The notes below the pieces were generated by a model, which saw only the letters and a list, made by a program, of their open reading frames with translations, was not told where the DNA came from and did no database searches. From Haloarcula sp. CBA1127 (lineage in GTDB: Archaea > Halobacteriota > Halobacteria > Halobacteriales > Haloarculaceae): 64,000 nucleotides of DNA. This document shows, piece by piece, positions 1 to 64,000 of the stretch. Where the stretch lies: the NCBI RefSeq assembly GCF_001485575.1, contig NZ_BCNB01000004.1, forward strand, positions 1-64,000. Direction: 5' to 3'. The position numbers and the translations under genes are program-made. The first letter of the stretch is position 1. Each line of letters starts with the position of its first letter.

Positions 1-691
1 GAGGCCTACGTCTTCTGTGAGAAACGTTCGGGACCCGGTGGCCTCCCGCTCGGGACCCAGCGACCCGTCGTCGCCCTCGTCAGCGGCGGCATCGACTCGC
101 CTGTCGCTGCCTGGAAAGTGATGAAACGCGGCGCACCCGTGCTCCCCGTCTACGTTGACCTCGGTGACTACGGTGGCCCCGATCACCGGGCGCGAGCCGT
201 TTCGACCGTCGAAACGCTCGCCACGTACGCACCCGGACACGACCTGTCGCTGTCCGTAATCGACGCCGGTGACATCGTCACCGACCTCTCTCAAAACCTC
301 GGGTCCCCGAATGCTCGTTCTCCGCCGGTTCATGCTCGCAGCCGCCGAAGCTATCGCGAACGAGTGTGACGCCGTCGGCATCGTCACCGGCGAAGCAATC
401 GGGCAGAAGTCCAGCCAGACGAGCGCGAACATTGCCGTCACCGATGCCGCAACTACGCTTCCAGTACACCGACCGAACCTCACCGTTGATAAGTCCAAGA
501 TTACCAATCACGCACGGTCTATCGGGACCTTCGAGGACTCGACAATCGACACCGGTTGCAACCGCGTCGCGCCATCACATCCGGAAACTAATGCCTCGCT
601 CGAAGCAATTCGGGCGGCCGAGCCCGACGACCTGTTCGAGGCGCCCGAAGCCTGTGCCCGGGACCGCACTGTCGTCCCCATCGAAAGCTAA
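1..691 (+). pseudogene. thiI: tRNA 4-thiouridine/thiazole sulfurtransferase ThiI, 5'-truncated by window edge and frameshifted
   Basis: ThiI adenylates a tRNA uridine and transfers sulfur to it, and in many organisms also supplies sulfur for thiamine thiazole. The window opens inside the gene. Frame 1 reads the PP-loop signature SGGIDSPVAAW near positions 88-120 and continues to about 296. The remainder of the family (MLVLRRFMLAAAEAIA, GEAIGQKSSQT, DTGCNRVAP) is in frame 2 from about 311 to the stop at 689-691. The join is at the GGGTCCCCGAATG stretch and fits loss of two bases. There is no in-frame stop on either side, so the break is recent or an assembly error. Next downstream is another frameshifted gene in the same orientation. 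Confidence 0.85.
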
Positions 692-718
692 ATTTCCGGG
701 GCGGGCCAGGGTTGAGCC

Positions 719-1263
719 ATGACGCAGGTCTGTCTCGTCGGGAGCGAGGACGTGAATCTCCGGTACGAACTCCTCTCTCGCGAGACCGCTCGGAACGCAC
801 TCGCCACCTACGACCTGCAGGAACCGTTCGAGAACACCGTCGCCGTCGACACCGTGAGCCTCGGCGCAGCTGTGGCGCTCCTGAACGATCTGAACTGGTA
901 TCTCGTCCGCTTTGCTGACGCCGCGTTCGTCCGTGACCCTTCGATCAGCGAGACGGAATGGCTCTCCCGGAACCTCGCCGCAGCGATCCGGACGACGACG
1001 TTGCTCCCGAGGATACCGGTCGCTTTCTCAAGGTGTACGGTATCGTCGAGTCGGACGTACCCGACGAATCTACTGACGAAGCCTCGTCTGAAGGTGAACC
1101 GGAGCCAACGCCCGACACACAGGCGATGGAGACCGAGCGCCCACCCGAGCTTGTCGAGCCGATGCTCCTGACACGGACTGGAGACACGATTCCCGAGTAC
1201 GACCTTCGAGACGTGGACGACACGCTCACCGTCAGGGTGACCGAATCGGAGTTCGGGGCCTGA
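719..1263 (+). pseudogene. DUF5804-type haloarchaeal conserved protein, frameshifted
   Basis: The start MTQVCLVG and the segment LLNDLNWYLVRF match a conserved haloarchaeal protein I recall as DUF5804, of unknown function. The frame from 719 gives the N-terminal ~85 residues to SISETEWLSRNLAAAIR. The C-terminal half (EDTGRFLKVYG, EYDLRDVDDTLTVRVTE) is one frame back, to the stop at 1261-1263. The switch lies at about 985-1000, inside the GACGACGACG repeat, and fits one missing base. An acidic insert of about 35 residues sits in the middle of the second half. It lies 27 bp after thiI. The family number is from memory; the frameshift is read directly. Confidence 0.7.
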
Positions 1264-1297
1264 CTCAATCACGCCGCGCGCGCAGAACAGACTGTTC

Positions 1298-2209
1298 TCA
1301 GTCGAACATTCCGGTCGACATATACCGCTCGCCGCTGTCCCAGTAGACTGTGACCACGAGTGGGTCGTCGACGCCGTCCGCGACGAGTTGCTCGGCTACC
1401 TCGCGCGCGGCGAGGTTCGACGCACCCGAGGATTGGCCGACGAGGATACCCTCATCGTGGGCGAGTCGTCGGCACTCGTCTTCTGCATCCGGGAGTTCGA
1501 CCGTCAGCACGTCGTCCAGCAGATCGGTGTCTAAGTTGTCGCTGACGAAGCCCGGTCCCATTCCCTGGAAGCTATCTTCACCAGTGCCCGGCTCCATCCC
1601 CGAGAGGACGGCGTTGTCCGCGGGTTCGACCGCGACGATATCCATCTCGGGGTACGCTTCCCGTAGCCGACGGCCGGTACCGGTGAGTGTGCCGCCGGTT
1701 CCGACGCCCGCAACCAGCGCATCGACAGTCCGGTCGCCCACCTGTTCGAGTATTTCCTCGCCCGTCGTCTCGTAGTGCGCCGTCGGATTCGCCGGGTTTT
1801 CGAACTGCCGTAACTGGACGTGGTCGTCGCGGTCGCACAGTTCGTCCGCACGCTCTTTCGCGTCGGAGATGTCGCCCTCGACCAGTTCGATCTCCGCGCC
1901 GTAGGCTTTCATTATCTGGCGGCGCTCCGGTGACTTCGAGGACGGCATCACCAGCACCACGTCGTAGCCTTTGGTCGCGCCAACCATCGCCATCCCGATG
2001 CCGGTGTTGCCACTCGTCGGTTCGACCAGCGTATCACCCGGTTCGAGTGTGCCGTTTCGCTCGGCGTCGCCGATCATGTACTTCGCCGGCCGTCCTTCGC
2101 GGACCCGCCTGGGTTGAACGACTCGATCTTCGCTGCAACGGTTGCACCCTCCGGTGCGTGAACCGAGACCAGCGGGGACCCCGATTGTATCGAGAATAGA
2201 GTCTTCCAT
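1298..2209 (-). pseudogene. cysK: Cysteine synthase (O-acetylserine sulfhydrylase type), PLP-lysine region out of frame
   Basis: This is a fold-type II PLP enzyme that makes cysteine from O-acetylserine (or a similar acceptor) and sulfide. Typical segments are present: EPTSGNTGIGMAM, MPSSKSPERRQIMKAYGAE, the GVGTGGTLTG phosphate loop and the QSSGAS region. The 303-aa reading frame is unbroken, but about 29 codons after residue 10 are read in the wrong frame. In the neighbouring frame that stretch gives SPLVSVHAPEG, ATVAAKIESFNPGGS and KD, which includes the expected PLP-binding lysine. An extra G at about 2173-2183 and a missing base at about 2089-2094 compensate each other. As written, the protein would lack the catalytic lysine and be inactive. 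Confidence 0.88.
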
Positions 2210-2310
2210 CGCCGCCGGCTACGCGGCCCCGACTTAAACGCCTACTGAAGGTCTCAAACGGTTCGTGGACTTCCAAGACACGGCAGCGCTTTCCGGCGTC
2301 GACACCCCCT

Positions 2311-2730
2311 TCACCTGAACAGGTTTATGTCGTCGACCGGCAGCACCGAGTAATCGACTGACAGCGTGTCTTTCGTAGCTCGGACTTTGCCCACGAACGC
2401 GGAAATGTCATCTAGCTGTCCTCCAGCACGAATAGTTCATACAGTACCCGGTCGCCGACGTGGACTGTGGAAGTTCGACGCAACAATGGACTCGTGGTCG
2501 TGACGGAGATGCATCATTTTCTCCTCGACGGTTGTCGTCTCGTAGTCGAACAACACAGTGACGATCGCCATCAGTTCGCGGTCCTCCAGCCGCTTGTCCT
2601 CGAACTCCCCATCAGATTCCTGACCGCTTCCCGAACAAACTCGCTGCGACCCGTGTACCCGTGTTCGTCGGCGAACGTGTCGATTCGCTCCTCCAGTTCG
2701 TCCGGCATCGAGATACTAACAACGCCCATG
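2311..2730 (-). pseudogene. NikR/CopG-family ribbon-helix-helix regulator with three frameshifts
   Basis: Reading from ATG at 2730 gives [20 protein letters not shown], a ribbon-helix-helix DNA-binding start. The rest follows only after three frame changes: near 2602-2610 (one G lost from a G run, before [15 protein letters not shown]), near 2457-2469 (one extra C, before [15 protein letters not shown]) and near 2407-2424 (one base missing, before [13 protein letters not shown]). The restored ~140-aa protein, ending DDINLFR, fits the NikR length and its ACT-like C-terminal domain, including histidines of the kind used to bind metal. It would be a metal-responsive transcription factor. As written it stops after about 45 residues. 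Confidence 0.75.
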
Positions 2731-2875
2731 TATTAACTCGGCTCCGTTGGAGTATTAATAGTTTCATATCCGCTCGCACAGACTGGAATCACTCCGGATA
2801 GCGCTGCCGCTAGCTCGTATCTTGTAAACGACTGGCTTGCTGTGCTGATAGCCCTCACTTTGTATAAATACGGAA

Positions 2876-2911
2876 AGCCCACTCGGGAGAGACGATTCTC
2901 CTGAGTGGGCT
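2876..2911 (-). terminator. Hairpin downstream of 5S rRNA, possible terminator or processing element
   Basis: The arms 2876-2890 and 2897-2911 form a 15-bp stem with one G-T wobble and a 6-nt loop (GACGAT). It starts 14 nt beyond the 3' end of the 5S gene. On the transcribed strand it is followed by a modest T-rich stretch. Its place at the end of the operon suggests termination or 3' processing. The 2731-2924 interval holds nothing else I recognise, and no distal tRNA-Cys. Confidence 0.45.
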
Positions 2912-2924
2912 GAAAGGTATGAAT

Positions 2925-3046
2925 GGTGGCGGCGAACCAGATTTCCCAGAGGCTCGCGCACTCCAGTACTCCCCGGAACGCTGGTGGGCTTATCTTCCGT
3001 GTTCGGGATGGGTACGGGAGGCAACCCCACCGCTGTGGCCGCCTAA
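2925..3046 (-). rRNA. rrf: 5S ribosomal RNA
   Basis: On the minus strand the gene starts TTAGGCGGCC and ends GGTTCGCCGCCACC. This matches the Haloarcula 5S rRNA I know in length (122 nt) and nearly base for base. The 5' and 3' ends pair as the terminal stem (helix I). It is the last gene of the 16S-23S-5S operon, separated from 23S by about 137 bp that carry the 3' arm of the 23S processing stem. Confidence 0.97.
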
Positions 3047-3108
3047 CGTCGAGTCGCGGAATCGAACCGCGATAGTACCAGTCTCGATCGATCTCCACCG
3101 TGTGATTA

Positions 3109-3174
3109 CGTGCGATCCAGTTTGCGCCTGGACTCGTTCAGCGACGAGATAATTCGTCGGTGAATGAGTCACAG
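3109..3174 (-). other. 3' arm of the 23S rRNA processing stem
   Basis: This stretch is complementary to the region just upstream of 23S (6111-6163). Shared blocks are ACGTGCGATCCAG, CTGGACTCGTTCAG and GTGACTC/GAGTCAC. Extra unpaired bases in the 3' arm leave bulges of the kind cut by the archaeal splicing endonuclease. The pairing is seen in the sequence; the processing role is established for archaeal pre-rRNA. Confidence 0.8.
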
Positions 3175-3183
3175 TGCGTATGA

Positions 3184-6105
<2,922 letters not shown>

Positions 6106-6480
6106 CGTCGTTGTGACTCGTTCAACTGAACGAGTCCAGTGGACGCCTGGATCGCACGTACACACGGTTTCATACTCGCCCCCAAGGTGGAGATGGTGGG
6201 CGAATCGACCCTTCCCAGGCTCGGTTTTACCCGGCCTGGTGCATCTGTTGCCGTACCACATTCGAACGCCATCCCACACTTAAGGGGACGGATTCGTCCG
6301 CGATACGAAGTACGGACCCGTCGGGAGTTGCACCCGACATCCCGGTGAGGGGACATCCGCCTCGGATAGGTCTTGTGAGCCCAGCGGGCCCATGCAGTAG
6401 TCGGCGCTTGCCGACTCGCGGTGACTTGTGGTCACCAGTCAATGTAGGTGGGTCAGGCCAGAGGCCTGATCCCGGTCAGT
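6106..6480 (-). other. 16S-23S internal transcribed spacer without a recognisable tRNA gene
   Basis: The 375-bp spacer holds the 3' arm of the 16S processing stem (6375-6402) and the 5' arm of the 23S stem (6111-6163). Most haloarchaeal rRNA operons carry tRNA-Ala(TGC) here, but I find no tRNA with a consistent acceptor, D, anticodon and T arm. A tRNA-like stretch at 6295-6385 has a T-arm-like hairpin (TCGGG, TGCAACT, CCCGA), but its apparent acceptor strand is part of the 16S processing stem. Confidence 0.75.
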
Positions 6481-7952
<1,472 letters not shown>

Positions 7953-8026
7953 GTGCTGATATACATCAGCGGCGGAAGTGGTTGCACTCCGTCGGAAGCA
8001 AACACATTGGTTCCTACGCCAATGTT

Positions 8027-8053
8027 GACTACTGCATGGGTCCGTGGGCTCAC
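8027..8053 (-). other. 5' arm of the 16S rRNA processing stem
   Basis: Plus-strand GACTACTGCATGGG followed by CCG and TGGGCTCAC reappears as its reverse complement at 6375-6402, with one substitution and one extra base. The two arms therefore enclose 16S in a long helix. This matches the known bulge-helix-bulge processing of archaeal pre-16S rRNA. Confidence 0.8.
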
Positions 8054-8204
8054 ATCAGATTCCATCTTAACGGCGGACCGCAGGGGTGGAATCCTCATAC
8101 ACGAACACGAAGCCTCGGTGGCCTCGCGTTCTAAGCGAGTGACCCAACCCACCGTGTAGGTGGCGTTGGGGTGTCGTTCCGAGAACGCTGCCCGGCGCGA
8201 CCTT

Positions 8205-8245
8205 CGCATTACATCCGATGAGAGGGGAGTATATAAATCAACGGT
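8205..8245 (-). promoter_or_regulatory. rRNA operon promoter
   Basis: Reading towards 16S, the minus strand shows TTCGA, then a spacer, then GATTTATATA (8231-8240) as a TATA box, with a start site expected near 8205-8212 in the CATCGGATG block. The arrangement resembles other haloarchaeal rRNA promoters. The 7953-8204 part is transcribed leader. An A/T-rich patch near 8371-8390 could be a further upstream promoter. No gene is supported between 7953 and 8418. Confidence 0.6.
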
Positions 8246-8418
8246 CTCGAAGGCGTCCTGTGCAGACCACACACGGCACACACGAGACCGATAGACTCGG
8301 TCGTCAGGTGGACGATTTGCGTAGACGGCCCAACGCACGGCGAGGGCTGTCAACACTGCCCGACACAACATATTGAAAAATCCGCTTCAAGCCCTCTGTC
8401 TAGCAGTTCAAAAGTCAG

Positions 8419-9738
8419 TTAGTCAATCGTCGTTTTGGACAGGGCAGAGCTATTTTCGATCCCAAAAGCGTCAGTCAGTTTCGCAGCCATTGCCTGTCGT
8501 CGGCGGCGGCGTCGATCAGTTTTAGAGAGGTATTGTTCCCAGACGACGGTCCCGGATTGGGCGCCTTGTTCGTCAGCGATTTCGTCCATTTCTGCGCGGA
8601 TATCGACCATGGCGCTGGAATACGTCGAGTACCAGAACCGTCGTGCCGTTCGAGGCGTCGCCAGTTGGCCGTCGACGGACACATCAGCGCGGTCAGCGAG
8701 TCGTTTGGATCGGTTGGTAATCGTGTCGGAATGAACGTGTTTGTTTGAGTTGGCCGGCGAAGGGAATAGATACCCCTGCCAGTCGTCCGCCTCGGCCAGC
8801 TGGTCGATACGGTCGGTAACTGTGTGCACACCGTAGTGAATAGCGACAGTGCCCGGTCCATTCTTCCGCTCTTCGAAGACGATATGTGGGTCATCTCCTT
8901 CGAGAACAAATTGTGAAACGTGCAACTGGGCAACTTCGGATGGACGTAGACCCCACCCTGGGAGTGAAGTGACAAGGAGCGTTTCAGCTGGCGTGTCCGC
9001 GGCCGCAAGGAGGTGCTGGACATCGGCCGTCTGCAGCGATTGGTTATCGGCGTCTGGGCGTTCCCAGCCGTATTCGGATTCAACGCCGTCGAGTAGGTTG
9101 AAGGCGAGGTAGCCTTCGTCTGTCAGCCAGCTGTAGACCGGTCGAACATCCGCAACGAACGTGAGGCGTGATTGATCGCTCCCAAGGGTGTCAGCGATGT
9201 CGTCAAGTACCTCACGGGCTCGGCGTCGTTCAGCTGCTTTCTTGTCGATATCGTCCGCGTGTGCGAGGAGTGCATCCGTACCGTGGTGGTTTCGATAGGT
9301 TTCCACCCACGTTCGGAACCGAAAGCGCGGGACGCAAGCGTTGATTCAGCCAGCAGTTCATGCTCTTCCCGGCGGGTGAAATACGCGTCGACGGCTGTTT
9401 CTGTAGCCTCGTGTTCGATATCGAAGCGGCGCTGCGGTGATTCTGACCCCCGGATATCGATTTGTAACGCATCACCACTGACATTGTCGTGGATGAACTC
9501 GGTGAATGTTTGGCCGTGATGCTCTCGGAGTGCGTAGCGAATACCAGGACCGACTTAAGATCGGCCGAGTTCTTCGCAGGGGCTCGTGCCACCCCCCTTC
9601 CGACCATTGAATTCGTTTGCACGTCAATTTCATCGAAGGTTTCTCGTGGCGTTTGTATGCTGCCCGTTCTTGACGGAGTTCTGCACGACCGTCATCGACA
9701 TTAACAACTGTCCCGTAGATGGCCCTACCGGGGGTCAT
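8419..9738 (-). pseudogene. Tyrosine recombinase (phage-type integrase) broken by several frameshifts
   Basis: The 3' part (9306-8419) is one open frame with a catalytic-core pattern: GWGLRPSEVAQL (first catalytic Arg), TPRTARRFWYSTYSSAM (box II, with an Arg but an unusual His position) and VVWEQYLS (candidate nucleophile Tyr). The N-terminal SAM-like domain lies upstream in other frames: RTWVETYRNHHG joins REHHGQTFTEFIHDNV and FDIEHEATETAVDAYFTRRE through a break near 9305-9330, with further breaks near 9540 and 9650. The most upstream piece (MTPGRAIYGTVVNVDDGRAE, from 9738) may belong to the same gene, but I am less sure. It probably once integrated the accessory DNA beside the rRNA operon. 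No att site or tRNA target is visible. Confidence 0.72.
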
Positions 9739-9824
9739 CGAACTTGAACCTGCTACTTCTGCTACTTCGATAGTATCGATCGCTGTCCACGAGGGGGGCT
9801 GCGCTTCAACCTTATTATTATCTA

Positions 9825-9900
9825 CTGACGAAAACGATTGAGGATCGGGAGTACTACTACCTGCAGTGGCGTGACGGTGAAAAAGTGAGAAGAGCCAGTA
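9825..9900 (+). pseudogene. Remnant of a small YYYxQWR-motif protein
   Basis: A short in-frame stretch reads IEDREYYYLQWRDGEKVR, the C-terminal hallmark also seen in the intact minus-strand gene at 30980-31303 (NRYYYWQWREGDTVKS). Both ends are lost, with no start codon and no family-like C-terminus. It is an isolated relic between the integrase relic and the first orc gene. I recall the family as DUF6788, but that number is uncertain. Confidence 0.5.
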
Positions 9901-9964
9901 CGTCGCGCCGGGCAGCCAAGTGTAGGCAAATTACTCCGGGAACGGTGGTGTGGCGTTTTCCTCA

Positions 9965-11203
9965 TTACATCGTGGCGAACTCTTCGCCAGAGTCGGGCAG
10001 GTACTCAATGATACTTTGATGGGCTCCAAACTCGCTAATAATCGTCTGGAGAGCATCAACGACAGTCGCGATATCGCGATTGAGTTCATGCTGACGGTAT
10101 GTACCACCGTCTTGCCCACGATGCTCCATCTCAGACAGTGTGAGATTAAGAATTTCGAAATCCGAGAGGAAACTACGCATGCGACGTGCAGTTCGCGGCT
10201 CTCGACCCTGGAACTCACAGAGCTCTTTGTATCGCTGATAGACGATCCGAGAGCGAGCGGGTGTTTCCCCCTCTGCAGCAAGCGTAGTCAGCGCGTAGAG
10301 GGTGAGTTGCTCGTGTTCGGTAAGGTCCCGCATAATGTCCATGCTCTGCTGGGCCTCGAGTTTCTCCTGGGCGCGTTCGACATGATCAGTCGTAACTGAA
10401 TTTGCGTTTTCAGTGCGAGCGAGATCGCCAGCCTTCCGAAGAAGCGTGATCGCCCGTCGAGCATCACCACCATCTTGGCGACCAAGCGCGGCACACAGCG
10501 GAATGACGCCATCCTCAAGCGCACTCTCGTGGAAGGCTATCTCGGCCCGCTGTTCGAGGACCTTCTGGAGTTCTTCGGTGCCGTATGGTGGGAAGGAGAT
10601 TTCTGTCTCACAGAGCGATGACTGGACCTTCGCATCGAGCTGTTCGCGGAACGTCGAATCGTTACTGATTCCGATGACACCAAGCTGGATGTTATCGATG
10701 TAGCCGTTGTTGTCAGCCCGGGTGATCTGATAGAGGAAGGTGTCATCCGTGATGTGGTCAATTTCGTCGAGAACAATGATGACGCTGCCAGAGAGCTTAT
10801 TCAGTTCGTTCCAGAGGAGACGGTAAACCTTCGACTGGGGATGGCCAGTCTCGGCGATATGGTTTTCGTGACCGCGGAGATTATTCACGAGACTAATTGC
10901 AGCCTGATAGCTCGTACTCAGCCCGTCACAGTTCAGCGAGATGACGGTCAGATCGATTTCAAAGTGGTCTGCTGATTCCTGGAGTTCATTGAGTAGAAAG
11001 TTCGTGACAGCAGTCTTCCCGACACCGGTCTTGCCATAGATGAAGATGTTATCGGGGTACTCACCATTGATGATTGGCTGTAGGGCGGCTTCGTATTCCT
11101 CGATTTCATTGTCCCGGCCGACGATATCATCCGGCACGTACTCGACTTTGAGTGTATTCCGGCGCTTGTATAGCGTGTCGTCCGGTTGAAATCGAGGACC
11201 CAT
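9965..11203 (-). CDS. Orc1/Cdc6 replication initiator 1
   Basis: This 412-aa AAA+ initiator binds origin repeats and helps load the MCM helicase. Walker A is GKTGVGKT (about residue 57), Walker B is VIIVLDEID (about 145), and a sensor-1-like GVIGISND follows. The C-terminal ~110 residues form the winged-helix DNA-binding domain (RIVYQRYKELCEF...RRMRSFLSDFEIL). The first 20 residues are a basic extension. Its upstream side (11257-11938) is full of TTTCCAGTA/GGGG repeats, so it probably recognises them. It is clearly different from the two other initiators in the window, which resemble each other. Confidence 0.93.
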   Translation of the reverse strand: MGPRFQPDDTLYKRRNTLKVEYVPDDIVGRDNEIEEYEAALQPIINGEYPDNIFIYGKTGVGKTAVTNFLLNELQESADHFEIDLTVISLNCDGLSTSYQAAISLVNNLRGHENHIAETGHPQSKVYRLLWNELNKLSGSVIIVLDEIDHITDDTFLYQITRADNNGYIDNIQLGVIGISNDSTFREQLDAKVQSSLCETEISFPPYGTEELQKVLEQRAEIAFHESALEDGVIPLCAALGRQDGGDARRAITLLRKAGDLARTENANSVTTDHVERAQEKLEAQQSMDIMRDLTEHEQLTLYALTTLAAEGETPARSRIVYQRYKELCEFQGREPRTARRMRSFLSDFEILNLTLSEMEHRGQDGGTYRQHELNRDIATVVDALQTIISEFGAHQSIIEYLPDSGEEFATM

Positions 11204-11256
11204 ATTATGCGTGAGTGAGTCAGGCTACCGCAATAGTTGTTTCGACCATCGTTTCC

Positions 11257-11938
11257 GCTATTTCCAGTATAACCAGTCCTGGGTAGGCCTTCCACTATAG
11301 GAGAGGCACCCCAGTATTTCCACTGTATCGGCTGCGTTCTGTCGCGAGGTGGTTGAAGTCCGACAGGATGAGATTAGATAGCTACGGGATACCTGCCACT
11401 TGCTGCGATATGGATTAATGTTACCCCACTATTTCCAGTAAATGGTGTATCGTGGGGTACTGGACACACCCCACCGTTTCCAGTAAACTACAGTCATTAC
11501 GCGATGAGTGGTGAGGGGTGGCGGAGACCACCGGCTTCCGGTATTTCCAGTAATCGCTTCTTTATATACGTTGGAGACCCCAACGTTTCCAGTATATCGG
11601 TGGAGTAGGTGTAACCACCAGAAGGAAGTGGGAAAGGTTTGCGTGGGTTATCGATACACCCTCTACACCCTCCCCCACTGTTTCCAGTAAAAAGCGGTGA
11701 AATAGCAACGGCTGTACAGAATGAACTCTGAATGACGGAAAATTTTATACACACGGCGTTATAGCTAGACCGTAGTACAACTAGAGCGGTATTGTTGTAG
11801 AGGCTAGTGCTGGTGAAAGAATCTTGTAGTGGAGTCCGATCCACAGATCTTCCTAGTTTTAGTGGAAATAATGGGGGGTGGGTGAACATTCCTGACTGTT
11901 CTATCTCTCTCTCATTCTAATAGTGGAAATGGTGGGGT
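11257..11938. repeat. Replication origin 1: nine origin-recognition-box-like repeats
   Basis: The consensus read on the minus strand is TACTGGAAACGGTGGGGT. Seven plus-oriented copies contain ACCCCANNNTTTCCAGTA or a close variant at about 11257-11269 (partial), 11308-11327, 11423-11440, 11468-11485, 11543-11552 (half), 11577-11594 and 11672-11689. Two inverted copies lie at 11860-11877 and 11921-11938. The repeats combine a GGAAA core with a G string, as archaeal ORBs do. The inverted copies face the direct ones across an A/T-richer stretch near 11735-11850 that could be the unwinding element. The module sits immediately upstream of Orc1/Cdc6 number 1. Confidence 0.85.
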
Positions 11939-12025
11939 CTGACGGACGTCAGACGATAGGGTGGTACACTCTTCCGGGGGTCTCAAAACCTACTTCGCGC
12001 CATCTTGAGCTTCGCCACGGTTGCC

Positions 12026-12395
12026 CTAATCTGTCTTCTTAATCCTAATCCGTATCTTGATCACATGGTTTTTGTCGAACACATCGTGAAGAGCTCTAAG
12101 AGTCGCACATTCTTCGCGCAGTGTCTCCAAACTTGCTGCATCTACCAACTTTGAGCGGAGCGCCGAACTGTCATGAAGACGGTCAAGCTACAAGAAAGAC
12201 TTCATGTTACCATTTCACAGAGGTATGCGGCGGCGTCGAATATATACCTGCGTGAACCCGTCCTCATACTCTGTCCCTTCATATAACCCTGACAAAGATT
12301 CAGGATATTCAAATTCTTTTATTCCACCCTCGACAATATCGTCCACACGTTCACTGTACGTATCCGCTGTTACCCATGAAGGTTTTTAGCCATAT
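12026..12395 (-). pseudogene. Remnant of an unrecognised gene beyond origin 1
   Basis: The minus strand holds two protein-like stretches in different frames. From about 12390 to 12230 it reads DTYSERVDDIVEGGIKEFEY and GTEYEDGFTQVYIRR. From about 12190 to a stop at 12026-12028 it reads LDRLHDSSALRSKLVDA and TLRALHDVFDKNHVIKI, which looks helical or coiled-coil. A stop codon and a frame change lie between them, and no start codon is preserved. I do not recognise the family. Apart from this remnant I see nothing between origin 1 and the gene at 12508. Confidence 0.4.
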
Positions 12396-12507
12396 GCCAC
12401 GCAGTATTCGCTGAAATAAGTAAGCCTGACCGCTCTGGATTATAATTCCTGCAGTGGACAGAGTGTGAGACCAAACCTCTACACCGGCCGCGCTACCGTG
12501 TGTATCT

Positions 12508-13437
12508 ATGTCGACAGACGAGATCACCGAGCGGGCGAAGGGAACGTTGCTGGGCCTCGCTTGTGGGGACGCTCTCGGCCGGCCTGTTGAGTTTCGGTCA
12601 CCGGACTGGATCGCCGATCAGCACGGCACCGTGACAGAGATGCTCGGCCACGGGACCCACGGCCAACCACCTGGGGCCGTCACTGACGACACGGACATGA
12701 TGTTGTGTCTCGCGCGTAGCCTTGCCAAGCAGCAGGCGTTCGACGGAGAGGATATTGCTGACCGGTTCGCCGAGTGGTGCGAGGACGGCCCCTTCGATAT
12801 CGGGCTCATGACTGCTGACGCAATTAGTGAATACCAGAGCGGCACGTCATGGCGCGATGCCGGCCGTGAAGTCTGGCAGCGCCGCGCTGAAGGGTCGAAC
12901 GCCGGGAACGGCAGCATCATGCGGTGTGCTCCGCACGCCATCGCGTTCGCTGAGGAGCCAGACACGCTTGAACGCGTGAGCAAGCAGTCCTCAGCGATTA
13001 CGCATCATGACCCTCGCTGTCAGTACGGCTGTGCACTCCTCAATCAGACTATCGCTGGGTTCCTCCGTGGCGAAGAGTCGCCGCTCGCTGCTGCGATCGC
13101 ACGTGTCGACGGCGATGGGCCGGACGAACTTGTCGAGACTATCCGTCTCGTTCCGGACCTCATCAATGAACAGCAACTGGAGAACACCGGCTATATCGTC
13201 CACACGCTACAGACCTCACTGTACGACGCACTGACGGCTGATAGCGCGGAAGAGGCCGTCGTTACCTCGGTCAACCGCGGCGGTGACACGGACACGCTGG
13301 GCGCTGTGACTGGGGCTCTTGCCGGCGCGCGTTTCGGTGCTTCGGGGCTTCCTGACCGGTGGCTTGAGACAGTCGAGTACCGGGAAGAGTTAGCTCTTCT
13401 CGGGCAAGCGCTTGCTACTAGCCAGATTAGTGGATAA
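12508..13437 (+). CDS. ADP-ribosylglycohydrolase (DraG/ARH3-like)
   Basis: This 309-aa all-helical enzyme family removes ADP-ribose from proteins or other substrates using two Mg ions. The metal-binding signatures are in order: GLACGDALGRPVEF near residue 16, TDDTDMML near 60, GNGSIMR near 133, the ITHHDPR segment, and NRGGDTDTLGAVTGALAGAR near 253. The length is typical. The ATG at 12508 follows an A/T-rich region consistent with leaderless transcription. It stands alone, 340 bp before the DUF262 gene. The substrate cannot be told from sequence. Confidence 0.9.
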   Translation: MSTDEITERAKGTLLGLACGDALGRPVEFRSPDWIADQHGTVTEMLGHGTHGQPPGAVTDDTDMMLCLARSLAKQQAFDGEDIADRFAEWCEDGPFDIGLMTADAISEYQSGTSWRDAGREVWQRRAEGSNAGNGSIMRCAPHAIAFAEEPDTLERVSKQSSAITHHDPRCQYGCALLNQTIAGFLRGEESPLAAAIARVDGDGPDELVETIRLVPDLINEQQLENTGYIVHTLQTSLYDALTADSAEEAVVTSVNRGGDTDTLGAVTGALAGARFGASGLPDRWLETVEYREELALLGQALATSQISG

Positions 13438-13778
13438 GACACGGCACGGACGACTCCGAAAGCGTCGAGGAATCTGTGAAGCGGTCCAGTCCCTCAGAGT
13501 TGGTCGTCTTTCTGTTTCTGTTTCTGTTTTGCAATCTCGTGTCGTTCCCCAATTTAGATACTGAAAATCGGCTATGTGTTCTGAGGGATTTGAACCACAG
13601 TGGTGCCTGCTCCTCTCTGATTCAAATCACACAGTCGAAGCTCTTCTTCATCCTTGCACCCCCTCTTGCCCCCGCTGTTGTTCTAAAACTCTTCGGAAGG
13701 AAATAGGCAGGAGTGACTAAGTGTTATACAATTGGGTACTGACACAGATTTTATTCGTAGGCCATTTACAAGTAGTCT
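13438..13778. other. 341-bp intergenic region with a short TCTGTTT simple repeat
   Basis: No gene is supported here. The only structure I see is three tandem TCTGTTT units at about 13509-13529 and a shift to lower GC, which continues into the following DUF262 gene and suggests a junction with imported DNA. Confidence 0.5.
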
Positions 13779-15506
13779 ATGGCAAGCAAGTTTGATGCTG
13801 AACCGGTTCCAGTTCATCAACTCTTTGAGGGTAGGAACACTCTCTACAAGATTCCGGAGTACCAGCGCCCATACAGCTGGGAGAAAAGCCACATTGATCA
13901 ACTGTGGGACGACCTCTACAAGGCTTGGGACAATAGCGGGGATGTCGATGATTCGTATTTTCTTGGAACCATCATACTGGTAGATAACGGTAATGACCGT
14001 CTGGATATATTGGATGGTCAGCAGCGGATTACCACGTTGATGATATTCTACGCTGTACTTCGGGACTTCTTTGATGAAGAACTGTCCGGCCAGCGCAACA
14101 GGATTAACCGGCGAATAGAGGAGTCCCCGGACAGTGATGATTCGAAGTACAGACTGATGACTGGGGAGAAGCATCATGACGTATTTGAGTCCACAGTCTT
14201 GTCTAGTGTCAACCTTGACGAGCAGAACAGATACACCGAAGCTGTCAAATACACAAAGAACGCCTTGGAGGACAAGTTTGACGACCCTGATGAACTGGAG
14301 GACTTTTTCGACTTTGTGGAGGAAGACACCGAGATAATACAGATAGAGACCTCTGAGCTGTCCTACGCCATCCGCTTGTTCCAGACAGTCAACAACCGTG
14401 GGAAGGACCTGACTGTCTCCGATCTGACTAAGAGCTACCTGCTTAGCCTTACTTCCGACGAGCAGCGAGACATTGTCACGGAGTCTTGGAAGAAGCTGTC
14501 CAGCAAGTTCGATGATGACTACGACCGATTGGACAGTGTTCTGTCCAGCTACCGGCTACATCTTCAGGATGCGAAGGCTGAGGAGGCAATCTATGAAGAA
14601 CTGAAAAGCGAGTTTGATGCATCTCTGGAGGAAGGGACTTCGGTGGTGGAAATTGCCCGTGATATCAACAAGTACGCTGAAGAGTACCGGAACGTGGAGA
14701 ACGAAGAGTCGCGGGAGATGTATATGATGTCTAACTTGAGTCATAGCCAACAGTGGAAGACTATCTTGACGACGGCCAAGAAGGAGGGTTTCTCTGAATA
14801 CGATGAACTCGTTGATGCCTTAGTTGGGTTGTACTATTCGTACTGGGTTGGAGGCCACAATAGCCAGAAAATCAAGAGACCGTCCTACAAGATTCTGAGA
14901 AAAATCAAGGACGGTGAGGGTATCGAGGGAATTCGGGACTATATTGAGAGTAAACGGAGTGGCGATGATATCGCTCAGAAAGTCCAGAACAATTTGTATT
15001 CTGAGGTCTATGGCGAAAACTGGCATCGACCGCTTCTCTTGGCCTTGGAGTATAATCTTAGTGTGGACAAGAAGACGGGTGAGATCAAGCCTGGTCAGGA
15101 TATCCACATTGAGCATATTTTACCGAAATCATACGAGACGGCGATGGAGAAGAAGGAGTATTGGCGCGAGCAGTTCGACCCTGAAGAGGCTGCCAAGTTG
15201 AGACATACTCTGGGTAATTTGACTCCGTTGGAGCAGGAGGTTCACGACGTTGTCTTGCAGAAACCTTTCCGGACGAAGAAGGCGCACTACATGGGTAAGG
15301 ACGATACTTTGGCATCTCTTGGTGATGACCGTGAGGCGACGAGTTTCGATTTGACGCGGCGTGTTGTGGATGAGTATGAAGACTGGAATCCGGAGAATAT
15401 CAGGGAGCATCGTAATTTCATCGTGGAGCAGTCTGCAGATCTCTTGAATTTTGAGACTGATCGTCTGCTTCAGGTAGAGGAGGTTGAAGTTGAGATTGAG
15501 CCATAG
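13779..15506 (+). CDS. DUF262/DUF1524 nuclease, GmrSD-like (type IV restriction)
   Basis: This 575-aa protein has the two halves of GmrSD-type modification-dependent nucleases. The N-terminal DUF262 domain has IPEYQRPYSW (about residue 24) and the (I/L)DGQQR motif (LDILDGQQRITTL, about 77), tied to NTP use. The C-terminal DUF1524 HNH-type nuclease has HIEHILPKS (about 440) and a downstream GNLTPLEQEVH segment. In the family these act against modified invading DNA. Codon use (many AGA, AGG and TTG codons) and lower GC differ from neighbours, which suggests horizontal acquisition. It is a single complete gene with no partner methylase beside it. Confidence 0.88.
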   Translation: MASKFDAEPVPVHQLFEGRNTLYKIPEYQRPYSWEKSHIDQLWDDLYKAWDNSGDVDDSYFLGTIILVDNGNDRLDILDGQQRITTLMIFYAVLRDFFDEELSGQRNRINRRIEESPDSDDSKYRLMTGEKHHDVFESTVLSSVNLDEQNRYTEAVKYTKNALEDKFDDPDELEDFFDFVEEDTEIIQIETSELSYAIRLFQTVNNRGKDLTVSDLTKSYLLSLTSDEQRDIVTESWKKLSSKFDDDYDRLDSVLSSYRLHLQDAKAEEAIYEELKSEFDASLEEGTSVVEIARDINKYAEEYRNVENEESREMYMMSNLSHSQQWKTILTTAKKEGFSEYDELVDALVGLYYSYWVGGHNSQKIKRPSYKILRKIKDGEGIEGIRDYIESKRSGDDIAQKVQNNLYSEVYGENWHRPLLLALEYNLSVDKKTGEIKPGQDIHIEHILPKSYETAMEKKEYWREQFDPEEAAKLRHTLGNLTPLEQEVHDVVLQKPFRTKKAHYMGKDDTLASLGDDREATSFDLTRRVVDEYEDWNPENIREHRNFIVEQSADLLNFETDRLLQVEEVEVEIEP

Positions 15507-15802
15507 ATCTGGGTGGGTTCGATAAGTACCGAACTAATATAAAATATATTATAAAACAGTGTTTTGCACGACACTTGTTCTGCTGACTACATCCTTTCAA
15601 TCTTGCACAGTATCTCTAATTGAGTCGTGATAAGTAGTCGCAGGGTGCGGTAGGTATGTTCCTTCATTAACCGGATGACGTCTGTAGAGAACAGGAATTA
15701 GAACCCTTGCATCTCTCCTCCGTTGTCATGCTACAATGGGGTCGCCAGACCCGAGCTAATTTGTCTATCAAGAAGCGTTCAGGGGTGATGACGGGTCTGA
15801 GA

Positions 15803-16795
15803 TCAGCCGATCACCAGTCGCTGCAAATCGGCATCATTGGGTGTGACGCGTACCAGCCACGCTGAGTCATACTGTGCATTGCCAATCGCGCTGATAGCGG
15901 CTGTCGATCCGAGATGCTGGATTATTGTGCCTGACCAAGTTGCGGTTTCTGGACTGTGGAGATGCCCTGCCAATATACAGTCAAATGTCACTCCAGAGGC
16001 ACCAATCAACTTCCAAGCCGGTATCCCACTGTCCTGCCGTGGAGGGTCAATCTCGTTGTGGACCACGAGGATTTGCCGATCGATGGCAGCTGAGCTTGAT
16101 ATATCAGCGGCTTGTGAGAGAACAGTCTCTGGAGAGCCATGATCAATACCGAACAGTTCGACAGTCTGGTCGAGGGAGACACCCTCGGCGCCAAGATGGA
16201 ATGTCTCGGCATCTGCGAGCTCATCATAGAAGTCTAGAGCGAGTTGGACACCGTGATTACCGGAGATGAAATACACCGGAATATTATGTTGAGCGAGGAT
16301 TGCGAAGGCATTCTTGATGATTAAGAAATCCTCTTCGGTTGGCGCATCATCGAACAGATCGCCGGCGTGGACGATGGCCGCAACATCGTACCGAGTCGCA
16401 TAGCCTACCGCGGCGAGGAACTGTCGTGCAGTACGATGTGGCTCGCCAGTCGCATCGGGACGGTTTTCGCGTCCGATATGACTATCACCGATTACGAGTA
16501 GGTCGACAGTGTTGTCTGGCCGACTCACTTTGAAATCAGCGGTACTGTGTAGCACAACAGCACCAGAGTCCCAGCGCGCACCCCGCCCCTGCTCTAACAC
16601 ATACCACCACCCCTCACGCCACCAGACATCAACCTCGTGTGTATGCCATATCTTCACCTCGAATTCGTTTTCTAGGTGGTCCTCGACAGTGAGGTGCCAT
16701 CCCAGCGATGAAGTTGAGTGGTGCTGTGCTTCTTTTACCCTGACCTGGATCCTCTCAAGCCGTTCCCCATCGGCGATATCATCTTTAGACGGCAA
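15803..16795 (-). CDS. Calcineurin-like metallophosphoesterase with an N-terminal OB-like domain
   Basis: This 330-aa protein has metal-ligand motifs of the calcineurin-like superfamily in order: GDSHIG (about residue 103), GDLFDD (about 145), GNHG (about 179), the HNE segment (about 245) and GHLHS (about 277). The first ~90 residues (WHLTVEDHLENEFEVKIWH, VDVWWREGWWYVLEQGRG) are rich in beta strand and Trp and look like an OB-fold nucleic-acid-binding domain. A nuclease or phosphodiesterase acting on DNA or RNA is plausible, in the Mre11/SbcD-like superfamily, but no Rad50 partner is present. About 300 bp without genes separate it from the DUF262 gene. Confidence 0.82.
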   Translation of the reverse strand: MPSKDDIADGERLERIQVRVKEAQHHSTSSLGWHLTVEDHLENEFEVKIWHTHEVDVWWREGWWYVLEQGRGARWDSGAVVLHSTADFKVSRPDNTVDLLVIGDSHIGRENRPDATGEPHRTARQFLAAVGYATRYDVAAIVHAGDLFDDAPTEEDFLIIKNAFAILAQHNIPVYFISGNHGVQLALDFYDELADAETFHLGAEGVSLDQTVELFGIDHGSPETVLSQAADISSSAAIDRQILVVHNEIDPPRQDSGIPAWKLIGASGVTFDCILAGHLHSPETATWSGTIIQHLGSTAAISAIGNAQYDSAWLVRVTPNDADLQRLVIG

Positions 16796-16956
16796 TAGCC
16801 CAGAGAAAGCGGAACAAGAGTATAGTTCTACGGAATGGAAAAAGGGAGATAGACCTCAAAAGTAGAATCTGACTCGTATTGTGAGTGATTGGGCACGCGT
16901 TCTCAACTCTGGCGTCCTTTCACTCTATCTCAGAGGGCGTAATTCAACAGAATCGT

Positions 16957-17808
16957 CTATTCCGCCCTGGACTGGTATTGCTGGACACGCTCAGCAATGG
17001 CAGACTGGAACGCGGACAGTGAGGTGACAAACTCGCCATCCACGAAGAGATCCACATACGCCTCGCGGGCCACATCCGCGACGAGTCGGTCACCTACTGT
17101 GTCGACAGTCACCGGCTGTCCATCTGCCTGCAGAGCAGCGACAGTCTGCTCGATTCGCTCGTCAGTCGCATACTCCGTCGCCAGCTCCACCGTTGACTGC
17201 GGATCAGACGCAGGCGCTGCATTTTGTTCTTGACGCCACGCGAGGCCACGGCCACCGGATTTGTCCCGGATCAGTATGCCCGCTGCCTGTCCCTCCCGCC
17301 ACTCTGACTCAGGGAATCTCCCTTGATTTTCGTACCGAGTGAGATCAGTGTGTGCAGCGGCCAGTTCCTTCTCAATAGCCGGGATCGTCGGCAGTCCCAA
17401 CCGTTTGAACACGCCAGCGGCCGCATCCGGCGAGAGAAACTGCTCCTTGCGACCGGACCAGATGTCGACACCGACGAACGGTGGGACCATGCTCCAGTCG
17501 TACTCAACCCCCTCGTTTCGAGTGGCGATCCCACAAAAGGTCACGTCGCTCGGGTCGTCAGTCGCCGCTTCGAGTGCCTCACGATCCAGACGCTCGTCGA
17601 TCAGTTCGGCTGCTCGACGGAACTGCGGTGGGACAGCGGTGGCTGTATCGAAGGACTGCTGGGCTGTGGCGGACGTGACCAGTCCCGACGGCGCCACTTG
17701 AAATCGGAACTCCCCACCGGTCGGGAGTTCCTGCACCCAGACGTGTCCGGAGAACTCAACCTCGTCAAGCACGGGCGTCTCGGGGCACTGCTTCACGGGC
17801 CAACTCAC
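16957..17808 (-). CDS. RNA-ligase-like nucleotidyltransferase fold protein lacking catalytic residues
   Basis: This 283-aa protein aligns by eye with haloarchaeal RNA ligase-like proteins. SGHVWVQELPTGGEFRFQV corresponds to the motif I region, where active relatives have a lysine followed by DG. FVGVDIWS and FLSPDAAAGVFKRLGLPTIP follow the family pattern, and AAGILIRDKSGGRG matches the motif IV/V region (EGVVIR...K in active ligases). The nucleophile lysine, the motif IV glutamate and the motif V lysine all appear replaced, so I predict no adenylation. The reading frame is intact, which suggests a retained binding or regulatory role. A small gene lies 121 bp upstream in the same orientation. 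Confidence 0.7.
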   Translation of the reverse strand: MSWPVKQCPETPVLDEVEFSGHVWVQELPTGGEFRFQVAPSGLVTSATAQQSFDTATAVPPQFRRAAELIDERLDREALEAATDDPSDVTFCGIATRNEGVEYDWSMVPPFVGVDIWSGRKEQFLSPDAAAGVFKRLGLPTIPAIEKELAAAHTDLTRYENQGRFPESEWREGQAAGILIRDKSGGRGLAWRQEQNAAPASDPQSTVELATEYATDERIEQTVAALQADGQPVTVDTVGDRLVADVAREAYVDLFVDGEFVTSLSAFQSAIAERVQQYQSRAE

Positions 17809-17929
17809 ACTGCCGACGATGGTAAAGGAGGTGGGCTACTCCGATCCAATCGGACACCCCGCGGTTCTCGACGTTCAAGTGTGGCCTTCCATAGAACCGT
17901 CCGTGAACACGGCTGGAGTGCAGTACCGC

Positions 17930-18283
17930 TCAACTCTTGAACTCAGCCAGAGAGCGGTTCTGTCCGCTCGCTACTGTCCGGCCAAGACGCACGTAGCGAT
18001 ACGTGCTGAGTGGATCATCGAGGGTCGCCTCGATCGCTTCCCGCTGGTCGTCAGGTAACTCCGCAACCGGAACGAGGGTCAGCGGATGCTGCGCTAGGAA
18101 GTATCCACTCGCCATGCCGTCGGGCGTGACCGTCAGTACTGACCTCGATTCCAGTTGCTCTAACTGTAGTTGTGCATCTCGATTCTGCAACACCGAACAC
18201 GCTAGTTCGTCAACTGGAAAGAGCGAGGTGACTTCCCCGTGTGGCACCGTGGAACGTTCCGCCCAGTTATGTCCTGTGCGCAT
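17930..18283 (-). CDS. Hypothetical protein upstream of the RNA-ligase-like gene
   Basis: This 117-aa soluble acidic protein has no transmembrane segment or motif I recognise. Its centre (LQLEQLESRSVLTVTPDGM) and the strand-rich part after it look like a small alpha/beta domain. It is co-oriented with the ligase-like gene and diverges from the CBS-HEPN gene across 77 bp that hold an A/T-rich TATATTTATAC stretch usable by both promoters. The shared promoter region hints at a functional link among the three genes; this is inference. Confidence 0.6.
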   Translation of the reverse strand: MRTGHNWAERSTVPHGEVTSLFPVDELACSVLQNRDAQLQLEQLESRSVLTVTPDGMASGYFLAQHPLTLVPVAELPDDQREAIEATLDDPLSTYRYVRLGRTVASGQNRSLAEFKS

Positions 18284-18360
18284 CTAAATGAGTATTATTA
18301 TGCCCTATATTTATACTTTGGGTGAAAAGCTCCATATTCTGTTCGTCAGTATGAGTTGGC

Positions 18361-19149
18361 GTGACCGGATCTTTGTTTCAGTGTACGGCAGCTGACTTAG
18401 CGACAAAAAATCCCGACACACTCCCACCGGATCTGTCGGTCGGTGAGGCACACGAGTGGCTGGTAGCGAACGAGTACGATGTTGCCCCAGTCGTAACGGA
18501 GGACGGGCCACAGGGCTATGCCGATATTGAGATCCTATCAGAGGCGCCCGCAGAGGCTGCACTCCAGTCGCACCTGTCCACCATCTCACTCGCAAACATC
18601 ATCAGTTCGGATGCGGCGTTTGGTGATGTGCTAACTGCGCTGTACGAGACACCGCGCTATTTTTTGGGTGGTCGCAACGAAGTGACTGGCATCCTGACCC
18701 GTGCGGATCTGAACAAGTCTCCGGCGTACATCCATCTCTTCGACCGCCTCTCAACACTTGAAGAGCAACTCGCCGAGTTGATTATCCAGCAGGATATCGA
18801 TTGGAAGACGACTGTGTCGTTCGATGACGAGACGGTCAAGCGTATTGGCAAGCGTCACCAGCGTGCGCAGCAAGCCAACATCGAACTGGCCGAAATTCAC
18901 TACGCACAGTTTTCGACACTGACACGGATCATCTCGGAATTCGAGTCCTGCTGGCGTGCTTGTGGGTTCTCGAGTCCAGGGAGTGCGAGTCGACAACTGA
19001 ACGAACTCCGGACGCTCCGGAACGCCGTTGCTCACTCGAATCTGGTTCTCGAGACGACGAGTGATGGTGTACTCGAACAGGGTCGGACGATCAGTGATCT
19101 CGAACAGATCTATCGGACGTTACAACAGTGTCTCGCTGCGTTGGGATGA
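18361..19149 (+). CDS. CBS-domain protein with a C-terminal HEPN-like domain
   Basis: It starts at a GTG. Residues 1-120 form a CBS pair (DLSVGEAHEWLVANEYDVAP, then a second unit ending EVTGILTRADL); such pairs usually bind adenosine-containing ligands. After a helical linker, the C-terminal ~110 residues are all-helical and hold LNELRTLRNAVAHSN, which fits the HEPN Rx4H RNase motif (R-NAVA-H). I therefore suggest a ligand-regulated HEPN RNase or a HEPN-type binding domain. It faces the dead RNA-ligase-like module divergently. The CBS call is firmer than the HEPN call. Confidence 0.65.
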   Translation: MTGSLFQCTAADLATKNPDTLPPDLSVGEAHEWLVANEYDVAPVVTEDGPQGYADIEILSEAPAEAALQSHLSTISLANIISSDAAFGDVLTALYETPRYFLGGRNEVTGILTRADLNKSPAYIHLFDRLSTLEEQLAELIIQQDIDWKTTVSFDDETVKRIGKRHQRAQQANIELAEIHYAQFSTLTRIISEFESCWRACGFSSPGSASRQLNELRTLRNAVAHSNLVLETTSDGVLEQGRTISDLEQIYRTLQQCLAALG

Positions 19150-19283
19150 TACAGGTTTGTCTGTCTCTTGGCCGACCGTCTGCAGTGGACAATGTGTGAC
19201 ACATAACAGACGGGCTACGTCATCGTCGGAGCGGAACAGAACGGCACAAAGGAGCCAACCACACTGACTCTGAAACCTACGAA

Positions 19284-19570
19284 GTGCGTGAGGAAGCCAT
19301 GCGTGGAGACGATGACCGACTCGTTTCCCCACTGTTCACACTTCTAGAAGAGGGCTATCGGTTCGCGCCAGACAGGAATGCTCGGGCACTCGGTATCCTT
19401 CGAACCATTGTCTCCGAAGGCCCGAAATTCGGCTTCAATGTCGGCATTATCTCACAACGCCCGTCTAAATTGGATGCTGATATTCTCTCGCAGTGTGGGA
19501 CACAAATCATCACGGGCATCACAAACTCAAACGACCAGCAAGCTATCCGACAATCCGTTGAAAGCGCCGG
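19284..19570 (+). pseudogene. HerA-type ATPase, C-terminal fragment
   Basis: The fragment reads PLFTLLEEGYRFAP (Walker B region), LRTIVSEGPKFGFNVGIISQ, RPSKLDADILSQCGTQIITG and NDQQAIRQSVESAGD, which is the conserved C-terminal part of HerA DNA-translocating ATPases. The ATP-binding N-terminal half is missing. Homology stops at about 19570, where sequence antisense to a DNA methylase begins, so the open frame to 19733 runs into unrelated DNA. It is a recombination remnant and unlikely to work. Confidence 0.78.
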
Positions 19571-19877
19571 CGATTTCAGCCATCATCTCGCAGACCGTAT
19601 GTGGCGTGAAGTGCTGGTCAAAGGCATCGCTCGACATCCCGTATTCCTCGTAAACAGCGCCCAGAACGTCCGCATCGGTGGCTGCCATTCGTTCTTGCAG
19701 CTGACCGAAGACTTTCGAGAAGAGGTCGACTGACCGTTGTCCCTCGGGATGGTCCATATCGCCGCGCTCGCGATAGTCATCCACGATTTCCAGATATGGA
19801 TTGTCCCGGGCCTGAAGGGCGAACAGCATGAGATTGACCCACCTACTGTTTTGTCTGAGGGGAAGTTCTCTCAACAA
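19558..19877 (-). pseudogene. N-6 DNA methylase (type I M-like), N-terminal-side fragment
   Basis: The minus-strand frame reads RWVNLMLFALQARDNPYLEI, VDLFSKVFGQLQERMA, DVLGAVYEEYGMSSDAFDQH and FTPHTVCEMMAEIAGA. This is the segment leading to the SAM-binding core of N-6 adenine methylases, where D(V/F)LG..YE and GQ.FTP are typical. The catalytic NPPY region is absent because the gene is cut at about 19558 by the oppositely oriented HerA fragment. No proper start is visible upstream. Confidence 0.72.
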
Positions 19878-19891
19878 CTCGGTGACGGCTC

Positions 19892-20098
19892 TTACTCGAC
19901 TTGGCTATTTGGGTCAAGTATGTAATAAACCACGGCTATTGTGACAGACATCGACACCGCCTGAATAGGTATCCAATTGCCCAGTAACAGGGAGAATACA
20001 AGGACAGCAATGCCAGTTAGAATACCTGCCAGAACTGCGAATGCTCCGCGCGAGAGAGTCCGTATCCGCGCATCTACACGACGATAGAGATGCTTCAC
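19892..20098 (-). CDS. Small two-helix membrane protein
   Basis: This is a 68-aa frame with a basic start (MKHLYRRVDARIRTLSRG), a hydrophobic helix (FAVLAGILTGIAVLVFSLLL) and a second one (AVSMSVTIAVVYYIL), ending in a short polar tail. It would be an integral membrane protein with no recognised family. It sits between the methylase fragment and the truncated TFB, so it may itself be a remnant of a longer gene. Confidence 0.45.
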   Translation of the reverse strand: MKHLYRRVDARIRTLSRGAFAVLAGILTGIAVLVFSLLLGNWIPIQAVSMSVTIAVVYYILDPNSQVE

Positions 20099-20159
20099 AG
20101 TACCAATATAATCTCAACTGTTCCACATAAGTCTGGTCGATTTGGACGCTCACTGAATA

Positions 20160-20330
20160 GTCGCGATCGTACGTTCGCCACTCCGGCCCGTGGTCGATCT
20201 GGTCTTGTTCGGTCACCAGACCACAGTTCTCACAGTGCGTTTCCCGCCCGCTGCTGTCGAGTGTGCCGCCACATTCGGGACAGCCCTGTGCAACTGCAAA
20301 CAGCTCTGTCTGGACAGTTTGCGAAGACAT
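20160..20330 (-). pseudogene. Transcription initiation factor IIB (TFB), N-terminal zinc-ribbon fragment
   Basis: Reading from ATG at 20330, the fragment has CPECGG...CENCGL, the two Cys pairs of the TFB zinc ribbon that recruits RNA polymerase. HGPEWRTYDRD follows, the start of the B-reader region. Homology stops at about 20160; the frame then continues into unrelated residues to a stop near 19914. Both cyclin-like core repeats that bind TBP and DNA are missing. Haloarchaea carry several tfb genes, and this is a dead copy. Confidence 0.8.
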
Positions 20331-20485
20331 ATTTCGAGACATCCTCTCACCCACCAGAGGAACACAAAATTGGGGCTCGCTGTCGCTGTGGGTAGTTTTT
20401 ATTATTGTGTTGGCTGGATTGCCCACTCGATAAGACTGGTAATGTAGACTCTCGTTGAGATATGGTGGAAGCTACGGTAGGAAGC

Positions 20486-21454
20486 CTACGATGAGGACTC
20501 GTTAGTCGAGTTTATTTCGGTATCACAAGCCATGAGTGTCGAGACGGTGTTTGCCGTGAGTTCTCCCGAAGTATCAATGTCTACCTGTGTTGACGACTGA
20601 TTACAATCGAAGTTTTCGGGAGTTACTTCTCTAGATACCATGGCTTCTGTTTCGACGACACTTACCGAGAGGGTGTATGTTCCGCTCTCACTGAGAGTGA
20701 TCGCTACTGTACTTTCGGGTTCGAGGGTGTAGACCCCATCAAATTGAGTCACCGAGTTGTTCTCAACCAAAATTCGAGTTGTCCACGTTTTGTCCGACGG
20801 GTTCTGAAGCATGAGCGTGTGGCTACGTTTCTCAGAATCTGTGAGGGTTGAATCGCCGCCAAGTGTATACGACGCTATCTTATCTGTAGAGGCCGTTTCG
20901 GCGACAACACTGGGACACGCCATACGCGTTGAAACGCTTCTTGAATCGAGTGTATTGTCCTCTTGGATGCTGACCGTCGTCCTAGTCACATTACAGGTGA
21001 ATTGGCTAGGATCAATAGTAACCTCTTCAGTCGCGTCCACCTCGGGAACCGTTACACGAGTGGTATACGTATTGAGGTCGGTAAGCGACACCACAATGTC
21101 CGCATTCGCTTCGAGTTCCACAGATTCCTCAAACACAGTCTCGTTGGCCTCCGAAATCGTAATCGTTCCCTGGCGGGTTTCTTTGGTTGGGTTCCCGAAC
21201 GCGATGTGGTGAGCCTTTCTGAGACCACGCTCTTCGAGTGATGCGTCCCCGATAGTCCGCTCAGCGGTGTTGCTGGCTTCAATCAATGTCTGCTCCGGCA
21301 GTTGTTCAGCCTCTGTCTGTGCTTCCGCAGAAGTGGTTGTTGTCGTTTCTGAGTTTCCCTCGGACCCTCCGCTCGAAGGTATTCGGGAGATGCAGCCCGC
21401 CGAGATAGTTGTGAGGCCAATTCCAGCACTTGACAGAAACGTTCTGCGTTTCAT
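20486..21454 (-). CDS. Tat-exported lipoprotein of unknown function
   Basis: This 322-aa protein begins MKRRTFLSSAGIGLTTISAG and then CIS: a twin-arginine signal followed by a lipobox Cys, so it should be exported folded and lipid-anchored outside the cell. A Thr/Ser/Glu-rich linker (residues 25-50) precedes two Ig-like beta domains with matched patterns (ending ...SVSTRMAC and ...VSTLMAC), suggesting an internal duplication with conserved Cys pairs (FTCN...MAC and FDCN...MAC). It is preceded on the same strand by an HTH-membrane regulator, 71 bp away, which may control it. Confidence 0.8.
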   Translation of the reverse strand: MKRRTFLSSAGIGLTTISAGCISRIPSSGGSEGNSETTTTTSAEAQTEAEQLPEQTLIEASNTAERTIGDASLEERGLRKAHHIAFGNPTKETRQGTITISEANETVFEESVELEANADIVVSLTDLNTYTTRVTVPEVDATEEVTIDPSQFTCNVTRTTVSIQEDNTLDSRSVSTRMACPSVVAETASTDKIASYTLGGDSTLTDSEKRSHTLMLQNPSDKTWTTRILVENNSVTQFDGVYTLEPESTVAITLSESGTYTLSVSVVETEAMVSREVTPENFDCNQSSTQVDIDTSGELTANTVSTLMACDTEINSTNESSS

Positions 21455-21525
21455 ATGCTATCATTGGAAGGGTAACGTATCGTCCTATCCCAGATTCAAA
21501 GGCCTCTTTAAGTCCCAGAAACCGT

Positions 21526-22170
21526 TCACATCGATTGGTTGTGATTTCGTGCTGGACGGTATGTCCGAAAGTACCACACTACGGCGAGGGACAGGATCAC
21601 AAAGATGCCGGCTACGAAGACGAACCCACCTGGGCCAGTCCCAAACATGGCCAGCGAGTCCCACAGAGTTGGATCAGGCTGCTGAACAGGGAGTTCAGCA
21701 GTTCGGGGTGATGGTGAAGTTGTTGGCGCTGACCAGCGTAAATGAGTGATGGCACTGACTACTCCGACAATGCCCACTGCACCGAAGACGCGACGCAACG
21801 CGGTTGTGAGTGATGGGTTGTTCCGCTCTGCTCCTACAAAAAGGACAAGCGCACTATTGGTCGGAGCGTATACATCCATTTCACGCCCCTGCTCGGAATA
21901 CCACGTTTCGATGACTTCCACCAAGTCTGCGTCTTGGAGTCGGTCGAGATGATAGCTAACATTCTGGACTGAGGAATCGATCTCAGTAGCAATCTCTGAA
22001 GCCGTGGTCGGTTCGGTATATATCTGGTTGAGAATGCGGCGTGCTGTTGCTGAGGCGACTGCTGACAGAATCTGCTCCGCAGATTCATCTTCGAATCCAA
22101 CAAGCCTCGGCTCTAATTCACGGTCAGAAACGGTTCCGGGAGCAGGCTTTAGGGGTAATAGTGGAGACAT
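21526..22170 (-). CDS. ArsR-like winged-helix regulator with C-terminal membrane helices
   Basis: This is a 214-aa protein. Residues 35-100 form a winged helix (ATARRILNQIYTEPTTASEI, then SSVQNVSYHLDRLQDADLVE as the recognition region, and a wing ending YAPTNSAL). Two hydrophobic segments follow (VFGAVGIVGVVSAITHL near 128-144 and FVFVAGIFVILSLAVVWYF near 183-201), so it is a membrane-tethered transcription factor. Such one-component regulators are common in haloarchaea. The lipoprotein gene 71 bp downstream is the likely partner. Confidence 0.8.
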   Translation of the reverse strand: MSPLLPLKPAPGTVSDRELEPRLVGFEDESAEQILSAVASATARRILNQIYTEPTTASEIATEIDSSVQNVSYHLDRLQDADLVEVIETWYSEQGREMDVYAPTNSALVLFVGAERNNPSLTTALRRVFGAVGIVGVVSAITHLRWSAPTTSPSPRTAELPVQQPDPTLWDSLAMFGTGPGGFVFVAGIFVILSLAVVWYFRTYRPARNHNQSM

Positions 22171-22342
22171 AGTCGTCTTGTCTGCTTGCGTTACTATGTG
22201 ACTGTGGCAGACTCAAAGAGATGTTTGAATCCAACTCAGATATGAGACAACGACCGGCGGAATAGATTCTTTGACAGGTGTTCTGATTCTTATTCTATTT
22301 TGACTACATATTAGAAGCAGATTCACCAGTTCCGTGGGACTG

Positions 22343-22750
22343 TTAGCTACTCGACCCACCCCCGATCTCAACCTGTTCGCTGTCTGTCGGGGCGTCGTCC
22401 GCAGTCTTCGTAGCTGAGTCAAACGGTGGCTCAGCGAGATAGAGCACTTCCTCGTCGTATGTCCGCTCGGGACGTTTCACACAGTCGACCGGCACGATAG
22501 GACTGCACTCAGTGCAAGAGGTTGCTGTTCCGTCGAAGCCGTTGATATTCACCGACCAGGGGATGACGCTTGCGAGCCGATACGTCTCTGCTGCTGGACG
22601 ACGAGTACTAGCAGACCCGCAGCCAACGGCCCCACAGACATCGCAGGTGAGGAGATGGTCTCGATCTGCCTCGTGGAAGAGCGACGCCGCCTGCTCGACG
22701 TTGTCGCGGTCCTGAAGCGCACAGTCCCGGCAAATCGTGAACTCGAACAC
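22343..22750 (-). CDS. Cysteine-rich hypothetical protein (possible zinc-binding)
   Basis: This is a 135-aa protein with CRDC, CDVCGAVGC and CTECSPIVPVDC clusters, which look like zinc knuckles. There is no helix-turn-helix or membrane segment, and the C-terminus is a Ser/Gly/acidic tail. It stands alone between a regulator and a membrane protein. I do not recognise the family; a zinc-ribbon-type adaptor would fit. Confidence 0.6.
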   Translation of the reverse strand: MFEFTICRDCALQDRDNVEQAASLFHEADRDHLLTCDVCGAVGCGSASTRRPAAETYRLASVIPWSVNINGFDGTATSCTECSPIVPVDCVKRPERTYDEEVLYLAEPPFDSATKTADDAPTDSEQVEIGGGSSS

Positions 22751-23027
22751 GCCATCCTCATCCTAATCTAGAACGTTCGAACTCCCGTGGAAGGGTTGGT
22801 GACAACGGCTCACTCATGCAGTCCAGAGCAGTACGTCGATGCCGATCAGTACAGACCGCCTCGAGATGACCGGCGACGCGGGCCATGCTCCTTAGCCAGG
22901 TTTGAATATCAGGCCGGCAGGGGACTGAGCCTGTACCTGTTCCGCGCTTCCTAACGGATCCGACGTCCACGACGAGTTTCACAGCCGCTGGCAACAGAGT
23001 TATTTCCAACTACACGCACCAGCACGT

Positions 23028-23426
23028 ATGAGCGAACGAGCAGGCGTCGAGACGACAGAGGCGGAACGCTACGACGTGCTGGAGTACTCTGACGGGACCC
23101 ACAGGGCAGTCCCAGCCGGGGACGGAACCGCCGTCCGGCAGGCCCACGAGGCAGAGGCACGGAAGCAACGCCGGTTCGCAACGCTCAGCCTCGCGGTCAT
23201 GCTGTCAGTTGTCGCGGTGTCCGTCGGCGCTACCGTTCTCGGCGACATTCTTGATTCATCGATCGCCGGTCTCGTCGTCGGGATCGTCGGCGGTATCTGG
23301 CGATTCCGTCGCTGGGAACACGACGACATGCTGCCCGACCTCGTGGCAACGGCGGCCTCCGCTCACGTGGTTTCGGACTACATCGATGGGTTCGACCCCG
23401 ACGAGGTCACCTCACCGTTTAATTGA
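23028..23426 (+). CDS. Small membrane protein
   Basis: This is a 132-aa protein. Residues 1-48 are acidic and soluble. Two hydrophobic helices follow (LSLAVMLSVVAVSVGATVLG and SSIAGLVVGIVGGIW). The C-terminal ~40 residues are polar and cytoplasmic by charge (WRFRRWEHDD). No family is recognised. The 22751-23027 interval upstream is empty apart from its promoter. Confidence 0.6.
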   Translation: MSERAGVETTEAERYDVLEYSDGTHRAVPAGDGTAVRQAHEAEARKQRRFATLSLAVMLSVVAVSVGATVLGDILDSSIAGLVVGIVGGIWRFRRWEHDDMLPDLVATAASAHVVSDYIDGFDPDEVTSPFN

Positions 23427-23571
23427 TGCGAGGGAGACTCCATGAGAATCTCGCTGAAATCCCTAAAGCGTGAACTGCGTCATAGAGTCCCGACGGTCGA
23501 CCTATGACAGAGTGAACTATGGACTTACCCGGTGTGGCGACAAGCGGTCCAGCTGATGAGGCTAGGGCCGA

Positions 23572-23892
23572 TCAATACTCCTCTGCGACCTCGTCGCGGA
23601 GCTGCTGCCCCAGGTCGGTGAAATAGAGTCGCCAGTACAGGGTCGCACCCATCGCCGATACCGTCAATAGCAAGTGGGTAACTTCGGAGGCCGTGTCCGG
23701 GGGGTTCGTCCGGCTGTACTCCAGCCCAGTTTGGGCGTACACCACAGGTGCCACCGAGTGAAGAAACGGCTCGATCGCGATCAGGTACGCCGCCATCACG
23801 AGCAGGGATGCCCCGAGAACCTCGATCGCGATCCGCATTCCGCCTTCCATCTTGAGGATATCGAACTCGTCCATCTCCATCTCCGCTCGCAC
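23572..23892 (-). CDS. Small membrane protein
   Basis: This is a frame of up to 106 aa with two hydrophobic helices (AIEVLGASLLVMAAYLIAIE and VTHLLLTVSAMGATLYWRLY) and a polar C-terminus (FTDLGQQLRDEVAEEY). The start is uncertain because Met codons occur at 23892, 23883, 23877 and 23850. Its 5' end overlaps the run-on frame of the truncated gene upstream, so a recombination joint probably lies near 23900. Confidence 0.5.
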   Translation of the reverse strand: MRAEMEMDEFDILKMEGGMRIAIEVLGASLLVMAAYLIAIEPFLHSVAPVVYAQTGLEYSRTNPPDTASEVTHLLLTVSAMGATLYWRLYFTDLGQQLRDEVAEEY

Positions 23893-23904
23893 GGTTGGTG
23901 AACT

Positions 23905-24215
23905 AAAGTGTCACGGTCAAAGTCATGTGTGTGCGACTCGATGCGTTCTCCACGCAGGTCCTCGATGGGCGTGTCGTATGGGGCGACCGTCTGCCGAGGT
24001 ATCAAGATCCTGTGCTCTGCGGAGAGGACACCCCAAGTATTCGCTTGTCGGTCAGCAGTTCGAGCCCACTGGACAGCGGCCTCAGCATACGATCGCTTGA
24101 CTGAGAAATAGGACGATGTGTAGAGGTTGCGAACCTCCACTGGATTATCGGCTTTCGCGTCACCGCACCCGGCAAGCACGAAGCGGCCCCGAGTCCGTTG
24201 TGTCTGTGTTGTCAT
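23905..24215 (-). pseudogene. DUF6884-type protein, C-terminally truncated
   Basis: The frame from 24215 reads LAGCGDAKADNPVEVRNLYT, SVKRSYAEAAVQWA, WGVLSAEHRILIP and TVAPYDTPIEDL. This is a pattern I recall from DUF6884, whose function is unknown to me, with a GCG..K start and a LSA.HG/H core. Family similarity ends near 23905, and the frame then runs into the neighbouring membrane gene to 23796. Loss of the last part suggests a deletion. Confidence 0.5.
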
Positions 24216-24275
24216 TATCAGTCTCCCTCGTCCAGAGAGGGAGTCACAAAATCCTCTGAGGCTGCGTGGCCGGGT

Positions 24276-24951
24276 TCACTCGTGAACCCCAGTGGGGATG
24301 AGTCCTGCCCGGTATTCCACTCTGTCCCGCTCGTGTTGGCTCCGGTACGCGAGTGTCTGTCCGTTCTCGTACTCGACGACAATCGCATCCTCAAGGCCGT
24401 CCACAGTCGCTCTCGTGCCGTCAGCAGCCCAGACGGGGTCCATCGGTTCCGCTGTTAGCGGGGTCCGGTCTTTCTCCACGATCGGCCACACACCCCGGGA
24501 TTTCCAGTATGACCGGATGTGTCGCAAACTCTCTCGAACCGTCTCTCGAATCGAGAGATGGTCCGCACTCCCGTAGCCGTGTGGTGAGAAGTACTCCCCG
24601 TGAAGTGCCGCTAAGTGGACCCCGTTCCAGTCGACGCCAACGATATCGGCTGGCTCCTCGCTGGTCACACGCGGTTGTGTTAGTTCCTCAATCACTGGAT
24701 ACTGTTTTGTCGGACTTGCCCCAGTAGATGCACTCGCCGTCCTCGCCAGTCCACGATGTCCGTGTACTCGTCGGCAGTCTGGTCAGAATACCCCATGGGT
24801 AGCCAAGTATCATGTCCTCGTCGATTACGTCGATTGCTTCGTGGCATTTCGGAACGATGATGACCTCAGTCCCCGGAAACTTCCGTTTCAGCTCCCGTCC
24901 GGCTTGGTTGTACCGTCTTGCCTCCTGTCGGTCGTATGCGTCCCCGAGCAT
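24276..24951 (-). pseudogene. DUF6610-like protein in three frames, 5'-truncated
   Basis: Three consecutive frames make one protein. 24951-24800 gives QEARRYNQAGRELKRKFPG, EVIIVPKCHEAIDV and ILGYP. After loss of one C near 24797 the next frame reads MGYSDQTADEYTDIVDWRGR and RVHLLG. After loss of one G near 24722 the last frame reads QYPVIEELTQPRVTSEEPAD and IVGVDWNGVHLAALHGEYFS, to the stop at 24276. I recall the GRRVHLLG and VDWNGVH pattern from DUF6610, of unknown function. The N-terminus is missing: the gene starts abruptly near 24955, where an unrelated lipoprotein fragment begins on the other strand. Confidence 0.6.
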
Positions 24952-25755
24952 CCCAACCGACGGCTCGTACCGCGACTACGATCTGTACGCTCGCTCGGAC
25001 ATCCCGCGCCGCGTGGCCGTCCGGGACGGTGTCGTCGTCTCGACGAGCGCGTCGCTCCACAGCACGCCGGATCTGGAGGCGACGATCGATGCCGGACACG
25101 GAGACACCAAGCGGTACCACGAGGTCGATACCACGTTCGAAGCGGTCACCGATGCGGTCGGTGCCAGCCGAATGGTGTCGATCGGCGATCACCCGACCCT
25201 CAACCCGACCGTCGCCGAACTCGGTGCCTACGCGTTCCGAGTCGACGACGAGGCCGCGTATCCCTTCCTGCTCGAACGGTACCCGGAGACGGTCGACCAG
25301 CCCGGCGAGCGGATGAAAGATGCCATCGAGGATCAACACTATACCGGCATGGCGGCGGCCGATACCATCGACATCAGGGTCGACGGCCAGCTGGCGACGG
25401 CGGGTGCTCGCATGCCGTTGCAGCCGGACGAACCTCGCGATCTGATCCACGATCCCCCCAGATCACCTGGGGCGTGGCCTTCGACGCGGAGAGTGAGACG
25501 GCCACGCTCCGTCACGAGCTCGGTCCGGAACTCGACGCCGACCGCCTGTGGTACGATCTCGTTCCCGTCGACGCGGTCAATCGGGTCGAGAACCGGTCGC
25601 TGTGGCCCGGTCGAGACACCGTCGGACCGGGCGACGAGACGACGGTCGACATGAGTGACCATCCGGACGCAGACGGCGTTGACGTGCGCTGGGGCCCGAA
25701 AGATCATCCCTACGGACTGCGGCTGTTCAGCTACGTCCCCGACCGCGGCGAGTGA
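24952..25755 (+). pseudogene. Truncated, frameshifted paralogue of the lipoprotein at 25931
   Basis: From DGSYRDYDLYARSD onwards this matches the intact gene downstream (DGSYRGYDVYARSD) along its C-terminal two thirds: LEATIDAGHGDTKRYHE, FEAVTDAVGASRM and ITWGVAFDAESETATLRHEL. The signal peptide and first ~145 residues are missing. One C is lost from a C run at 25453-25460 and shifts the frame before ITWGV; the end (SYVPDRGE) is normal. It is a decayed tandem duplicate whose left edge is the joint with the DUF6610-like gene. Confidence 0.82.
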
Positions 25756-25930
25756 TATCGGGAGCTATCCGGCCGTGACGTATTTTACCACCTTCAACTG
25801 ACAAATATCGCGACGATCGTCCCAGCGGGCGATCGATCACTTCTACATATATATCTGTCGCCGATGTTTGCCAGTGCGCGGCCGACGGGCCGGTATAAAG
25901 ATAGCTGGCTGTCATCGATTACGTACCACG

Positions 25931-27172
25931 ATGGTTCCACCAGACGATCCCTTCCGGCCGACGCGACGCTCGTTTCTCAACGGCAGTGCGACGGCCGTCG
26001 CGCTCGGTCTGACGACTGGGCTCAGTGGCTGTACTGGCAGCTTACCACCGCTGAGCAGCAAACCGAGGTACGGCCGTGTCGACGTTCCCGACGCCGGCCC
26101 GCCGGAGTACCGCCGCTGGCTCCCCGCAGGATGGGAGAGCGAGACCGACGAAGACTGGGTCATCACCTACGCCGAACCCGGGCGCTTTGACGGCCCTGTC
26201 CCCGAGGAGTTCGTCGCCAGACGCGGTTTCCAGAAGATGGAACTGGACTACTTCGGAATCGGGTACGAGAACTACGACAGTGTCACGAGCACGAACCTCG
26301 CCACGGTGATCGAGGCCGAGTTCACAGCCGACGACGTGGCGTCAACGCTCGCAGACACCGGCTACGAGCCTGACGGCTCGTATCGCGGCTACGACGTGTA
26401 CGCCCGTTCAGACGTACGCAGACGGGCTGCAGTACGAGACGGCGTCCTCGTGTGGTCGAGTACTCGCAATCACAACGCACCGGACATTGAGGCGACGATC
26501 GACGCCGGACACGGTCACAGTCGACAGTTCCACGAAGAGAGTGACGCGTTCGCGGCGGTCACCGACGCGGTCGGCGCAAGCCGGATGTTGTTCATTGGCG
26601 GCTCTCATCCGGGGATCAACCCCGAGGTTTCCGAACTTGGTGCCGACGCGTTTCGAATCGACGACGATGTCGCATACCACCTGTTGATCGAACGGTACGA
26701 AACCGAGACCAGCCTCTCTGAAGAGCAGATGAAGCGTGCCCTCGGACAGCAGCGACACGAACTCACGAAAGAGGCACAGACCGTCGATGTCAGGAAGGAC
26801 GGCCGATTCATGACGGTCTCTGCTCGAGTACCGGCCCGGCCGGATCGTGAGCGTGATCCGATGGACGATCCGCCACACGTCACGTGGGGTGGAGTGTTCG
26901 ATGCCGAGACCCAAACCGTCACGCTTCGTCACGAGGTCGGCGAGTCGGCCGACGCGGACCTGATCTGCTACGACATCGATACGCCCGAGGATAAGGGCCA
27001 GGTCGAGAAGAAGCCACTCTGGCCAGACCAGAACACCGTGAGTGCCGGTGACGAGACGACGATCGACCTGGGTGACACTCCGACTGCGGAAGGGATCAGT
27101 GTGGTGTACGGCCCGATGAACGACGTTAGCTTCCGGATACTGTTCGAGCTGCCACTGGAGGGCGACCGATGA
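25931..27172 (+). CDS. Tat-exported lipoprotein, unknown function
   Basis: I chose ATG 25931, which gives a twin-arginine signal RRSFLNGSATAVALGLTTGL followed by SGC, the lipobox. The protein is ~414 aa. Earlier in-frame codons (from 25868) would bury the signal. The mature part has repeated beta-strand patterns and no catalytic motif I know. It should sit on the outer face of the cytoplasmic membrane. The next gene, an HTH regulator, starts 80 bp downstream. A broken paralogue lies just upstream, so the gene was once tandemly duplicated. Confidence 0.8.
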   Translation: MVPPDDPFRPTRRSFLNGSATAVALGLTTGLSGCTGSLPPLSSKPRYGRVDVPDAGPPEYRRWLPAGWESETDEDWVITYAEPGRFDGPVPEEFVARRGFQKMELDYFGIGYENYDSVTSTNLATVIEAEFTADDVASTLADTGYEPDGSYRGYDVYARSDVRRRAAVRDGVLVWSSTRNHNAPDIEATIDAGHGHSRQFHEESDAFAAVTDAVGASRMLFIGGSHPGINPEVSELGADAFRIDDDVAYHLLIERYETETSLSEEQMKRALGQQRHELTKEAQTVDVRKDGRFMTVSARVPARPDRERDPMDDPPHVTWGGVFDAETQTVTLRHEVGESADADLICYDIDTPEDKGQVEKKPLWPDQNTVSAGDETTIDLGDTPTAEGISVVYGPMNDVSFRILFELPLEGDR

Positions 27173-27252
27173 GCGCCACGGCCGTCCCTCGTTTCAGCAC
27201 CTCACAGACGCCACGACCTCGGCCAACCGAGGGCAAGATACTTGTTCCACGT

Positions 27253-27612
27253 ATGTCAGATGACGCTGTGGACGAGGACCCCGACGTTGCCGACGTCGTC
27301 GCTCTGCTGGACGACGAGCACGTTCGGTCGATCCTCGTCGCGACGAGTGCGGAACCGCTGTCGGCCAAGGAACTCGGCGAGCACTGCGATCTCTCGGTGT
27401 CGTCGATCTATCGTCGGGTCGACGAGCTCTGTGACTGTGCCCTCCTCACCGAGCGGACGCGACCGCGCCGCGACGGCCACCACGAGACGGTGTACGTCTC
27501 GACACTCGATCGGTTCGAGCTGACGATCCGCGACGGCGAACTGGACTGGACGATCGACCGGACGGAGAGCGACCCGGCCGACGAGCTCTCGCGGATGTGG
27601 GGACAGCTCTGA
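27253..27612 (+). CDS. Winged-helix transcriptional regulator (ArsR-like)
   Basis: The start at 27253 (MSDDAVDEDPDVADVVALL) gives 119 aa. The frame could open at 27169, but that would overlap the lipoprotein end and add a low-complexity Pro-rich leader. The helix-turn-helix runs from EHVRSILVATSAEPLSAKEL to SVSSIYRRVDELCDCALLTE, followed by a wing. It is 1 bp from the next membrane gene (TGAGATG junction). HTH plus small membrane protein pairs of this type are common in haloarchaea. Confidence 0.82.
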   Translation: MSDDAVDEDPDVADVVALLDDEHVRSILVATSAEPLSAKELGEHCDLSVSSIYRRVDELCDCALLTERTRPRRDGHHETVYVSTLDRFELTIRDGELDWTIDRTESDPADELSRMWGQL

Positions 27613-27613
27613 G

Positions 27614-27949
27614 ATGAACGTCTTCAGCGCGCTTACCGACTTCACCGGCGTTGTCGGTCTCGCGGCCGGGGTGGCGGCGACCGGCTCCGCCCTCGTTGGC
27701 CTCTACATCGGCGGTCAGGCCTATCGCGGGCTCCGACGCAACGACGACCCGTCGATGCGATATCTCTCGATCGGGATGATCCTGCTCTTCGGCGTGACAT
27801 ACGTCCTGGCGGTGGCTGGACAGGGGCTCCTCACGTTCCGCATCGTCCCGATCCGCTACCAGAACGTGTTCCGGCTGATCGTCCGCCTCCTCCAGTTCGG
27901 GGGGCTCCTCCTGATCGCCTACTCCCTGCGTATCGCCACCGACTCCTAG
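27614..27949 (+). CDS. Small three-helix membrane protein (DUF7521-like), partner of the HTH regulator
   Basis: This 111-aa protein has three hydrophobic segments (VVGLAAGVAATGSALVGLYI, YLSIGMILLFGVTYVLAVAG and LIVRLLQFGGLLLIAYSL). Between the first two is the conserved-looking QAYRGLRRNDDPSMRYLSIG loop. I recall this as a DUF7521-type protein, which is usually encoded next to an ArsR-like regulator, as here. It may sense membrane state or signal to the regulator; the function is not established. Confidence 0.72.
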   Translation: MNVFSALTDFTGVVGLAAGVAATGSALVGLYIGGQAYRGLRRNDDPSMRYLSIGMILLFGVTYVLAVAGQGLLTFRIVPIRYQNVFRLIVRLLQFGGLLLIAYSLRIATDS

Positions 27950-28099
27950 ACGACGCCTCGATAGCTTCCCACAACCGCTGACGCCCCCTCCACCATGTCC
28001 CGACTGACAGCCACTCCAGATGGTCCCTCACCGCTGACTCTCCGAGCCGTTCGTCTTCGCAGGCGACGAGGGCAGAACGCTCCCGACGATTGCATGCTG

Positions 28100-28690
28100 T
28101 ACTCGTCGCTCACACCGGCCGCGGCGATCGCCTCGATCGCGATCTCCATCTCGACGCCTTCAACGTCCCAAGTCTTGCGGTGACTGTCGTCGACGGCCGG
28201 CTCCGCCTCGTTGGCGGAGAGGAGGTTCGCCGCGGCGCCGCCCTTCGCCACGGCGCCGTAGAACGTGGTCACCTCACCGACCGGAACATCCGGCACGTCC
28301 GCGATGGGCACGATCGCCCCCGGCGCCGCTTTCAGTTCTTCGAGCGTCTCCAGCACCGCCTTCGTGACGTCCCGCCCGCGCTGCACCTTCTCGGGCAGCT
28401 GCTTCGCGACGACTGCTCTCGACCAGCCGCCTTTCACTTCGTCGCTGATCCGCATTGCCTGCTCGTTGACCTCCGCGAGTTCGTCTTGCGTCAGTTTCTT
28501 TCGGGGATCCGTGCGCTCCGTCGGCGCCGGCTCGTCCCGACCACACAGCTCGCTGACGACCTCCCGCGTGCGCCGTTCACGACCATGAGTCGAACACGTT
28601 CTTCTACGGGGAAACGAACCTCGACGGCGTCCTCGATCTCGTGACGCGCTCGAAAAAGCCCGTCCAGGAGCTCGCTGATTCGACGACGGG
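28100..28690 (-). pseudogene. Remnant of an OB-fold DNA-binding protein (RPA-like family)
   Basis: The frame read from about 28600 gives LTQDELAEVNEQAMRISDEV, SRAVVAKQLPEKVQRGRDV, TKAVLETLEELKAAPGAIV and PIADVPDVPVGEVTTF. The same order occurs in the intact gene at 62548-63693 (TLARVNQQAATLADKTSLSR ... ESPTPIADVSPYG), so this is the helical part and first strand of the OB domain. A further N-terminal piece (ISELLDGLFRARHEIEDAVE) is in another frame up to 28690. The rest of the OB fold and the zinc finger are lost. Confidence 0.6.
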
Positions 28691-28726
28691 GAAACTGAGA
28701 GACTACTGTTGAAATGTGATAGGGGG

Positions 28727-29445
28727 ACACCGGGTTTCCGGTGAAATCTGAGAGATACTGAGACTTCGCACGCACACCGGATTTCCGGTGAAATCCAAAT
28801 CAGCCAAATCACCGCTGAGTGGAACCACACGCACACCGGGTTTCCGGTGAAACAGAGAGCCATAGCAGTAACCAAGAACGCTCCGTATCAACTACTATTG
28901 CGTCAACTGGGGAGCGTAGACAGACACACCAGATTTCCGGTGAAATTGCCCAATAGAGAGAGTATAGCTGCTAAATCCATTGGTTACAAAAGGAATGTTC
29001 CTATGCTATCTGCGGATTCAGGGAAATCTGCAGGAGGAAGAACAAATGGAACCCATATCAGCAAGGAAATGACCAGATGCTATCTTTATTGCTATGTCTG
29101 ACATAGTTTTATATACAATCCTAGCGTGACATTCCAGCGGCTGAATCGCTTTTCATAGATTAAAGCGAGATTTTCTCGCTTGTGATTTTCATCACTCCAA
29201 TCGAAAACACTCCACAGAACCGTTCTATCCTATGTATCTCGAGATTTCTGTCTCTGTTCTACTCCGGTATTTCCTTGGCTATCCCGCCAATGCGGATGAG
29301 GTAGATCGAAGTTGAAACCATGTTTCCAGTGCATCTTAACCCCCGTTTCACCTGGACACTAAACACCCTCTATACGCTTTTCACCGGAAACGTGGTGTGT
29401 GTGTCTCGGGGAAAGTATCAAGACGTTTCACCGGAAACCCGGTGT
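28727..29445. repeat. Replication origin 2: origin-recognition-box-like repeats upstream of initiator 2
   Basis: The consensus is TTTCACCGGAAACCCGGTGT, itself partly palindromic (CACCGG...CCGGTG). Four copies in one orientation lie at 28727-28746, 28774-28793, 28833-28852 and 28926-28945. Two inverted copies lie at 29379-29398 and 29426-29445. Three more follow the initiator gene. Between the sets is an A/T-rich stretch (28950-29340) that could unwind. It also contains a small perfect hairpin (AAGCGAG/CTCGCTT, 29163-29181). The last copy ends 7 bp before the initiator ATG. No gene lies in this region. Confidence 0.85.
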
Positions 29446-29452
29446 ACAAGCA

Positions 29453-30661
29453 ATGTCCGACTCTGACGATCTCTTCATTCTTGAAGATCCCATTTTCGTG
29501 AACAAGGAACTGCTTGAAATCAGCCATCTCCCGGAGGAGGATCGCATCGTTGGTCGAGATGAAGAAATCAAGCAACTGGCTAATGCGGTAAATCCCGCAA
29601 TCTTTGGCCAGAGTCCTAGCAACATCCTCCTGTATGGGAAGACTGGAACCGGGAAGTCTCTCTGTGCAAAATACGTTTCTCGTCAACTGGTCGATACCGC
29701 ATCTGAGGAGGGTATCAACGCTGTCTACGCATATGTGGATTGTGCCCAGGACAGCACCGAAACCCAGTCTGTGCAAACGATTGCGGACTCAGTAAATACG
29801 GAGGAGAATGATATCTACATTCCCGACAAGGGAATTAGCACTGCAACCTACTACAAGCGTCTCTGGCGGATTCTCGATATGCATTATGACGTCGTCCTCA
29901 TAATCCTCGACGAGATCGACAAACTCGAAGACGACGACATCCTGATGCAACTGTCACGAGCTGGAGAGGCTGGAAAAATTGAAGACTGTAAGATTGGTGT
30001 CATCGGAATTAGCAACAAAATCAAGTATAAGGATCGGATGGATGAGCGGGTCAAGTCCAGTCTTTGCGAACGAGAATTTGTGTTCCCGCCCTACGACGCT
30101 AATCAGCTCAATGAAATCATGAGTGCACGGAGCGACGCATTCAGAGAGGGAGTACTCGAAGGTGGTGTTATCCCTCGGGCAGCTGCACTGGCAGCTCGTG
30201 AGCACGGCGATGCACGAAAAGCGATTGACATACTTCGATATGCAGGTGAAATTGCCCAATCATCGGACATGAATACGGTTCCAGAAGACTTCGTTGTTCA
30301 AGCTCGAGAGCGGGCTGAGACTGACCGGTTCCGTGAACTCATTAGCGGCTCAACGCCACATTCTCGATATGTACTACAGGCGCTGACTATCCTTTCGGTT
30401 GATAATGCTGGCAATGGAGCTGGTGATATCGGTTTCCGAACAACCCGAATCTACGACGTGTACGAAGACATTTGCCGTCAGGAAGGCTCTGATCCTCTCT
30501 CGTTACGACGCGTCCGTGACCTTCTCAAGGAACACGCTTTCTTAGATATTATCGAACAAACGCGCCACAGTGGTGGTAGTGCAGAGGGGAGCTATACAGA
30601 GCATCAGCTCCTGGAAGACCCAGATGTCGTGCAACAGGTGCTCGAAGATACAATCAGCTGA
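29453..30661 (+). CDS. Orc1/Cdc6 replication initiator 2
   Basis: I take ATG 29453 (MSDSDDLFILEDPIFVNKEL, 402 aa). The upstream extension to 29399 would be translated from the origin repeats themselves. Walker A is YGKTGTGKS (about residue 63), Walker B is IILDEIDKL (about 147), and GVIGISNKI is the sensor 1 region. The C-terminal winged helix contains TTRIYDVYEDICR and SLRRVRDLLKEHAFLDI. It is close in sequence to initiator 3 (34243), sharing EDPIF.NKELL, the GRDEEI-type motif and FPPYDANQL, yet its flanking repeats are unrelated to those of initiator 3. A repeat 7 bp before the start suggests autoregulation. Confidence 0.93.
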   Translation: MSDSDDLFILEDPIFVNKELLEISHLPEEDRIVGRDEEIKQLANAVNPAIFGQSPSNILLYGKTGTGKSLCAKYVSRQLVDTASEEGINAVYAYVDCAQDSTETQSVQTIADSVNTEENDIYIPDKGISTATYYKRLWRILDMHYDVVLIILDEIDKLEDDDILMQLSRAGEAGKIEDCKIGVIGISNKIKYKDRMDERVKSSLCEREFVFPPYDANQLNEIMSARSDAFREGVLEGGVIPRAAALAAREHGDARKAIDILRYAGEIAQSSDMNTVPEDFVVQARERAETDRFRELISGSTPHSRYVLQALTILSVDNAGNGAGDIGFRTTRIYDVYEDICRQEGSDPLSLRRVRDLLKEHAFLDIIEQTRHSGGSAEGSYTEHQLLEDPDVVQQVLEDTIS

Positions 30662-30716
30662 ATCGATTTTGTAAAGCAGCGTACTACCACTGTTCCGTAT
30701 CTCTGGATGGACTTAG

Positions 30717-30869
30717 TTTCACCAGAAATCCGGTGTCTCTCATTAGCTGATAACCACTAATATTTGACTGTAGTCTCCTGATGTCATCGGAAACGTGGTG
30801 TGCTGCGTCTGAGATTCCAACAGTCTACCCCTGTGAGATGGTGGCACTTTTTCACCGGAAACCCGGTGT
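30717..30869. repeat. Origin 2 repeats downstream of initiator 2
   Basis: Three more copies of the origin 2 repeat lie at 30717-30736, 30782-30801 (imperfect) and 30850-30869, all oriented like the two just before the gene. With the upstream set they bracket the initiator gene. The rest of 30662-30979 holds no gene. Confidence 0.8.
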
Positions 30870-30979
30870 GGGTCGATGTGCTGACTCAACACTGTTAACC
30901 AACACTATATCACTCAATGCAGGTTAAAATTCCAGCTGTACGATGCGAGTATCTTGATCAGTTTCGTATAGTCAGGAAC

Positions 30980-31303
30980 TCACTCGTCAGGATCGACCGG
31001 TCCCTTGTACTGTGATTTCACCGTGTCACCCTCTCGCCACTGCCAGTAGTAGTAGCGGTTGTCGTTGATCTCCTTGACCGTAATCGTCGCTTTGGCAGGG
31101 ACTTCGTCCGGGAGATCGTCTGGTCGTTCTTCGACCTCTTCTTTATCTGCTGATTCCTTGAGACGGGTCTCACGTTCCTTGTGCTCAGCTAGCGCTTCAG
31201 CGTATGTAGCAACGTCACGCAGCCTCTTCGGATCCGACTCGTTGAGCGTGTTGACGATCTCCGTCGGGAGGTTCGTCGGTGGTGTCGGGAGTTCGTGGGA
31301 CAT
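30980..31303 (-). CDS. Small conserved haloarchaeal protein with YYYWQWR motif
   Basis: The start MSHELPTPPTNLPTEIVNTL at 31303 gives 107 aa, and the longer frame adds only MVKTEKL. The N-terminal half is helical and charged (LRDVATYAEALAEHKERETR). The C-terminal half is a compact beta segment (ATITVKEINDNRYYYWQWRE ... VKSQYKGPVDPDE). I recall such proteins as DUF6788-like, of unknown function, common on haloarchaeal plasmids. A decayed second copy of the C-terminal part is at 9825-9900. Confidence 0.65.
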   Translation of the reverse strand: MSHELPTPPTNLPTEIVNTLNESDPKRLRDVATYAEALAEHKERETRLKESADKEEVEERPDDLPDEVPAKATITVKEINDNRYYYWQWREGDTVKSQYKGPVDPDE

Positions 31304-31469
31304 CAACTTCTCTGTCTTAACCAACGCGGGTCTTCAACGATATGTCTGTTGGTTAAATAGAGTCTCCGTTAGACAGAACTGCCGAAAGAGCCCGTAAATA
31401 CCCTGTGAGTGCACTATCCATCTGTGCCTCGCAGTTTTGTATAAGGGCGACTTGTTGGAGATCTGGGTG

Positions 31470-31733
31470 CTACTCCTCGATGCCAGCCTCCCAGCCCTTG
31501 TGGAAGTACGCTAACGCCAAGTCGGAGTCGAAGGACCGTCCGGAAGGAACGTGCTGCAAGACTTCTTGTTCTGGAATTGGTTCAACCACGCCTTCATCAA
31601 GCAGACTGTTGACGATATCGCGGCCCCGTTACTCATCGATCTCGACAGTGTCGGGACGCTGCCGGTCGCGGTCCTGGGCGATCTGTTCACGCTCAAAGCG
31701 CTCGTGGTCTGGAACTGTTTCGGTTGGGTCCAT
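31470..31733 (-). pseudogene. Small haloarchaeal protein (DUF8069-like) interrupted by an in-frame TAA
   Basis: From ATG 31733 the frame reads MDPTETVPDHERFEREQIAQ ... PDTVEIDE, then TAA at about 31629-31631. It continues in the same frame as RGRDIVNSLLDEGVVEPIPE and ALAYFHKGWEAGIEE to the real stop. Without the TAA codon the two parts would form one 86-residue family-like protein, so three bases appear inserted between GATGAG and CGGGGC. The family (number from memory) has no known function. Confidence 0.6.
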
Positions 31734-31854
31734 AGAGGGAGTCCCTCGCCCAACCGGGGATAAACAAAATTAGCGCTAACCAACAACTGCGAAGTATGGT
31801 GGTCGGTGTTGGTTAGTCTACACCACCGTTTCCGCAAAACCACACGAAACCGGC

Positions 31855-32619
31855 TCAGTTCGGGAGCTTCGGTGCTATCACGAACTGCATTGCTCCATCG
31901 GCGTCAGGGAATTCGGATTTCAGCACGAGCGGTACTGAGTCTCCGATATGGAGAACCCGATTCGTGCCGTCTGGTAGGCCAGCGTTTGCCGATTTGACGA
32001 GTGATGAGTCGAGTTTTACTTCCACGTCCGCAGGCTCGAAGGCGATGAGATCGGTGTCTTCCCACCGGTAGGTCATGCTGTCAGTGTCACCGTCTGCGGC
32101 AAACCGTACCTCTCTGGTTTCTGAATCAACGGTGAGGTCAAACCGGTCGGCAAGCATATCCGCTGCGTCAAGACCGAGCGAGATGTCGTCTGGACTCAGG
32201 TGGACGGTTGCCGGGATGTCTATATCTGGCATCTCGACAGGGTAGCGGAGCGATTCAACCGTCTCAAGATCGATAGTTCGCGTTATTCCGTCGATATTGA
32301 TTTCCAGTGTGCTATTCGCTGCATCGAGTGCGAACTGTGCAAGGTCGCCTGCATCGCCGATCGAGAGCGCATACGCCTCTATTGACCGTTCTATTGCCCC
32401 GAAGCAGACCTCTATGACGGCTGTGTAGTACCCGTCCTGTGCTTGGAGTGTGTCGACGACTTCGAGGAGTCGACAGGCTTTGGTCAGCTGCGTCTCCCAG
32501 TCTGCGTCGGCGCTGATTCCCTCCTCGAATACCGTCCTCCCTCTGCCGACCATCTCGAAGGCGTCTTGCGCCCGTTCAATGGCGTCGAGCACGGCAGCAG
32601 GGTCCGAACCGTTACTCAT
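31855..32619 (-). CDS. HEPN-domain half fused to the C-terminal half of PCNA
   Basis: I take ATG 32619 (MSNGSDPAAVLDAIE), which overlaps the end of the nucleotidyltransferase gene as ATGAGTAA. Residues ~1-88 match the first half of the HEPN partner at 57561 (ACRLL..., YYT.VIE..F.AIER). From about residue 90 (GDAGDLAQFALDAANSTLEI) the sequence is that of haloarchaeal PCNA: EMPDIDIPATVHLSPDDISL, LDAADMLADRFDL, IAFEPADVEVKLDSS and the final MQFVIAPKL. The second half of the HEPN domain, with its catalytic Arg/His region, and the first PCNA domain are both absent. It is either a deletion fusion or a designed fusion; the frame is clean for ~250 codons. Confidence 0.75.
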   Translation of the reverse strand: MSNGSDPAAVLDAIERAQDAFEMVGRGRTVFEEGISADADWETQLTKACRLLEVVDTLQAQDGYYTAVIEVCFGAIERSIEAYALSIGDAGDLAQFALDAANSTLEINIDGITRTIDLETVESLRYPVEMPDIDIPATVHLSPDDISLGLDAADMLADRFDLTVDSETREVRFAADGDTDSMTYRWEDTDLIAFEPADVEVKLDSSLVKSANAGLPDGTNRVLHIGDSVPLVLKSEFPDADGAMQFVIAPKLPN

Positions 32620-33307
32620 CGTTGGCACCCTCCTCTAGAAGGAGGTTTTCGACGGTTTCGAAATCGCTCGTCTTGTAGATCGGAATGCCTGAGACGATAA
32701 TTTCCCGAATATCATCCGTGTAGGCTGGAATCGCCTGGACAGCCTCAACGTCGATATCGTAGGCGTACCGGTCCCCATCGAATACCATGTCTTCGAGGTC
32801 CCGGGCGACGGCGTTCGCTTCCCGCTGGCTCTCTGCCCGCCCGGAGCGAGTGAGGACCCAGATATCGATATCGCTCCGTCGGTCAGCATCGCCCCGAGCG
32901 ACGCTGCCGTACAGTATGATTCCGACAACGTCGGTGATATTGTCACGGAGCTTCGTTACCGCATTTTTGACCGGTTTGTGATACTCAGGTTGGGGAATCC
33001 GAAGAATAGGATCGTCTGGGATAGACAGTCGGTCCCTGTTGATCTGTACGAGTCGTTGGTTGCTTTCGGGAGATTCAATGACTAGGTCATTCGAACTGAG
33101 AACATCTATTGCTCGTCGCACTGACTGGTGTGAATGGCCGATCTGTGTCGCGAGTTCTCTCAACGAAAAGTCGCTAAATCGGTGGTTGGTTAAAAATAGA
33201 AGAATATCGCTCGTCGCTTTGTGTTTGAATAAATCTGGATTCGAAGTGGGTATCGGGAGCGAAACAGAGGCACCGACTAAATCAGCTCCTTCCGTCTGAC
33301 GGTTCAT
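32612..33307 (-). CDS. MNT-type nucleotidyltransferase with N-terminal winged helix (antitoxin-like)
   Basis: The start is 33307 (MNRQTEGADLVG) or 33319. Residues 30-95 form a winged helix (FSLRELATQIGHSHQSVRRA). Residues 130-200 form a minimal nucleotidyltransferase domain with GSVARGDADRRSDIDIWV, the GSx10DxD active site. In MntA-HepT systems the MNT enzyme AMPylates and silences the HEPN RNase partner. Here the downstream partner is the truncated HEPN-PCNA fusion. The 229-aa gene at 56888 has the same domain order. Confidence 0.85.
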   Translation of the reverse strand: MNRQTEGADLVGASVSLPIPTSNPDLFKHKATSDILLFLTNHRFSDFSLRELATQIGHSHQSVRRAIDVLSSNDLVIESPESNQRLVQINRDRLSIPDDPILRIPQPEYHKPVKNAVTKLRDNITDVVGIILYGSVARGDADRRSDIDIWVLTRSGRAESQREANAVARDLEDMVFDGDRYAYDIDVEAVQAIPAYTDDIREIIVSGIPIYKTSDFETVENLLLEEGANDE

Positions 33308-33425
33308 ATGCCGTAACACGGACCACTGGTATAAAAATATTATATACTTTCCAGAGTTTGCATAAGTATCGAATCGGTATCAACACTACTATACCTAGGG
33401 AGACTGGTATCAGTGAGCGGACCTC

Positions 33426-33529
33426 AGTACGTTCAGTCGAGGGGATAATCCGGCACCACGATTCGTGATCTACCGACGATGGCGAGGTAATTCGTACTGA
33501 TCGTGATTATCCCCTCGACTGAACGTACT
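33426..33529. repeat. 25-bp perfect inverted repeat with a 54-bp spacer
   Basis: AGTACGTTCAGTCGAGGGGA followed by TAATC (33426-33450) reappears exactly as its reverse complement at 33505-33529. The pairing stops sharply at both ends. It lies between the MNT promoter and the first origin 3 repeat. It could be a cruciform, a terminator-like RNA hairpin, a small non-autonomous element or a recombination site. Nothing in the spacer looks coding. Confidence 0.85.
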
Positions 33530-33552
33530 AACCTCAGAGAATACGGGGACAC

Positions 33553-34164
33553 ACACCCCGGGTGTCGAGTGTAAATCAACAGGATGGTGGGTACCCGATC
33601 AGGACACTGTGGCACATCTGATATTGTTAACTGCTGTTTCCAGGTGGTAAAGGACTCTAAATTCTTCTTTTAGCTTTTCGCTCTACTACTAGCTAGAAGT
33701 TATTTATATATTTTATTGTACCAGCAATAAATGAAATATATAATGTGTTATGAGCAGGTTTGAGACAGATATAGAAAACTCTCAGTATCATTTATAAGTG
33801 AATCTAGTCCTGTAGTGCATGGCTATCTCTGGACGACCCATGAGTTACACAGCAATCGCTACTGAGTTACCAATCTGTCCGCAGACAGTATGTACACTCG
33901 TGCTAACCGCATTTCTCCCTACTCTGACTAACGGTGACACGGTCTTAGACAGTCAGCATGGACAGTTTACACTCGACACCCGGGGTGTGTGTCTTCAAAA
34001 TGTAGCTCATTAGACGCCTGAAGAGACATAGCGACTACCGGTGTTACACTCGACACCCGGAGGGGTGCACCACTTTCTTCTTTTTTGGAAATACACTATA
34101 CTATTGTTGCCGCATATACTCTAATAACGGTAGAATCAATCGTTTACACTCGACAGATGGTGTG
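33553..34164. repeat. Replication origin 3: repeats upstream of initiator 3
   Basis: The consensus is TTTACACTCGACACCCGGGG followed by TGTGT. One inverted copy is at 33553-33575. Direct copies lie at 33966-33988, 34043-34066 and 34143-34164 (the last diverged at its 3' half). Very A/T-rich DNA at 33640-33830 separates the inverted from the direct copies and is a good candidate unwinding region. Two further copies follow the initiator gene. No protein-coding gene is supported between 33320 and 34242. Confidence 0.83.
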
Positions 34165-34242
34165 TGATGGAGGTATAGTTTTATATACTACACCGACTGT
34201 CGTGTGTAATATGAGGTGGCTCCTCTGGGGTCATATATTCAT

Positions 34243-35472
34243 ATGAGTAACGAGAAACAGAGTCCCCTCGACTCAATTTGGGAAAGTGAGGATCCAATTT
34301 TCGCGAATAAAGAGCTTCTCGATATTGAACACATTCCGGATGAGGAGCGGATCATTGGTCGTGAAGATGAAATATCTAACCTTGCCAATAGCATTCATCC
34401 TGCAATCCGGGGTGGAAAGCCCAGAAACACGTTAATTTACGGAAAGACGGGAACTGGCAAGAGTCTCGTTGCCAAGCACGTTACTCAAAGTGCTGAAGAC
34501 TTCGCTCACGATGAAGGTACGAGACTTGATCGCGCATATATCGATTGTACCCAAGCAACGACAGAGACACAGGTGGTAATCAAACTCGGTCGGATATTCA
34601 ACAGACCAGATGAAACAGATATCTCTGTACCTCCTTCGGGGTTATCGACGAATGCATACTATGATCGTCTTTGGGAGATACTCGATACCCTCCATGATGT
34701 CGTTATCATCATTCTCGACGAGGTTGACAAACTCCAGGAAAACAACGTGCTAATGCAACTCTCCCGAGCTGGTGAAGCCGGGAAGATTGATTCGTGTAAG
34801 GTTGGTATCCTCGCGATCAGCAACAAAATCTCGTTTAAAGATTCTCTCGATGAGCGAGTCCTCAGTAGTCTCCAAGAGCGTGAGTTTATCTTCCCTCCCT
34901 ACGACGCAAATCAGCTCCGCGAAATTATGCGTCATCGTCAGGATGCATTTCGTGACGGTGTCCTCACCGATGATGTGATCCCTCTGGCGTCTGCATTCGC
35001 TGCACAAGAGCACGGTGATGCTCGAAAAGCACTGGATATTCTTCGAAATGCAGGCGAACTTGCAAAAGACGATAACAGTGATGTTGTGCAAGAAAACCAT
35101 GTTCGGAATGCACGTGAGCAAGCGGATATCGATCGATTCTCTAAGCTTCTCCAAGATCAGCCTACACAATCGAAAGCAGCGGTGTACGCCCTTTCATTGA
35201 TTGCAGAGGGGAGCAATCAGGAAGAGTTCCCTACTCGTAAAATCTATGAACGGTACGAGCAGCTCACGGAGTCACTAGATATTAACCCTCTCTCACAAAG
35301 ACGGATGTCTGATCGGCTGAATGAACAGGCGTTTCTAGATATCCTCGGCGTCACGGATCGGGTTGGACGCGGCCGTGGGAAAGGCATGACTAATTTTTAC
35401 TACCTTCTGGAGGAGCCTAAGGTCGTACAAAGTGCCATTGAATCTGATCAACGGTTTTCCTCCGAGCAGTAA
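34243..35472 (+). CDS. Orc1/Cdc6 replication initiator 3
   Basis: ATG 34243 (MSNEKQSPLDSIWESEDPIF) gives 409 aa and places the gene after the ATATATTCAT-type A/T run. Walker A is YGKTGTGKS (about residue 68), Walker B is IILDEVDKL (about 152), and GILAISNKI is the sensor 1 region. The winged helix holds TRKIYERYEQLTES and SQRRMSDRLNEQAFLDI. Sequence is close to initiator 2 through the AAA+ part; the winged helix is more different, as expected if it reads the distinct TTTACACTCGACA repeats around this gene. Confidence 0.93.
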   Translation: MSNEKQSPLDSIWESEDPIFANKELLDIEHIPDEERIIGREDEISNLANSIHPAIRGGKPRNTLIYGKTGTGKSLVAKHVTQSAEDFAHDEGTRLDRAYIDCTQATTETQVVIKLGRIFNRPDETDISVPPSGLSTNAYYDRLWEILDTLHDVVIIILDEVDKLQENNVLMQLSRAGEAGKIDSCKVGILAISNKISFKDSLDERVLSSLQEREFIFPPYDANQLREIMRHRQDAFRDGVLTDDVIPLASAFAAQEHGDARKALDILRNAGELAKDDNSDVVQENHVRNAREQADIDRFSKLLQDQPTQSKAAVYALSLIAEGSNQEEFPTRKIYERYEQLTESLDINPLSQRRMSDRLNEQAFLDILGVTDRVGRGRGKGMTNFYYLLEEPKVVQSAIESDQRFSSEQ

Positions 35473-35480
35473 TTCACGAT

Positions 35481-35607
35481 TTTACACTCGACAGTTGGGG
35501 TGTTTCACTCGAACTTACGGACTGATAGATCCCTAGAATATCTAAATAAGGGTCTGAATGGTGTGATACGCGATTTAATGCCTATTTACACTCGACACCT
35601 GGGGTGT
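35481..35607. repeat. Origin 3 repeats downstream of initiator 3
   Basis: Two more copies of the origin 3 repeat lie at 35481-35503 and 35585-35607, in the same orientation as those upstream, starting 9 bp after the stop codon. The following 35610-36237 stretch is A/T-rich, with scattered short palindromes (for example GATGAACTAATATATAGTTC near 35991). I can support no gene there. Confidence 0.78.
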
Positions 35608-36237
35608 TCCTCGATTCAGATACGAGCGAATGCCTATGCGTGGAGGTGCCGATTCATTCACTCTGTTCAGTTTTATTCCTGCTCACTCAGCATCGCAGAG
35701 TTGACCACATGGGGGAGTGTGCGGCGACATTGACGACATGGGAGTGGTCTACGACATGGACAACGTAAGGTTCTGGTTTCAGTCTGACTCGTCTAATGCC
35801 CCGCTTTTGCCTTCTATGAAACTAGCCTAATGATGTTCTATTGATCAGCTTCTATACTCTTCTTGTATCTAATTATATTAAATATGTTACCAGTTAGCAC
35901 TGTCGATATACCTCCCCAACTGCAGTAATTTCTGATATACGGTTTGGAAACTCTGCGGCTGATAGACTAGTTAATGAAGCTACTAGTTGATGAACTAATA
36001 TATAGTTCTATTAGCATTCATGCGGCTCGAAAATTAAGGCATTGCCGAGTAACACTACCTATCACAATATAGAACTCTTAATTTTGTTCACAAGTTTTTT
36101 TGATAGTCCCACTGTCAATACGTGCTGGTGGATTCAGAGCAGAATTCACCAACAGTATAAGAAAACTAATACAACAACGGTAGCGGGTCATCGGTGGGGA
36201 ACCAGTGGACAACCAAACCACCCAGATAGAGACATCC

Positions 36238-36693
36238 ATGTCAACACGAACTAACGCATCGAATGCATCGACCTCACAACCAACACTCTACACTCACGCA
36301 AAGCGCCGCTTCGCCGAAGCGTGGCTCACGCCTGGCGTGCGACAGGCAACGCAGTTGCTGTTGATCCTCACGCTATTTGCTGGCTCGGCGATGGGCCAGA
36401 CCGACGTCGGGAACATTTACTGTAACACAGCTGTCGAGGACGGTGTCAACGTTGTCTTTGGGGCACTGGCTGGTCTTGGCCTGCCGGCGACGATGGTCTT
36501 CGTCGGTCGGAGCGGCCTGTCGTACATGCGGGCTTCGGGCAATCCGAACCAGCAAAACGAGGCCCGGCGGGACCTAATCCTCTCACTCGTCGGCCTGGGC
36601 GTTGTTGTGCTGGCAATCGTGGCTCCAGAGCTTATCACGAAGTTCGGGAACAACGTTGGCTTCGGCTTCTCGGACTGTGTGACGCCCTTCTAA
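36238..36693 (+). CDS. Small membrane protein, VirB2/TrbC-like pilin candidate
   Basis: The start is probably ATG 36238 (MSTRTNASNASTS, 151 aa); the frame opens at 36205. A hydrophobic segment ending LLLILTLFAGSAMGQ looks like a cleavable signal. Two further membrane helices follow (VVFGALAGLGLPATMVFVG and LSLVGLGVVVLAIVAPELI), separated by a basic loop with SYMRASGNPNQQNEARRDL. Signal plus two helices, small size and first place in a VirB6/VirB4/VirD4 operon all fit a conjugative pilin. The role is inferred from position and topology, not from motif identity. Confidence 0.6.
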   Translation: MSTRTNASNASTSQPTLYTHAKRRFAEAWLTPGVRQATQLLLILTLFAGSAMGQTDVGNIYCNTAVEDGVNVVFGALAGLGLPATMVFVGRSGLSYMRASGNPNQQNEARRDLILSLVGLGVVVLAIVAPELITKFGNNVGFGFSDCVTPF

Positions 36694-36702
36694 GCACACA
36701 GA

Positions 36703-38769
36703 ATGCCCTCAGCCCGCACACTGCTGGTAATCGCGGCCCTTTGCTCGCTGCTTTCGACAGCCGCGGCTGCGGGGCCTACGTCTGGGACTACCGGCCCGGC
36801 CCAGATCCAGACTGAGCGGGGGACGGCACACACCCTCACCGGTTCGAGCCACGGTGGCGTGGGGGTACTACAACAAAACGCCACCGCACCGAATGGCTCC
36901 AGCGGAGAGGGAACGGAAGCGAACGACACTGAAACAAACGAGTCCAGTGCCCGTGACCCAGCGGCCAACGGAACGGCAGCCAACGAAACCGCGGGCAACG
37001 AGTCCGTTGATCGGGGGCCGGCAGCGAACCAGACAGAAGTGAATAGGTCCGTCAAAATGGGAGCAAGGCAGAATCTCAGCGCGAAAGTTTCGTGCTATGA
37101 GAATGCCTCGAATCCACCAGCGAACGCCTCTGTCGGGGACAACGCGACGGCGGGTGTTCTCCCACCTAACCGGTCGTACAACCACAATCACACGCTCTTC
37201 CGTGCGCTGTGGTCTGGCGACCCCGATCATCCAGACCTCACACGGGCCGACCGGGCCGAGGCCGAGAACGGCACGCTGGCTGTTCTGCCTTCTTGCACGG
37301 GAGATATGCTCTCTCGCGAACCGTCGAACACGACGCTGTGGAACCGGCCTGAACATGACTCGTTCCGGACTGGTCTCGAGACCTCCTCGCAACCAGTGAA
37401 CGTCACGGACACTCGCTCTGGACTCTGGATTCGTGACGCCTACGTCACGTTCTTTAGCGTCGAACCATCGACGGTTGTCCATCGAGAGTCTGGCACGGAG
37501 CGTCTGGTCCGTCCGAACGGAACCGTTCGTGCCATCCACGACTACCGGGTGTACATCTCGGAGTTCTTCGAGGACGACTTCCGCGTCCTGAACACGTCGA
37601 TGAACACGACGCTGTATGCCAACGGCACTGCAATGGACAACAGCACTGCCGCCCAGCCCACGCTCAACTACACCCAGATCAACGGGACGGCTGAACTCCA
37701 GTTGGTGACGACGATCTCGATGAATCTCTCGGAGATTGATGATGACGAGATTGATGAGTACGAACTGACGGTCACGGACTCACAGACGGTCCAAGTAGAG
37801 AATCTCTCCGAGCGGGAGATAGTCGTCGAGCCCGGCGTCGTTCCGAACGGCAGAGGGGCCACGACCGACGACTATCGAATCGGGACTGTAATCCCCGGCA
37901 GCTGGCAGAGCGTCCAGTTCGACGCCGGATACGAGGTCCGGAGCAAGTGGCGGTTCTACACTCGTTCACCGCCCGGCTGGGAAAACTGGTCGGAGAACAC
38001 GACGACGCCCGTACGACCGCTTGAAACCCATGCTGTCCGGGCTACGGAAGGTCCAGAAGTCACGGTCAACCGCGTCCAAAACGAGAGTTCCGACGGCTGG
38101 CGGTTCATCCCGTCGCTCGAAGCGACGTATCCGATGAACGCGACGGGAAATACGACGGCGAACGCGACCAACAGGACCACGCTCCCGCCAGAGATTCGGG
38201 TCAACCGGTCGGCGCCGTTCACGACTGCGGATCGGTTTACGATTCGGAGTGCGGAACAACTCAGGACAGAGAGCTTCGAGATTCGCGGACTCGTTCGCGG
38301 GAACAGCATCGAACAGCCCACGGACTCGACGAACCCGACGCCAATCCGGGAGGTCAACATCACCTCTGAAGTCGTCAATTCGACCGACAACTCGACGGAC
38401 CTGCTAGTCAGGGTCGAACCGAAGGCTGGCTTCCCGATTGCGGCAGGGAACGTCACTGTCGCAACGGGACAGTCCCGGGTCGAACGGTCGTTTTCCGGAA
38501 CTGACGAGATTACAGTCACTGTCGACCAGGGCGAAGTCTCCTCGGCGATAGTCACGTATTGTCCGACCCAAATCTGGTGGGAGCAAGGGCGTGCTGTCCC
38601 GGTTCGGGACACGCAAGAGCGGGTCGCCTATGAAGTGAGTCTCCCAGACCTATCGGAGTTCATCGACCTCGTTGTGGTGACGCTCCTGACGTTGTTGCCG
38701 GCTGTGCTGGTACTGTACGGCTACGACGTCTGGACGAGAGGCAAATTCATCGGTTGGTATAATCCATGA
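36703..38769 (+). CDS. Large N-glycosylation-rich surface protein with C-terminal anchor
   Basis: This is a 688-aa protein. Residues 1-23 form a signal peptide (TLLVIAALCSLLSTAAAAG). A Thr/Asn/Glu-rich region follows, with many NxT/NxS sequons (such as NGTAANETAGNES), then beta-rich domains, then one membrane helix near the C-terminus (LVVVTLLTLLPAVLVLYGYD) and a short basic tail. It should be exposed on the cell surface. The start lies 9 bp after the pilin-like gene, and its stop overlaps the next start (ATGA). In this operon it may act in mate recognition or as a sheath of the channel; this is inferred. Confidence 0.75.
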   Translation: MPSARTLLVIAALCSLLSTAAAAGPTSGTTGPAQIQTERGTAHTLTGSSHGGVGVLQQNATAPNGSSGEGTEANDTETNESSARDPAANGTAANETAGNESVDRGPAANQTEVNRSVKMGARQNLSAKVSCYENASNPPANASVGDNATAGVLPPNRSYNHNHTLFRALWSGDPDHPDLTRADRAEAENGTLAVLPSCTGDMLSREPSNTTLWNRPEHDSFRTGLETSSQPVNVTDTRSGLWIRDAYVTFFSVEPSTVVHRESGTERLVRPNGTVRAIHDYRVYISEFFEDDFRVLNTSMNTTLYANGTAMDNSTAAQPTLNYTQINGTAELQLVTTISMNLSEIDDDEIDEYELTVTDSQTVQVENLSEREIVVEPGVVPNGRGATTDDYRIGTVIPGSWQSVQFDAGYEVRSKWRFYTRSPPGWENWSENTTTPVRPLETHAVRATEGPEVTVNRVQNESSDGWRFIPSLEATYPMNATGNTTANATNRTTLPPEIRVNRSAPFTTADRFTIRSAEQLRTESFEIRGLVRGNSIEQPTDSTNPTPIREVNITSEVVNSTDNSTDLLVRVEPKAGFPIAAGNVTVATGQSRVERSFSGTDEITVTVDQGEVSSAIVTYCPTQIWWEQGRAVPVRDTQERVAYEVSLPDLSEFIDLVVVTLLTLLPAVLVLYGYDVWTRGKFIGWYNP

Positions 38770-39596
38770 CAAAGCAAGATATACCACGAAATAGCAGTAT
38801 CGACCGTAGAACCGTGCTTGGACTCCTTAGCGGGGGTCTTGCCGCGCTTGCAGGATGCAGTGGCGGGCTGTCTGATGACAGCGGCGGAGGTGACGGAAGC
38901 GCCGGCCCGCCAGAAGAACAGTCCGACTACATCGAAGAGATATCGATTGAGATTGTAGAGAACGGCCGCCAATTGGCTCTGGAAGTGGCTGTGACCGATG
39001 AGATCGAGCCGTCATCGGTCAGCATCATCACAGAGTCCGGTCGAGAGTTCGTCAGCGACTATTTCAGTCCCGGTGAAACCCGGACCAGCCTCTCGCTAAC
39101 AGAGGGCGAGGACTCGAATGAACCGCTGCCCCGGGGCCAGCACACGCTCTATCTCCGTGGCGACGACGTCGAAACTAAACTCCCACTCGAACTGGGAACC
39201 ACGTTTGAACTTGAGGAAGTCGTCCCCGGGACCGAATATGAAGAGGTTGGTGACGACAGCTTGGGAGTGGTTCTTCGGAATGTGGGACAACGAACTGGCG
39301 TAGCGGTTCGGACGATTGTCAATGGGGAAAACAAAGACAGCGATCCGTTCGCTCCGATAAAGCCTGACGAAACCGGTATTGTCGAATTCAAATTCCTGCT
39401 TAATAATCGAGTTGCCAATTGTGCAAAAGTTGAAGAGACAACTGAGAGGGCTGAAAAATTAACTGTGGAATTCCTTTGGAGTAATCCAGTTGTACTCACT
39501 CAAACGATCAGCTACGATAACTCAAAAGGATGTAAAAAGTCGCTAGCTGGTACTCCTGAAGAAATTACCGAGACATCCACGGAGACGGAGACATAG
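38766..39596 (+). CDS. Tat lipoprotein of the secretion operon
   Basis: This is a 276-aa protein. The signal DRRTVLGLLSGGLAALAGC has the twin arginine and a lipobox (LAGC), followed by a Gly/Asp linker. The body is a beta-rich domain (about residues 55-260) with two Cys late in the chain (VANCAKVEE and KGCKK). It would be anchored outside the membrane. It overlaps the previous gene by 4 bp and ends 2 bp before the VirB6-like gene, so translation is probably coupled. It may take the place of a VirB7-like lipoprotein. Confidence 0.72.
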   Translation: MTKQDIPRNSSIDRRTVLGLLSGGLAALAGCSGGLSDDSGGGDGSAGPPEEQSDYIEEISIEIVENGRQLALEVAVTDEIEPSSVSIITESGREFVSDYFSPGETRTSLSLTEGEDSNEPLPRGQHTLYLRGDDVETKLPLELGTTFELEEVVPGTEYEEVGDDSLGVVLRNVGQRTGVAVRTIVNGENKDSDPFAPIKPDETGIVEFKFLLNNRVANCAKVEETTERAEKLTVEFLWSNPVVLTQTISYDNSKGCKKSLAGTPEEITETSTETET

Positions 39597-39598
39597 CA

Positions 39599-41308
39599 AT
39601 GCAGTCTGGCATTGGTGATGAAATCCTCGAAGAGATTGTCGAGAGAGTGATTGGAGAACTCTCGTCGGCAATTACAGCCGGTATGAGTGGTTTCCTTGAT
39701 GAACTCAGAACGGATGTCATCGATTACTTCGAGGGGTTCTTTGAGTGGCTAATTGACCCGATGGTAGGCACACCTTCTCCGGAAGGGCCGAATTCAGCAG
39801 CCCCTGTGGACATCGCATTTGAATCCGCGACTAACGCTCCGTGGGACGCGTTAATCTCGAATATATACTTCGATGCAATCGTTGGGTTAGCGCTCGGTAT
39901 CCAGTTCTCTGTTCTGGCGATGATCGGGCTTAGATACGGGTCGATGAACCCAGTCATTCGGAAGAAGCTTCTACGCCGACTCGGAGTTGCCTTCCTTTCG
40001 CTGTTCTTCTGGCTTCCAGTAGCCTCACTCGGAACCCAGTTCTTCGACGCTATCGGTCGTCATCTCTACGCTTCTGGACACACGGAGGCAGAGGCGGTTG
40101 CACTAATTGGTTCAGCCCAGCAAATTGCGGACCTCAGTCTAGGGATATTCCTTGTCCTCATCGTGGTGGGGCTGTACGTCTACCTGAAGGCGGCGTTCAT
40201 CTTCATCACTAGGTGGCTGTTGGTCTTTCTGATGACCCTCTCGATGCCGCTGGTCGCGACATTCTGGGCGGTGGAAGTCTGGCCGTTGAACCGCTTCTCG
40301 GGACTGGCGAAACAGGTCGCCGGCGCGTACCCCGGAGTCCTCGCTGCGGGCATCCCGCCTGCAATCCTGATTCGGATGAGCTTCGAGGCGACAAACTGGG
40401 GACTGGCCTCCGACCTGTCGCTGTTCATCAGCCTCGTGACGCTGTACTTGGCGGCAAAGTCTCAGAAGGTCCTCATCCAGCGGAGTAGCCGCGTTGCGAT
40501 TCAACTCAGCGAGCAGGCCCTTGCCGGTGGCAAAAAGCCACTCAAGGTGGGTGCGGCGGCCACTGGTGCAGCGGCGACGGCTGGCGCTGGAGCGGTCGGT
40601 GGACCCGGCGCAGCGATGGCGACTGGGGGCACGATTCGAGCTGCCTCAAGCGCCGCAAAAGGACGCGTTGGAAGCGCTGCCACGGGTGCCCAAATGGTCC
40701 ACCGTCAGATGGCGGCCAACCCAGCCGGCATGAAGAGCGGTTCCAGTAGCAGCGGCTCCGGGAGCGGTGGTAGCGGTGGAAGCGGGACCAACGGCTCCGG
40801 TGGTGGCGGAAGCAGTGGCGGCGCAGGCGGTTCCGCCCCGCCCTCTGGGGGCAGTGGTAGCAGTGGGTCCGGTGGTTCAGGCGGTTCAGGTGGCTCCAGT
40901 GCCCCCGTCAGTGGGGGCGGCGGGTCCAATGGCGCGTCTGCCGGAAGTGCCCTTGACAGCCGGTTCACCAACTCCAGCAACGGGAGTGCTCCGTCTGGAG
41001 ACTCCGATAGCGACGCTAACCCGATAGAGGACCGGCAGACAGAGGTTGAGCGGCAAACAGAACTGGAGCCTCAGACCAAGATTGAGCGCCAGACACAGGT
41101 CAACTCCGGTGACACCAGAGTCTACGAGTCTGGCTCGGACCCGCCGTTCTCCGACGAGGACAGTGCTGCAACCGGGACCGACACCGACAGCGGGTCCGAT
41201 GGCTCTGAGTCGTATGACTCGTTGCAGGACGTGTTTGCGACTGATGACGATGTACTAGGGCCGGATGTGTACCGCGACGGCCTGCCCCACCGGGAGGACG
41301 ACGACTAA
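39599..41308 (+). CDS. VirB6/TrbL-like polytopic membrane protein with Gly/Ser-rich tail
   Basis: This is a 569-aa protein. After an amphipathic N-terminal region there are about six hydrophobic helices between residues ~85 and 300, including IVGLALGIQFSVLAMIGL, VAFLSLFFWLPVASLG, LGIFLVLIVVGLYVYLKAAF and WLLVFLMTLSMPLVATFWA. Residues ~375-450 are almost only Gly and Ser, and the rest is acidic. Topology and place before VirB4 fit the channel component VirB6/TrbL. The stop overlaps the VirB4 start (TAATG). Confidence 0.75.
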   Translation: MQSGIGDEILEEIVERVIGELSSAITAGMSGFLDELRTDVIDYFEGFFEWLIDPMVGTPSPEGPNSAAPVDIAFESATNAPWDALISNIYFDAIVGLALGIQFSVLAMIGLRYGSMNPVIRKKLLRRLGVAFLSLFFWLPVASLGTQFFDAIGRHLYASGHTEAEAVALIGSAQQIADLSLGIFLVLIVVGLYVYLKAAFIFITRWLLVFLMTLSMPLVATFWAVEVWPLNRFSGLAKQVAGAYPGVLAAGIPPAILIRMSFEATNWGLASDLSLFISLVTLYLAAKSQKVLIQRSSRVAIQLSEQALAGGKKPLKVGAAATGAAATAGAGAVGGPGAAMATGGTIRAASSAAKGRVGSAATGAQMVHRQMAANPAGMKSGSSSSGSGSGGSGGSGTNGSGGGGSSGGAGGSAPPSGGSGSSGSGGSGGSGGSSAPVSGGGGSNGASAGSALDSRFTNSSNGSAPSGDSDSDANPIEDRQTEVERQTELEPQTKIERQTQVNSGDTRVYESGSDPPFSDEDSAATGTDTDSGSDGSESYDSLQDVFATDDDVLGPDVYRDGLPHREDDD

Positions 41309-44300
41309 TGACTGACTCACAAGACGAATACAACACGAACATCATTCACGAATCCCTCGGAGATACAACCAACTTCTGGGGGGACTACACGCTGGGGGAA
41401 CTCATCCTGTTCCTCATCCCGCCGTTTGGCTTCCTCGTCGCGATGGGAATGCCGTTCGTGCCAGCAGCACTGTTCTTCCCAGCACTGGCTCTCGCCGCGG
41501 TCGTTGAGGTCTTCCTCTACATCCTGCATAAAGTCCGCCCGGACCACTACCGACTGACTGAGTGGTTACGAGTCAAACTGTTCTGGCTCGTGAAAAAGCG
41601 TCAGTACACTCACGGGCAGGGCAATCAGGACACTCGTCAGGTTACGCGACTTGAGCGGATCATGCCCCACGGCGTTGAACGCGTCGACGGAGCATACCTC
41701 GGGGCAGTCGAGGTCGAGCCCGCGAATATGGCCCTGCAGGATGATGAGAAGTGGCGCAAAGCCGTCACGTCACTCACACGGCTGTCTGAATCGCTGACCG
41801 GGCGAGCGAAACTCCACGTCACGACGGCAGAGGTCGACAACGAATCCCACATCCAGGCACATATCGACCGACTCGAAGACCCTGACGCGAAGCGCCACTC
41901 AATCTTCCGCGGGGTGTTGACAGAGTTCGTCAACCGCTACACCGACGATAGCGGTAGTGTCGAGACTGAGACCGAGATCCAGCGCAAGTACTACATCATC
42001 GTCTGGGTGACCGACGATGATATCCACGACCTCCAAGTGGAAGGTGACTCTGTCACGGATTATCTGGCCGGGATTCCGGTCATTGGCCGACTATTCGGCC
42101 GGTTCGACAGCGACACGCTCACTGACGCTGAGCGAGAGGAATTCAAGGCCAAGAAACTGCACGACCGGCTCCAGACTGTCGACAGAGCAGTCAACAACAT
42201 GTTCCGGTGCCGCAGTCGGTCGGTCAGCCCGCACGAGCTGGCACATCTGACTGAGGACTACTGGGCCTGCGAAACCCGGTCGGAACGTGAGTACGAAGAG
42301 GCGGCCTCCGTCTCTCCGGTGACGTATTCGGCACGGGAACTCATCAAGCACGGCGAGGGTGCTGCAGCCCACGACGCTGCGGAGGGCATGGACACTGACG
42401 ATGTTGGCGGGACCGACTACGAGGTCGATGAGACGGACTTCGTGTCCCAGCTACACCGGCCCGGTGAAAACCACCGGTCGCTGGTCGCACCAACAGATAT
42501 CGAGTGGGAAGCCGACCACGTTCTCATCGACCAAGAGACGTTTACCCGTTGCTTCTGGATCGAGACGTATCCGGAGCATCCGACGAGTGGGATGCTGGAG
42601 CAACTGCTGCTGGATACGGACCTTGCGGTGGATGTCTCAATCTACGTTGATCCCTACGACTCGGATGCAGCAGTCTCGGTGATGAAAGAGTGGATCTCGT
42701 CGCTGAAGATGCTGCAAAACGACAAGGGAGAACTTGAGGCTGAAGATATCGAGAAGGAGGTCAATCAGGCGAAGTACATCCGGCAGATGGTCCGGCGCAA
42801 CCACACGTCGCTGTTCCGTGTCGGCGCGTTCATCCGGTTGACTGCCGAGACCGAAGAGGAACTGCGGAAGCAAACAAATCGCCTCGAAACGCTGCTGCGA
42901 GACTCGCCGTCGAACTGTGGGGTCAAGCGAACGACCCGCCGGCAGGAAGCAGGACTTGTGACTGTCTCGCCGATCGGGGCCAACGAACTCGGGCAGAACC
43001 GACTTTCCTCAATGACAGGGGAAGCGCTCGGGTCGTTGTTCCCGTTTTCGTCGAACTACCTCCGGATGGACGACGGAATCGAGTACGGACTGCACGGCCA
43101 CAACGACTCCTCGCTGCTGATCGACCCGTGGGAACTGGAAACCGGCCATTCAGAGCTAGTGACCGGAATGCCCGGCGGTGGGAAAACCCACGGCACGCAG
43201 GCTCGGGCGATGCGGATGTTAAAAAAGCGGTCGGATGTCAAGCAGATCTACATCGACCCAGTCGGGGATATGCACGGCAGCGCGAAGATGCTGGATGCAA
43301 AGACGATCACAATCAGCGGCGAGACGCCGCTGAACCCGTGCGAGATGCATCCGACGCCGCCTCATGTCCTTGAACAATCCCCGGATATGCAGCCCGTCTC
43401 AGCGAAAAAAGACGAGGTGTACGGGGTCATCGAGAACTTCCTCCAGTCGCGGGATGTCGATCTGGAGATGCACAGCGGATTGATCACGTTCCTGATCGAC
43501 AAGATATTCACTGAATCGGATATCGACCCAGCGGACCCGTCGACTCACACGCCGGAGAACTCGCCGGACCTGAGTGACTTCTTGGAGGTCGTTGACCGCC
43601 TCCAAGAAGACCCGGGAATGTTCCCGGGAGCGACAACGGAGTCCTCTCAGGAGAAAATCCAGCAGTACGCAAACGAACTCTCGATTGCGCTGCATCCGTT
43701 CCGGCCGGGAAGTACGTTCGGCAATCTCTCGAAAGAGTCGGACCTGCGGCTAATCGACGACAGCAGCAAGGCCGTCTATCTGGACCTCCAGCAAGTCGAA
43801 GGCTCGGGTAGTGGCCTCGGCAAGCAGTCGTTCATTATGCAGTTGCTGTTGTCGACGCTGTACCAGCAGGCGAAAAATATGCAGCAGAAGGTCGAGATCA
43901 TCATCGACGAGGCCCACTATCTGTTCAACGACGACGCGAACTTGGAGTCGGTGAACCAGATTGCTCGGCACCAGCGCCACGCCGGACTGCGGCTGGTGAT
44001 GCTGTCCCAGACGCTCTCGGAGTTTGAGGACAAGGGCGCAGCCGAGGAAATCGCGGGGATGTGCCCGATCAAGGTGCATCACCGCGAGCCAGAGTTAGGT
44101 GATGAGACAGCGAAAAGCGCTGGACTGACGAGCGAACAGCAGTCCTACATCCAGCACGCGGAAGCCGGGAAAGAGTCACTGGGCGACGGTCAGGGCTACT
44201 CCCAAGCGCTGGTTCGCGTCGACGAACATGGTGACTACCCACTGACGATCAAGACCTCGTGGGAAGAGAAGCAGATTATTGACCTTGACGCTGACGCGGA

Positions 44301-44562
44301 AGATGCGCTCGACGTTGTTGCTCACGAGGTTGACTCTCGCGCTGCTGACTTCGAAGAGTTCGTCCATTCCAAAGCAGTCGAGCAAGAGCTAACGAATCAC
44401 GGACTGTCGCCTGAGAAGGCTGAACACGTCCTCAACGGACTCAGCGAAGAGGAGTTGGTGGACGTGGTGTCTGTAGCACTTGACCAAGCAGAGCCGGATG
44501 CAGTTATCGCCGATGGTGGTATCGAGTCGCAAGAGAACTCGGAGTTTGACAGTACGGAGTGA
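41308..44562 (+). CDS. VirB4-family secretion ATPase with N-terminal membrane domain
   Basis: This is a 1084-aa protein. Residues ~25-75 are a two-helix membrane segment (LGELILFLIPPFGFLVAMGM, AALFFPALALAAVVEVFLYI) like PrgI/VirB3 proteins, fused in front of the ATPase. Walker A is GMPGGGKTHGTQ (about residue 620), Walker B is VEIIIDEAHYLF (about 860), and MLSQTLSEFEDKGAAEEIAG follows, as in VirB4/TraC. It powers assembly and substrate transfer in type IV secretion. A long acidic C-terminus extends past the ATPase. It is the largest intact gene in the window. Confidence 0.92.
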   Translation: MTDSQDEYNTNIIHESLGDTTNFWGDYTLGELILFLIPPFGFLVAMGMPFVPAALFFPALALAAVVEVFLYILHKVRPDHYRLTEWLRVKLFWLVKKRQYTHGQGNQDTRQVTRLERIMPHGVERVDGAYLGAVEVEPANMALQDDEKWRKAVTSLTRLSESLTGRAKLHVTTAEVDNESHIQAHIDRLEDPDAKRHSIFRGVLTEFVNRYTDDSGSVETETEIQRKYYIIVWVTDDDIHDLQVEGDSVTDYLAGIPVIGRLFGRFDSDTLTDAEREEFKAKKLHDRLQTVDRAVNNMFRCRSRSVSPHELAHLTEDYWACETRSEREYEEAASVSPVTYSARELIKHGEGAAAHDAAEGMDTDDVGGTDYEVDETDFVSQLHRPGENHRSLVAPTDIEWEADHVLIDQETFTRCFWIETYPEHPTSGMLEQLLLDTDLAVDVSIYVDPYDSDAAVSVMKEWISSLKMLQNDKGELEAEDIEKEVNQAKYIRQMVRRNHTSLFRVGAFIRLTAETEEELRKQTNRLETLLRDSPSNCGVKRTTRRQEAGLVTVSPIGANELGQNRLSSMTGEALGSLFPFSSNYLRMDDGIEYGLHGHNDSSLLIDPWELETGHSELVTGMPGGGKTHGTQARAMRMLKKRSDVKQIYIDPVGDMHGSAKMLDAKTITISGETPLNPCEMHPTPPHVLEQSPDMQPVSAKKDEVYGVIENFLQSRDVDLEMHSGLITFLIDKIFTESDIDPADPSTHTPENSPDLSDFLEVVDRLQEDPGMFPGATTESSQEKIQQYANELSIALHPFRPGSTFGNLSKESDLRLIDDSSKAVYLDLQQVEGSGSGLGKQSFIMQLLLSTLYQQAKNMQQKVEIIIDEAHYLFNDDANLESVNQIARHQRHAGLRLVMLSQTLSEFEDKGAAEEIAGMCPIKVHHREPELGDETAKSAGLTSEQQSYIQHAEAGKESLGDGQGYSQALVRVDEHGDYPLTIKTSWEEKQIIDLDADAEDALDVVAHEVDSRAADFEEFVHSKAVEQELTNHGLSPEKAEHVLNGLSEEELVDVVSVALDQAEPDAVIADGGIESQENSEFDSTE

Positions 44563-44567
44563 CCCAT

Positions 44568-44945
44568 ATGAGTGATGTCATTTCGATTCGGTTGAATGCA
44601 GAACAGGGCGAACAGGTCGTCAAACAGGCTCAGAAAGTAGACGAAGAGCCATCGGAATATGTTCTGAACGCTGTTGAACAGCGAATTGACCGTGAGTTGA
44701 AAGAGCAACGAGCCAATGAGTTGAATCTTGAGTCAGAACTTGGTGATCTAGCAGATATTGTCGCGGCAGAGGTTGACGGGGCAACAGACATCGACACGGA
44801 TCAGGAACTGTTCTACTCGGTAGCGCTGTGGGACTTAATTTCATCTGAGTTCCCAGCAGACAAGCGCGCTGCTGCGATGGAAGGTGCGTCAAAGAAAGTC
44901 CAAGAAGAGGTTGCAAACATCCGAAACAAGGAGGGTCAGGAATGA
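44568..44945 (+). CDS. RHH-like small protein 1 between virB4 and the relaxase
   Basis: ATG 44568 gives 125 aa; a GTG at 44559 would overlap virB4. The N-terminal ~45 residues (VISIRLNAEQGEQVVKQAQK, then PSEYVLNAVEQRIDRE) fit a ribbon-helix-helix DNA-binding domain. The C-terminal part is helical (FYSVALWDLISSEFPADKRA). The next gene has the same layout, so the two look like diverged duplicates. Their place just before the relaxase suggests accessory proteins that bind oriT, or regulators of the operon. Confidence 0.62.
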   Translation: MSDVISIRLNAEQGEQVVKQAQKVDEEPSEYVLNAVEQRIDRELKEQRANELNLESELGDLADIVAAEVDGATDIDTDQELFYSVALWDLISSEFPADKRAAAMEGASKKVQEEVANIRNKEGQE

Positions 44946-45406
44946 CTGAGAGAGATACCCTACTCCAGATTTATACGACCGAAGCGTACAAAGAATTGTT
45001 TGACAAGTTGGCTGACTCCGCGGGCACGTCCACCTCGAAATACGGACACGAGGTAATTGAAGAACACATCGACCGAGAAACTGGGGAGGACCAGTATCGC
45101 CGGTACAACACTGACACGAGCATAGAGCTACTGCTAGAAGAGGCACAGCGCGAGGTGAAAGAGCTGGTAGCGGAGTTTGAGTCTGGAACGATGGAGGAAG
45201 TGAAGACCATTCAGGAGGTCAGAACCGCATACATCATCGCTATCTGGAAACTGCTCCAAGATGACTACTCAGCTGAAAAGCGACGGCTAGCGCTGAAATT
45301 TGCTGGTGAGCATGTTGGACAAGATCCGTGCCTCGAATCAAGAGAGAAAGGCAACTCTGAGTCAACTTCCCCGTCTGCTGTTGAATCGGCAGGTGAGAGC
45401 GCATGA
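44942..45406 (+). CDS. RHH-like small protein 2
   Basis: This 154-aa protein overlaps the previous gene by 4 bp (ATGA). The N-terminus (TLLQIYTTEAYKELFDKLAD, STSKYGHEVIEEHIDRET) follows the same strand-helix-helix pattern as its neighbour. The C-terminal helix region AYIIAIWKLLQDDYSAEKRR mirrors VALWDLISSEFPADKRA. The tail is Ser-rich. It is probably a heteromeric partner of protein 1 in a relaxosome-like complex. Function is inferred only from fold and context. Confidence 0.58.
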   Translation: MTERDTLLQIYTTEAYKELFDKLADSAGTSTSKYGHEVIEEHIDRETGEDQYRRYNTDTSIELLLEEAQREVKELVAEFESGTMEEVKTIQEVRTAYIIAIWKLLQDDYSAEKRRLALKFAGEHVGQDPCLESREKGNSESTSPSAVESAGESA

Positions 45407-46158
45407 TGCTGAAAACAGACTATCAAGAAGGTGGTGCAGGGAACCTCGTCGATTACATTCAGCGTGATCGTGAACAGGACGCCGGAGCGACAGTTGACCT
45501 ACGGAATCCCGCTGGCCGAGAACTGTCCGATCCAGAGGTGAATCGGTTTGTCGACAAGAGCCGAGAGTTCGGATTCCAGCGGCACATGATCGTCTCTCCT
45601 GACCCCACGGGACAATATTCGCCAGAAGAAGTCCGTGCCAACACCCGGGAATTCATGAACAGTGAGTTCGCCCAGCAGCCGACGACTGACTACGTGTATG
45701 GGGTCCACCGGGACACAGAGTTCCCACACGCACACATCGCGGCGACTGGCGAGCGCGCAGAGTTGGAGATGGACCGGGAAGACATCCGACAGCTACGCGA
45801 ACAAGCAGCCACCGCGTACGAAGAGCCCGCTCGAACGCGAGACCCAACGGCCGCTGCTCGTGACTCACCAGACAGTCCCGTCCGAGTCGTAGATCAAGAG
45901 GCCCGGGAGCAATACCACGAAGCGGAACTGTCGCTGAACCCCGAAGCTGAAAAAGCGCTCAAGCGGGCGACTGAGAAGAGTCAGCAGAAAGACGCCGGAC
46001 AGCCCACGGCTGAGAAAGCGACCGGTGAGCGCCAAACTGAGCCACTCTCAGAACGTGCTGCGGAGAGGGCCGAAGAACAACCGGAACCTGAACGCGAACC
46101 CGAAGTTGATCTTGAACGCGAGCAGGAACCCGAGCGCGAAGTTGGGTGGTGGCAGTGA
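45403..46158 (+). CDS. Relaxase (mobilisation nuclease) with HxDTxxPHxH motif
   Basis: This is a 251-aa protein. The central FQRHMIVSPDP strand and YVYGVHRDTEFPHAHIAATG give the histidine triad (H102, H109, H111) of HUH-type relaxases, which nick one strand at oriT. Candidate nucleophile tyrosines are Y7 and Y18 (GNLVDYIQRD), near the N-terminus as usual. The last ~90 residues are a charged Glu/Arg/Pro-rich tail that may contact the coupling protein. It overlaps the genes on both sides by a few bases, inside the T4SS operon. Confidence 0.8.
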   Translation: MMLKTDYQEGGAGNLVDYIQRDREQDAGATVDLRNPAGRELSDPEVNRFVDKSREFGFQRHMIVSPDPTGQYSPEEVRANTREFMNSEFAQQPTTDYVYGVHRDTEFPHAHIAATGERAELEMDREDIRQLREQAATAYEEPARTRDPTAAARDSPDSPVRVVDQEAREQYHEAELSLNPEAEKALKRATEKSQQKDAGQPTAEKATGERQTEPLSERAAERAEEQPEPEREPEVDLEREQEPEREVGWWQ

Positions 46159-48374
46159 GTTCGAGTTCCTCTGCGCCACCAGGACAACGCTCTGGGGAGG
46201 TTCCGAATAGTCTCAAGTACGACAACGTCGTTGGGTTCGTCTGGGCCGGGTTCATGCTGCTGTTCCCGCCGATGATTGTCGATAGCGACAAGATCTTCCC
46301 GAAGCGGTTCTGGGCGTGGCGCTACATCTACCTCGGGTTCGGACTGATTAGCGCGGCATTCTTCTATGACGTGCTGGTCCAGACACCCAGCGTCGCACTG
46401 CTGTTCCCGTTCGCACACGTTCTGGCTGCTATCTCGGTCGGGACACTGTTCGCTGACTTCACCGTGCCCGGATTGTCGCTGCCGATGGTCTCGTACTCGA
46501 CGACGGTGATTCTGTATGCTATTTCAGTCGGCATCGTGTTCTCCGGAGAACTGCTCCGCCGGACCTCGCCGGAAATGCTCGCGATGAACCGGTGGGACCA
46601 CGACGACGGGGAGTCTGTCGTTCCACTGGAAGAGGTCTCTCACGAACACAACGAGGCTGAGATGCCGTTCACGCTCGACCAGGATGTCTCTACAGCCGTT
46701 GTGGGCGAGACTGGGAGCGGGAAGACGTCGATGATGAAGCTGCTGGCTTACCAGTTCCCGTACTACAGCGACACGGCGGTCATCGCCCACGATACCGGCG
46801 AGGACTTCCAAGAGTTCTACGCGGAATTGGGCTTTGAGGTTCAACGCATCCGCCACGAAAACAGCGATGTGACCTGGAATCTGTTCAAGGATGCTGATTC
46901 GGAGTCAGACTTCCGTGAGGTCGCCGGCGCGATCTTCGGTGAGGCCGACGGCCATGACCCGTTCCACCGACCCGCCAAACAGACCTTCGCAGAGATGCTA
47001 ATGTATCTCCATCTCAGTGCGAAAAAGAACAATCGCCGCCATGCCCTCTGTCACACCGATATCGTCTCCTTGCTCAACGAGGGCCACATCGCGCTCAAAG
47101 AAGCCCTTGACGAGTTTGACCGACTGGACTCGGGTCATATCGACCCTGATAAAGGGAAAGGCGCACAGAACGTCTACCAGACGATCAAGGAGAACGTCGA
47201 CCCTGTCTTCGCTGGCGACTTCGGGGAGTACGGGGAGTTCTCGCTGCAAGAGTACATCGAGAACCCGGAGGGGCGGGTCCTCATCATCGACTCCAACCCC
47301 ACGGAACTGGAAACGCTCGGGCCGATGTACCAACTGCTCGTAGACTGGTCGATCCGCTATGCGATGAATTCTTCAAACCCGACGGTCCACATCCTCGACG
47401 AGATTGACGCGCTGCCGTCGCTCACGCAGGTAACGAACCTCACGGCCCGGGGACGGAAGCATAAGGCTCGCGCACTGGTCGGCGTCCAAACCATCGGCCA
47501 GCTCAAGGACACGTACAGTACTATCTCTGGGATTGTGGGCAACTGCCCACAGGGAGTCTATTTCGGCCCGGGTGACACGGAGTCGACGGACTTTATCCTC
47601 GACGAACTTGGCGAGAGTCGTCAGTACGACCGTTCTGAGATGGTGTCGATGAGCCACCAGGGGCGCGGCGAGAACCCACGAACGCAGGCTCGGGACACGT
47701 ACAAAGAGAAGGATAAGACGCCGATCACCTCTGGTCTGCTCCGAGACTTCCAGCCCGGTGAGTGCGTTGCCGTCTCTCGAACGACATGGGTCCACGGCCA
47801 GTCGTATGAACTGGAGGACGTTCGCGATAGTCTTCCGGAACAGGGTGCGGAGTCACCGGGCAGTTCGGAACCGGAACCTTCCGAGGATGACACCGAACTG
47901 GAAGAACATGACAGTTGGCTCTCGCTCGCTCAGTCGCAACTCGGGGAATTGGTTCGTGAGTCAGACGATGAGATTGAAGACGACGACTCGACGAACAGTG
48001 AGCCGGATCGTGACCATGACGTCGAGCCGACTGTCGACGCGACAGATGGGTTGGGCGACGACGATTCGAGCGACCCACTCGACCAGACAACAGCAAACAC
48101 TGCTGTCACGTCTCCGGATGCAGACCACTCAAACCTATCAGATTCAGAAGACAAATCTACTGGTGTCGATCAAGGCCCAGACTCGGACGACAACACTGGG
48201 GGACTCTTCTCTGAGTCGGAGCCAAATCCCAGCATAGGCGGAACGGAATCTGCCGAGCAGGAAGGCGGTGAATCACCAACTGAATCAGACGCAGAGGGAG
48301 ACTCAGATGAGACTGAAGATCGGGACGAAACCGAATCGAGAGAGCAGGGGCGAGACGTATCTGAGTTTATGTAA
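46146..48374 (+). CDS. VirD4/TraD-like coupling ATPase
   Basis: It starts with GTG inside the 3' end of the relaxase gene and is 742 aa. N-terminal membrane helices span residues ~30-135 (VVGFVWAGFMLLFPPMIV, YIYLGFGLISAAFFYDVL, SVALLFPFAHVLAAISVG, VILYAISVGIVFSG). Walker A is VGETGSGKTS (about residue 186), Walker B is VHILDEIDAL (about 414), and LVGVQTIGQLKDTYS follows, as in TraD/VirD4. The C-terminal 200 residues are a very acidic disordered tail. It would bring the relaxase-DNA complex to the channel. It is the last gene of the plus-strand operon. Confidence 0.88.
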   Translation: MVAVSSSSSAPPGQRSGEVPNSLKYDNVVGFVWAGFMLLFPPMIVDSDKIFPKRFWAWRYIYLGFGLISAAFFYDVLVQTPSVALLFPFAHVLAAISVGTLFADFTVPGLSLPMVSYSTTVILYAISVGIVFSGELLRRTSPEMLAMNRWDHDDGESVVPLEEVSHEHNEAEMPFTLDQDVSTAVVGETGSGKTSMMKLLAYQFPYYSDTAVIAHDTGEDFQEFYAELGFEVQRIRHENSDVTWNLFKDADSESDFREVAGAIFGEADGHDPFHRPAKQTFAEMLMYLHLSAKKNNRRHALCHTDIVSLLNEGHIALKEALDEFDRLDSGHIDPDKGKGAQNVYQTIKENVDPVFAGDFGEYGEFSLQEYIENPEGRVLIIDSNPTELETLGPMYQLLVDWSIRYAMNSSNPTVHILDEIDALPSLTQVTNLTARGRKHKARALVGVQTIGQLKDTYSTISGIVGNCPQGVYFGPGDTESTDFILDELGESRQYDRSEMVSMSHQGRGENPRTQARDTYKEKDKTPITSGLLRDFQPGECVAVSRTTWVHGQSYELEDVRDSLPEQGAESPGSSEPEPSEDDTELEEHDSWLSLAQSQLGELVRESDDEIEDDDSTNSEPDRDHDVEPTVDATDGLGDDDSSDPLDQTTANTAVTSPDADHSNLSDSEDKSTGVDQGPDSDDNTGGLFSESEPNPSIGGTESAEQEGGESPTESDAEGDSDETEDRDETESREQGRDVSEFM

Positions 48375-49003
48375 CCGATCACTGCTATTGGCTCTTCTCT
48401 TTTGATAATAAAGCTAACACTTAGCTACCATTCTACGATCAGAATATTTGCCCTCTTCCTCATAATCAAATTTGTTCTGAGCGACTCTCCGCTCAAATAT
48501 CAAAATTTGGTAAATTCTTTCATTTCTATCACTATCACCTCGAAATCGCAAGACGGCGTCGGTTTTGCCCGGTTTGAATCACCGGCACTGAATTACCACC
48601 CTCCGACTGAACTAGTACCAAATCGCAAGACGGCGGCGGGGTAATTCACCGATATACCCGGATTGTTTACACTCTTTATCTTGTCCGCAGGGATTCAGTC
48701 GTGAGGCGGATGAGTTTGACGAGAATACATAAGAAATAGAACATAGATGCCGGCGACGTATCTCGGAACTCGGATGGAGTGAAGGCTGCCCGCACAGTCC
48801 TCGCAAGCACCTATTGGAATACAGATATATCCCGGCACACCTGCCAGTGTCTGAGTGGAACTGCACACGACGGGCCAACCCACACGAGAGTCATGCGATT
48901 CCGATGCCCCAGCACGCCATCGGTTCACCGACGTCCAGCGCCACGCCGATCACGGACCCATCCGAACTGAGCCAGAGTTGGCAGACCCACGTTCGAGTCG
49001 CGC
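48375..49003. other. Intergenic region between the T4SS operon and the tandem array
   Basis: No gene is convincing here; short frames on both strands lack family signs. A 20-bp direct repeat AAATCGCAAGACGGCG(T/G)CGG occurs at 48543-48562 and 48620-48639. The left part (48380-48540) is A/T-rich with short palindromes such as CAAATTTG. The region between a relaxase operon and convergent genes could hold an oriT or a bidirectional terminator; this is speculation. Confidence 0.4.
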
Positions 49004-49390
49004 TCACTTCGAGCCTTCATGGCGCACAACTCGCCACTCACTGACTGAGGTCCACACCACCTTGTCCGGAGCTTTGTATCTGAATCCTAATAGGTTAACC
49101 TCGCATTGGTTTCGTCGCAGATATTCATCGTAATTCGGGAGTTCGTTTGTGATGCCATTCCGGTTCTGGTAGTCTTGGTTGGCGTATTTATTGAGACCAA
49201 TGGACTTGGCGACTCCGCTCTTGAAGCCGCCTGCGCCGCCGATGGCTGCAGCGGCAGCGATGGCGGGGAGGCCACCACTAGCCGTCCCAAGCATGAGACC
49301 TGTACCACCACTCGTTGAGGTGGCTAATGGGTCCTGAACCGTGGTATTGGTCGCTGATGAACCCGGTTGGCCGTCAGTAGAACAGGCAAT
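49004..49390 (-). pseudogene. Array unit 6: orphan glycine-rich cassette without a partner gene
   Basis: The segment opens at 49390 with STDGQPGSSATNTTVQDPLA, matching the linker of the full-length protein at 56213 and of unit 2. It jumps directly to GLMLGTASGGLPAIAAAAAI and GGAGGF.SGVAKSIGL, the membrane-type zipper also found in unit 2. It ends with a different tail (NGITNELPNYDEYLRRNQCE). The frame upstream is closed by TGA, so the only start is an internal ATG at 49294. No 244-aa partner follows. It looks like a displaced, silent cassette at the end of the array. Confidence 0.65.
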
Positions 49391-49437
49391 ATTGGATCAG
49401 ACTAGCAGTGGTCGCAGATGGATTCAACACACTACTG

Positions 49438-50166
49438 TTAGGTCTCGCCGATACCGTCGCCGTGGATATTGAGTTTACCGACGCCCTGGACTTTGTACTC
49501 GTCTGGCGGTTCTTCGCCCATATCGAGATAGATATCTCGGATCTGAGCGAGGAGGTGGGTCAGAACGAGCTTGTGGAACTCCTCTTGGTAGTCGAAGCCT
49601 TCGCCGATGTCTAGTGCGGGTATCACACAGAGGATGAGACTGTCGTCTAACTCTCGTGTCTGGCCGACAGTCCCATCGCTGCCGTCCGGTCGTTCATAGC
49701 TCAGCACAACATCAAGCACTTCATCGATACGGTTCTCCGGCGTGATGGTGAACGCTTTGTAGATACGCGCCGACTCGACAATGACGGACTCCCGGGGTTC
49801 AGAGGCGTATCCAGCGGGGTCGTCTAACGCCTCGTAGAAATCCCGGAACTCCCGGTGGAAATCATCGAGTTGGTACGCTTTCAGCGCTTCTATTCCCCGC
49901 TTGATATGGTCCGGGTCCCACATCGGCTTCAAGATATCTTCCTCCGGAAACTCCTGCTGAGCAGCGTACTTCGCTCGCTCTTCGACTTGGGACATGATTC
50001 GCTGTTCCTCCTCGGTTCGATCTTCCGGCTTTAGAGGATAGTCTTGCGTGCCGTGTTCTCGTATTTTACCATCCATTGAAATTGTTATAGCATGACGGTT
50101 CCCGTTCTCGTCATACACTTCGATTCCACAATTCTTCTCATCATGACCGAGTAGTCCTGTTTGCAT
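49438..50166 (-). CDS. Array unit 5: ~244-aa family protein, copy A5
   Basis: This 242-aa soluble acidic protein has a three-part layout. Part 1 (residues 1-47) is a beta-type start, GLLGHDEKNCGIEVYDENGN, and varies between copies. Part 2 (about 48-125) is a helical block, RTEEEQRIMSQVEERAKYAA to FHREFRDFYEAL. The C-terminal block ends VLTHLLAQIRDIYLDMGEEP. It is nearly identical to copy A1 at 54591 from about residue 48 on, but differs at the N-terminus. It starts 2 bp after the glycine-rich cassette of unit 5. I do not recognise the family; an immunity or chaperone role for the paired small protein is my inference. Confidence 0.75.
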   Translation of the reverse strand: MQTGLLGHDEKNCGIEVYDENGNRHAITISMDGKIREHGTQDYPLKPEDRTEEEQRIMSQVEERAKYAAQQEFPEEDILKPMWDPDHIKRGIEALKAYQLDDFHREFRDFYEALDDPAGYASEPRESVIVESARIYKAFTITPENRIDEVLDVVLSYERPDGSDGTVGQTRELDDSLILCVIPALDIGEGFDYQEEFHKLVLTHLLAQIRDIYLDMGEEPPDEYKVQGVGKLNIHGDGIGET

Positions 50167-50168
50167 AA

Positions 50169-50541
50169 TTATTCGAATTCGGTCTCGTTATTGGTTGCAA
50201 TTCCAGCACCACTAGAGTGGTCGCTGGACTGATACCGACCGGTCCCGACATCCCATCCCATTTTGATGTCACTGGCCCACATATCAGCTTTGGTGGTGAC
50301 GGTGTCGACGGTGTCGGTAAAGCGAGTGCGGACATCGTCGGGTATGCGTTGGGCAATGCCGTCACCGTAGCGCTCGACAGATTTCTGTGTGGCCCAGCCT
50401 GCGGCGCCGCCCATGAGAGCGCCCGGAATGCCGCCAACCGCGCCGCCAATGAGCGCACCGACCTCTTTGCCGACGACAGATTTGAGCGCTTCGGCTGCGA
50501 GGCTCTGGCCAACGGAGCCGTCCTCGTGTTTACTGTTGAGT
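50169..50541 (-). CDS. Array unit 5: glycine-zipper cassette lacking its N-terminus
   Basis: Homology to the C-terminal third of the full-length protein (56213) starts directly after the stop codon of copy A4: ELNSKHEDGSVGQSLAAEAL, VVGKEVGALIGGAVGGIPGA, GGAAGWATQKSVERYGDG and MWASDIKMGWDVGTGRYQSS. It ends with a unique tail, GIATNNETEFE. The N-terminal membrane helix and linker are absent. The first ATG in frame is at 50414, so translation may give only ~81 residues. The joint between A4 and this cassette is a clean deletion or recombination point. Confidence 0.65.
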
Positions 50542-50542
50542 T

Positions 50543-51277
50543 CTACGTTGCACCGATACCATCGCCGACGATATTGAGTTTGCCGATACCTTCGACGCGA
50601 TACTCTGCCGGTGGGTCTTCGCCCATGTTGAGGTAGATATCCCGAATTTGGGCCATCAGGTGTGACATAATCACATCAGTGAATTCTTCTTCATACTCGA
50701 ACCCGTCAGCGAATTCCAGTTCCGGCATCGCGAAGATGAGTTCCTTGTTGGGGTACGACGGATTGGAGCCGATGCGGTGCTCACTACCATCGGTGAGTTT
50801 GTAGTCGATAACCACGTCTGATACGTCGAGTACTTCGCTATCATCGAAGTGGACGGCTAAGTTGACGATAATTGACTCTTGATTGACGGGACTATCGTCG
50901 ATGTACTGCATCGGGTCTCTGAGCGCTTCGTAGTACTCTCGGAAATCTTCTAAGAATTGTTCCATGGGGTAGTTGCTGAATGCCTCGATACCAGCCTTGA
51001 TGTGTTCTGGCCGCCACATCGGGCTCAGGATATCCGCCTCTGGGAACTCCTGTTGGGCTGCAAACCGTGCGCGGGCTTCGACCTGAGTCATTATTCGCTG
51101 CTCTTCCTCGGTTCGATTTTCTTTTTTAAATGGATACGAATTCTCGTCAAGTGTGTGCTTCTCAACATTTCCTGTCCATTCTACATTAACTATGTGACGA
51201 ACATCTCGTTCGTCATACACTTCTACGCCGATGGCCTGATCATCGTGACCTAGTATGTCTATTCTCATTTTTATCAA
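50543..51277 (-). CDS. Array unit 4: ~244-aa family protein, copy A4
   Basis: This 244-aa protein is the most diverged of the five. It keeps ILGHDDQAIGVEVYDERD, RTEEEQRIMTQVEARARFAA, the DILSPMWRPEHIKAGIEAF block and MSHLMAQIRDIYLNMGEDPP near the C-terminus, while the 130-190 middle is its own. It lies 11 bp after the small glycine-rich gene of unit 4. It is probably soluble, with no signal or membrane helix. Confidence 0.75.
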   Translation of the reverse strand: MIKMRIDILGHDDQAIGVEVYDERDVRHIVNVEWTGNVEKHTLDENSYPFKKENRTEEEQRIMTQVEARARFAAQQEFPEADILSPMWRPEHIKAGIEAFSNYPMEQFLEDFREYYEALRDPMQYIDDSPVNQESIIVNLAVHFDDSEVLDVSDVVIDYKLTDGSEHRIGSNPSYPNKELIFAMPELEFADGFEYEEEFTDVIMSHLMAQIRDIYLNMGEDPPAEYRVEGIGKLNIVGDGIGAT

Positions 51278-51288
51278 ATGATGTTTCC

Positions 51289-51621
51289 CTAATCAAACCG
51301 GTTACTGCTGTGCTTGCCTCCGTTCCCTGCAGCCCCTTGCGCCTCTTCGGCAGCCACTCTGGATTGAGCCATGCTTTCCTTGAAGTCTGAGTAGGCGTCA
51401 ACGGTCAGGTCTGAGACAGCAGAGGCCGTGTTGGAAATGCCGTCCCGAAGGCCTTGCTTGTTCATTTGTTTTCCAGCGAAGGTGATTGTTCCGGCGAGGG
51501 CGACAGTCCCGGCGGCAACGGCGAGACCGCCAGAGAGTCCGACTGCGGTGGCAGCGGCTCCGGCCACTGTGCCGCCGGCTGGCCCCATCATCTCCCCGAG
51601 GAGTTTGCGGCCCGACCGCAT
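51289..51621 (-). CDS. Array unit 4: small glycine/alanine-rich membrane-type protein
   Basis: This 110-aa protein opens MRSGRKLLGEMMGPAGGTVA and then has a long Gly/Ala run with small residues at regular spacing (AGAAATAVGLSGGLAVAAG, TVALAGTITFAG), like a glycine zipper able to insert into membranes. The second half is polar and helical, ending in GAAGNGGKHSSNRFD. Unlike the other cassettes it has a normal start codon and seems complete. It may be the active small form of the array's membrane-type partner. Confidence 0.65.
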   Translation of the reverse strand: MRSGRKLLGEMMGPAGGTVAGAAATAVGLSGGLAVAAGTVALAGTITFAGKQMNKQGLRDGISNTASAVSDLTVDAYSDFKESMAQSRVAAEEAQGAAGNGGKHSSNRFD

Positions 51622-51714
51622 TGAATTTCAATTCGTAGTCTCCCACGCCGACCGCATCGTGATTTGAGTTCATTAATCAGAACTGGTGTCTCAAACGGAG
51701 CCGTTGGTTCACTA

Positions 51715-51948
51715 TTACTCCATATGCCTGTCATCCCAGACGTTGGTCACCGCCCCTCCAAGCATGACGAGAACCGCCCATTGAAGCGTCCAGATAAGCC
51801 CGATTACAGTGCCAGCGATGATCAATAAGAGCGAGACAATCATGTCGGGCACCTCGGGCCTGTCAGTCAAGTTCCGAACGTACATTCCGGTTCCAATAAA
51901 CTGTGCCACTGCAAGCAGCCCGAATAGCCCCCAACTGTATTCGACCAT
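51715..51948 (-). CDS. Small membrane protein within the array
   Basis: This is a 77-aa protein, hydrophobic almost throughout: YSWGLFGLLAVAQFIGTGMY, a short charged loop (LTDRPEVPD), then MIVSLLLIIAGTVIGLIWTL and WAVLVMLGGAVTNVW, so two to three helices. It precedes the unit 4 pair in the same orientation. No other unit has a counterpart. The function is unknown; it may belong with unit 4. Confidence 0.55.
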   Translation of the reverse strand: MVEYSWGLFGLLAVAQFIGTGMYVRNLTDRPEVPDMIVSLLLIIAGTVIGLIWTLQWAVLVMLGGAVTNVWDDRHME

Positions 51949-52086
51949 TAATTCAATACAGCATTTATTTCGGAATATACTTGCCGATATTATCCTGCTA
52001 AAAACTCTGATTGCGTCTGTCTCTTTGCATCAGTGCCAACGAGTCGGCCAGTCAGTGTTGGACTCTTCGCTTGTTCAGGTCTTGTA

Positions 52087-52827
52087 TCAGCCATCCGGCC
52101 GGGAGACAAGTCCATCGTGGAGGGTCGCCGTTTTGCCGATGCCTTCGACCTGGTATTCGGTGGGTGGTTCTTCGCCCATGTTGAGGTAGATGTCCCGGAT
52201 CTGGCACATGAGATTGCTGACGACGAGTGCCTGGAATGATTCGGGGAACTCGAAATCGTCACGTTCGAACGTTAGTGCTGGGAGCGTGACGACAAATCGG
52301 TCAGCAGCGGGCGGATCGTCGGCACTTTTGACGGTGGCTCGCGTTTCACCACCGGTATCTGTATATTGGATGCTCGTTTTTGATGAGTCAACGAATTCGT
52401 TGTCATCAGAAATGTAGATGTGCTTCCGAATGCGGTCAACGGATTGGACACCGTCGTCGATACGCTCGCCCGTGTGGTCCCGAACGGCGTCGTAATACTC
52501 ACGGAAGTGTTCGGCGAATGTCTCGGTGGGCAGGGTGCGCATAACTTCCATCGCTCGCTCTATCTCGCCCGGGAGCCACGCCGGACTCTCAATAATGTCT
52601 TCGTCTTCGAAGTGAGCGTGTGCCGCGTATTCAGCGCGTATGCGGACCTGCTGCATGATCCGCTCTTGTTCGTCCGTGCGCTCTGAAGCCTCACGCGGGT
52701 ATACATCCTGTCCGTGTTTTTCAATATTCCCATCCCAATCGAGTTCAAACGTGTGTCTGTCTCCATTGGTATCGAAAACTTCGACACCAACCCCTCTCTC
52801 ATCGTGTCCGAGTATGTTTGCTTCCAT
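52087..52827 (-). CDS. Array unit 3: ~244-aa family protein, copy A3
   Basis: This is a 246-aa protein. It shares with copy A2 (53085) a nearly identical helical block (ASERTDEQERIMQQVRIRAE ... FAEHFREYYDAVRDHTGERI) and an identical C-terminal block (FPESFQALVVSNLMCQIRDI ... GIGKTATLHDGLVSRP). Residues 1-45 (ANILGHDERGVGVEVFDTNG) and the 130-180 middle differ. This mosaic suggests recombination within the array. It follows the unit 3 remnant cassette by 60 bp. A short frame remnant (SPTLTGRLVGTDAKRQTQ) lies downstream. Confidence 0.75.
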   Translation of the reverse strand: MEANILGHDERGVGVEVFDTNGDRHTFELDWDGNIEKHGQDVYPREASERTDEQERIMQQVRIRAEYAAHAHFEDEDIIESPAWLPGEIERAMEVMRTLPTETFAEHFREYYDAVRDHTGERIDDGVQSVDRIRKHIYISDDNEFVDSSKTSIQYTDTGGETRATVKSADDPPAADRFVVTLPALTFERDDFEFPESFQALVVSNLMCQIRDIYLNMGEEPPTEYQVEGIGKTATLHDGLVSRPDG

Positions 52828-52887
52828 AATTACTTCCTTTCTTTGGTTGATTTATACCATCCACTTTGCTCTATATTTCTGATTTAA

Positions 52888-53083
52888 TTATCTTCGTTGT
52901 TGAATCTGTTGTCTGTTTCGTGAGTGTTTGCTTTAGCACTGCCAGTCGCTCTCTGAGTGTCTTTCTGGCCCGGTGAGAAGTCAAGGACATCGCGGATACT
53001 GTCGGCGACATTGCTGGCGTCTTTCGGAACTTCGTTTGTGATGCCATCCCAGCTCTGATAATCTGTATCGGTCTGTTTCAGGA
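52888..53083 (-). pseudogene. Array unit 3: C-terminal tail of a small cassette, orphan
   Basis: Directly after the stop of copy A2 the minus strand reads DYQSWDGITNEVPKDASNVA, DSIRDVLDF, and a unique tail ending HETDNRFNNEDN before a stop. It corresponds to the last ~60 residues of the unit 2 protein (DYQSWDGITNEVPKDVGNAV). The zipper and N-terminus are missing and there is no start codon. It shows the same kind of truncation as units 5 and 6. Confidence 0.6.
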
Positions 53084-53084
53084 T

Positions 53085-53825
53085 TTATCCGTTTGGTCGG
53101 GAAACAAGTCCATCGTGGAGGGTCGCAGTCTTGCCAATGCCTTCTACCTGGTATTCGGTGGGCGGCTCCTCGCCCATGTTGAGGTAGATGTCCCGGATCT
53201 GGCACATGAGATTGCTGACGACGAGTGCTTGGAATGACTCGGGGAACTCGAAGTCGTCGCGCTCGAACGTTAGTGGTGGGAGCGTGACGACGAAACTATC
53301 GAAGCCGTCTGGCCCCTCGGCGCTGAGATTTGTGACTTGAGTTTCTCCATCGGTGTCCATGTACTGGATTTTTGCCGGCGTTGTGTGGACAAGCTCGTTA
53401 TCGTCAGAGATGTAGATGAGTTTTCGAATACGTACAACCGCTTGAACATCGTCGTCGATACGCTCGCCCGTGTGGTCCCGGACGGCGTCGTAATACTCGC
53501 GGAAGTGTTCGGCGAATGTTTCCGTGGGCAGGGTGCGGATGACTTCCATCGCTCGCTCTATCTCGCCCGGGAGCCAGGCCGGGTCTTCAATAATGTCTTC
53601 GTCCTCGAAGTGAGCGTGTGCCGCGTATTCAGCGCGTATGCGGACCTGCTGCATGATCCGCTCTTGTTCGTCCGTACGCTCTGAAGCCTCGTGTGGGTAT
53701 GTCTCTTGTGCGTGATTGAGCACTGTCCCATCCCAACTTATTCTAATTATGTGCCTATCGCCGTTATTATCATATACTTCTACACTGCAATCTTCGTCGT
53801 CGTGGCCGCGTATTTCAGTTTTCAT
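53085..53825 (-). CDS. Array unit 2: ~244-aa family protein, copy A2
   Basis: This 246-aa protein overlaps the end of the unit 2 zipper gene by 11 bp. The N-terminus (KTEIRGHDDEDCSVEVYDNN, GDRHIIRISWDGTVLNHAQE) is its own. From residue ~46 to 125 and from ~185 to the end it is nearly identical to copy A3. There is no signal peptide or membrane segment. The translational overlap supports a functional pair with the protein encoded just upstream. Confidence 0.76.
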   Translation of the reverse strand: MKTEIRGHDDEDCSVEVYDNNGDRHIIRISWDGTVLNHAQETYPHEASERTDEQERIMQQVRIRAEYAAHAHFEDEDIIEDPAWLPGEIERAMEVIRTLPTETFAEHFREYYDAVRDHTGERIDDDVQAVVRIRKLIYISDDNELVHTTPAKIQYMDTDGETQVTNLSAEGPDGFDSFVVTLPPLTFERDDFEFPESFQALVVSNLMCQIRDIYLNMGEEPPTEYQVEGIGKTATLHDGLVSRPNG

Positions 53826-54396
53826 AATCTTTCACATTTTCACTGTCGAAGTCACTACCAGCTTCGGCATCGCCAGTCGCTTTCTGCGTGTCTTTGTCTC
53901 CACCAGAGAGGCCAACGACATCACGGATGCTGTCGACGGCGTTCCCGACGTCTTTCGGGACTTCGTTTGTGATGCCATCCCAGCTCTGGTAGTCTCTGTC
54001 GAGTTTATCGAGACCAATGGACTTGGCGACTCCGGTCCCGAAGCCGCCTGCGCCGCCGATGGCTGCAGCGGCAGCGATGGCGGGGAGGCCACCACTAGCC
54101 GTCCCAAGCATGAGACCTGCACCAGCGATCCCGCCTTTAGCGATTGACTTGAACGCACCTTTCTTGCCGCCGGCTTTGAGGTGGTCGCTGAAGTCTTTGT
54201 CGCCAATTTCGCCGATGCCTTCGCTCAGCGCATCGATGTCGTCGTTCTCGAAGGCTTGTTCGATAATTTCTTGTTGGGCCTCCTCGGATTTCTGGCGGAA
54301 CTCGTAGCTGCTCATCTCGTCGAGGTCATGTTTCTGGGCAGGGTCCTCATCCGTCCCGTAGCCCGGTTTATCCCTGATGTCCCGCACGGACTCCAT
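53815..54396 (-). CDS. Array unit 2: glycine-zipper protein
   Basis: From ATG 54396 this is a 193-aa protein. A helical, acidic first part (SSYEFRQKSEEAQQEIIEQA) leads to a Gly/Ala zipper (GGIAGAGLMLGTASGGLPAI, AAAAAIGGAGGFGTGVAKSI) and a polar tail (SWDGITNEVPKDVGNAVDSI, then a unique end ...SENVKDYEN). The frame remains open upstream to about 54535, reading STDSQPGSAATDTTAQELSA, which matches the linker of the full-length protein at 56213, but without a start. So this cassette either uses 54396 or is silent until recombined onto a complete N-terminus. Confidence 0.65.
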   Translation of the reverse strand: MESVRDIRDKPGYGTDEDPAQKHDLDEMSSYEFRQKSEEAQQEIIEQAFENDDIDALSEGIGEIGDKDFSDHLKAGGKKGAFKSIAKGGIAGAGLMLGTASGGLPAIAAAAAIGGAGGFGTGVAKSIGLDKLDRDYQSWDGITNEVPKDVGNAVDSIRDVVGLSGGDKDTQKATGDAEAGSDFDSENVKDYEN

Positions 54397-54590
54397 CTCG
54401 TAGGAGGTGTCGCTGACCGACGGTTCTGATGGCTGTGAGTCAGCACTGCCACCATCCGGAGCTACCGCTGAGGTGGCTGACAGCTCCTGGGCCGTGGTAT
54501 CGGTCGCTGCTGAACCCGGCTGGGAGTCAGTAGAACAGGCAATATTGGATCAGACTGTCAGTGGTCGCAGATGGATTCAACACACTACTG

Positions 54591-55319
54591 TTAGGTCTCG
54601 CCGATACCGTCGCCGTGGATATTGAGCTTGCCGACGCCTTGGACTTTGTACTCGTCTGGCGGTTCTTCGCCCATATCGAGATATATATCTCGGATCTGAG
54701 CGAGGAGGTGGGTCAGAACGAGCTTGTGGAACTCCTCTTGGTAGTCGAAGCCTTCGCCGATGTCTAGTGCGGGTATCACACAGAGGATGAGACTGTCGTC
54801 TAACTCTCGTGTCTGGCCGACAGTTCCATCGCTGCCGTCCGGTCGTTCATAGCTCAGCACAACATCAAGCACTTCATCGATACGGTTCTCCGGCGTGATG
54901 GTGAACGCTTTGTAGATACGCGCCGACTCGACAACGACGGACTCCCGAGGTTCAGGGGCGTATCCAGCGGGGTCGTCTAACGCTTCGTAGAAATCCCGAA
55001 ACTCCCGGTGGAAATCATCAAGTTGGTACGCTTTGACCGCTTCTATTCCCCGCCTGATATGGTCTGGGTCCCACATCGGCTCCAAGATATCTTCCTCCGG
55101 AAACTCCTGCTGAGCAGCGTACTTCGCTCGTTCCTCGACTTGAGATAAGATTCGCTGTTCTTCCTCAGTACGGTTGGCCCGTTCGTTGGGATAATCTTGC
55201 GTTGCGTGTTGATCAATCGTTCCATCCCACTCTACAGAGATGACGTGACGATTGCCATGCTCATCGAACACCTCTATGCCGCAATCTTCGTCATCGTGAC
55301 CGAGTAAGCTTGTTTCCAT
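54591..55319 (-). CDS. Array unit 1: ~244-aa family protein, copy A1
   Basis: This 242-aa protein is encoded 3 bp after the full-length effector-like gene. The N-terminal ~47 residues (TSLLGHDDEDCGIEVFDEHG, GNRHVISVEWDGTIDQHATQ) differ from copy A5, while the rest, and the ~50 bp after the stop, are almost identical to A5 (54545-55140 versus 49390-49990). It belongs to the one complete unit of the array. If the system is toxin/immunity, this would be the immunity or chaperone of the active unit. Confidence 0.76.
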   Translation of the reverse strand: METSLLGHDDEDCGIEVFDEHGNRHVISVEWDGTIDQHATQDYPNERANRTEEEQRILSQVEERAKYAAQQEFPEEDILEPMWDPDHIRRGIEAVKAYQLDDFHREFRDFYEALDDPAGYAPEPRESVVVESARIYKAFTITPENRIDEVLDVVLSYERPDGSDGTVGQTRELDDSLILCVIPALDIGEGFDYQEEFHKLVLTHLLAQIRDIYLDMGEEPPDEYKVQGVGKLNIHGDGIGET

Positions 55320-55322
55320 GAT

Positions 55323-56213
55323 TTACGAGTACTTGTCGTGGGTATTGTCCACACTCTCAACTCCGCCCCCAGCACCACCAGAGTGGTCGCTGGACTGATA
55401 CCGACCGGTCCCGACATCCCATCCCATTTTGATGTCACTGGCCCACATATCAGCTTTGGTGGTGACGGTGTCGACGGTGTCGGCAAAGCGAGTGCGGACG
55501 TCGTCGGGCAGACGTTTGGAAATGCCGTCACCGTAGCGCTCGACAGATTTCTGTGTGGCCCAGCCTGCGGCGCCGCCCATGAGCGCGCCCGGAATGCCGC
55601 CAACCGCGCCGCCAATGAGCGCACCGAGTTCTTTGCCGACGACAGATTTGAGCGCTTCGGCTGCGAGGCTCTGGCCAACGGAGCCGTCCTCGTGTTTACT
55701 GTTGAGTTCCCAGAGGTCGTCGACCTGCTCGTCCGACCAGTCGTCGGAGACCGCGGCTTCGAACGCCTCGCGGTCATCAAGTTCACTGAGCGATTGCTCT
55801 GATGGCTCTTGATACCCGTCGCTGTCTGAAGTCTGATTTGCCGGTGCATCTGGTGTCGTTCCGTCTTCGTATTGCTCCAGAGTGGCTTGTCCTGATTCCG
55901 TCACCGACGTGGCTGACAAGTCCTGTGCCGTGTTGTCGGCCACCGACGAATCTGACTGGGAGTCGGTAGAACCGCCTTCCATCGGGACAGTCGATGCGAC
56001 AACGCCCGTTTTAGACGCTGGTGTCGGGCCTGAACCGCCGGTGCCGCCGATTCCGACCACGCCAGCAACTGTGTTTTTGCCCTTCGACAGGCCTTTTGAC
56101 ACTGTACCGGCAGCGGCCCCTGCAGCGCCACCCAGCGAACCAGCGAACATCGACAGGGTGTACATTATGCTCAGGCCAGCCATCGCAGCAATTGTCATGG
56201 CTGGCATTGCCAT
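55323..56213 (-). CDS. Array unit 1: full-length glycine-zipper membrane-type protein
   Basis: This is a 296-aa protein. The N-terminus is a membrane/zipper segment (MAMPAMTIAAMAGLSIMYTL, FAGSLGGAAGAAAGTVSKGL). A Ser/Thr/Asp-rich linker of ~100 residues follows (STDSQSDSSVADNTAQDLSA). Then come an acidic helix (FEAAVSDDWSDEQVDDLWEL), a second zipper (GKELGALIGGAVGGIPGALM) and a C-terminal domain ending in a unique tail (GGGVESVDNTHDKYS). It is the only cassette with an intact N-terminus and its own start. By analogy with polymorphic toxins it would be the expressed form onto which the other cassettes can recombine. I know no family match. Confidence 0.72.
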   Translation of the reverse strand: MAMPAMTIAAMAGLSIMYTLSMFAGSLGGAAGAAAGTVSKGLSKGKNTVAGVVGIGGTGGSGPTPASKTGVVASTVPMEGGSTDSQSDSSVADNTAQDLSATSVTESGQATLEQYEDGTTPDAPANQTSDSDGYQEPSEQSLSELDDREAFEAAVSDDWSDEQVDDLWELNSKHEDGSVGQSLAAEALKSVVGKELGALIGGAVGGIPGALMGGAAGWATQKSVERYGDGISKRLPDDVRTRFADTVDTVTTKADMWASDIKMGWDVGTGRYQSSDHSGGAGGGVESVDNTHDKYS

Positions 56214-56887
56214 CTGAATCCTAACAGCTCAAATTCACGTTGCTTTCGTCGAATTCAGCTATCGTAATTTAGAGCTGTATTCAGCCGGGACCCGGACAGT
56301 TCTTGGCGGGGATCGCGCCCGCTACTGCAGGCACGATTGGACCGAAGCGAGACGCGCGACCGCGCCGAGCGCAGCGCACCGTCGTCCGAGTGAGCGCACG
56401 CGAACGAGGACACGACAGACGAGCATCGCGAGTCTGGCAGTGGCGTCGCGCGCTGTCGCGACACCCACTGTTTATTCCAGTTGGTCCCAAGGCAGTGGAC
56501 TCATGCCTGCAATTCATTTCACACACTCCGAGACTGTCGACTCACTAAGTATTAGCTGGAGGAGCCACCAATCAGCAACTGGTTCCTGATCTTGGAGCGT
56601 AAATAACGGAGCAACGACCAAGCTGATCGTCTCCCTCGCAGACCCACTCGGGATCGATCCTCCCACCTGCAAAGCTCTCGTCGAACCGTTTAGCAGTCGG
56701 GACTCTCTGCTGGATCCGACTCAGTCTGAAACTGGCCCAAGCAGTAGCAGCATCGTCTCCAGATCAGTGTCGGGCCAACGACGCTGGAACCGACAGCGGG
56801 CTTGAATTACCTGCATGGGATACTGCCCTATTACTCGACGCCGCTACCTATTTATATGCTGTTGCACAAAATCAGATAGTGTCTGAA
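56214..56887. other. Intergenic region with repeat R1
   Basis: No gene is supported. 56214-56270 resembles 49078-49136 at the other end of the array (TCTGAATCCTAA, TTTCGTCG, ATCGTAATT in the same order). Repeat R1 fills 56311-56470. The remaining ~400 bp show nothing I recognise until the TATTTATATG box near 56849, which probably serves the MNT gene. Confidence 0.55.
56311..56470. repeat. GC-rich dispersed repeat, copy R1
   Basis: It starts GATCGCGCCCGCTACTGCAG and ends in GCGTCGCGCGCTGTCGCG. The same start, the same internal blocks (CGATTGGACCG, AGACGCGCGA, GCCGAGCGCAGCGC) and the same end recur at 58114 and 62198. Each copy lies at a boundary between unrelated small gene modules. It could be a non-autonomous element or a recombination hot spot. 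There is no coding potential with a start. Confidence 0.8.
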
Positions 56888-57568
56888 ATGGCGAAACGAG
56901 ATATAACGGTCAGCATCGATGCATATCCTGACTCGGATACCGATGTCTTTCGTATCAGTGCCGCAGACGACATCCTACGACTGCTCGTCGATGCCCACGA
57001 TGCGGAGTTTACGATTCCCGAACTCGTCGACGCCACAGGAGTCACCCGCTCGACGGTCTGGCGGGCTGTCAGCCTCCTCGACAGTATTGGGGCTATCCAA
57101 ATTCGAGAGACGCCACAACGAAACTACATTACAATCAACCCAAACCGACTCCAGAAAGACGACCCAATCCTTGCCATTCCGCAGTCTGAGTTCCATGCAC
57201 CGATCCGGACATTCGTTGACCGCGCGCAAGCCGCGCTGACTGACGCCGACGACGTCGACGAACTACTCGGCATCGTTGTCTTTGGGAGCGTTGCTCGGGG
57301 CGAGGCTGATCGCCAGAGCGACATCGATTGTTTCGTCGTTGTCGATGGTGATCGGACGACAGCACGCCGGCGGATTACCGACGTTGTTGGTGATCTCCAG
57401 TCCGACCGCTTCGACGGTGAGCGGTTCGCGTTCGAGCCGTATGTCGAATCTGCGGAAAGCGCATATAGAGCCGGGTCAAAACTCCGTGAAATATTCGCCG
57501 AGGGAATTACGGTGTACGGCAGCGACCAACTCGACTCAGTCCGAAAGGAGGCCGTCGCCGATGAGTAG
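56888..57568 (+). CDS. MNT-type nucleotidyltransferase with winged helix (MntA-like antitoxin)
   Basis: ATG 56888 (MAKRDITVSIDAYPD) gives 226 aa. The winged helix is residues ~30-85 (FTIPELVDATGVTRSTVWRA). The nucleotidyltransferase domain has GSVARGEADRQSDIDCFVV, the GSx10DxD site. In known MntA-HepT pairs this enzyme adds AMP to the HEPN toxin. The stop overlaps the HEPN start (GATGAGTAG), so the pair is translationally coupled. The layout is the same as the pair at 31855-33307. Confidence 0.87.
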   Translation: MAKRDITVSIDAYPDSDTDVFRISAADDILRLLVDAHDAEFTIPELVDATGVTRSTVWRAVSLLDSIGAIQIRETPQRNYITINPNRLQKDDPILAIPQSEFHAPIRTFVDRAQAALTDADDVDELLGIVVFGSVARGEADRQSDIDCFVVVDGDRTTARRRITDVVGDLQSDRFDGERFAFEPYVESAESAYRAGSKLREIFAEGITVYGSDQLDSVRKEAVADE

Positions 57569-58061
57569 TACGCGAATCGAGCAACTCATCGATAACGTGC
57601 AAGCCGCGTTCGACCGTCGTCCAACAGAAATCGAAACCGGACTAGCTGTTGAGGGTGCTGCCATCCTCCAATTGCGGAAGGCCTGTCGCTTACTTGCCGG
57701 CGCTGAGGCACTTCAAAACGCGAACTACTACACGCTCGTTATCGAAGCGTCGTTCGTCGCTATCGAACGGACTGTGGAATTCCGGCTCCTTGAACGCGGA
57801 ACGATGCAGCCGGATGATCTCCCCGGGACGCATCCCGGGGTCTACCGGGAGGCGGCAGCGGCCGGTGTCTTTGGAGAATCGATGGCCGCAGACCTCGCAG
57901 ATCTCTGGCGCGATCACCGAGCAAAAACCTACTATCAGGATGGACTCGCCTCAGCAGCGCGTGCCGAAGCGATGTACGAACTCGCAACTGAGATTCATAG
58001 ATACATCACTGGGCGATCTCGAAAGGGACATGAGTGTATCTGTGGGGAGACAACACAGTAA
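57561..58061 (+). CDS. HEPN-domain protein (HepT-like toxin)
   Basis: This 166-aa all-helical protein starts MSSTRIEQLIDNVQAAFDRR. The first half (RKACRLLAGAEALQNANYYT, VIEASFVAIERTVE) matches the HEPN part of the fusion at 31855. The second half has LWRDHRAKTYYQDGLASAAR, where the Arg/His cluster replaces the usual Rx4-6H motif of HEPN RNases, so catalytic detail is uncertain. It forms a toxin-antitoxin module with the MNT gene upstream. Repeat R2 begins 53 bp downstream. Confidence 0.8.
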   Translation: MSSTRIEQLIDNVQAAFDRRPTEIETGLAVEGAAILQLRKACRLLAGAEALQNANYYTLVIEASFVAIERTVEFRLLERGTMQPDDLPGTHPGVYREAAAAGVFGESMAADLADLWRDHRAKTYYQDGLASAARAEAMYELATEIHRYITGRSRKGHECICGETTQ

Positions 58062-58113
58062 TCATCCCTGCCAAGAAATGCGGCTTCCTCGTTCCCTCCT
58101 CTTTGTCGGCCGG

Positions 58114-58322
58114 GATCGCGCCCGCTACTGCAGGCACGATGGACCGAAGCGAGACGCGCGATAGCGCCGAGCGCAGCGCCCCGTCGTCCTCGTGAGCGGT
58201 AGCGAACGAGGGCTCGACAGACGAGTATCGCGAGTCTGTCGGTGGCGTCGCGCGCTGTCGCGTCCACCAGTCACCCAGTATAGTGTCTCCCGGGCCGGCA
58301 GACCCACGCTCTTGACACGTAG
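58114..58322. repeat. GC-rich dispersed repeat, copy R2
   Basis: This second copy shares the GATCGCGCCCGCTACTGCAG start and the GCGTCGCGCGCTGTCGCG end with R1. With R3 it also shares a further ~50 bp (GTCCACCAG, AGTGTCTC, GGGCCGGC, CCCACG). It separates the MNT-HEPN pair from the AbiE-like pair. The remaining 58323-58591 shows no gene I can support. Confidence 0.8.
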
Positions 58323-58591
58323 ACGACGGCCTGCTGATTGTCGGCGTTCGACGCCGGCTTACTCCGAAAGATGCCACCAATATCGATGACGTGGAATTGA
58401 CACGAATTTTATTTCAGGGACACAGCGCGAGTCCAGATTCTGCAGACCATCTTGCAAACCGCTTCGCCGAGTTGAACGGTGCAAATTGGAGCGGTTTCCT
58501 AAACTCCCGTGGAGTCAGGCCTTGTGGCTTCATCTATGAGTGGGAAACCGAGAGGCATGCCGTTCTTGACCGGGGTGCATAGGAAACATGA

Positions 58592-59461
58592 TCACCGGAT
58601 CTGGACAGTATCTCCGTGTCGGTCTAGAATCTGCTTTTCGACTAACCGAGTAATAGCCTCGTCAACAGCGTCCGCTTGGTCGTCAGAAAGCGCCCTCACG
58701 TTTGAGAGGACACGGGTTCGAATTTTCTCGATATCAGTTAGTCCATCATCGACCGCACCGATGACGGTATACTCGACCTCAAATTCCGTCGCGAACGCAG
58801 CGATACGAGACGTGAACGTATTCGGAAGGCCTGACAGCGACGTGACCGCCATCTCGATGGTGAACAGCGGATGAGACCGGTCGCGGATGTGCCGTGCTTC
58901 TGTGGAGCCAGTGTTGAACGGGCGCTGTTCGTTGATTTCGGTCAGAATCGACTCGTAGTTGAGGCCACGCTGAGCGTACTTCCGCATGTCCTCGATATCG
59001 CGTCGACGGCCACTCGCCAGGTTGCCACCCGAGACTGCTTTTAGCAGGAACATATCCTCATCTGAGAGAACGAACGCCGTCGCGTGATCGCCGGTCCAGA
59101 ACTCTTCCGCCCGGTCATGCATTCGGTCGGTTATCCACACCTTCCCGACGACTTGCCGCTCGAAGAGATCGATCTGAAACCCGCGGCCTTCGTGCTGGAG
59201 TTCGACAGTCTTCCCGACACCTGCGAACGACTCCGTCGGCTCGCCAACTACCGCAAACCCCTGTGCCTGAAGCGCTTGATAGACGTGCTCGAACTCGGAT
59301 ACAACACCCAGCGCGAGGTCGATATCCTCGGTCTGGTCTTTCAGTCCTCGAACCGTCATCGCCGAGCCGCCGAGGAGATACACGTCGACGGATTCCGAGA
59401 GCCAGCTGTCGAACTCTTCCAGAAATGCTCTGATCGCCTCGTCACCTTTGAAAACAGTCAT
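58592..59461 (-). CDS. Nucleotidyltransferase toxin-like protein (AbiEii/DUF6036 type)
   Basis: This is a 289-aa protein. The nucleotidyltransferase signature VYLLGGSAMTVRGLKDQTED followed by IDL lies at residues ~28-50 (GGSA...R, then T.DID), as in AbiEii-type enzymes. FQIDLFERQVVGKV and the FLLKAVSGG...RDIEDM pattern are also typical. The C-terminal ~90 residues look like an added winged helix (FEVEYTVIGAVDDGLTDIEK). It overlaps the upstream HTH gene by 4 bp (ATGA), a classic toxin-antitoxin layout. Confidence 0.8.
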   Translation of the reverse strand: MTVFKGDEAIRAFLEEFDSWLSESVDVYLLGGSAMTVRGLKDQTEDIDLALGVVSEFEHVYQALQAQGFAVVGEPTESFAGVGKTVELQHEGRGFQIDLFERQVVGKVWITDRMHDRAEEFWTGDHATAFVLSDEDMFLLKAVSGGNLASGRRRDIEDMRKYAQRGLNYESILTEINEQRPFNTGSTEARHIRDRSHPLFTIEMAVTSLSGLPNTFTSRIAAFATEFEVEYTVIGAVDDGLTDIEKIRTRVLSNVRALSDDQADAVDEAITRLVEKQILDRHGDTVQIR

Positions 59462-60408
59462 AGGACACCGTACTGCTCTTTGAGCGCGGTAAATTCTGCT
59501 TCACTCGGGAGGAAGACAGGGAGGTCATCAGCAACCTCGAACTCTCCGTGTAGGTGTCGGTACATCGCGGCCACGGTTGTCTCCAGATCGTACCACATTG
59601 CCGTTTCTGTGAGGGTCTCCTGTTCGATATCCAGTTTCTCGATCAACAGCATCGAATAACTGACGCGGCGAGAGTCACTATCGAGGACGAGGGTGTGGCA
59701 CACTACCTCCGAGGGCGTGAGGTCTTCATCCGGAGCGTACCAGAACGCGGGTTCACCGGCGAGGAAGAACTGCAAGCCGTACTCCTGAAATCGTGCGAGG
59801 CCAGTGAGACGCCACTCAGCAGCCGACTCTAGTGTATTCGTATCCTCGGGTGTCTGGACGCGGCTGAGTGCTCGCTCCGGGTCACACCACTCGACAGTCG
59901 CACTCGGGGCAAGTTCTCGAACTCGCGAACGATGTTCGTGGGTCACGACTGCTCGTGCGAACGTTAGCAGTGGCGAGAGGTCTTCAGCCAACGAGTATTC
60001 CGGTCCAGACGGCGACAGCATCGCACGGTGCTTGAGCGGCGACAGCGCGTTATGAACGCCCTGTCGAGTGATGTCGAGTCGGTCTGCGATTTCGGTCGCT
60101 CGACGTGGTTCGTCGAGGTACCAGCACACCCGTAACGTCGCTGGCGAAAGGATCTCAGTCCAGTCGACGTGCCTGAGCTTCGAACGGAGGTCTCGATACG
60201 ACTCGACGACCGGATGGTCAGTCACCCGGACGAGTCGCCGGTTCTTCGACCCACGGGTCTCAGTGAGCAACCCGTTTTCGAGCAACTCGTCAAGGATGTC
60301 GTAGATGTGGTCCTGTGAATACTCGGTTTCGGTCGCGAGTTCGTCTGGCGTTGCCGCACGGCCAGCGCTAAGCGCGTCTAGCAATGCGAGGCCGGCCTTC
60401 GTCAGCAT
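59458..60408 (-). CDS. Two-winged-helix regulator, AbiEi-like antitoxin
   Basis: This is a 316-aa protein. The first winged helix is residues ~10-65 (ALLDALSAGRAATPDELATE, YSQDHIYDILDELLENGLLT). The second is at ~85-140 (RATEIADRLDITRQGVHNAL). The remaining ~170 residues form an unknown alpha/beta domain (LQFFLAGEPAFWYAPDEDLT). It is transcribed ahead of the nucleotidyltransferase and overlaps it by 4 bp. An A/T-rich promoter lies just upstream (AAATTATAGG region, 60412-60425). In AbiE systems the antitoxin represses the operon. Confidence 0.78.
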   Translation of the reverse strand: MLTKAGLALLDALSAGRAATPDELATETEYSQDHIYDILDELLENGLLTETRGSKNRRLVRVTDHPVVESYRDLRSKLRHVDWTEILSPATLRVCWYLDEPRRATEIADRLDITRQGVHNALSPLKHRAMLSPSGPEYSLAEDLSPLLTFARAVVTHEHRSRVRELAPSATVEWCDPERALSRVQTPEDTNTLESAAEWRLTGLARFQEYGLQFFLAGEPAFWYAPDEDLTPSEVVCHTLVLDSDSRRVSYSMLLIEKLDIEQETLTETAMWYDLETTVAAMYRHLHGEFEVADDLPVFLPSEAEFTALKEQYGVL

Positions 60409-60486
60409 ATTTGTAAATTATAGGTCCAATTCATATAAGTATGTTTTGGGATTTTTATTTACAAGCTGTGCACAGAACTTCTCGAA

Positions 60487-61149
60487 CTATGAATGGTTCA
60501 GGCTTGCTTCCTCGAAGGGTGATTCTCTGGTCGGAATGAGCAGTTCCTGTTGGTCTCCGACCCGCTCGCCGAGCTTTTGTTTCAGGTACTGCCTCGCGGT
60601 CGACGGCGTGAAGATGTCCTTGTCGATCATGTCACCAACGACGTCTTTGAGCGCCATGAACTGCCCCTGCAGGTGGCCGTCGCCAACTGGCTCGCAGTTG
60701 TGCCAGCGTACTGTCGCGAGGGCGCCGTTCCCCACTGTCTCTGCTTGTTCGATCGTCTCCGAGTCGTATTGCAGGCCGAACCACAGCGTTCGGTAGGCGG
60801 TTACCTCGAACGTCGACGACACGACGAAGAACGCCTCGTGATGAAGATAGTCAAGATGGTCAGCGAGGATCTCCTCAAGGGTGAGCCTAGTGGCGCGGGG
60901 CTTCGGCTCGACGACGGTTGACGATCGATCCTTGCCAGCGAGGTAGCCATCAACGGCATCTGCCCCGAGGCCATCAGCCAGTTCCGCCAGCAACTGTTGC
61001 GCCCACCTAGAGTCAGTGTCTTCGCCACCGAACGGCGACTCGGCTGAGATACGCTGTTTGAGCTTCAGGCTCGCAGCGCCCCAGTGGCTGTAGTGGAGCG
61101 TATACTGTCCGTCTGTACGTTCGTACGCAACGAGTGCGCGGTGTCCCAT
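60487..61149 (-). CDS. DUF6735-type haloarchaeal protein
   Basis: The start MGHRALVAYERTDGQYTLHY at 61149 is the family's usual N-terminus and gives 220 aa. The frame stays open to 61380, but those extra 77 residues look non-coding. The beginning (HYSHWGAASLKLKQRI) resembles a short beta module. Later parts are helical, and EEILADHLDYLHHEAFFVVS looks conserved. I recall the family as DUF6735, of unknown function and frequent on haloarchaeal plasmids. Confidence 0.7.
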   Translation of the reverse strand: MGHRALVAYERTDGQYTLHYSHWGAASLKLKQRISAESPFGGEDTDSRWAQQLLAELADGLGADAVDGYLAGKDRSSTVVEPKPRATRLTLEEILADHLDYLHHEAFFVVSSTFEVTAYRTLWFGLQYDSETIEQAETVGNGALATVRWHNCEPVGDGHLQGQFMALKDVVGDMIDKDIFTPSTARQYLKQKLGERVGDQQELLIPTRESPFEEASLNHS

Positions 61150-61285
61150 TGAACAATCACCTCGCAGGGCGACCGCAACTGGATCGCCCCGCACCTCCTC
61201 GGGGGGACAAAAACAGACTCCTCGATTAGCCCGGGAACTGAGGTCCGTCTGGAGGACCCGATGACTGTTCGTAGCCGCCGGCCGC

Positions 61286-61651
61286 TCATCGTTCGTCGGC
61301 TGCGGTCTCAACCGTCGTCGCGTCGCCTTCGTAAACATCGGTATTGTCAGGGGCAGCGAGATCAAGTGGTTCGTCCTCAAGATCTGCTTTGAGAATACGG
61401 AGGTGTTGGGCGGTTTCGACGCCGACTAACTGCTTGACCGTCTCGAACTTGAGCTGCTCGTCGTAGTACTTCGTTGCGACGAGTTTCTGGAACGACTCAC
61501 TACTGGCAGTGTCCTCAATGTACTCGTGAATCGCCTCAACAAGTAGATCTGTCCGATCCTTCTCGAAGAGTTCCGCAATCGCGTCTAGTCGGTCGACGAG
61601 ATACCCAGGAGATTGGAAGTGAACCCGGCGTGGATCGTCGCTGCCACTCAT
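61286..61651 (-). CDS. Ribbon-helix-helix protein
   Basis: The start MSGSDDPRRVHFQSPGYLVD at 61651 gives 121 aa; an upstream extension to 61711 is less likely. The strand-helix-helix part (RVHFQSPGYLVDRLDAIAEL, RTDLLVEAIHEYIEDTA) fits an RHH DNA-binding domain. The C-terminal part is helical (ATKYYDEQLKFETVKQLVGV) and then acidic. RHH proteins of this kind are often antitoxins or plasmid regulators. No toxin-like gene is adjacent. Confidence 0.68.
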   Translation of the reverse strand: MSGSDDPRRVHFQSPGYLVDRLDAIAELFEKDRTDLLVEAIHEYIEDTASSESFQKLVATKYYDEQLKFETVKQLVGVETAQHLRILKADLEDEPLDLAAPDNTDVYEGDATTVETAADER

Positions 61652-61748
61652 TTCGTCTGCGAGTTTTGCACATAGCTGGATAGCCGTTTCGGCACATACA
61701 GAAACCTGCACATCAGCGGCCGTGGGGCAGGACCCGGTCCCGACAGTC

Positions 61749-62078
61749 TCAGCCGTGGTTCCGTGCGTTCAGCTCGTTGAGAAACCAGCCAGCCGTCGTT
61801 CCGATCCGAAGGCCGTCGACGTTACGTAATTCGAGTCCAGTCGTGGCGGTCCGGAACGGTTCGTTGTCGACGAGGACGCGATAGATAACAGTGCGGACGG
61901 GCTCGATTCCGTAGGTCTCGATGATGGTTGCCATCGCCGTATCGAAATGTCCGTCCTCGTGATCGTTTCGCGGGTTTTGCGCCCGTTCTAACACGAGATC
62001 GACTACATCATCGACCGATGCGTGGTCGGGATTCTCGGTCTGCTCATGAACGTCATAGAGGGGCTCAGTATCAGGCAT
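61749..62078 (-). CDS. Hypothetical acidic protein
   Basis: This 109-aa soluble protein starts MPDTEPLYDVHEQTENPDHA. Its helical body contains DVVDLVLERAQNPRN, DTAMATIIETYGIEPVRTVI and the end TTAGWFLNELNARNHG. No known motif is visible. It is in line with the RHH and DUF6735-type genes on the same strand, probably one transcription unit that starts just after repeat R3. Confidence 0.6.
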   Translation of the reverse strand: MPDTEPLYDVHEQTENPDHASVDDVVDLVLERAQNPRNDHEDGHFDTAMATIIETYGIEPVRTVIYRVLVDNEPFRTATTGLELRNVDGLRIGTTAGWFLNELNARNHG

Positions 62079-62197
62079 TGCGAGTTACTCTGTGGCGTCG
62101 TCTGAAGTAGCCGTGCTACCGAACTCTTGGATGGTGACGCACGAATAACCAACAGAAACTGGACTGGGGCACCCGCGCACATCCCGGCGGTGGGCCG

Positions 62198-62335
62198 GAT
62201 CGCGCCCGCTACTGCAGGCACGATTGGACCGCCGCGAGGCGCGCGATAGCGCCGAGCGCAGCGCCCCGTCGGCGTCGCGCGCTGTCACGTCCACCAGCCA
62301 CTCAGCCCCAGTGTCTCACGGGCCGGCTGGCCCAC
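62198..62335. repeat. GC-rich dispersed repeat, copy R3
   Basis: This third copy has the same start (GATCGCGCCCGCTACTGCAG) and blocks as R1 and R2, but lacks ~45 internal bases. It ends with the extra GTCCACCAG...CCCACG part shared with R2. It lies between the hypothetical gene at 61749 and the DNA-binding protein gene. The following 62336-62547 is GC-rich, with no gene I can support. Confidence 0.78.
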
Positions 62336-62547
62336 GTCTACGCACACACCAGGCCACCAGCCCTCCCATAGCCCCCATCAGACTGACCCACGTCGACGCG
62401 CTGTCGCTGTTGGCGCTCCAGTCCGTGCGCGCGGTTGTTTCGCCGCCGCCCGGCTCGCCGGAGGCGGCGGCGAGGCCGCGTGCGCGAGCACCGTCGCGCC
62501 GCCTGAGGAAGCCCCCGCTCGATGGGGGACGCCCCCGCTATCGGGCG

Positions 62548-63693
62548 TCAGTCTGCGGAGTGGACGAGACCCTGATGGGTGGCGGCCCCATGCTCAGTGT
62601 CGAAGAGGTCCGAACACTCGGGACAGCGGGCCTTCCCGAGCGTCACGGCGACCGCGCGGTCAGTGTCCCGCTCGTTGGCCCACTGATGGGTGTCTGACTC
62701 AGCCTCCCACGACGCCGCCGTTCGGCTTTCGCCGGAGCAACCGAACGCACAGCCAGCGTGTCCGGTGGGCGCGGAACCGTCGCCGCGCTCGATGACGCAC
62801 ATGAGCGTGTCACTCGTGACTGCCACCGTCGCCATGCCGTTATACTCGTCTGGCTTGCCCCCGGAGATTCGCACCCGGTCGCCTTCGTGGAGGGTACGGA
62901 CCATTTCGCCGCCGTGCATGGACTTGCCCCAGACCGTGACCTTCGCGCTCGTTCCCTCGTCGTCTTCGAGGTACAGCACTTGGTACTGGTTCCGAGCATC
63001 GGGGTCCTCGATGATGTGGGTCACTTCCCCCTCAACGGTACACTCGTAGCCGTAGGGCGAGACATCCGCGATAGGCGTGGGTGATTCCAGTTCGTCGCGG
63101 GCTTCCGCAAGCACGGTAAAGGACGCCTCATACAGGTCGTTGCAGTCGCCTATCTGCCCGGACACGAGGGCCGCGAGTCGGCGAGCCGCCGCCGCCCGTG
63201 ACAGACTGGTCTTGTCTGCGAGCGTTGCGGCCTGCTGGTTGACTCGGGCCAGCGTGTCGCGGTCCATCCACTGCCGGGGGTCAGCCGGCGAGCGGAAACC
63301 GTCGGCACGTTCCGTCTCGGCTTCGGTGAGCTGGCGAGCCGAGGCTTCGCGGTCGGGACCGTCGACGTGAGCGCGTGCGACCTCGGAATGTCGGGCTTGC
63401 TCGGCCTCGCGTCCGTGGCGCTCCTCTTGCTGTTCCAGAGTTTCGCCAAAGTATCGGTCCGGCCCCACCTCGGTCGAGCGGGTCCAGTCGTAGCGCGTGT
63501 AATCCTCTTGACGGGCGTAGTAGTTGCCACGGCTGTCGCTGCCCTTGTTCATCCGGAAATCGAGTTCGTCGCCGTTCTCGGTTGCTGCGACCTGCTCTAG
63601 AAGTTGCTCGGGACCGCCGTCGACGTGGGCGGAGAGAGTAACCGTTTGGTTGCTTGCCGATGCTTTCTTACCGCTGGAATTGGTAGCGTACAT
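62548..63693 (-). CDS. OB-fold (RPA-like) DNA-binding protein with C2H2-type finger
   Basis: ATG 63693 (MYATNSSGKKASASNQTVTL) gives 381 aa. Order: an N-terminal charged region; a helical part (TLARVNQQAATLADKTSLSR); an OB fold at about 210-300 (TPIADVSPYGYECTVEGEVT, KVTVWGKSMHGGEMVRTLHE, GDRVRISGG), as in haloarchaeal RPA-like proteins; and a C-terminal zinc finger (CPECSDLFDTEHGAATHQGL, ending VH). Binding of single-stranded DNA in replication or plasmid upkeep is likely. A decayed relative of the helical/OB part lies at 28100-28690. Confidence 0.8.
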   Translation of the reverse strand: MYATNSSGKKASASNQTVTLSAHVDGGPEQLLEQVAATENGDELDFRMNKGSDSRGNYYARQEDYTRYDWTRSTEVGPDRYFGETLEQQEERHGREAEQARHSEVARAHVDGPDREASARQLTEAETERADGFRSPADPRQWMDRDTLARVNQQAATLADKTSLSRAAAARRLAALVSGQIGDCNDLYEASFTVLAEARDELESPTPIADVSPYGYECTVEGEVTHIIEDPDARNQYQVLYLEDDEGTSAKVTVWGKSMHGGEMVRTLHEGDRVRISGGKPDEYNGMATVAVTSDTLMCVIERGDGSAPTGHAGCAFGCSGESRTAASWEAESDTHQWANERDTDRAVAVTLGKARCPECSDLFDTEHGAATHQGLVHSAD

Positions 63694-64000
63694 TGTCTTT
63701 CTGGGGTAACGGAAAGACACTTGTCGGGTGTACCAGCACCCGATTTCTGCGGCGTGATACTGCTTCGTGAGCGCCGCCTGCGTCGTATCTTTCCGTACTT
63801 AATGGCACGGGTGCATATCACTTAAAGATAACGGACTAATTGGATTGTTTCAAGTGCAATATTTGGGTGTCTGGATGGTATCTAAGCGGCGTATTGTGTT
63901 TCTATTTTCGAGGGAAATTAGTATATAAAGAACGGTATGGTATTGACACCCCAGCGGGCGGTCCTATCGTGTGCGGTTGCGGTGAGCCAGCATCCCGCGC
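63694..64000. other. A/T-rich right end of the window
   Basis: This is the promoter region of the DNA-binding protein gene on the minus strand. A GTATATAAAG stretch at 63921-63930 reads towards the right. An ATG at 63937 opens a frame that stays open to the window end (MVLTPQRAVLSCAVAVSQHP), but it is too short to judge and its distance from the TATA-like box is not ideal. I see nothing else. Confidence 0.3.

Follow-up and report, generated by a model that had tools for sequence, protein, structure and literature searches.

An open reading frame that joins the N-terminal half of a HEPN protein to the C-terminal part of a PCNA clamp, found on a plasmid of the genus Haloarcula, is most likely the scar of a microhomology-mediated recombination in which both proteins would have been inactivated. 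We consider it very probable that an MNT-HEPN cassette was acquired and that plasmid sequence was deleted or replaced by a join at a near-repeat of HEPN and PCNA, leaving a hybrid that is probably without function. The window, that is, the whole stretch of DNA that was analyzed, comprises the first 64 kb of a 163.5-kb plasmid contig (C4), and the coordinates of its features are collected in Table 1.

Table 1. Features of the hybrid locus and its surroundings in the window
Feature	Position	Strand	Remarks
Hybrid ORF, HEPN N-half joined to clamp C-part	31855..32619	-	254 aa + stop
HEPN-derived part, codons 1-83	32371..32619	-	keeps only the first two helices of the HEPN core
Clamp-derived part	31858..32370	-	codons 120-290 of plasmid PCNA
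Junction, ATGCGCTCTCGAT	32360..32372	-	12/13 with PCNA copies; exact core CTCTCGAT at 32360-32367
MNT-HEPN cassette, truncated in the window	32360..33511	-	5' boundary 33511 common to pHH126 and G022
Intact MNT gene (HTH + nucleotidyltransferase)	32612..33307	-	motif GSVARGDADRRSDID = GSx10DxD; overlaps the hybrid by ATGAGTAA
g85 pseudogene, next after PCNA in the clamp operon	31470..31733	-	premature TAA 31629-31631
Left block collinear with G029:C9	29011..32372		94.2%; orc_A, 114-aa gene, g85, clamp 3' part
Right flank collinear with G029:C9	35481..37569		91.5%; includes pilin gene
orc1/cdc6 gene A (left origin)	29399..30661	+
orc1/cdc6 gene B (right origin)	34216..35472	+	absent from the same place in G029:C9

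The hybrid ORF was confirmed in the contig, on the minus strand and with no internal stop, so the in-frame fusion of the original prediction is real. Its residues 1-83 make up the N-terminal half of a HEPN protein that is linked to MNT and are followed by codons shared at the junction, and residues 84-254 correspond to plasmid-type PCNA from codon 120 onward, with 92-97% identity to intact copies. The HEPN match had been extended to residue 88 and the clamp half had been started at about residue 90; the HEPN origin holds, whereas the HEPN half proper ends at residue 83 and the clamp half begins with residue 84 (ALSIGDAG...). Likewise, the junction was expected near 32350-32365, which is the right neighborhood but not the exact span.

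The closest intact HEPN protein was found on plasmid pHH126 of H. hispanica N601, with 97.7% identity over codons 1-87, whereas the HEPN protein at 57561 of the window, which had been proposed as the counterpart, is homologous at only 44% identity over residues 13-88. A Pfam scan of the hybrid returned neither a HEPN nor a PCNA match, and the HEPN partner had no match in any sequence library searched; the HEPN assignment is based on a fold search with an intact relative and the PCNA assignment on NCBIfam and PDB sequences. Most of the top matches to the AlphaFold model of the intact relative (pLDDT 77, pTM 0.77) were HEPN proteins, including HepT of the Shewanella HepT/MntA pair, with VIA Z scores from 12.6 to 8.0 among the best 20 matches, suggesting that this relative adopts a HEPN fold with core residues 37-166. 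The hybrid retains HEPN sequence up to about residue 87 and thus has no complete helical fold. As had been predicted, the catalytic region is missing: the hybrid lacks the later helices and the conserved R127-x4-Y132 of the intact protein, and no RX4-6H (RX4HXY) motif was found in it. In the intact family itself, the motif reads R-TESY-Y, without the canonical His. The same R-x4-Y pattern (RTESYY, RAKTYY) replaces the RX4HXY of HepT in HEPN partners, for example, at 57561-58058 of the window and at L051:4001-4507, and RNase activity of these partners is therefore not assured.

The MNT gene carries the GSx10DxD adenylyltransferase motif described for MntA (PMC7641770), and its predicted overlap with the hybrid is present in the window and also in pHH126. 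The pair resembles the HEPN/MNT TA modules (HepT/MntA, type VII) in this motif and in the modeled fold of the intact partner, which matches HepT and other HEPN structures. It differs from them in an extra N-terminal winged-helix domain on the MNT protein, in the score of the pHH126 MNT, which lies below the MntA equivalog cut-off (34 vs 60 bits), and in the R-x4-Y of the intact partner in place of RX4HXY, the window partner ending before the motif.

Intact plasmid PCNA copies are many, and three are encoded in the same genome (contigs C3, C5, and C9); the chromosomal PCNA (contig C6) shares only 29% identity. Extra PCNAs of haloarchaea have been reported (PMC3404096). The intact plasmid PCNA (290 aa) was homologous to Haloferax volcanii PCNA 3hi8 (E 8e-31), and the clamp part of the hybrid matched NF002222 over hybrid residues 86-252 (E 4e-19) and corresponds to approximately residues 76-244 of 3hi8. 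Since its clamp sequence sets in at about residue 76 of 3hi8, the hybrid retains domain 2 in full, together with the connecting loop and the last portion of domain 1. The first clamp domain had been described as missing, which is partly correct: Haloferax PCNA residues ~1-75 have no counterpart in the hybrid, but the last part of domain 1 is still present. The clamp part is like the plasmid- and virus-borne PCNA paralogues of haloarchaea (3hi8 family) in its homology to Haloferax PCNA, and the hybrid is unlike them in having HEPN sequence in place of the first 119 PCNA codons, which encode the N-terminal extension and most of domain 1. Among the other plasmid PCNA copies, two, at L108:12264-13328 and in L021 (H. 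amylolytica), matched in overlapping pieces (1-107, 67-262, and 234-290 in L108), which points to duplications within the clamp gene. The plasmid-type PCNA of G027 (L083:7913-9873) matched at its ends only, codons 49 and 215 being separated by ~1.6 kb of other sequence.

The usual order of the clamp operon is g345-PCNA-g85-(g183)-ArdC. In the window, this operon is a ruin, with g345 gone, PCNA decapitated, and g85 interrupted by a premature stop codon; g85 was intact in all four relatives compared.

At the junction, the HEPN parent reads GAGGCGTATGCGCTCTCGATGACC, the PCNA parents read CGAGATGCACTCTCGAT[C/T]GGCGATG, and the window reads GAGGCGTATGCGCTCTCGATCGGCGATG. When the whole HEPN gene (510 bp) was compared with the PCNA gene of the relative G029:C9 (873 bp), ATGC[G/A]CTCTCGAT was the only 12/13-bp match (8 bp exact), and short homology of both parents thus lies exactly at the breakpoint. 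In a control with shuffled HEPN codons, any 12/13 match was obtained in 16/60 trials. The near-repeat is in the same codon phase in HEPN and PCNA and encodes Ala-Leu-Ser in each; because both proteins have this tripeptide from nearly identical bases and in the same phase, the hybrid is automatically in frame. One of the two origins first suggested for the hybrid, a deletion that made a lucky frame, agrees well with these results, since intact parents exist elsewhere and the breakpoint falls on the sole 12/13-bp match; luck was hardly needed. Microhomology-mediated end joining that makes deletions has been documented in Haloferax volcanii (PMC7521656). The present case is similar to those deletions in its join at a short common sequence, and it differs from them in being a natural plasmid event between two coding genes, with a mechanism that we infer from the sequence.

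No second fusion across the junction was found in 32 Haloarcula genomes. A junction-centered query of 392 genomes of the order gave no other match across the junction, and no junction-spanning match was found in GTDB contigs (~85,000 species), PLSDB, INPHARED phage records, or IMG/VR. A PLSDB plasmid match (H70) with 90% query cover was rejected as a fusion, since its identity was 26% and the gene on which it falls carries a sliding-clamp annotation. The same fusion was thus not recovered from more than one lineage, and we met no report of a HEPN-PCNA fusion in the literature, though no literature search was aimed at exactly that. The original prediction had named the lack of a second occurrence, together with signs of relaxed selection, as the marks of a chance deletion product, and the former applies to all the genome, plasmid, and virus sets searched. 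Its other proposal, the recruitment of a toxin-type domain to clamps, gained no support, as no second case was found.

For the clamp side, the nearest relative is G029:C9 (locus L102). To the left and to the right of the event it is collinear with the window, the left block stopping exactly at 32372. Between the collinear blocks, L102 contains the rest of an intact PCNA gene, g345, and a VapBC-like pair (named from sequence alone); the window contains the HEPN fragment, the MNT gene, 455 bp without a match, and the second orc1/cdc6 gene. The hybrid is flanked by the two orc1/cdc6 genes, in line with its predicted location between two origins. A stretch of ~22 bp that is single in G029:C9 (L102:5833-5855) aligns at 34143-34165 and 35481-35503 of the window, on both sides of orc_B, and the two copies may perhaps be repeats of the origin or have been left by insertion of orc_B. 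Homology also ends at 31469, but this was rejected as a second breakpoint, since G029:C9 shows that this joint is older and shared.

The MNT-HEPN piece of the window at 32360-33511 was 94.4% identical to pHH126. In pHH126 (L032 9826-11230) and G022 (L084), the cassette extends to the HEPN stop codon, where the homology between the two ends, and the homology of pHH126, G022, and the window starts at one point (GATAATC..GATCAGTA). Because this outer boundary is common to pHH126 and G022 while their flanks differ, MNT-HEPN appears to behave as a discrete cassette that is moved among plasmids. HEPN was found to be independently broken in G022, by a frameshift near codon 74 (L084:9120-9622), and in Halorientalis salina L055, by a 61-codon in-frame deletion over the motif (L055:4001-4327), and MNT was matched over its full length in both. 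These cases suggest that loss of the toxin-type HEPN partner is recurrent, with MNT staying; by analogy with HepT/MntA (PMC7641770), such a loss should be of little cost to the host.

We propose that the ancestral plasmid had the layout orc_A-g85-PCNA-g345-VapBC-pilin, as in G029:C9, and that it would have gained a pHH126-type MNT-HEPN cassette upstream of the clamp operon. At that time or afterwards, DNA ends may have been joined at the 12/13-bp near-repeat of HEPN and PCNA, with loss or replacement of the 3' half of HEPN, of g345 and VapBC, and of PCNA codons 1-119. The hybrid may persist as a recent and harmless product, with MNT intact and the toxin-type partner disabled, and the cell still has the three intact plasmid PCNAs and the chromosomal PCNA. 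The sequence of these steps and the end-joining pathway are our reconstruction. Upstream of the MNT cassette, 455 bp (33512-33967) had no match in the fetched loci or PLSDB, so that the exact order of events was not recovered, which is a point against the scar.

The changes accumulated in the two halves were also counted. Since the split from pHH126, the HEPN half has gained 2 synonymous and 0 non-synonymous changes, and the private changes of the clamp half were 5 synonymous:1 non-synonymous vs 45:41 in relatives (Fisher p 0.21), both counts reflecting few post-fusion changes. A parsimony count on the clamp terminal branch gave 17 synonymous:0 non-synonymous changes, although most of this branch probably predates the fusion. 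The synonymous distance of the clamp half was at least 0.24 to all relatives, and the synonymous p to pHH126 was 0.086 for the HEPN half vs 0.262 for the PCNA half. The short HEPN distance of 0.086 means that the clamp branch is probably for the most part older than the join, and that the hybrid appears to be young. The fused gene itself has neither a stop codon nor, in its clamp half, an excess of amino-acid changes, which is a second point against the scar, although too few changes postdate the fusion to speak for or against selection on the hybrid. The downstream g85 of the same operon carries a nonsense mutation.

A complete type I-B CRISPR-Cas locus could also have been lost from a pHH126-like plasmid by a single HEPN-PCNA deletion, which we regard as unlikely. 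The HEPN-PCNA interval of pHH126 (15.3 kb; L032 10721-25919) contains an integrase, cas6-cas8b-cas7-cas5-cas3-cas4-cas1-cas2, a CRISPR array, and g345, and with the gene order and strands found there, a single deletion would give the window arrangement. G007 has HEPN, cas7, repeats, and PCNA in the same order, and a search of the window's genome found neither Cas1 nor a close Cas7 nor any of these repeats. However, Cas genes between HEPN and g345 were seen only in the H. hispanica lineage, the cas genes of G027 lie on the other side of orc1, and G029:C9 has VapBC and no Cas in this place; this loss is rated low because the cas position is not common to the other relatives seen. Furthermore, the pHH126 PCNA allele does not have the 12/13 match to HEPN, and the two halves of the hybrid are unequally distant from pHH126. 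A plain 15.3-kb CRISPR-Cas deletion was thus dropped as the leading explanation, given the differing layouts of G029:C9 and G027.

The open frame, the retained overlap with the MNT gene, and the few amino-acid changes in both halves would be compatible with a functional chimera, in which MNT would still be bound by the HEPN N-half and/or the clamp fragment would enter PCNA rings, so that a clamp poison or adaptor regulated by MNT would result. Such a role is very improbable, and so is a newly born gene expressed from the MNT promoter that would work either as a regulator binding both the clamp and MNT or as a dominant-negative clamp fragment. The hybrid is unique among all the sets searched, and it is devoid of the HEPN motif, half of the HEPN helices, and the N-terminal clamp residues. 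Its AlphaFold model, with an alignment of the halves only, was uninterpretable (pLDDT 34). Moreover, the in-frame join needs no selection, and the neighboring gene of the clamp operon is a pseudogene. The hybrid thus probably has neither HEPN nor clamp function. It is scarcely credible that the join of an MNT-HEPN locus to a PCNA locus is an assembly error. Several similar PCNA operons do occur in the genome, but 12/13 bp is much too short a stretch for long reads or normal k-mers to be misled by it. One and the same relative (G029:C9) is collinear on both flanks, and the missing HEPN C-half does not occur elsewhere in the genome as a close copy on a loose end.

As a fusion protein, the hybrid left by this deletion or rearrangement is probably of no importance. 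A join inside a common tripeptide can yield an in-frame hybrid without selection, and caution is warranted before in-frame fusions from single genomes are taken as functional domain links. The locus provides a natural example of haloarchaeal plasmid rearrangement near origins, where TA cassettes (MNT-HEPN and VapBC) take the same place beside the clamp operon in different plasmids.
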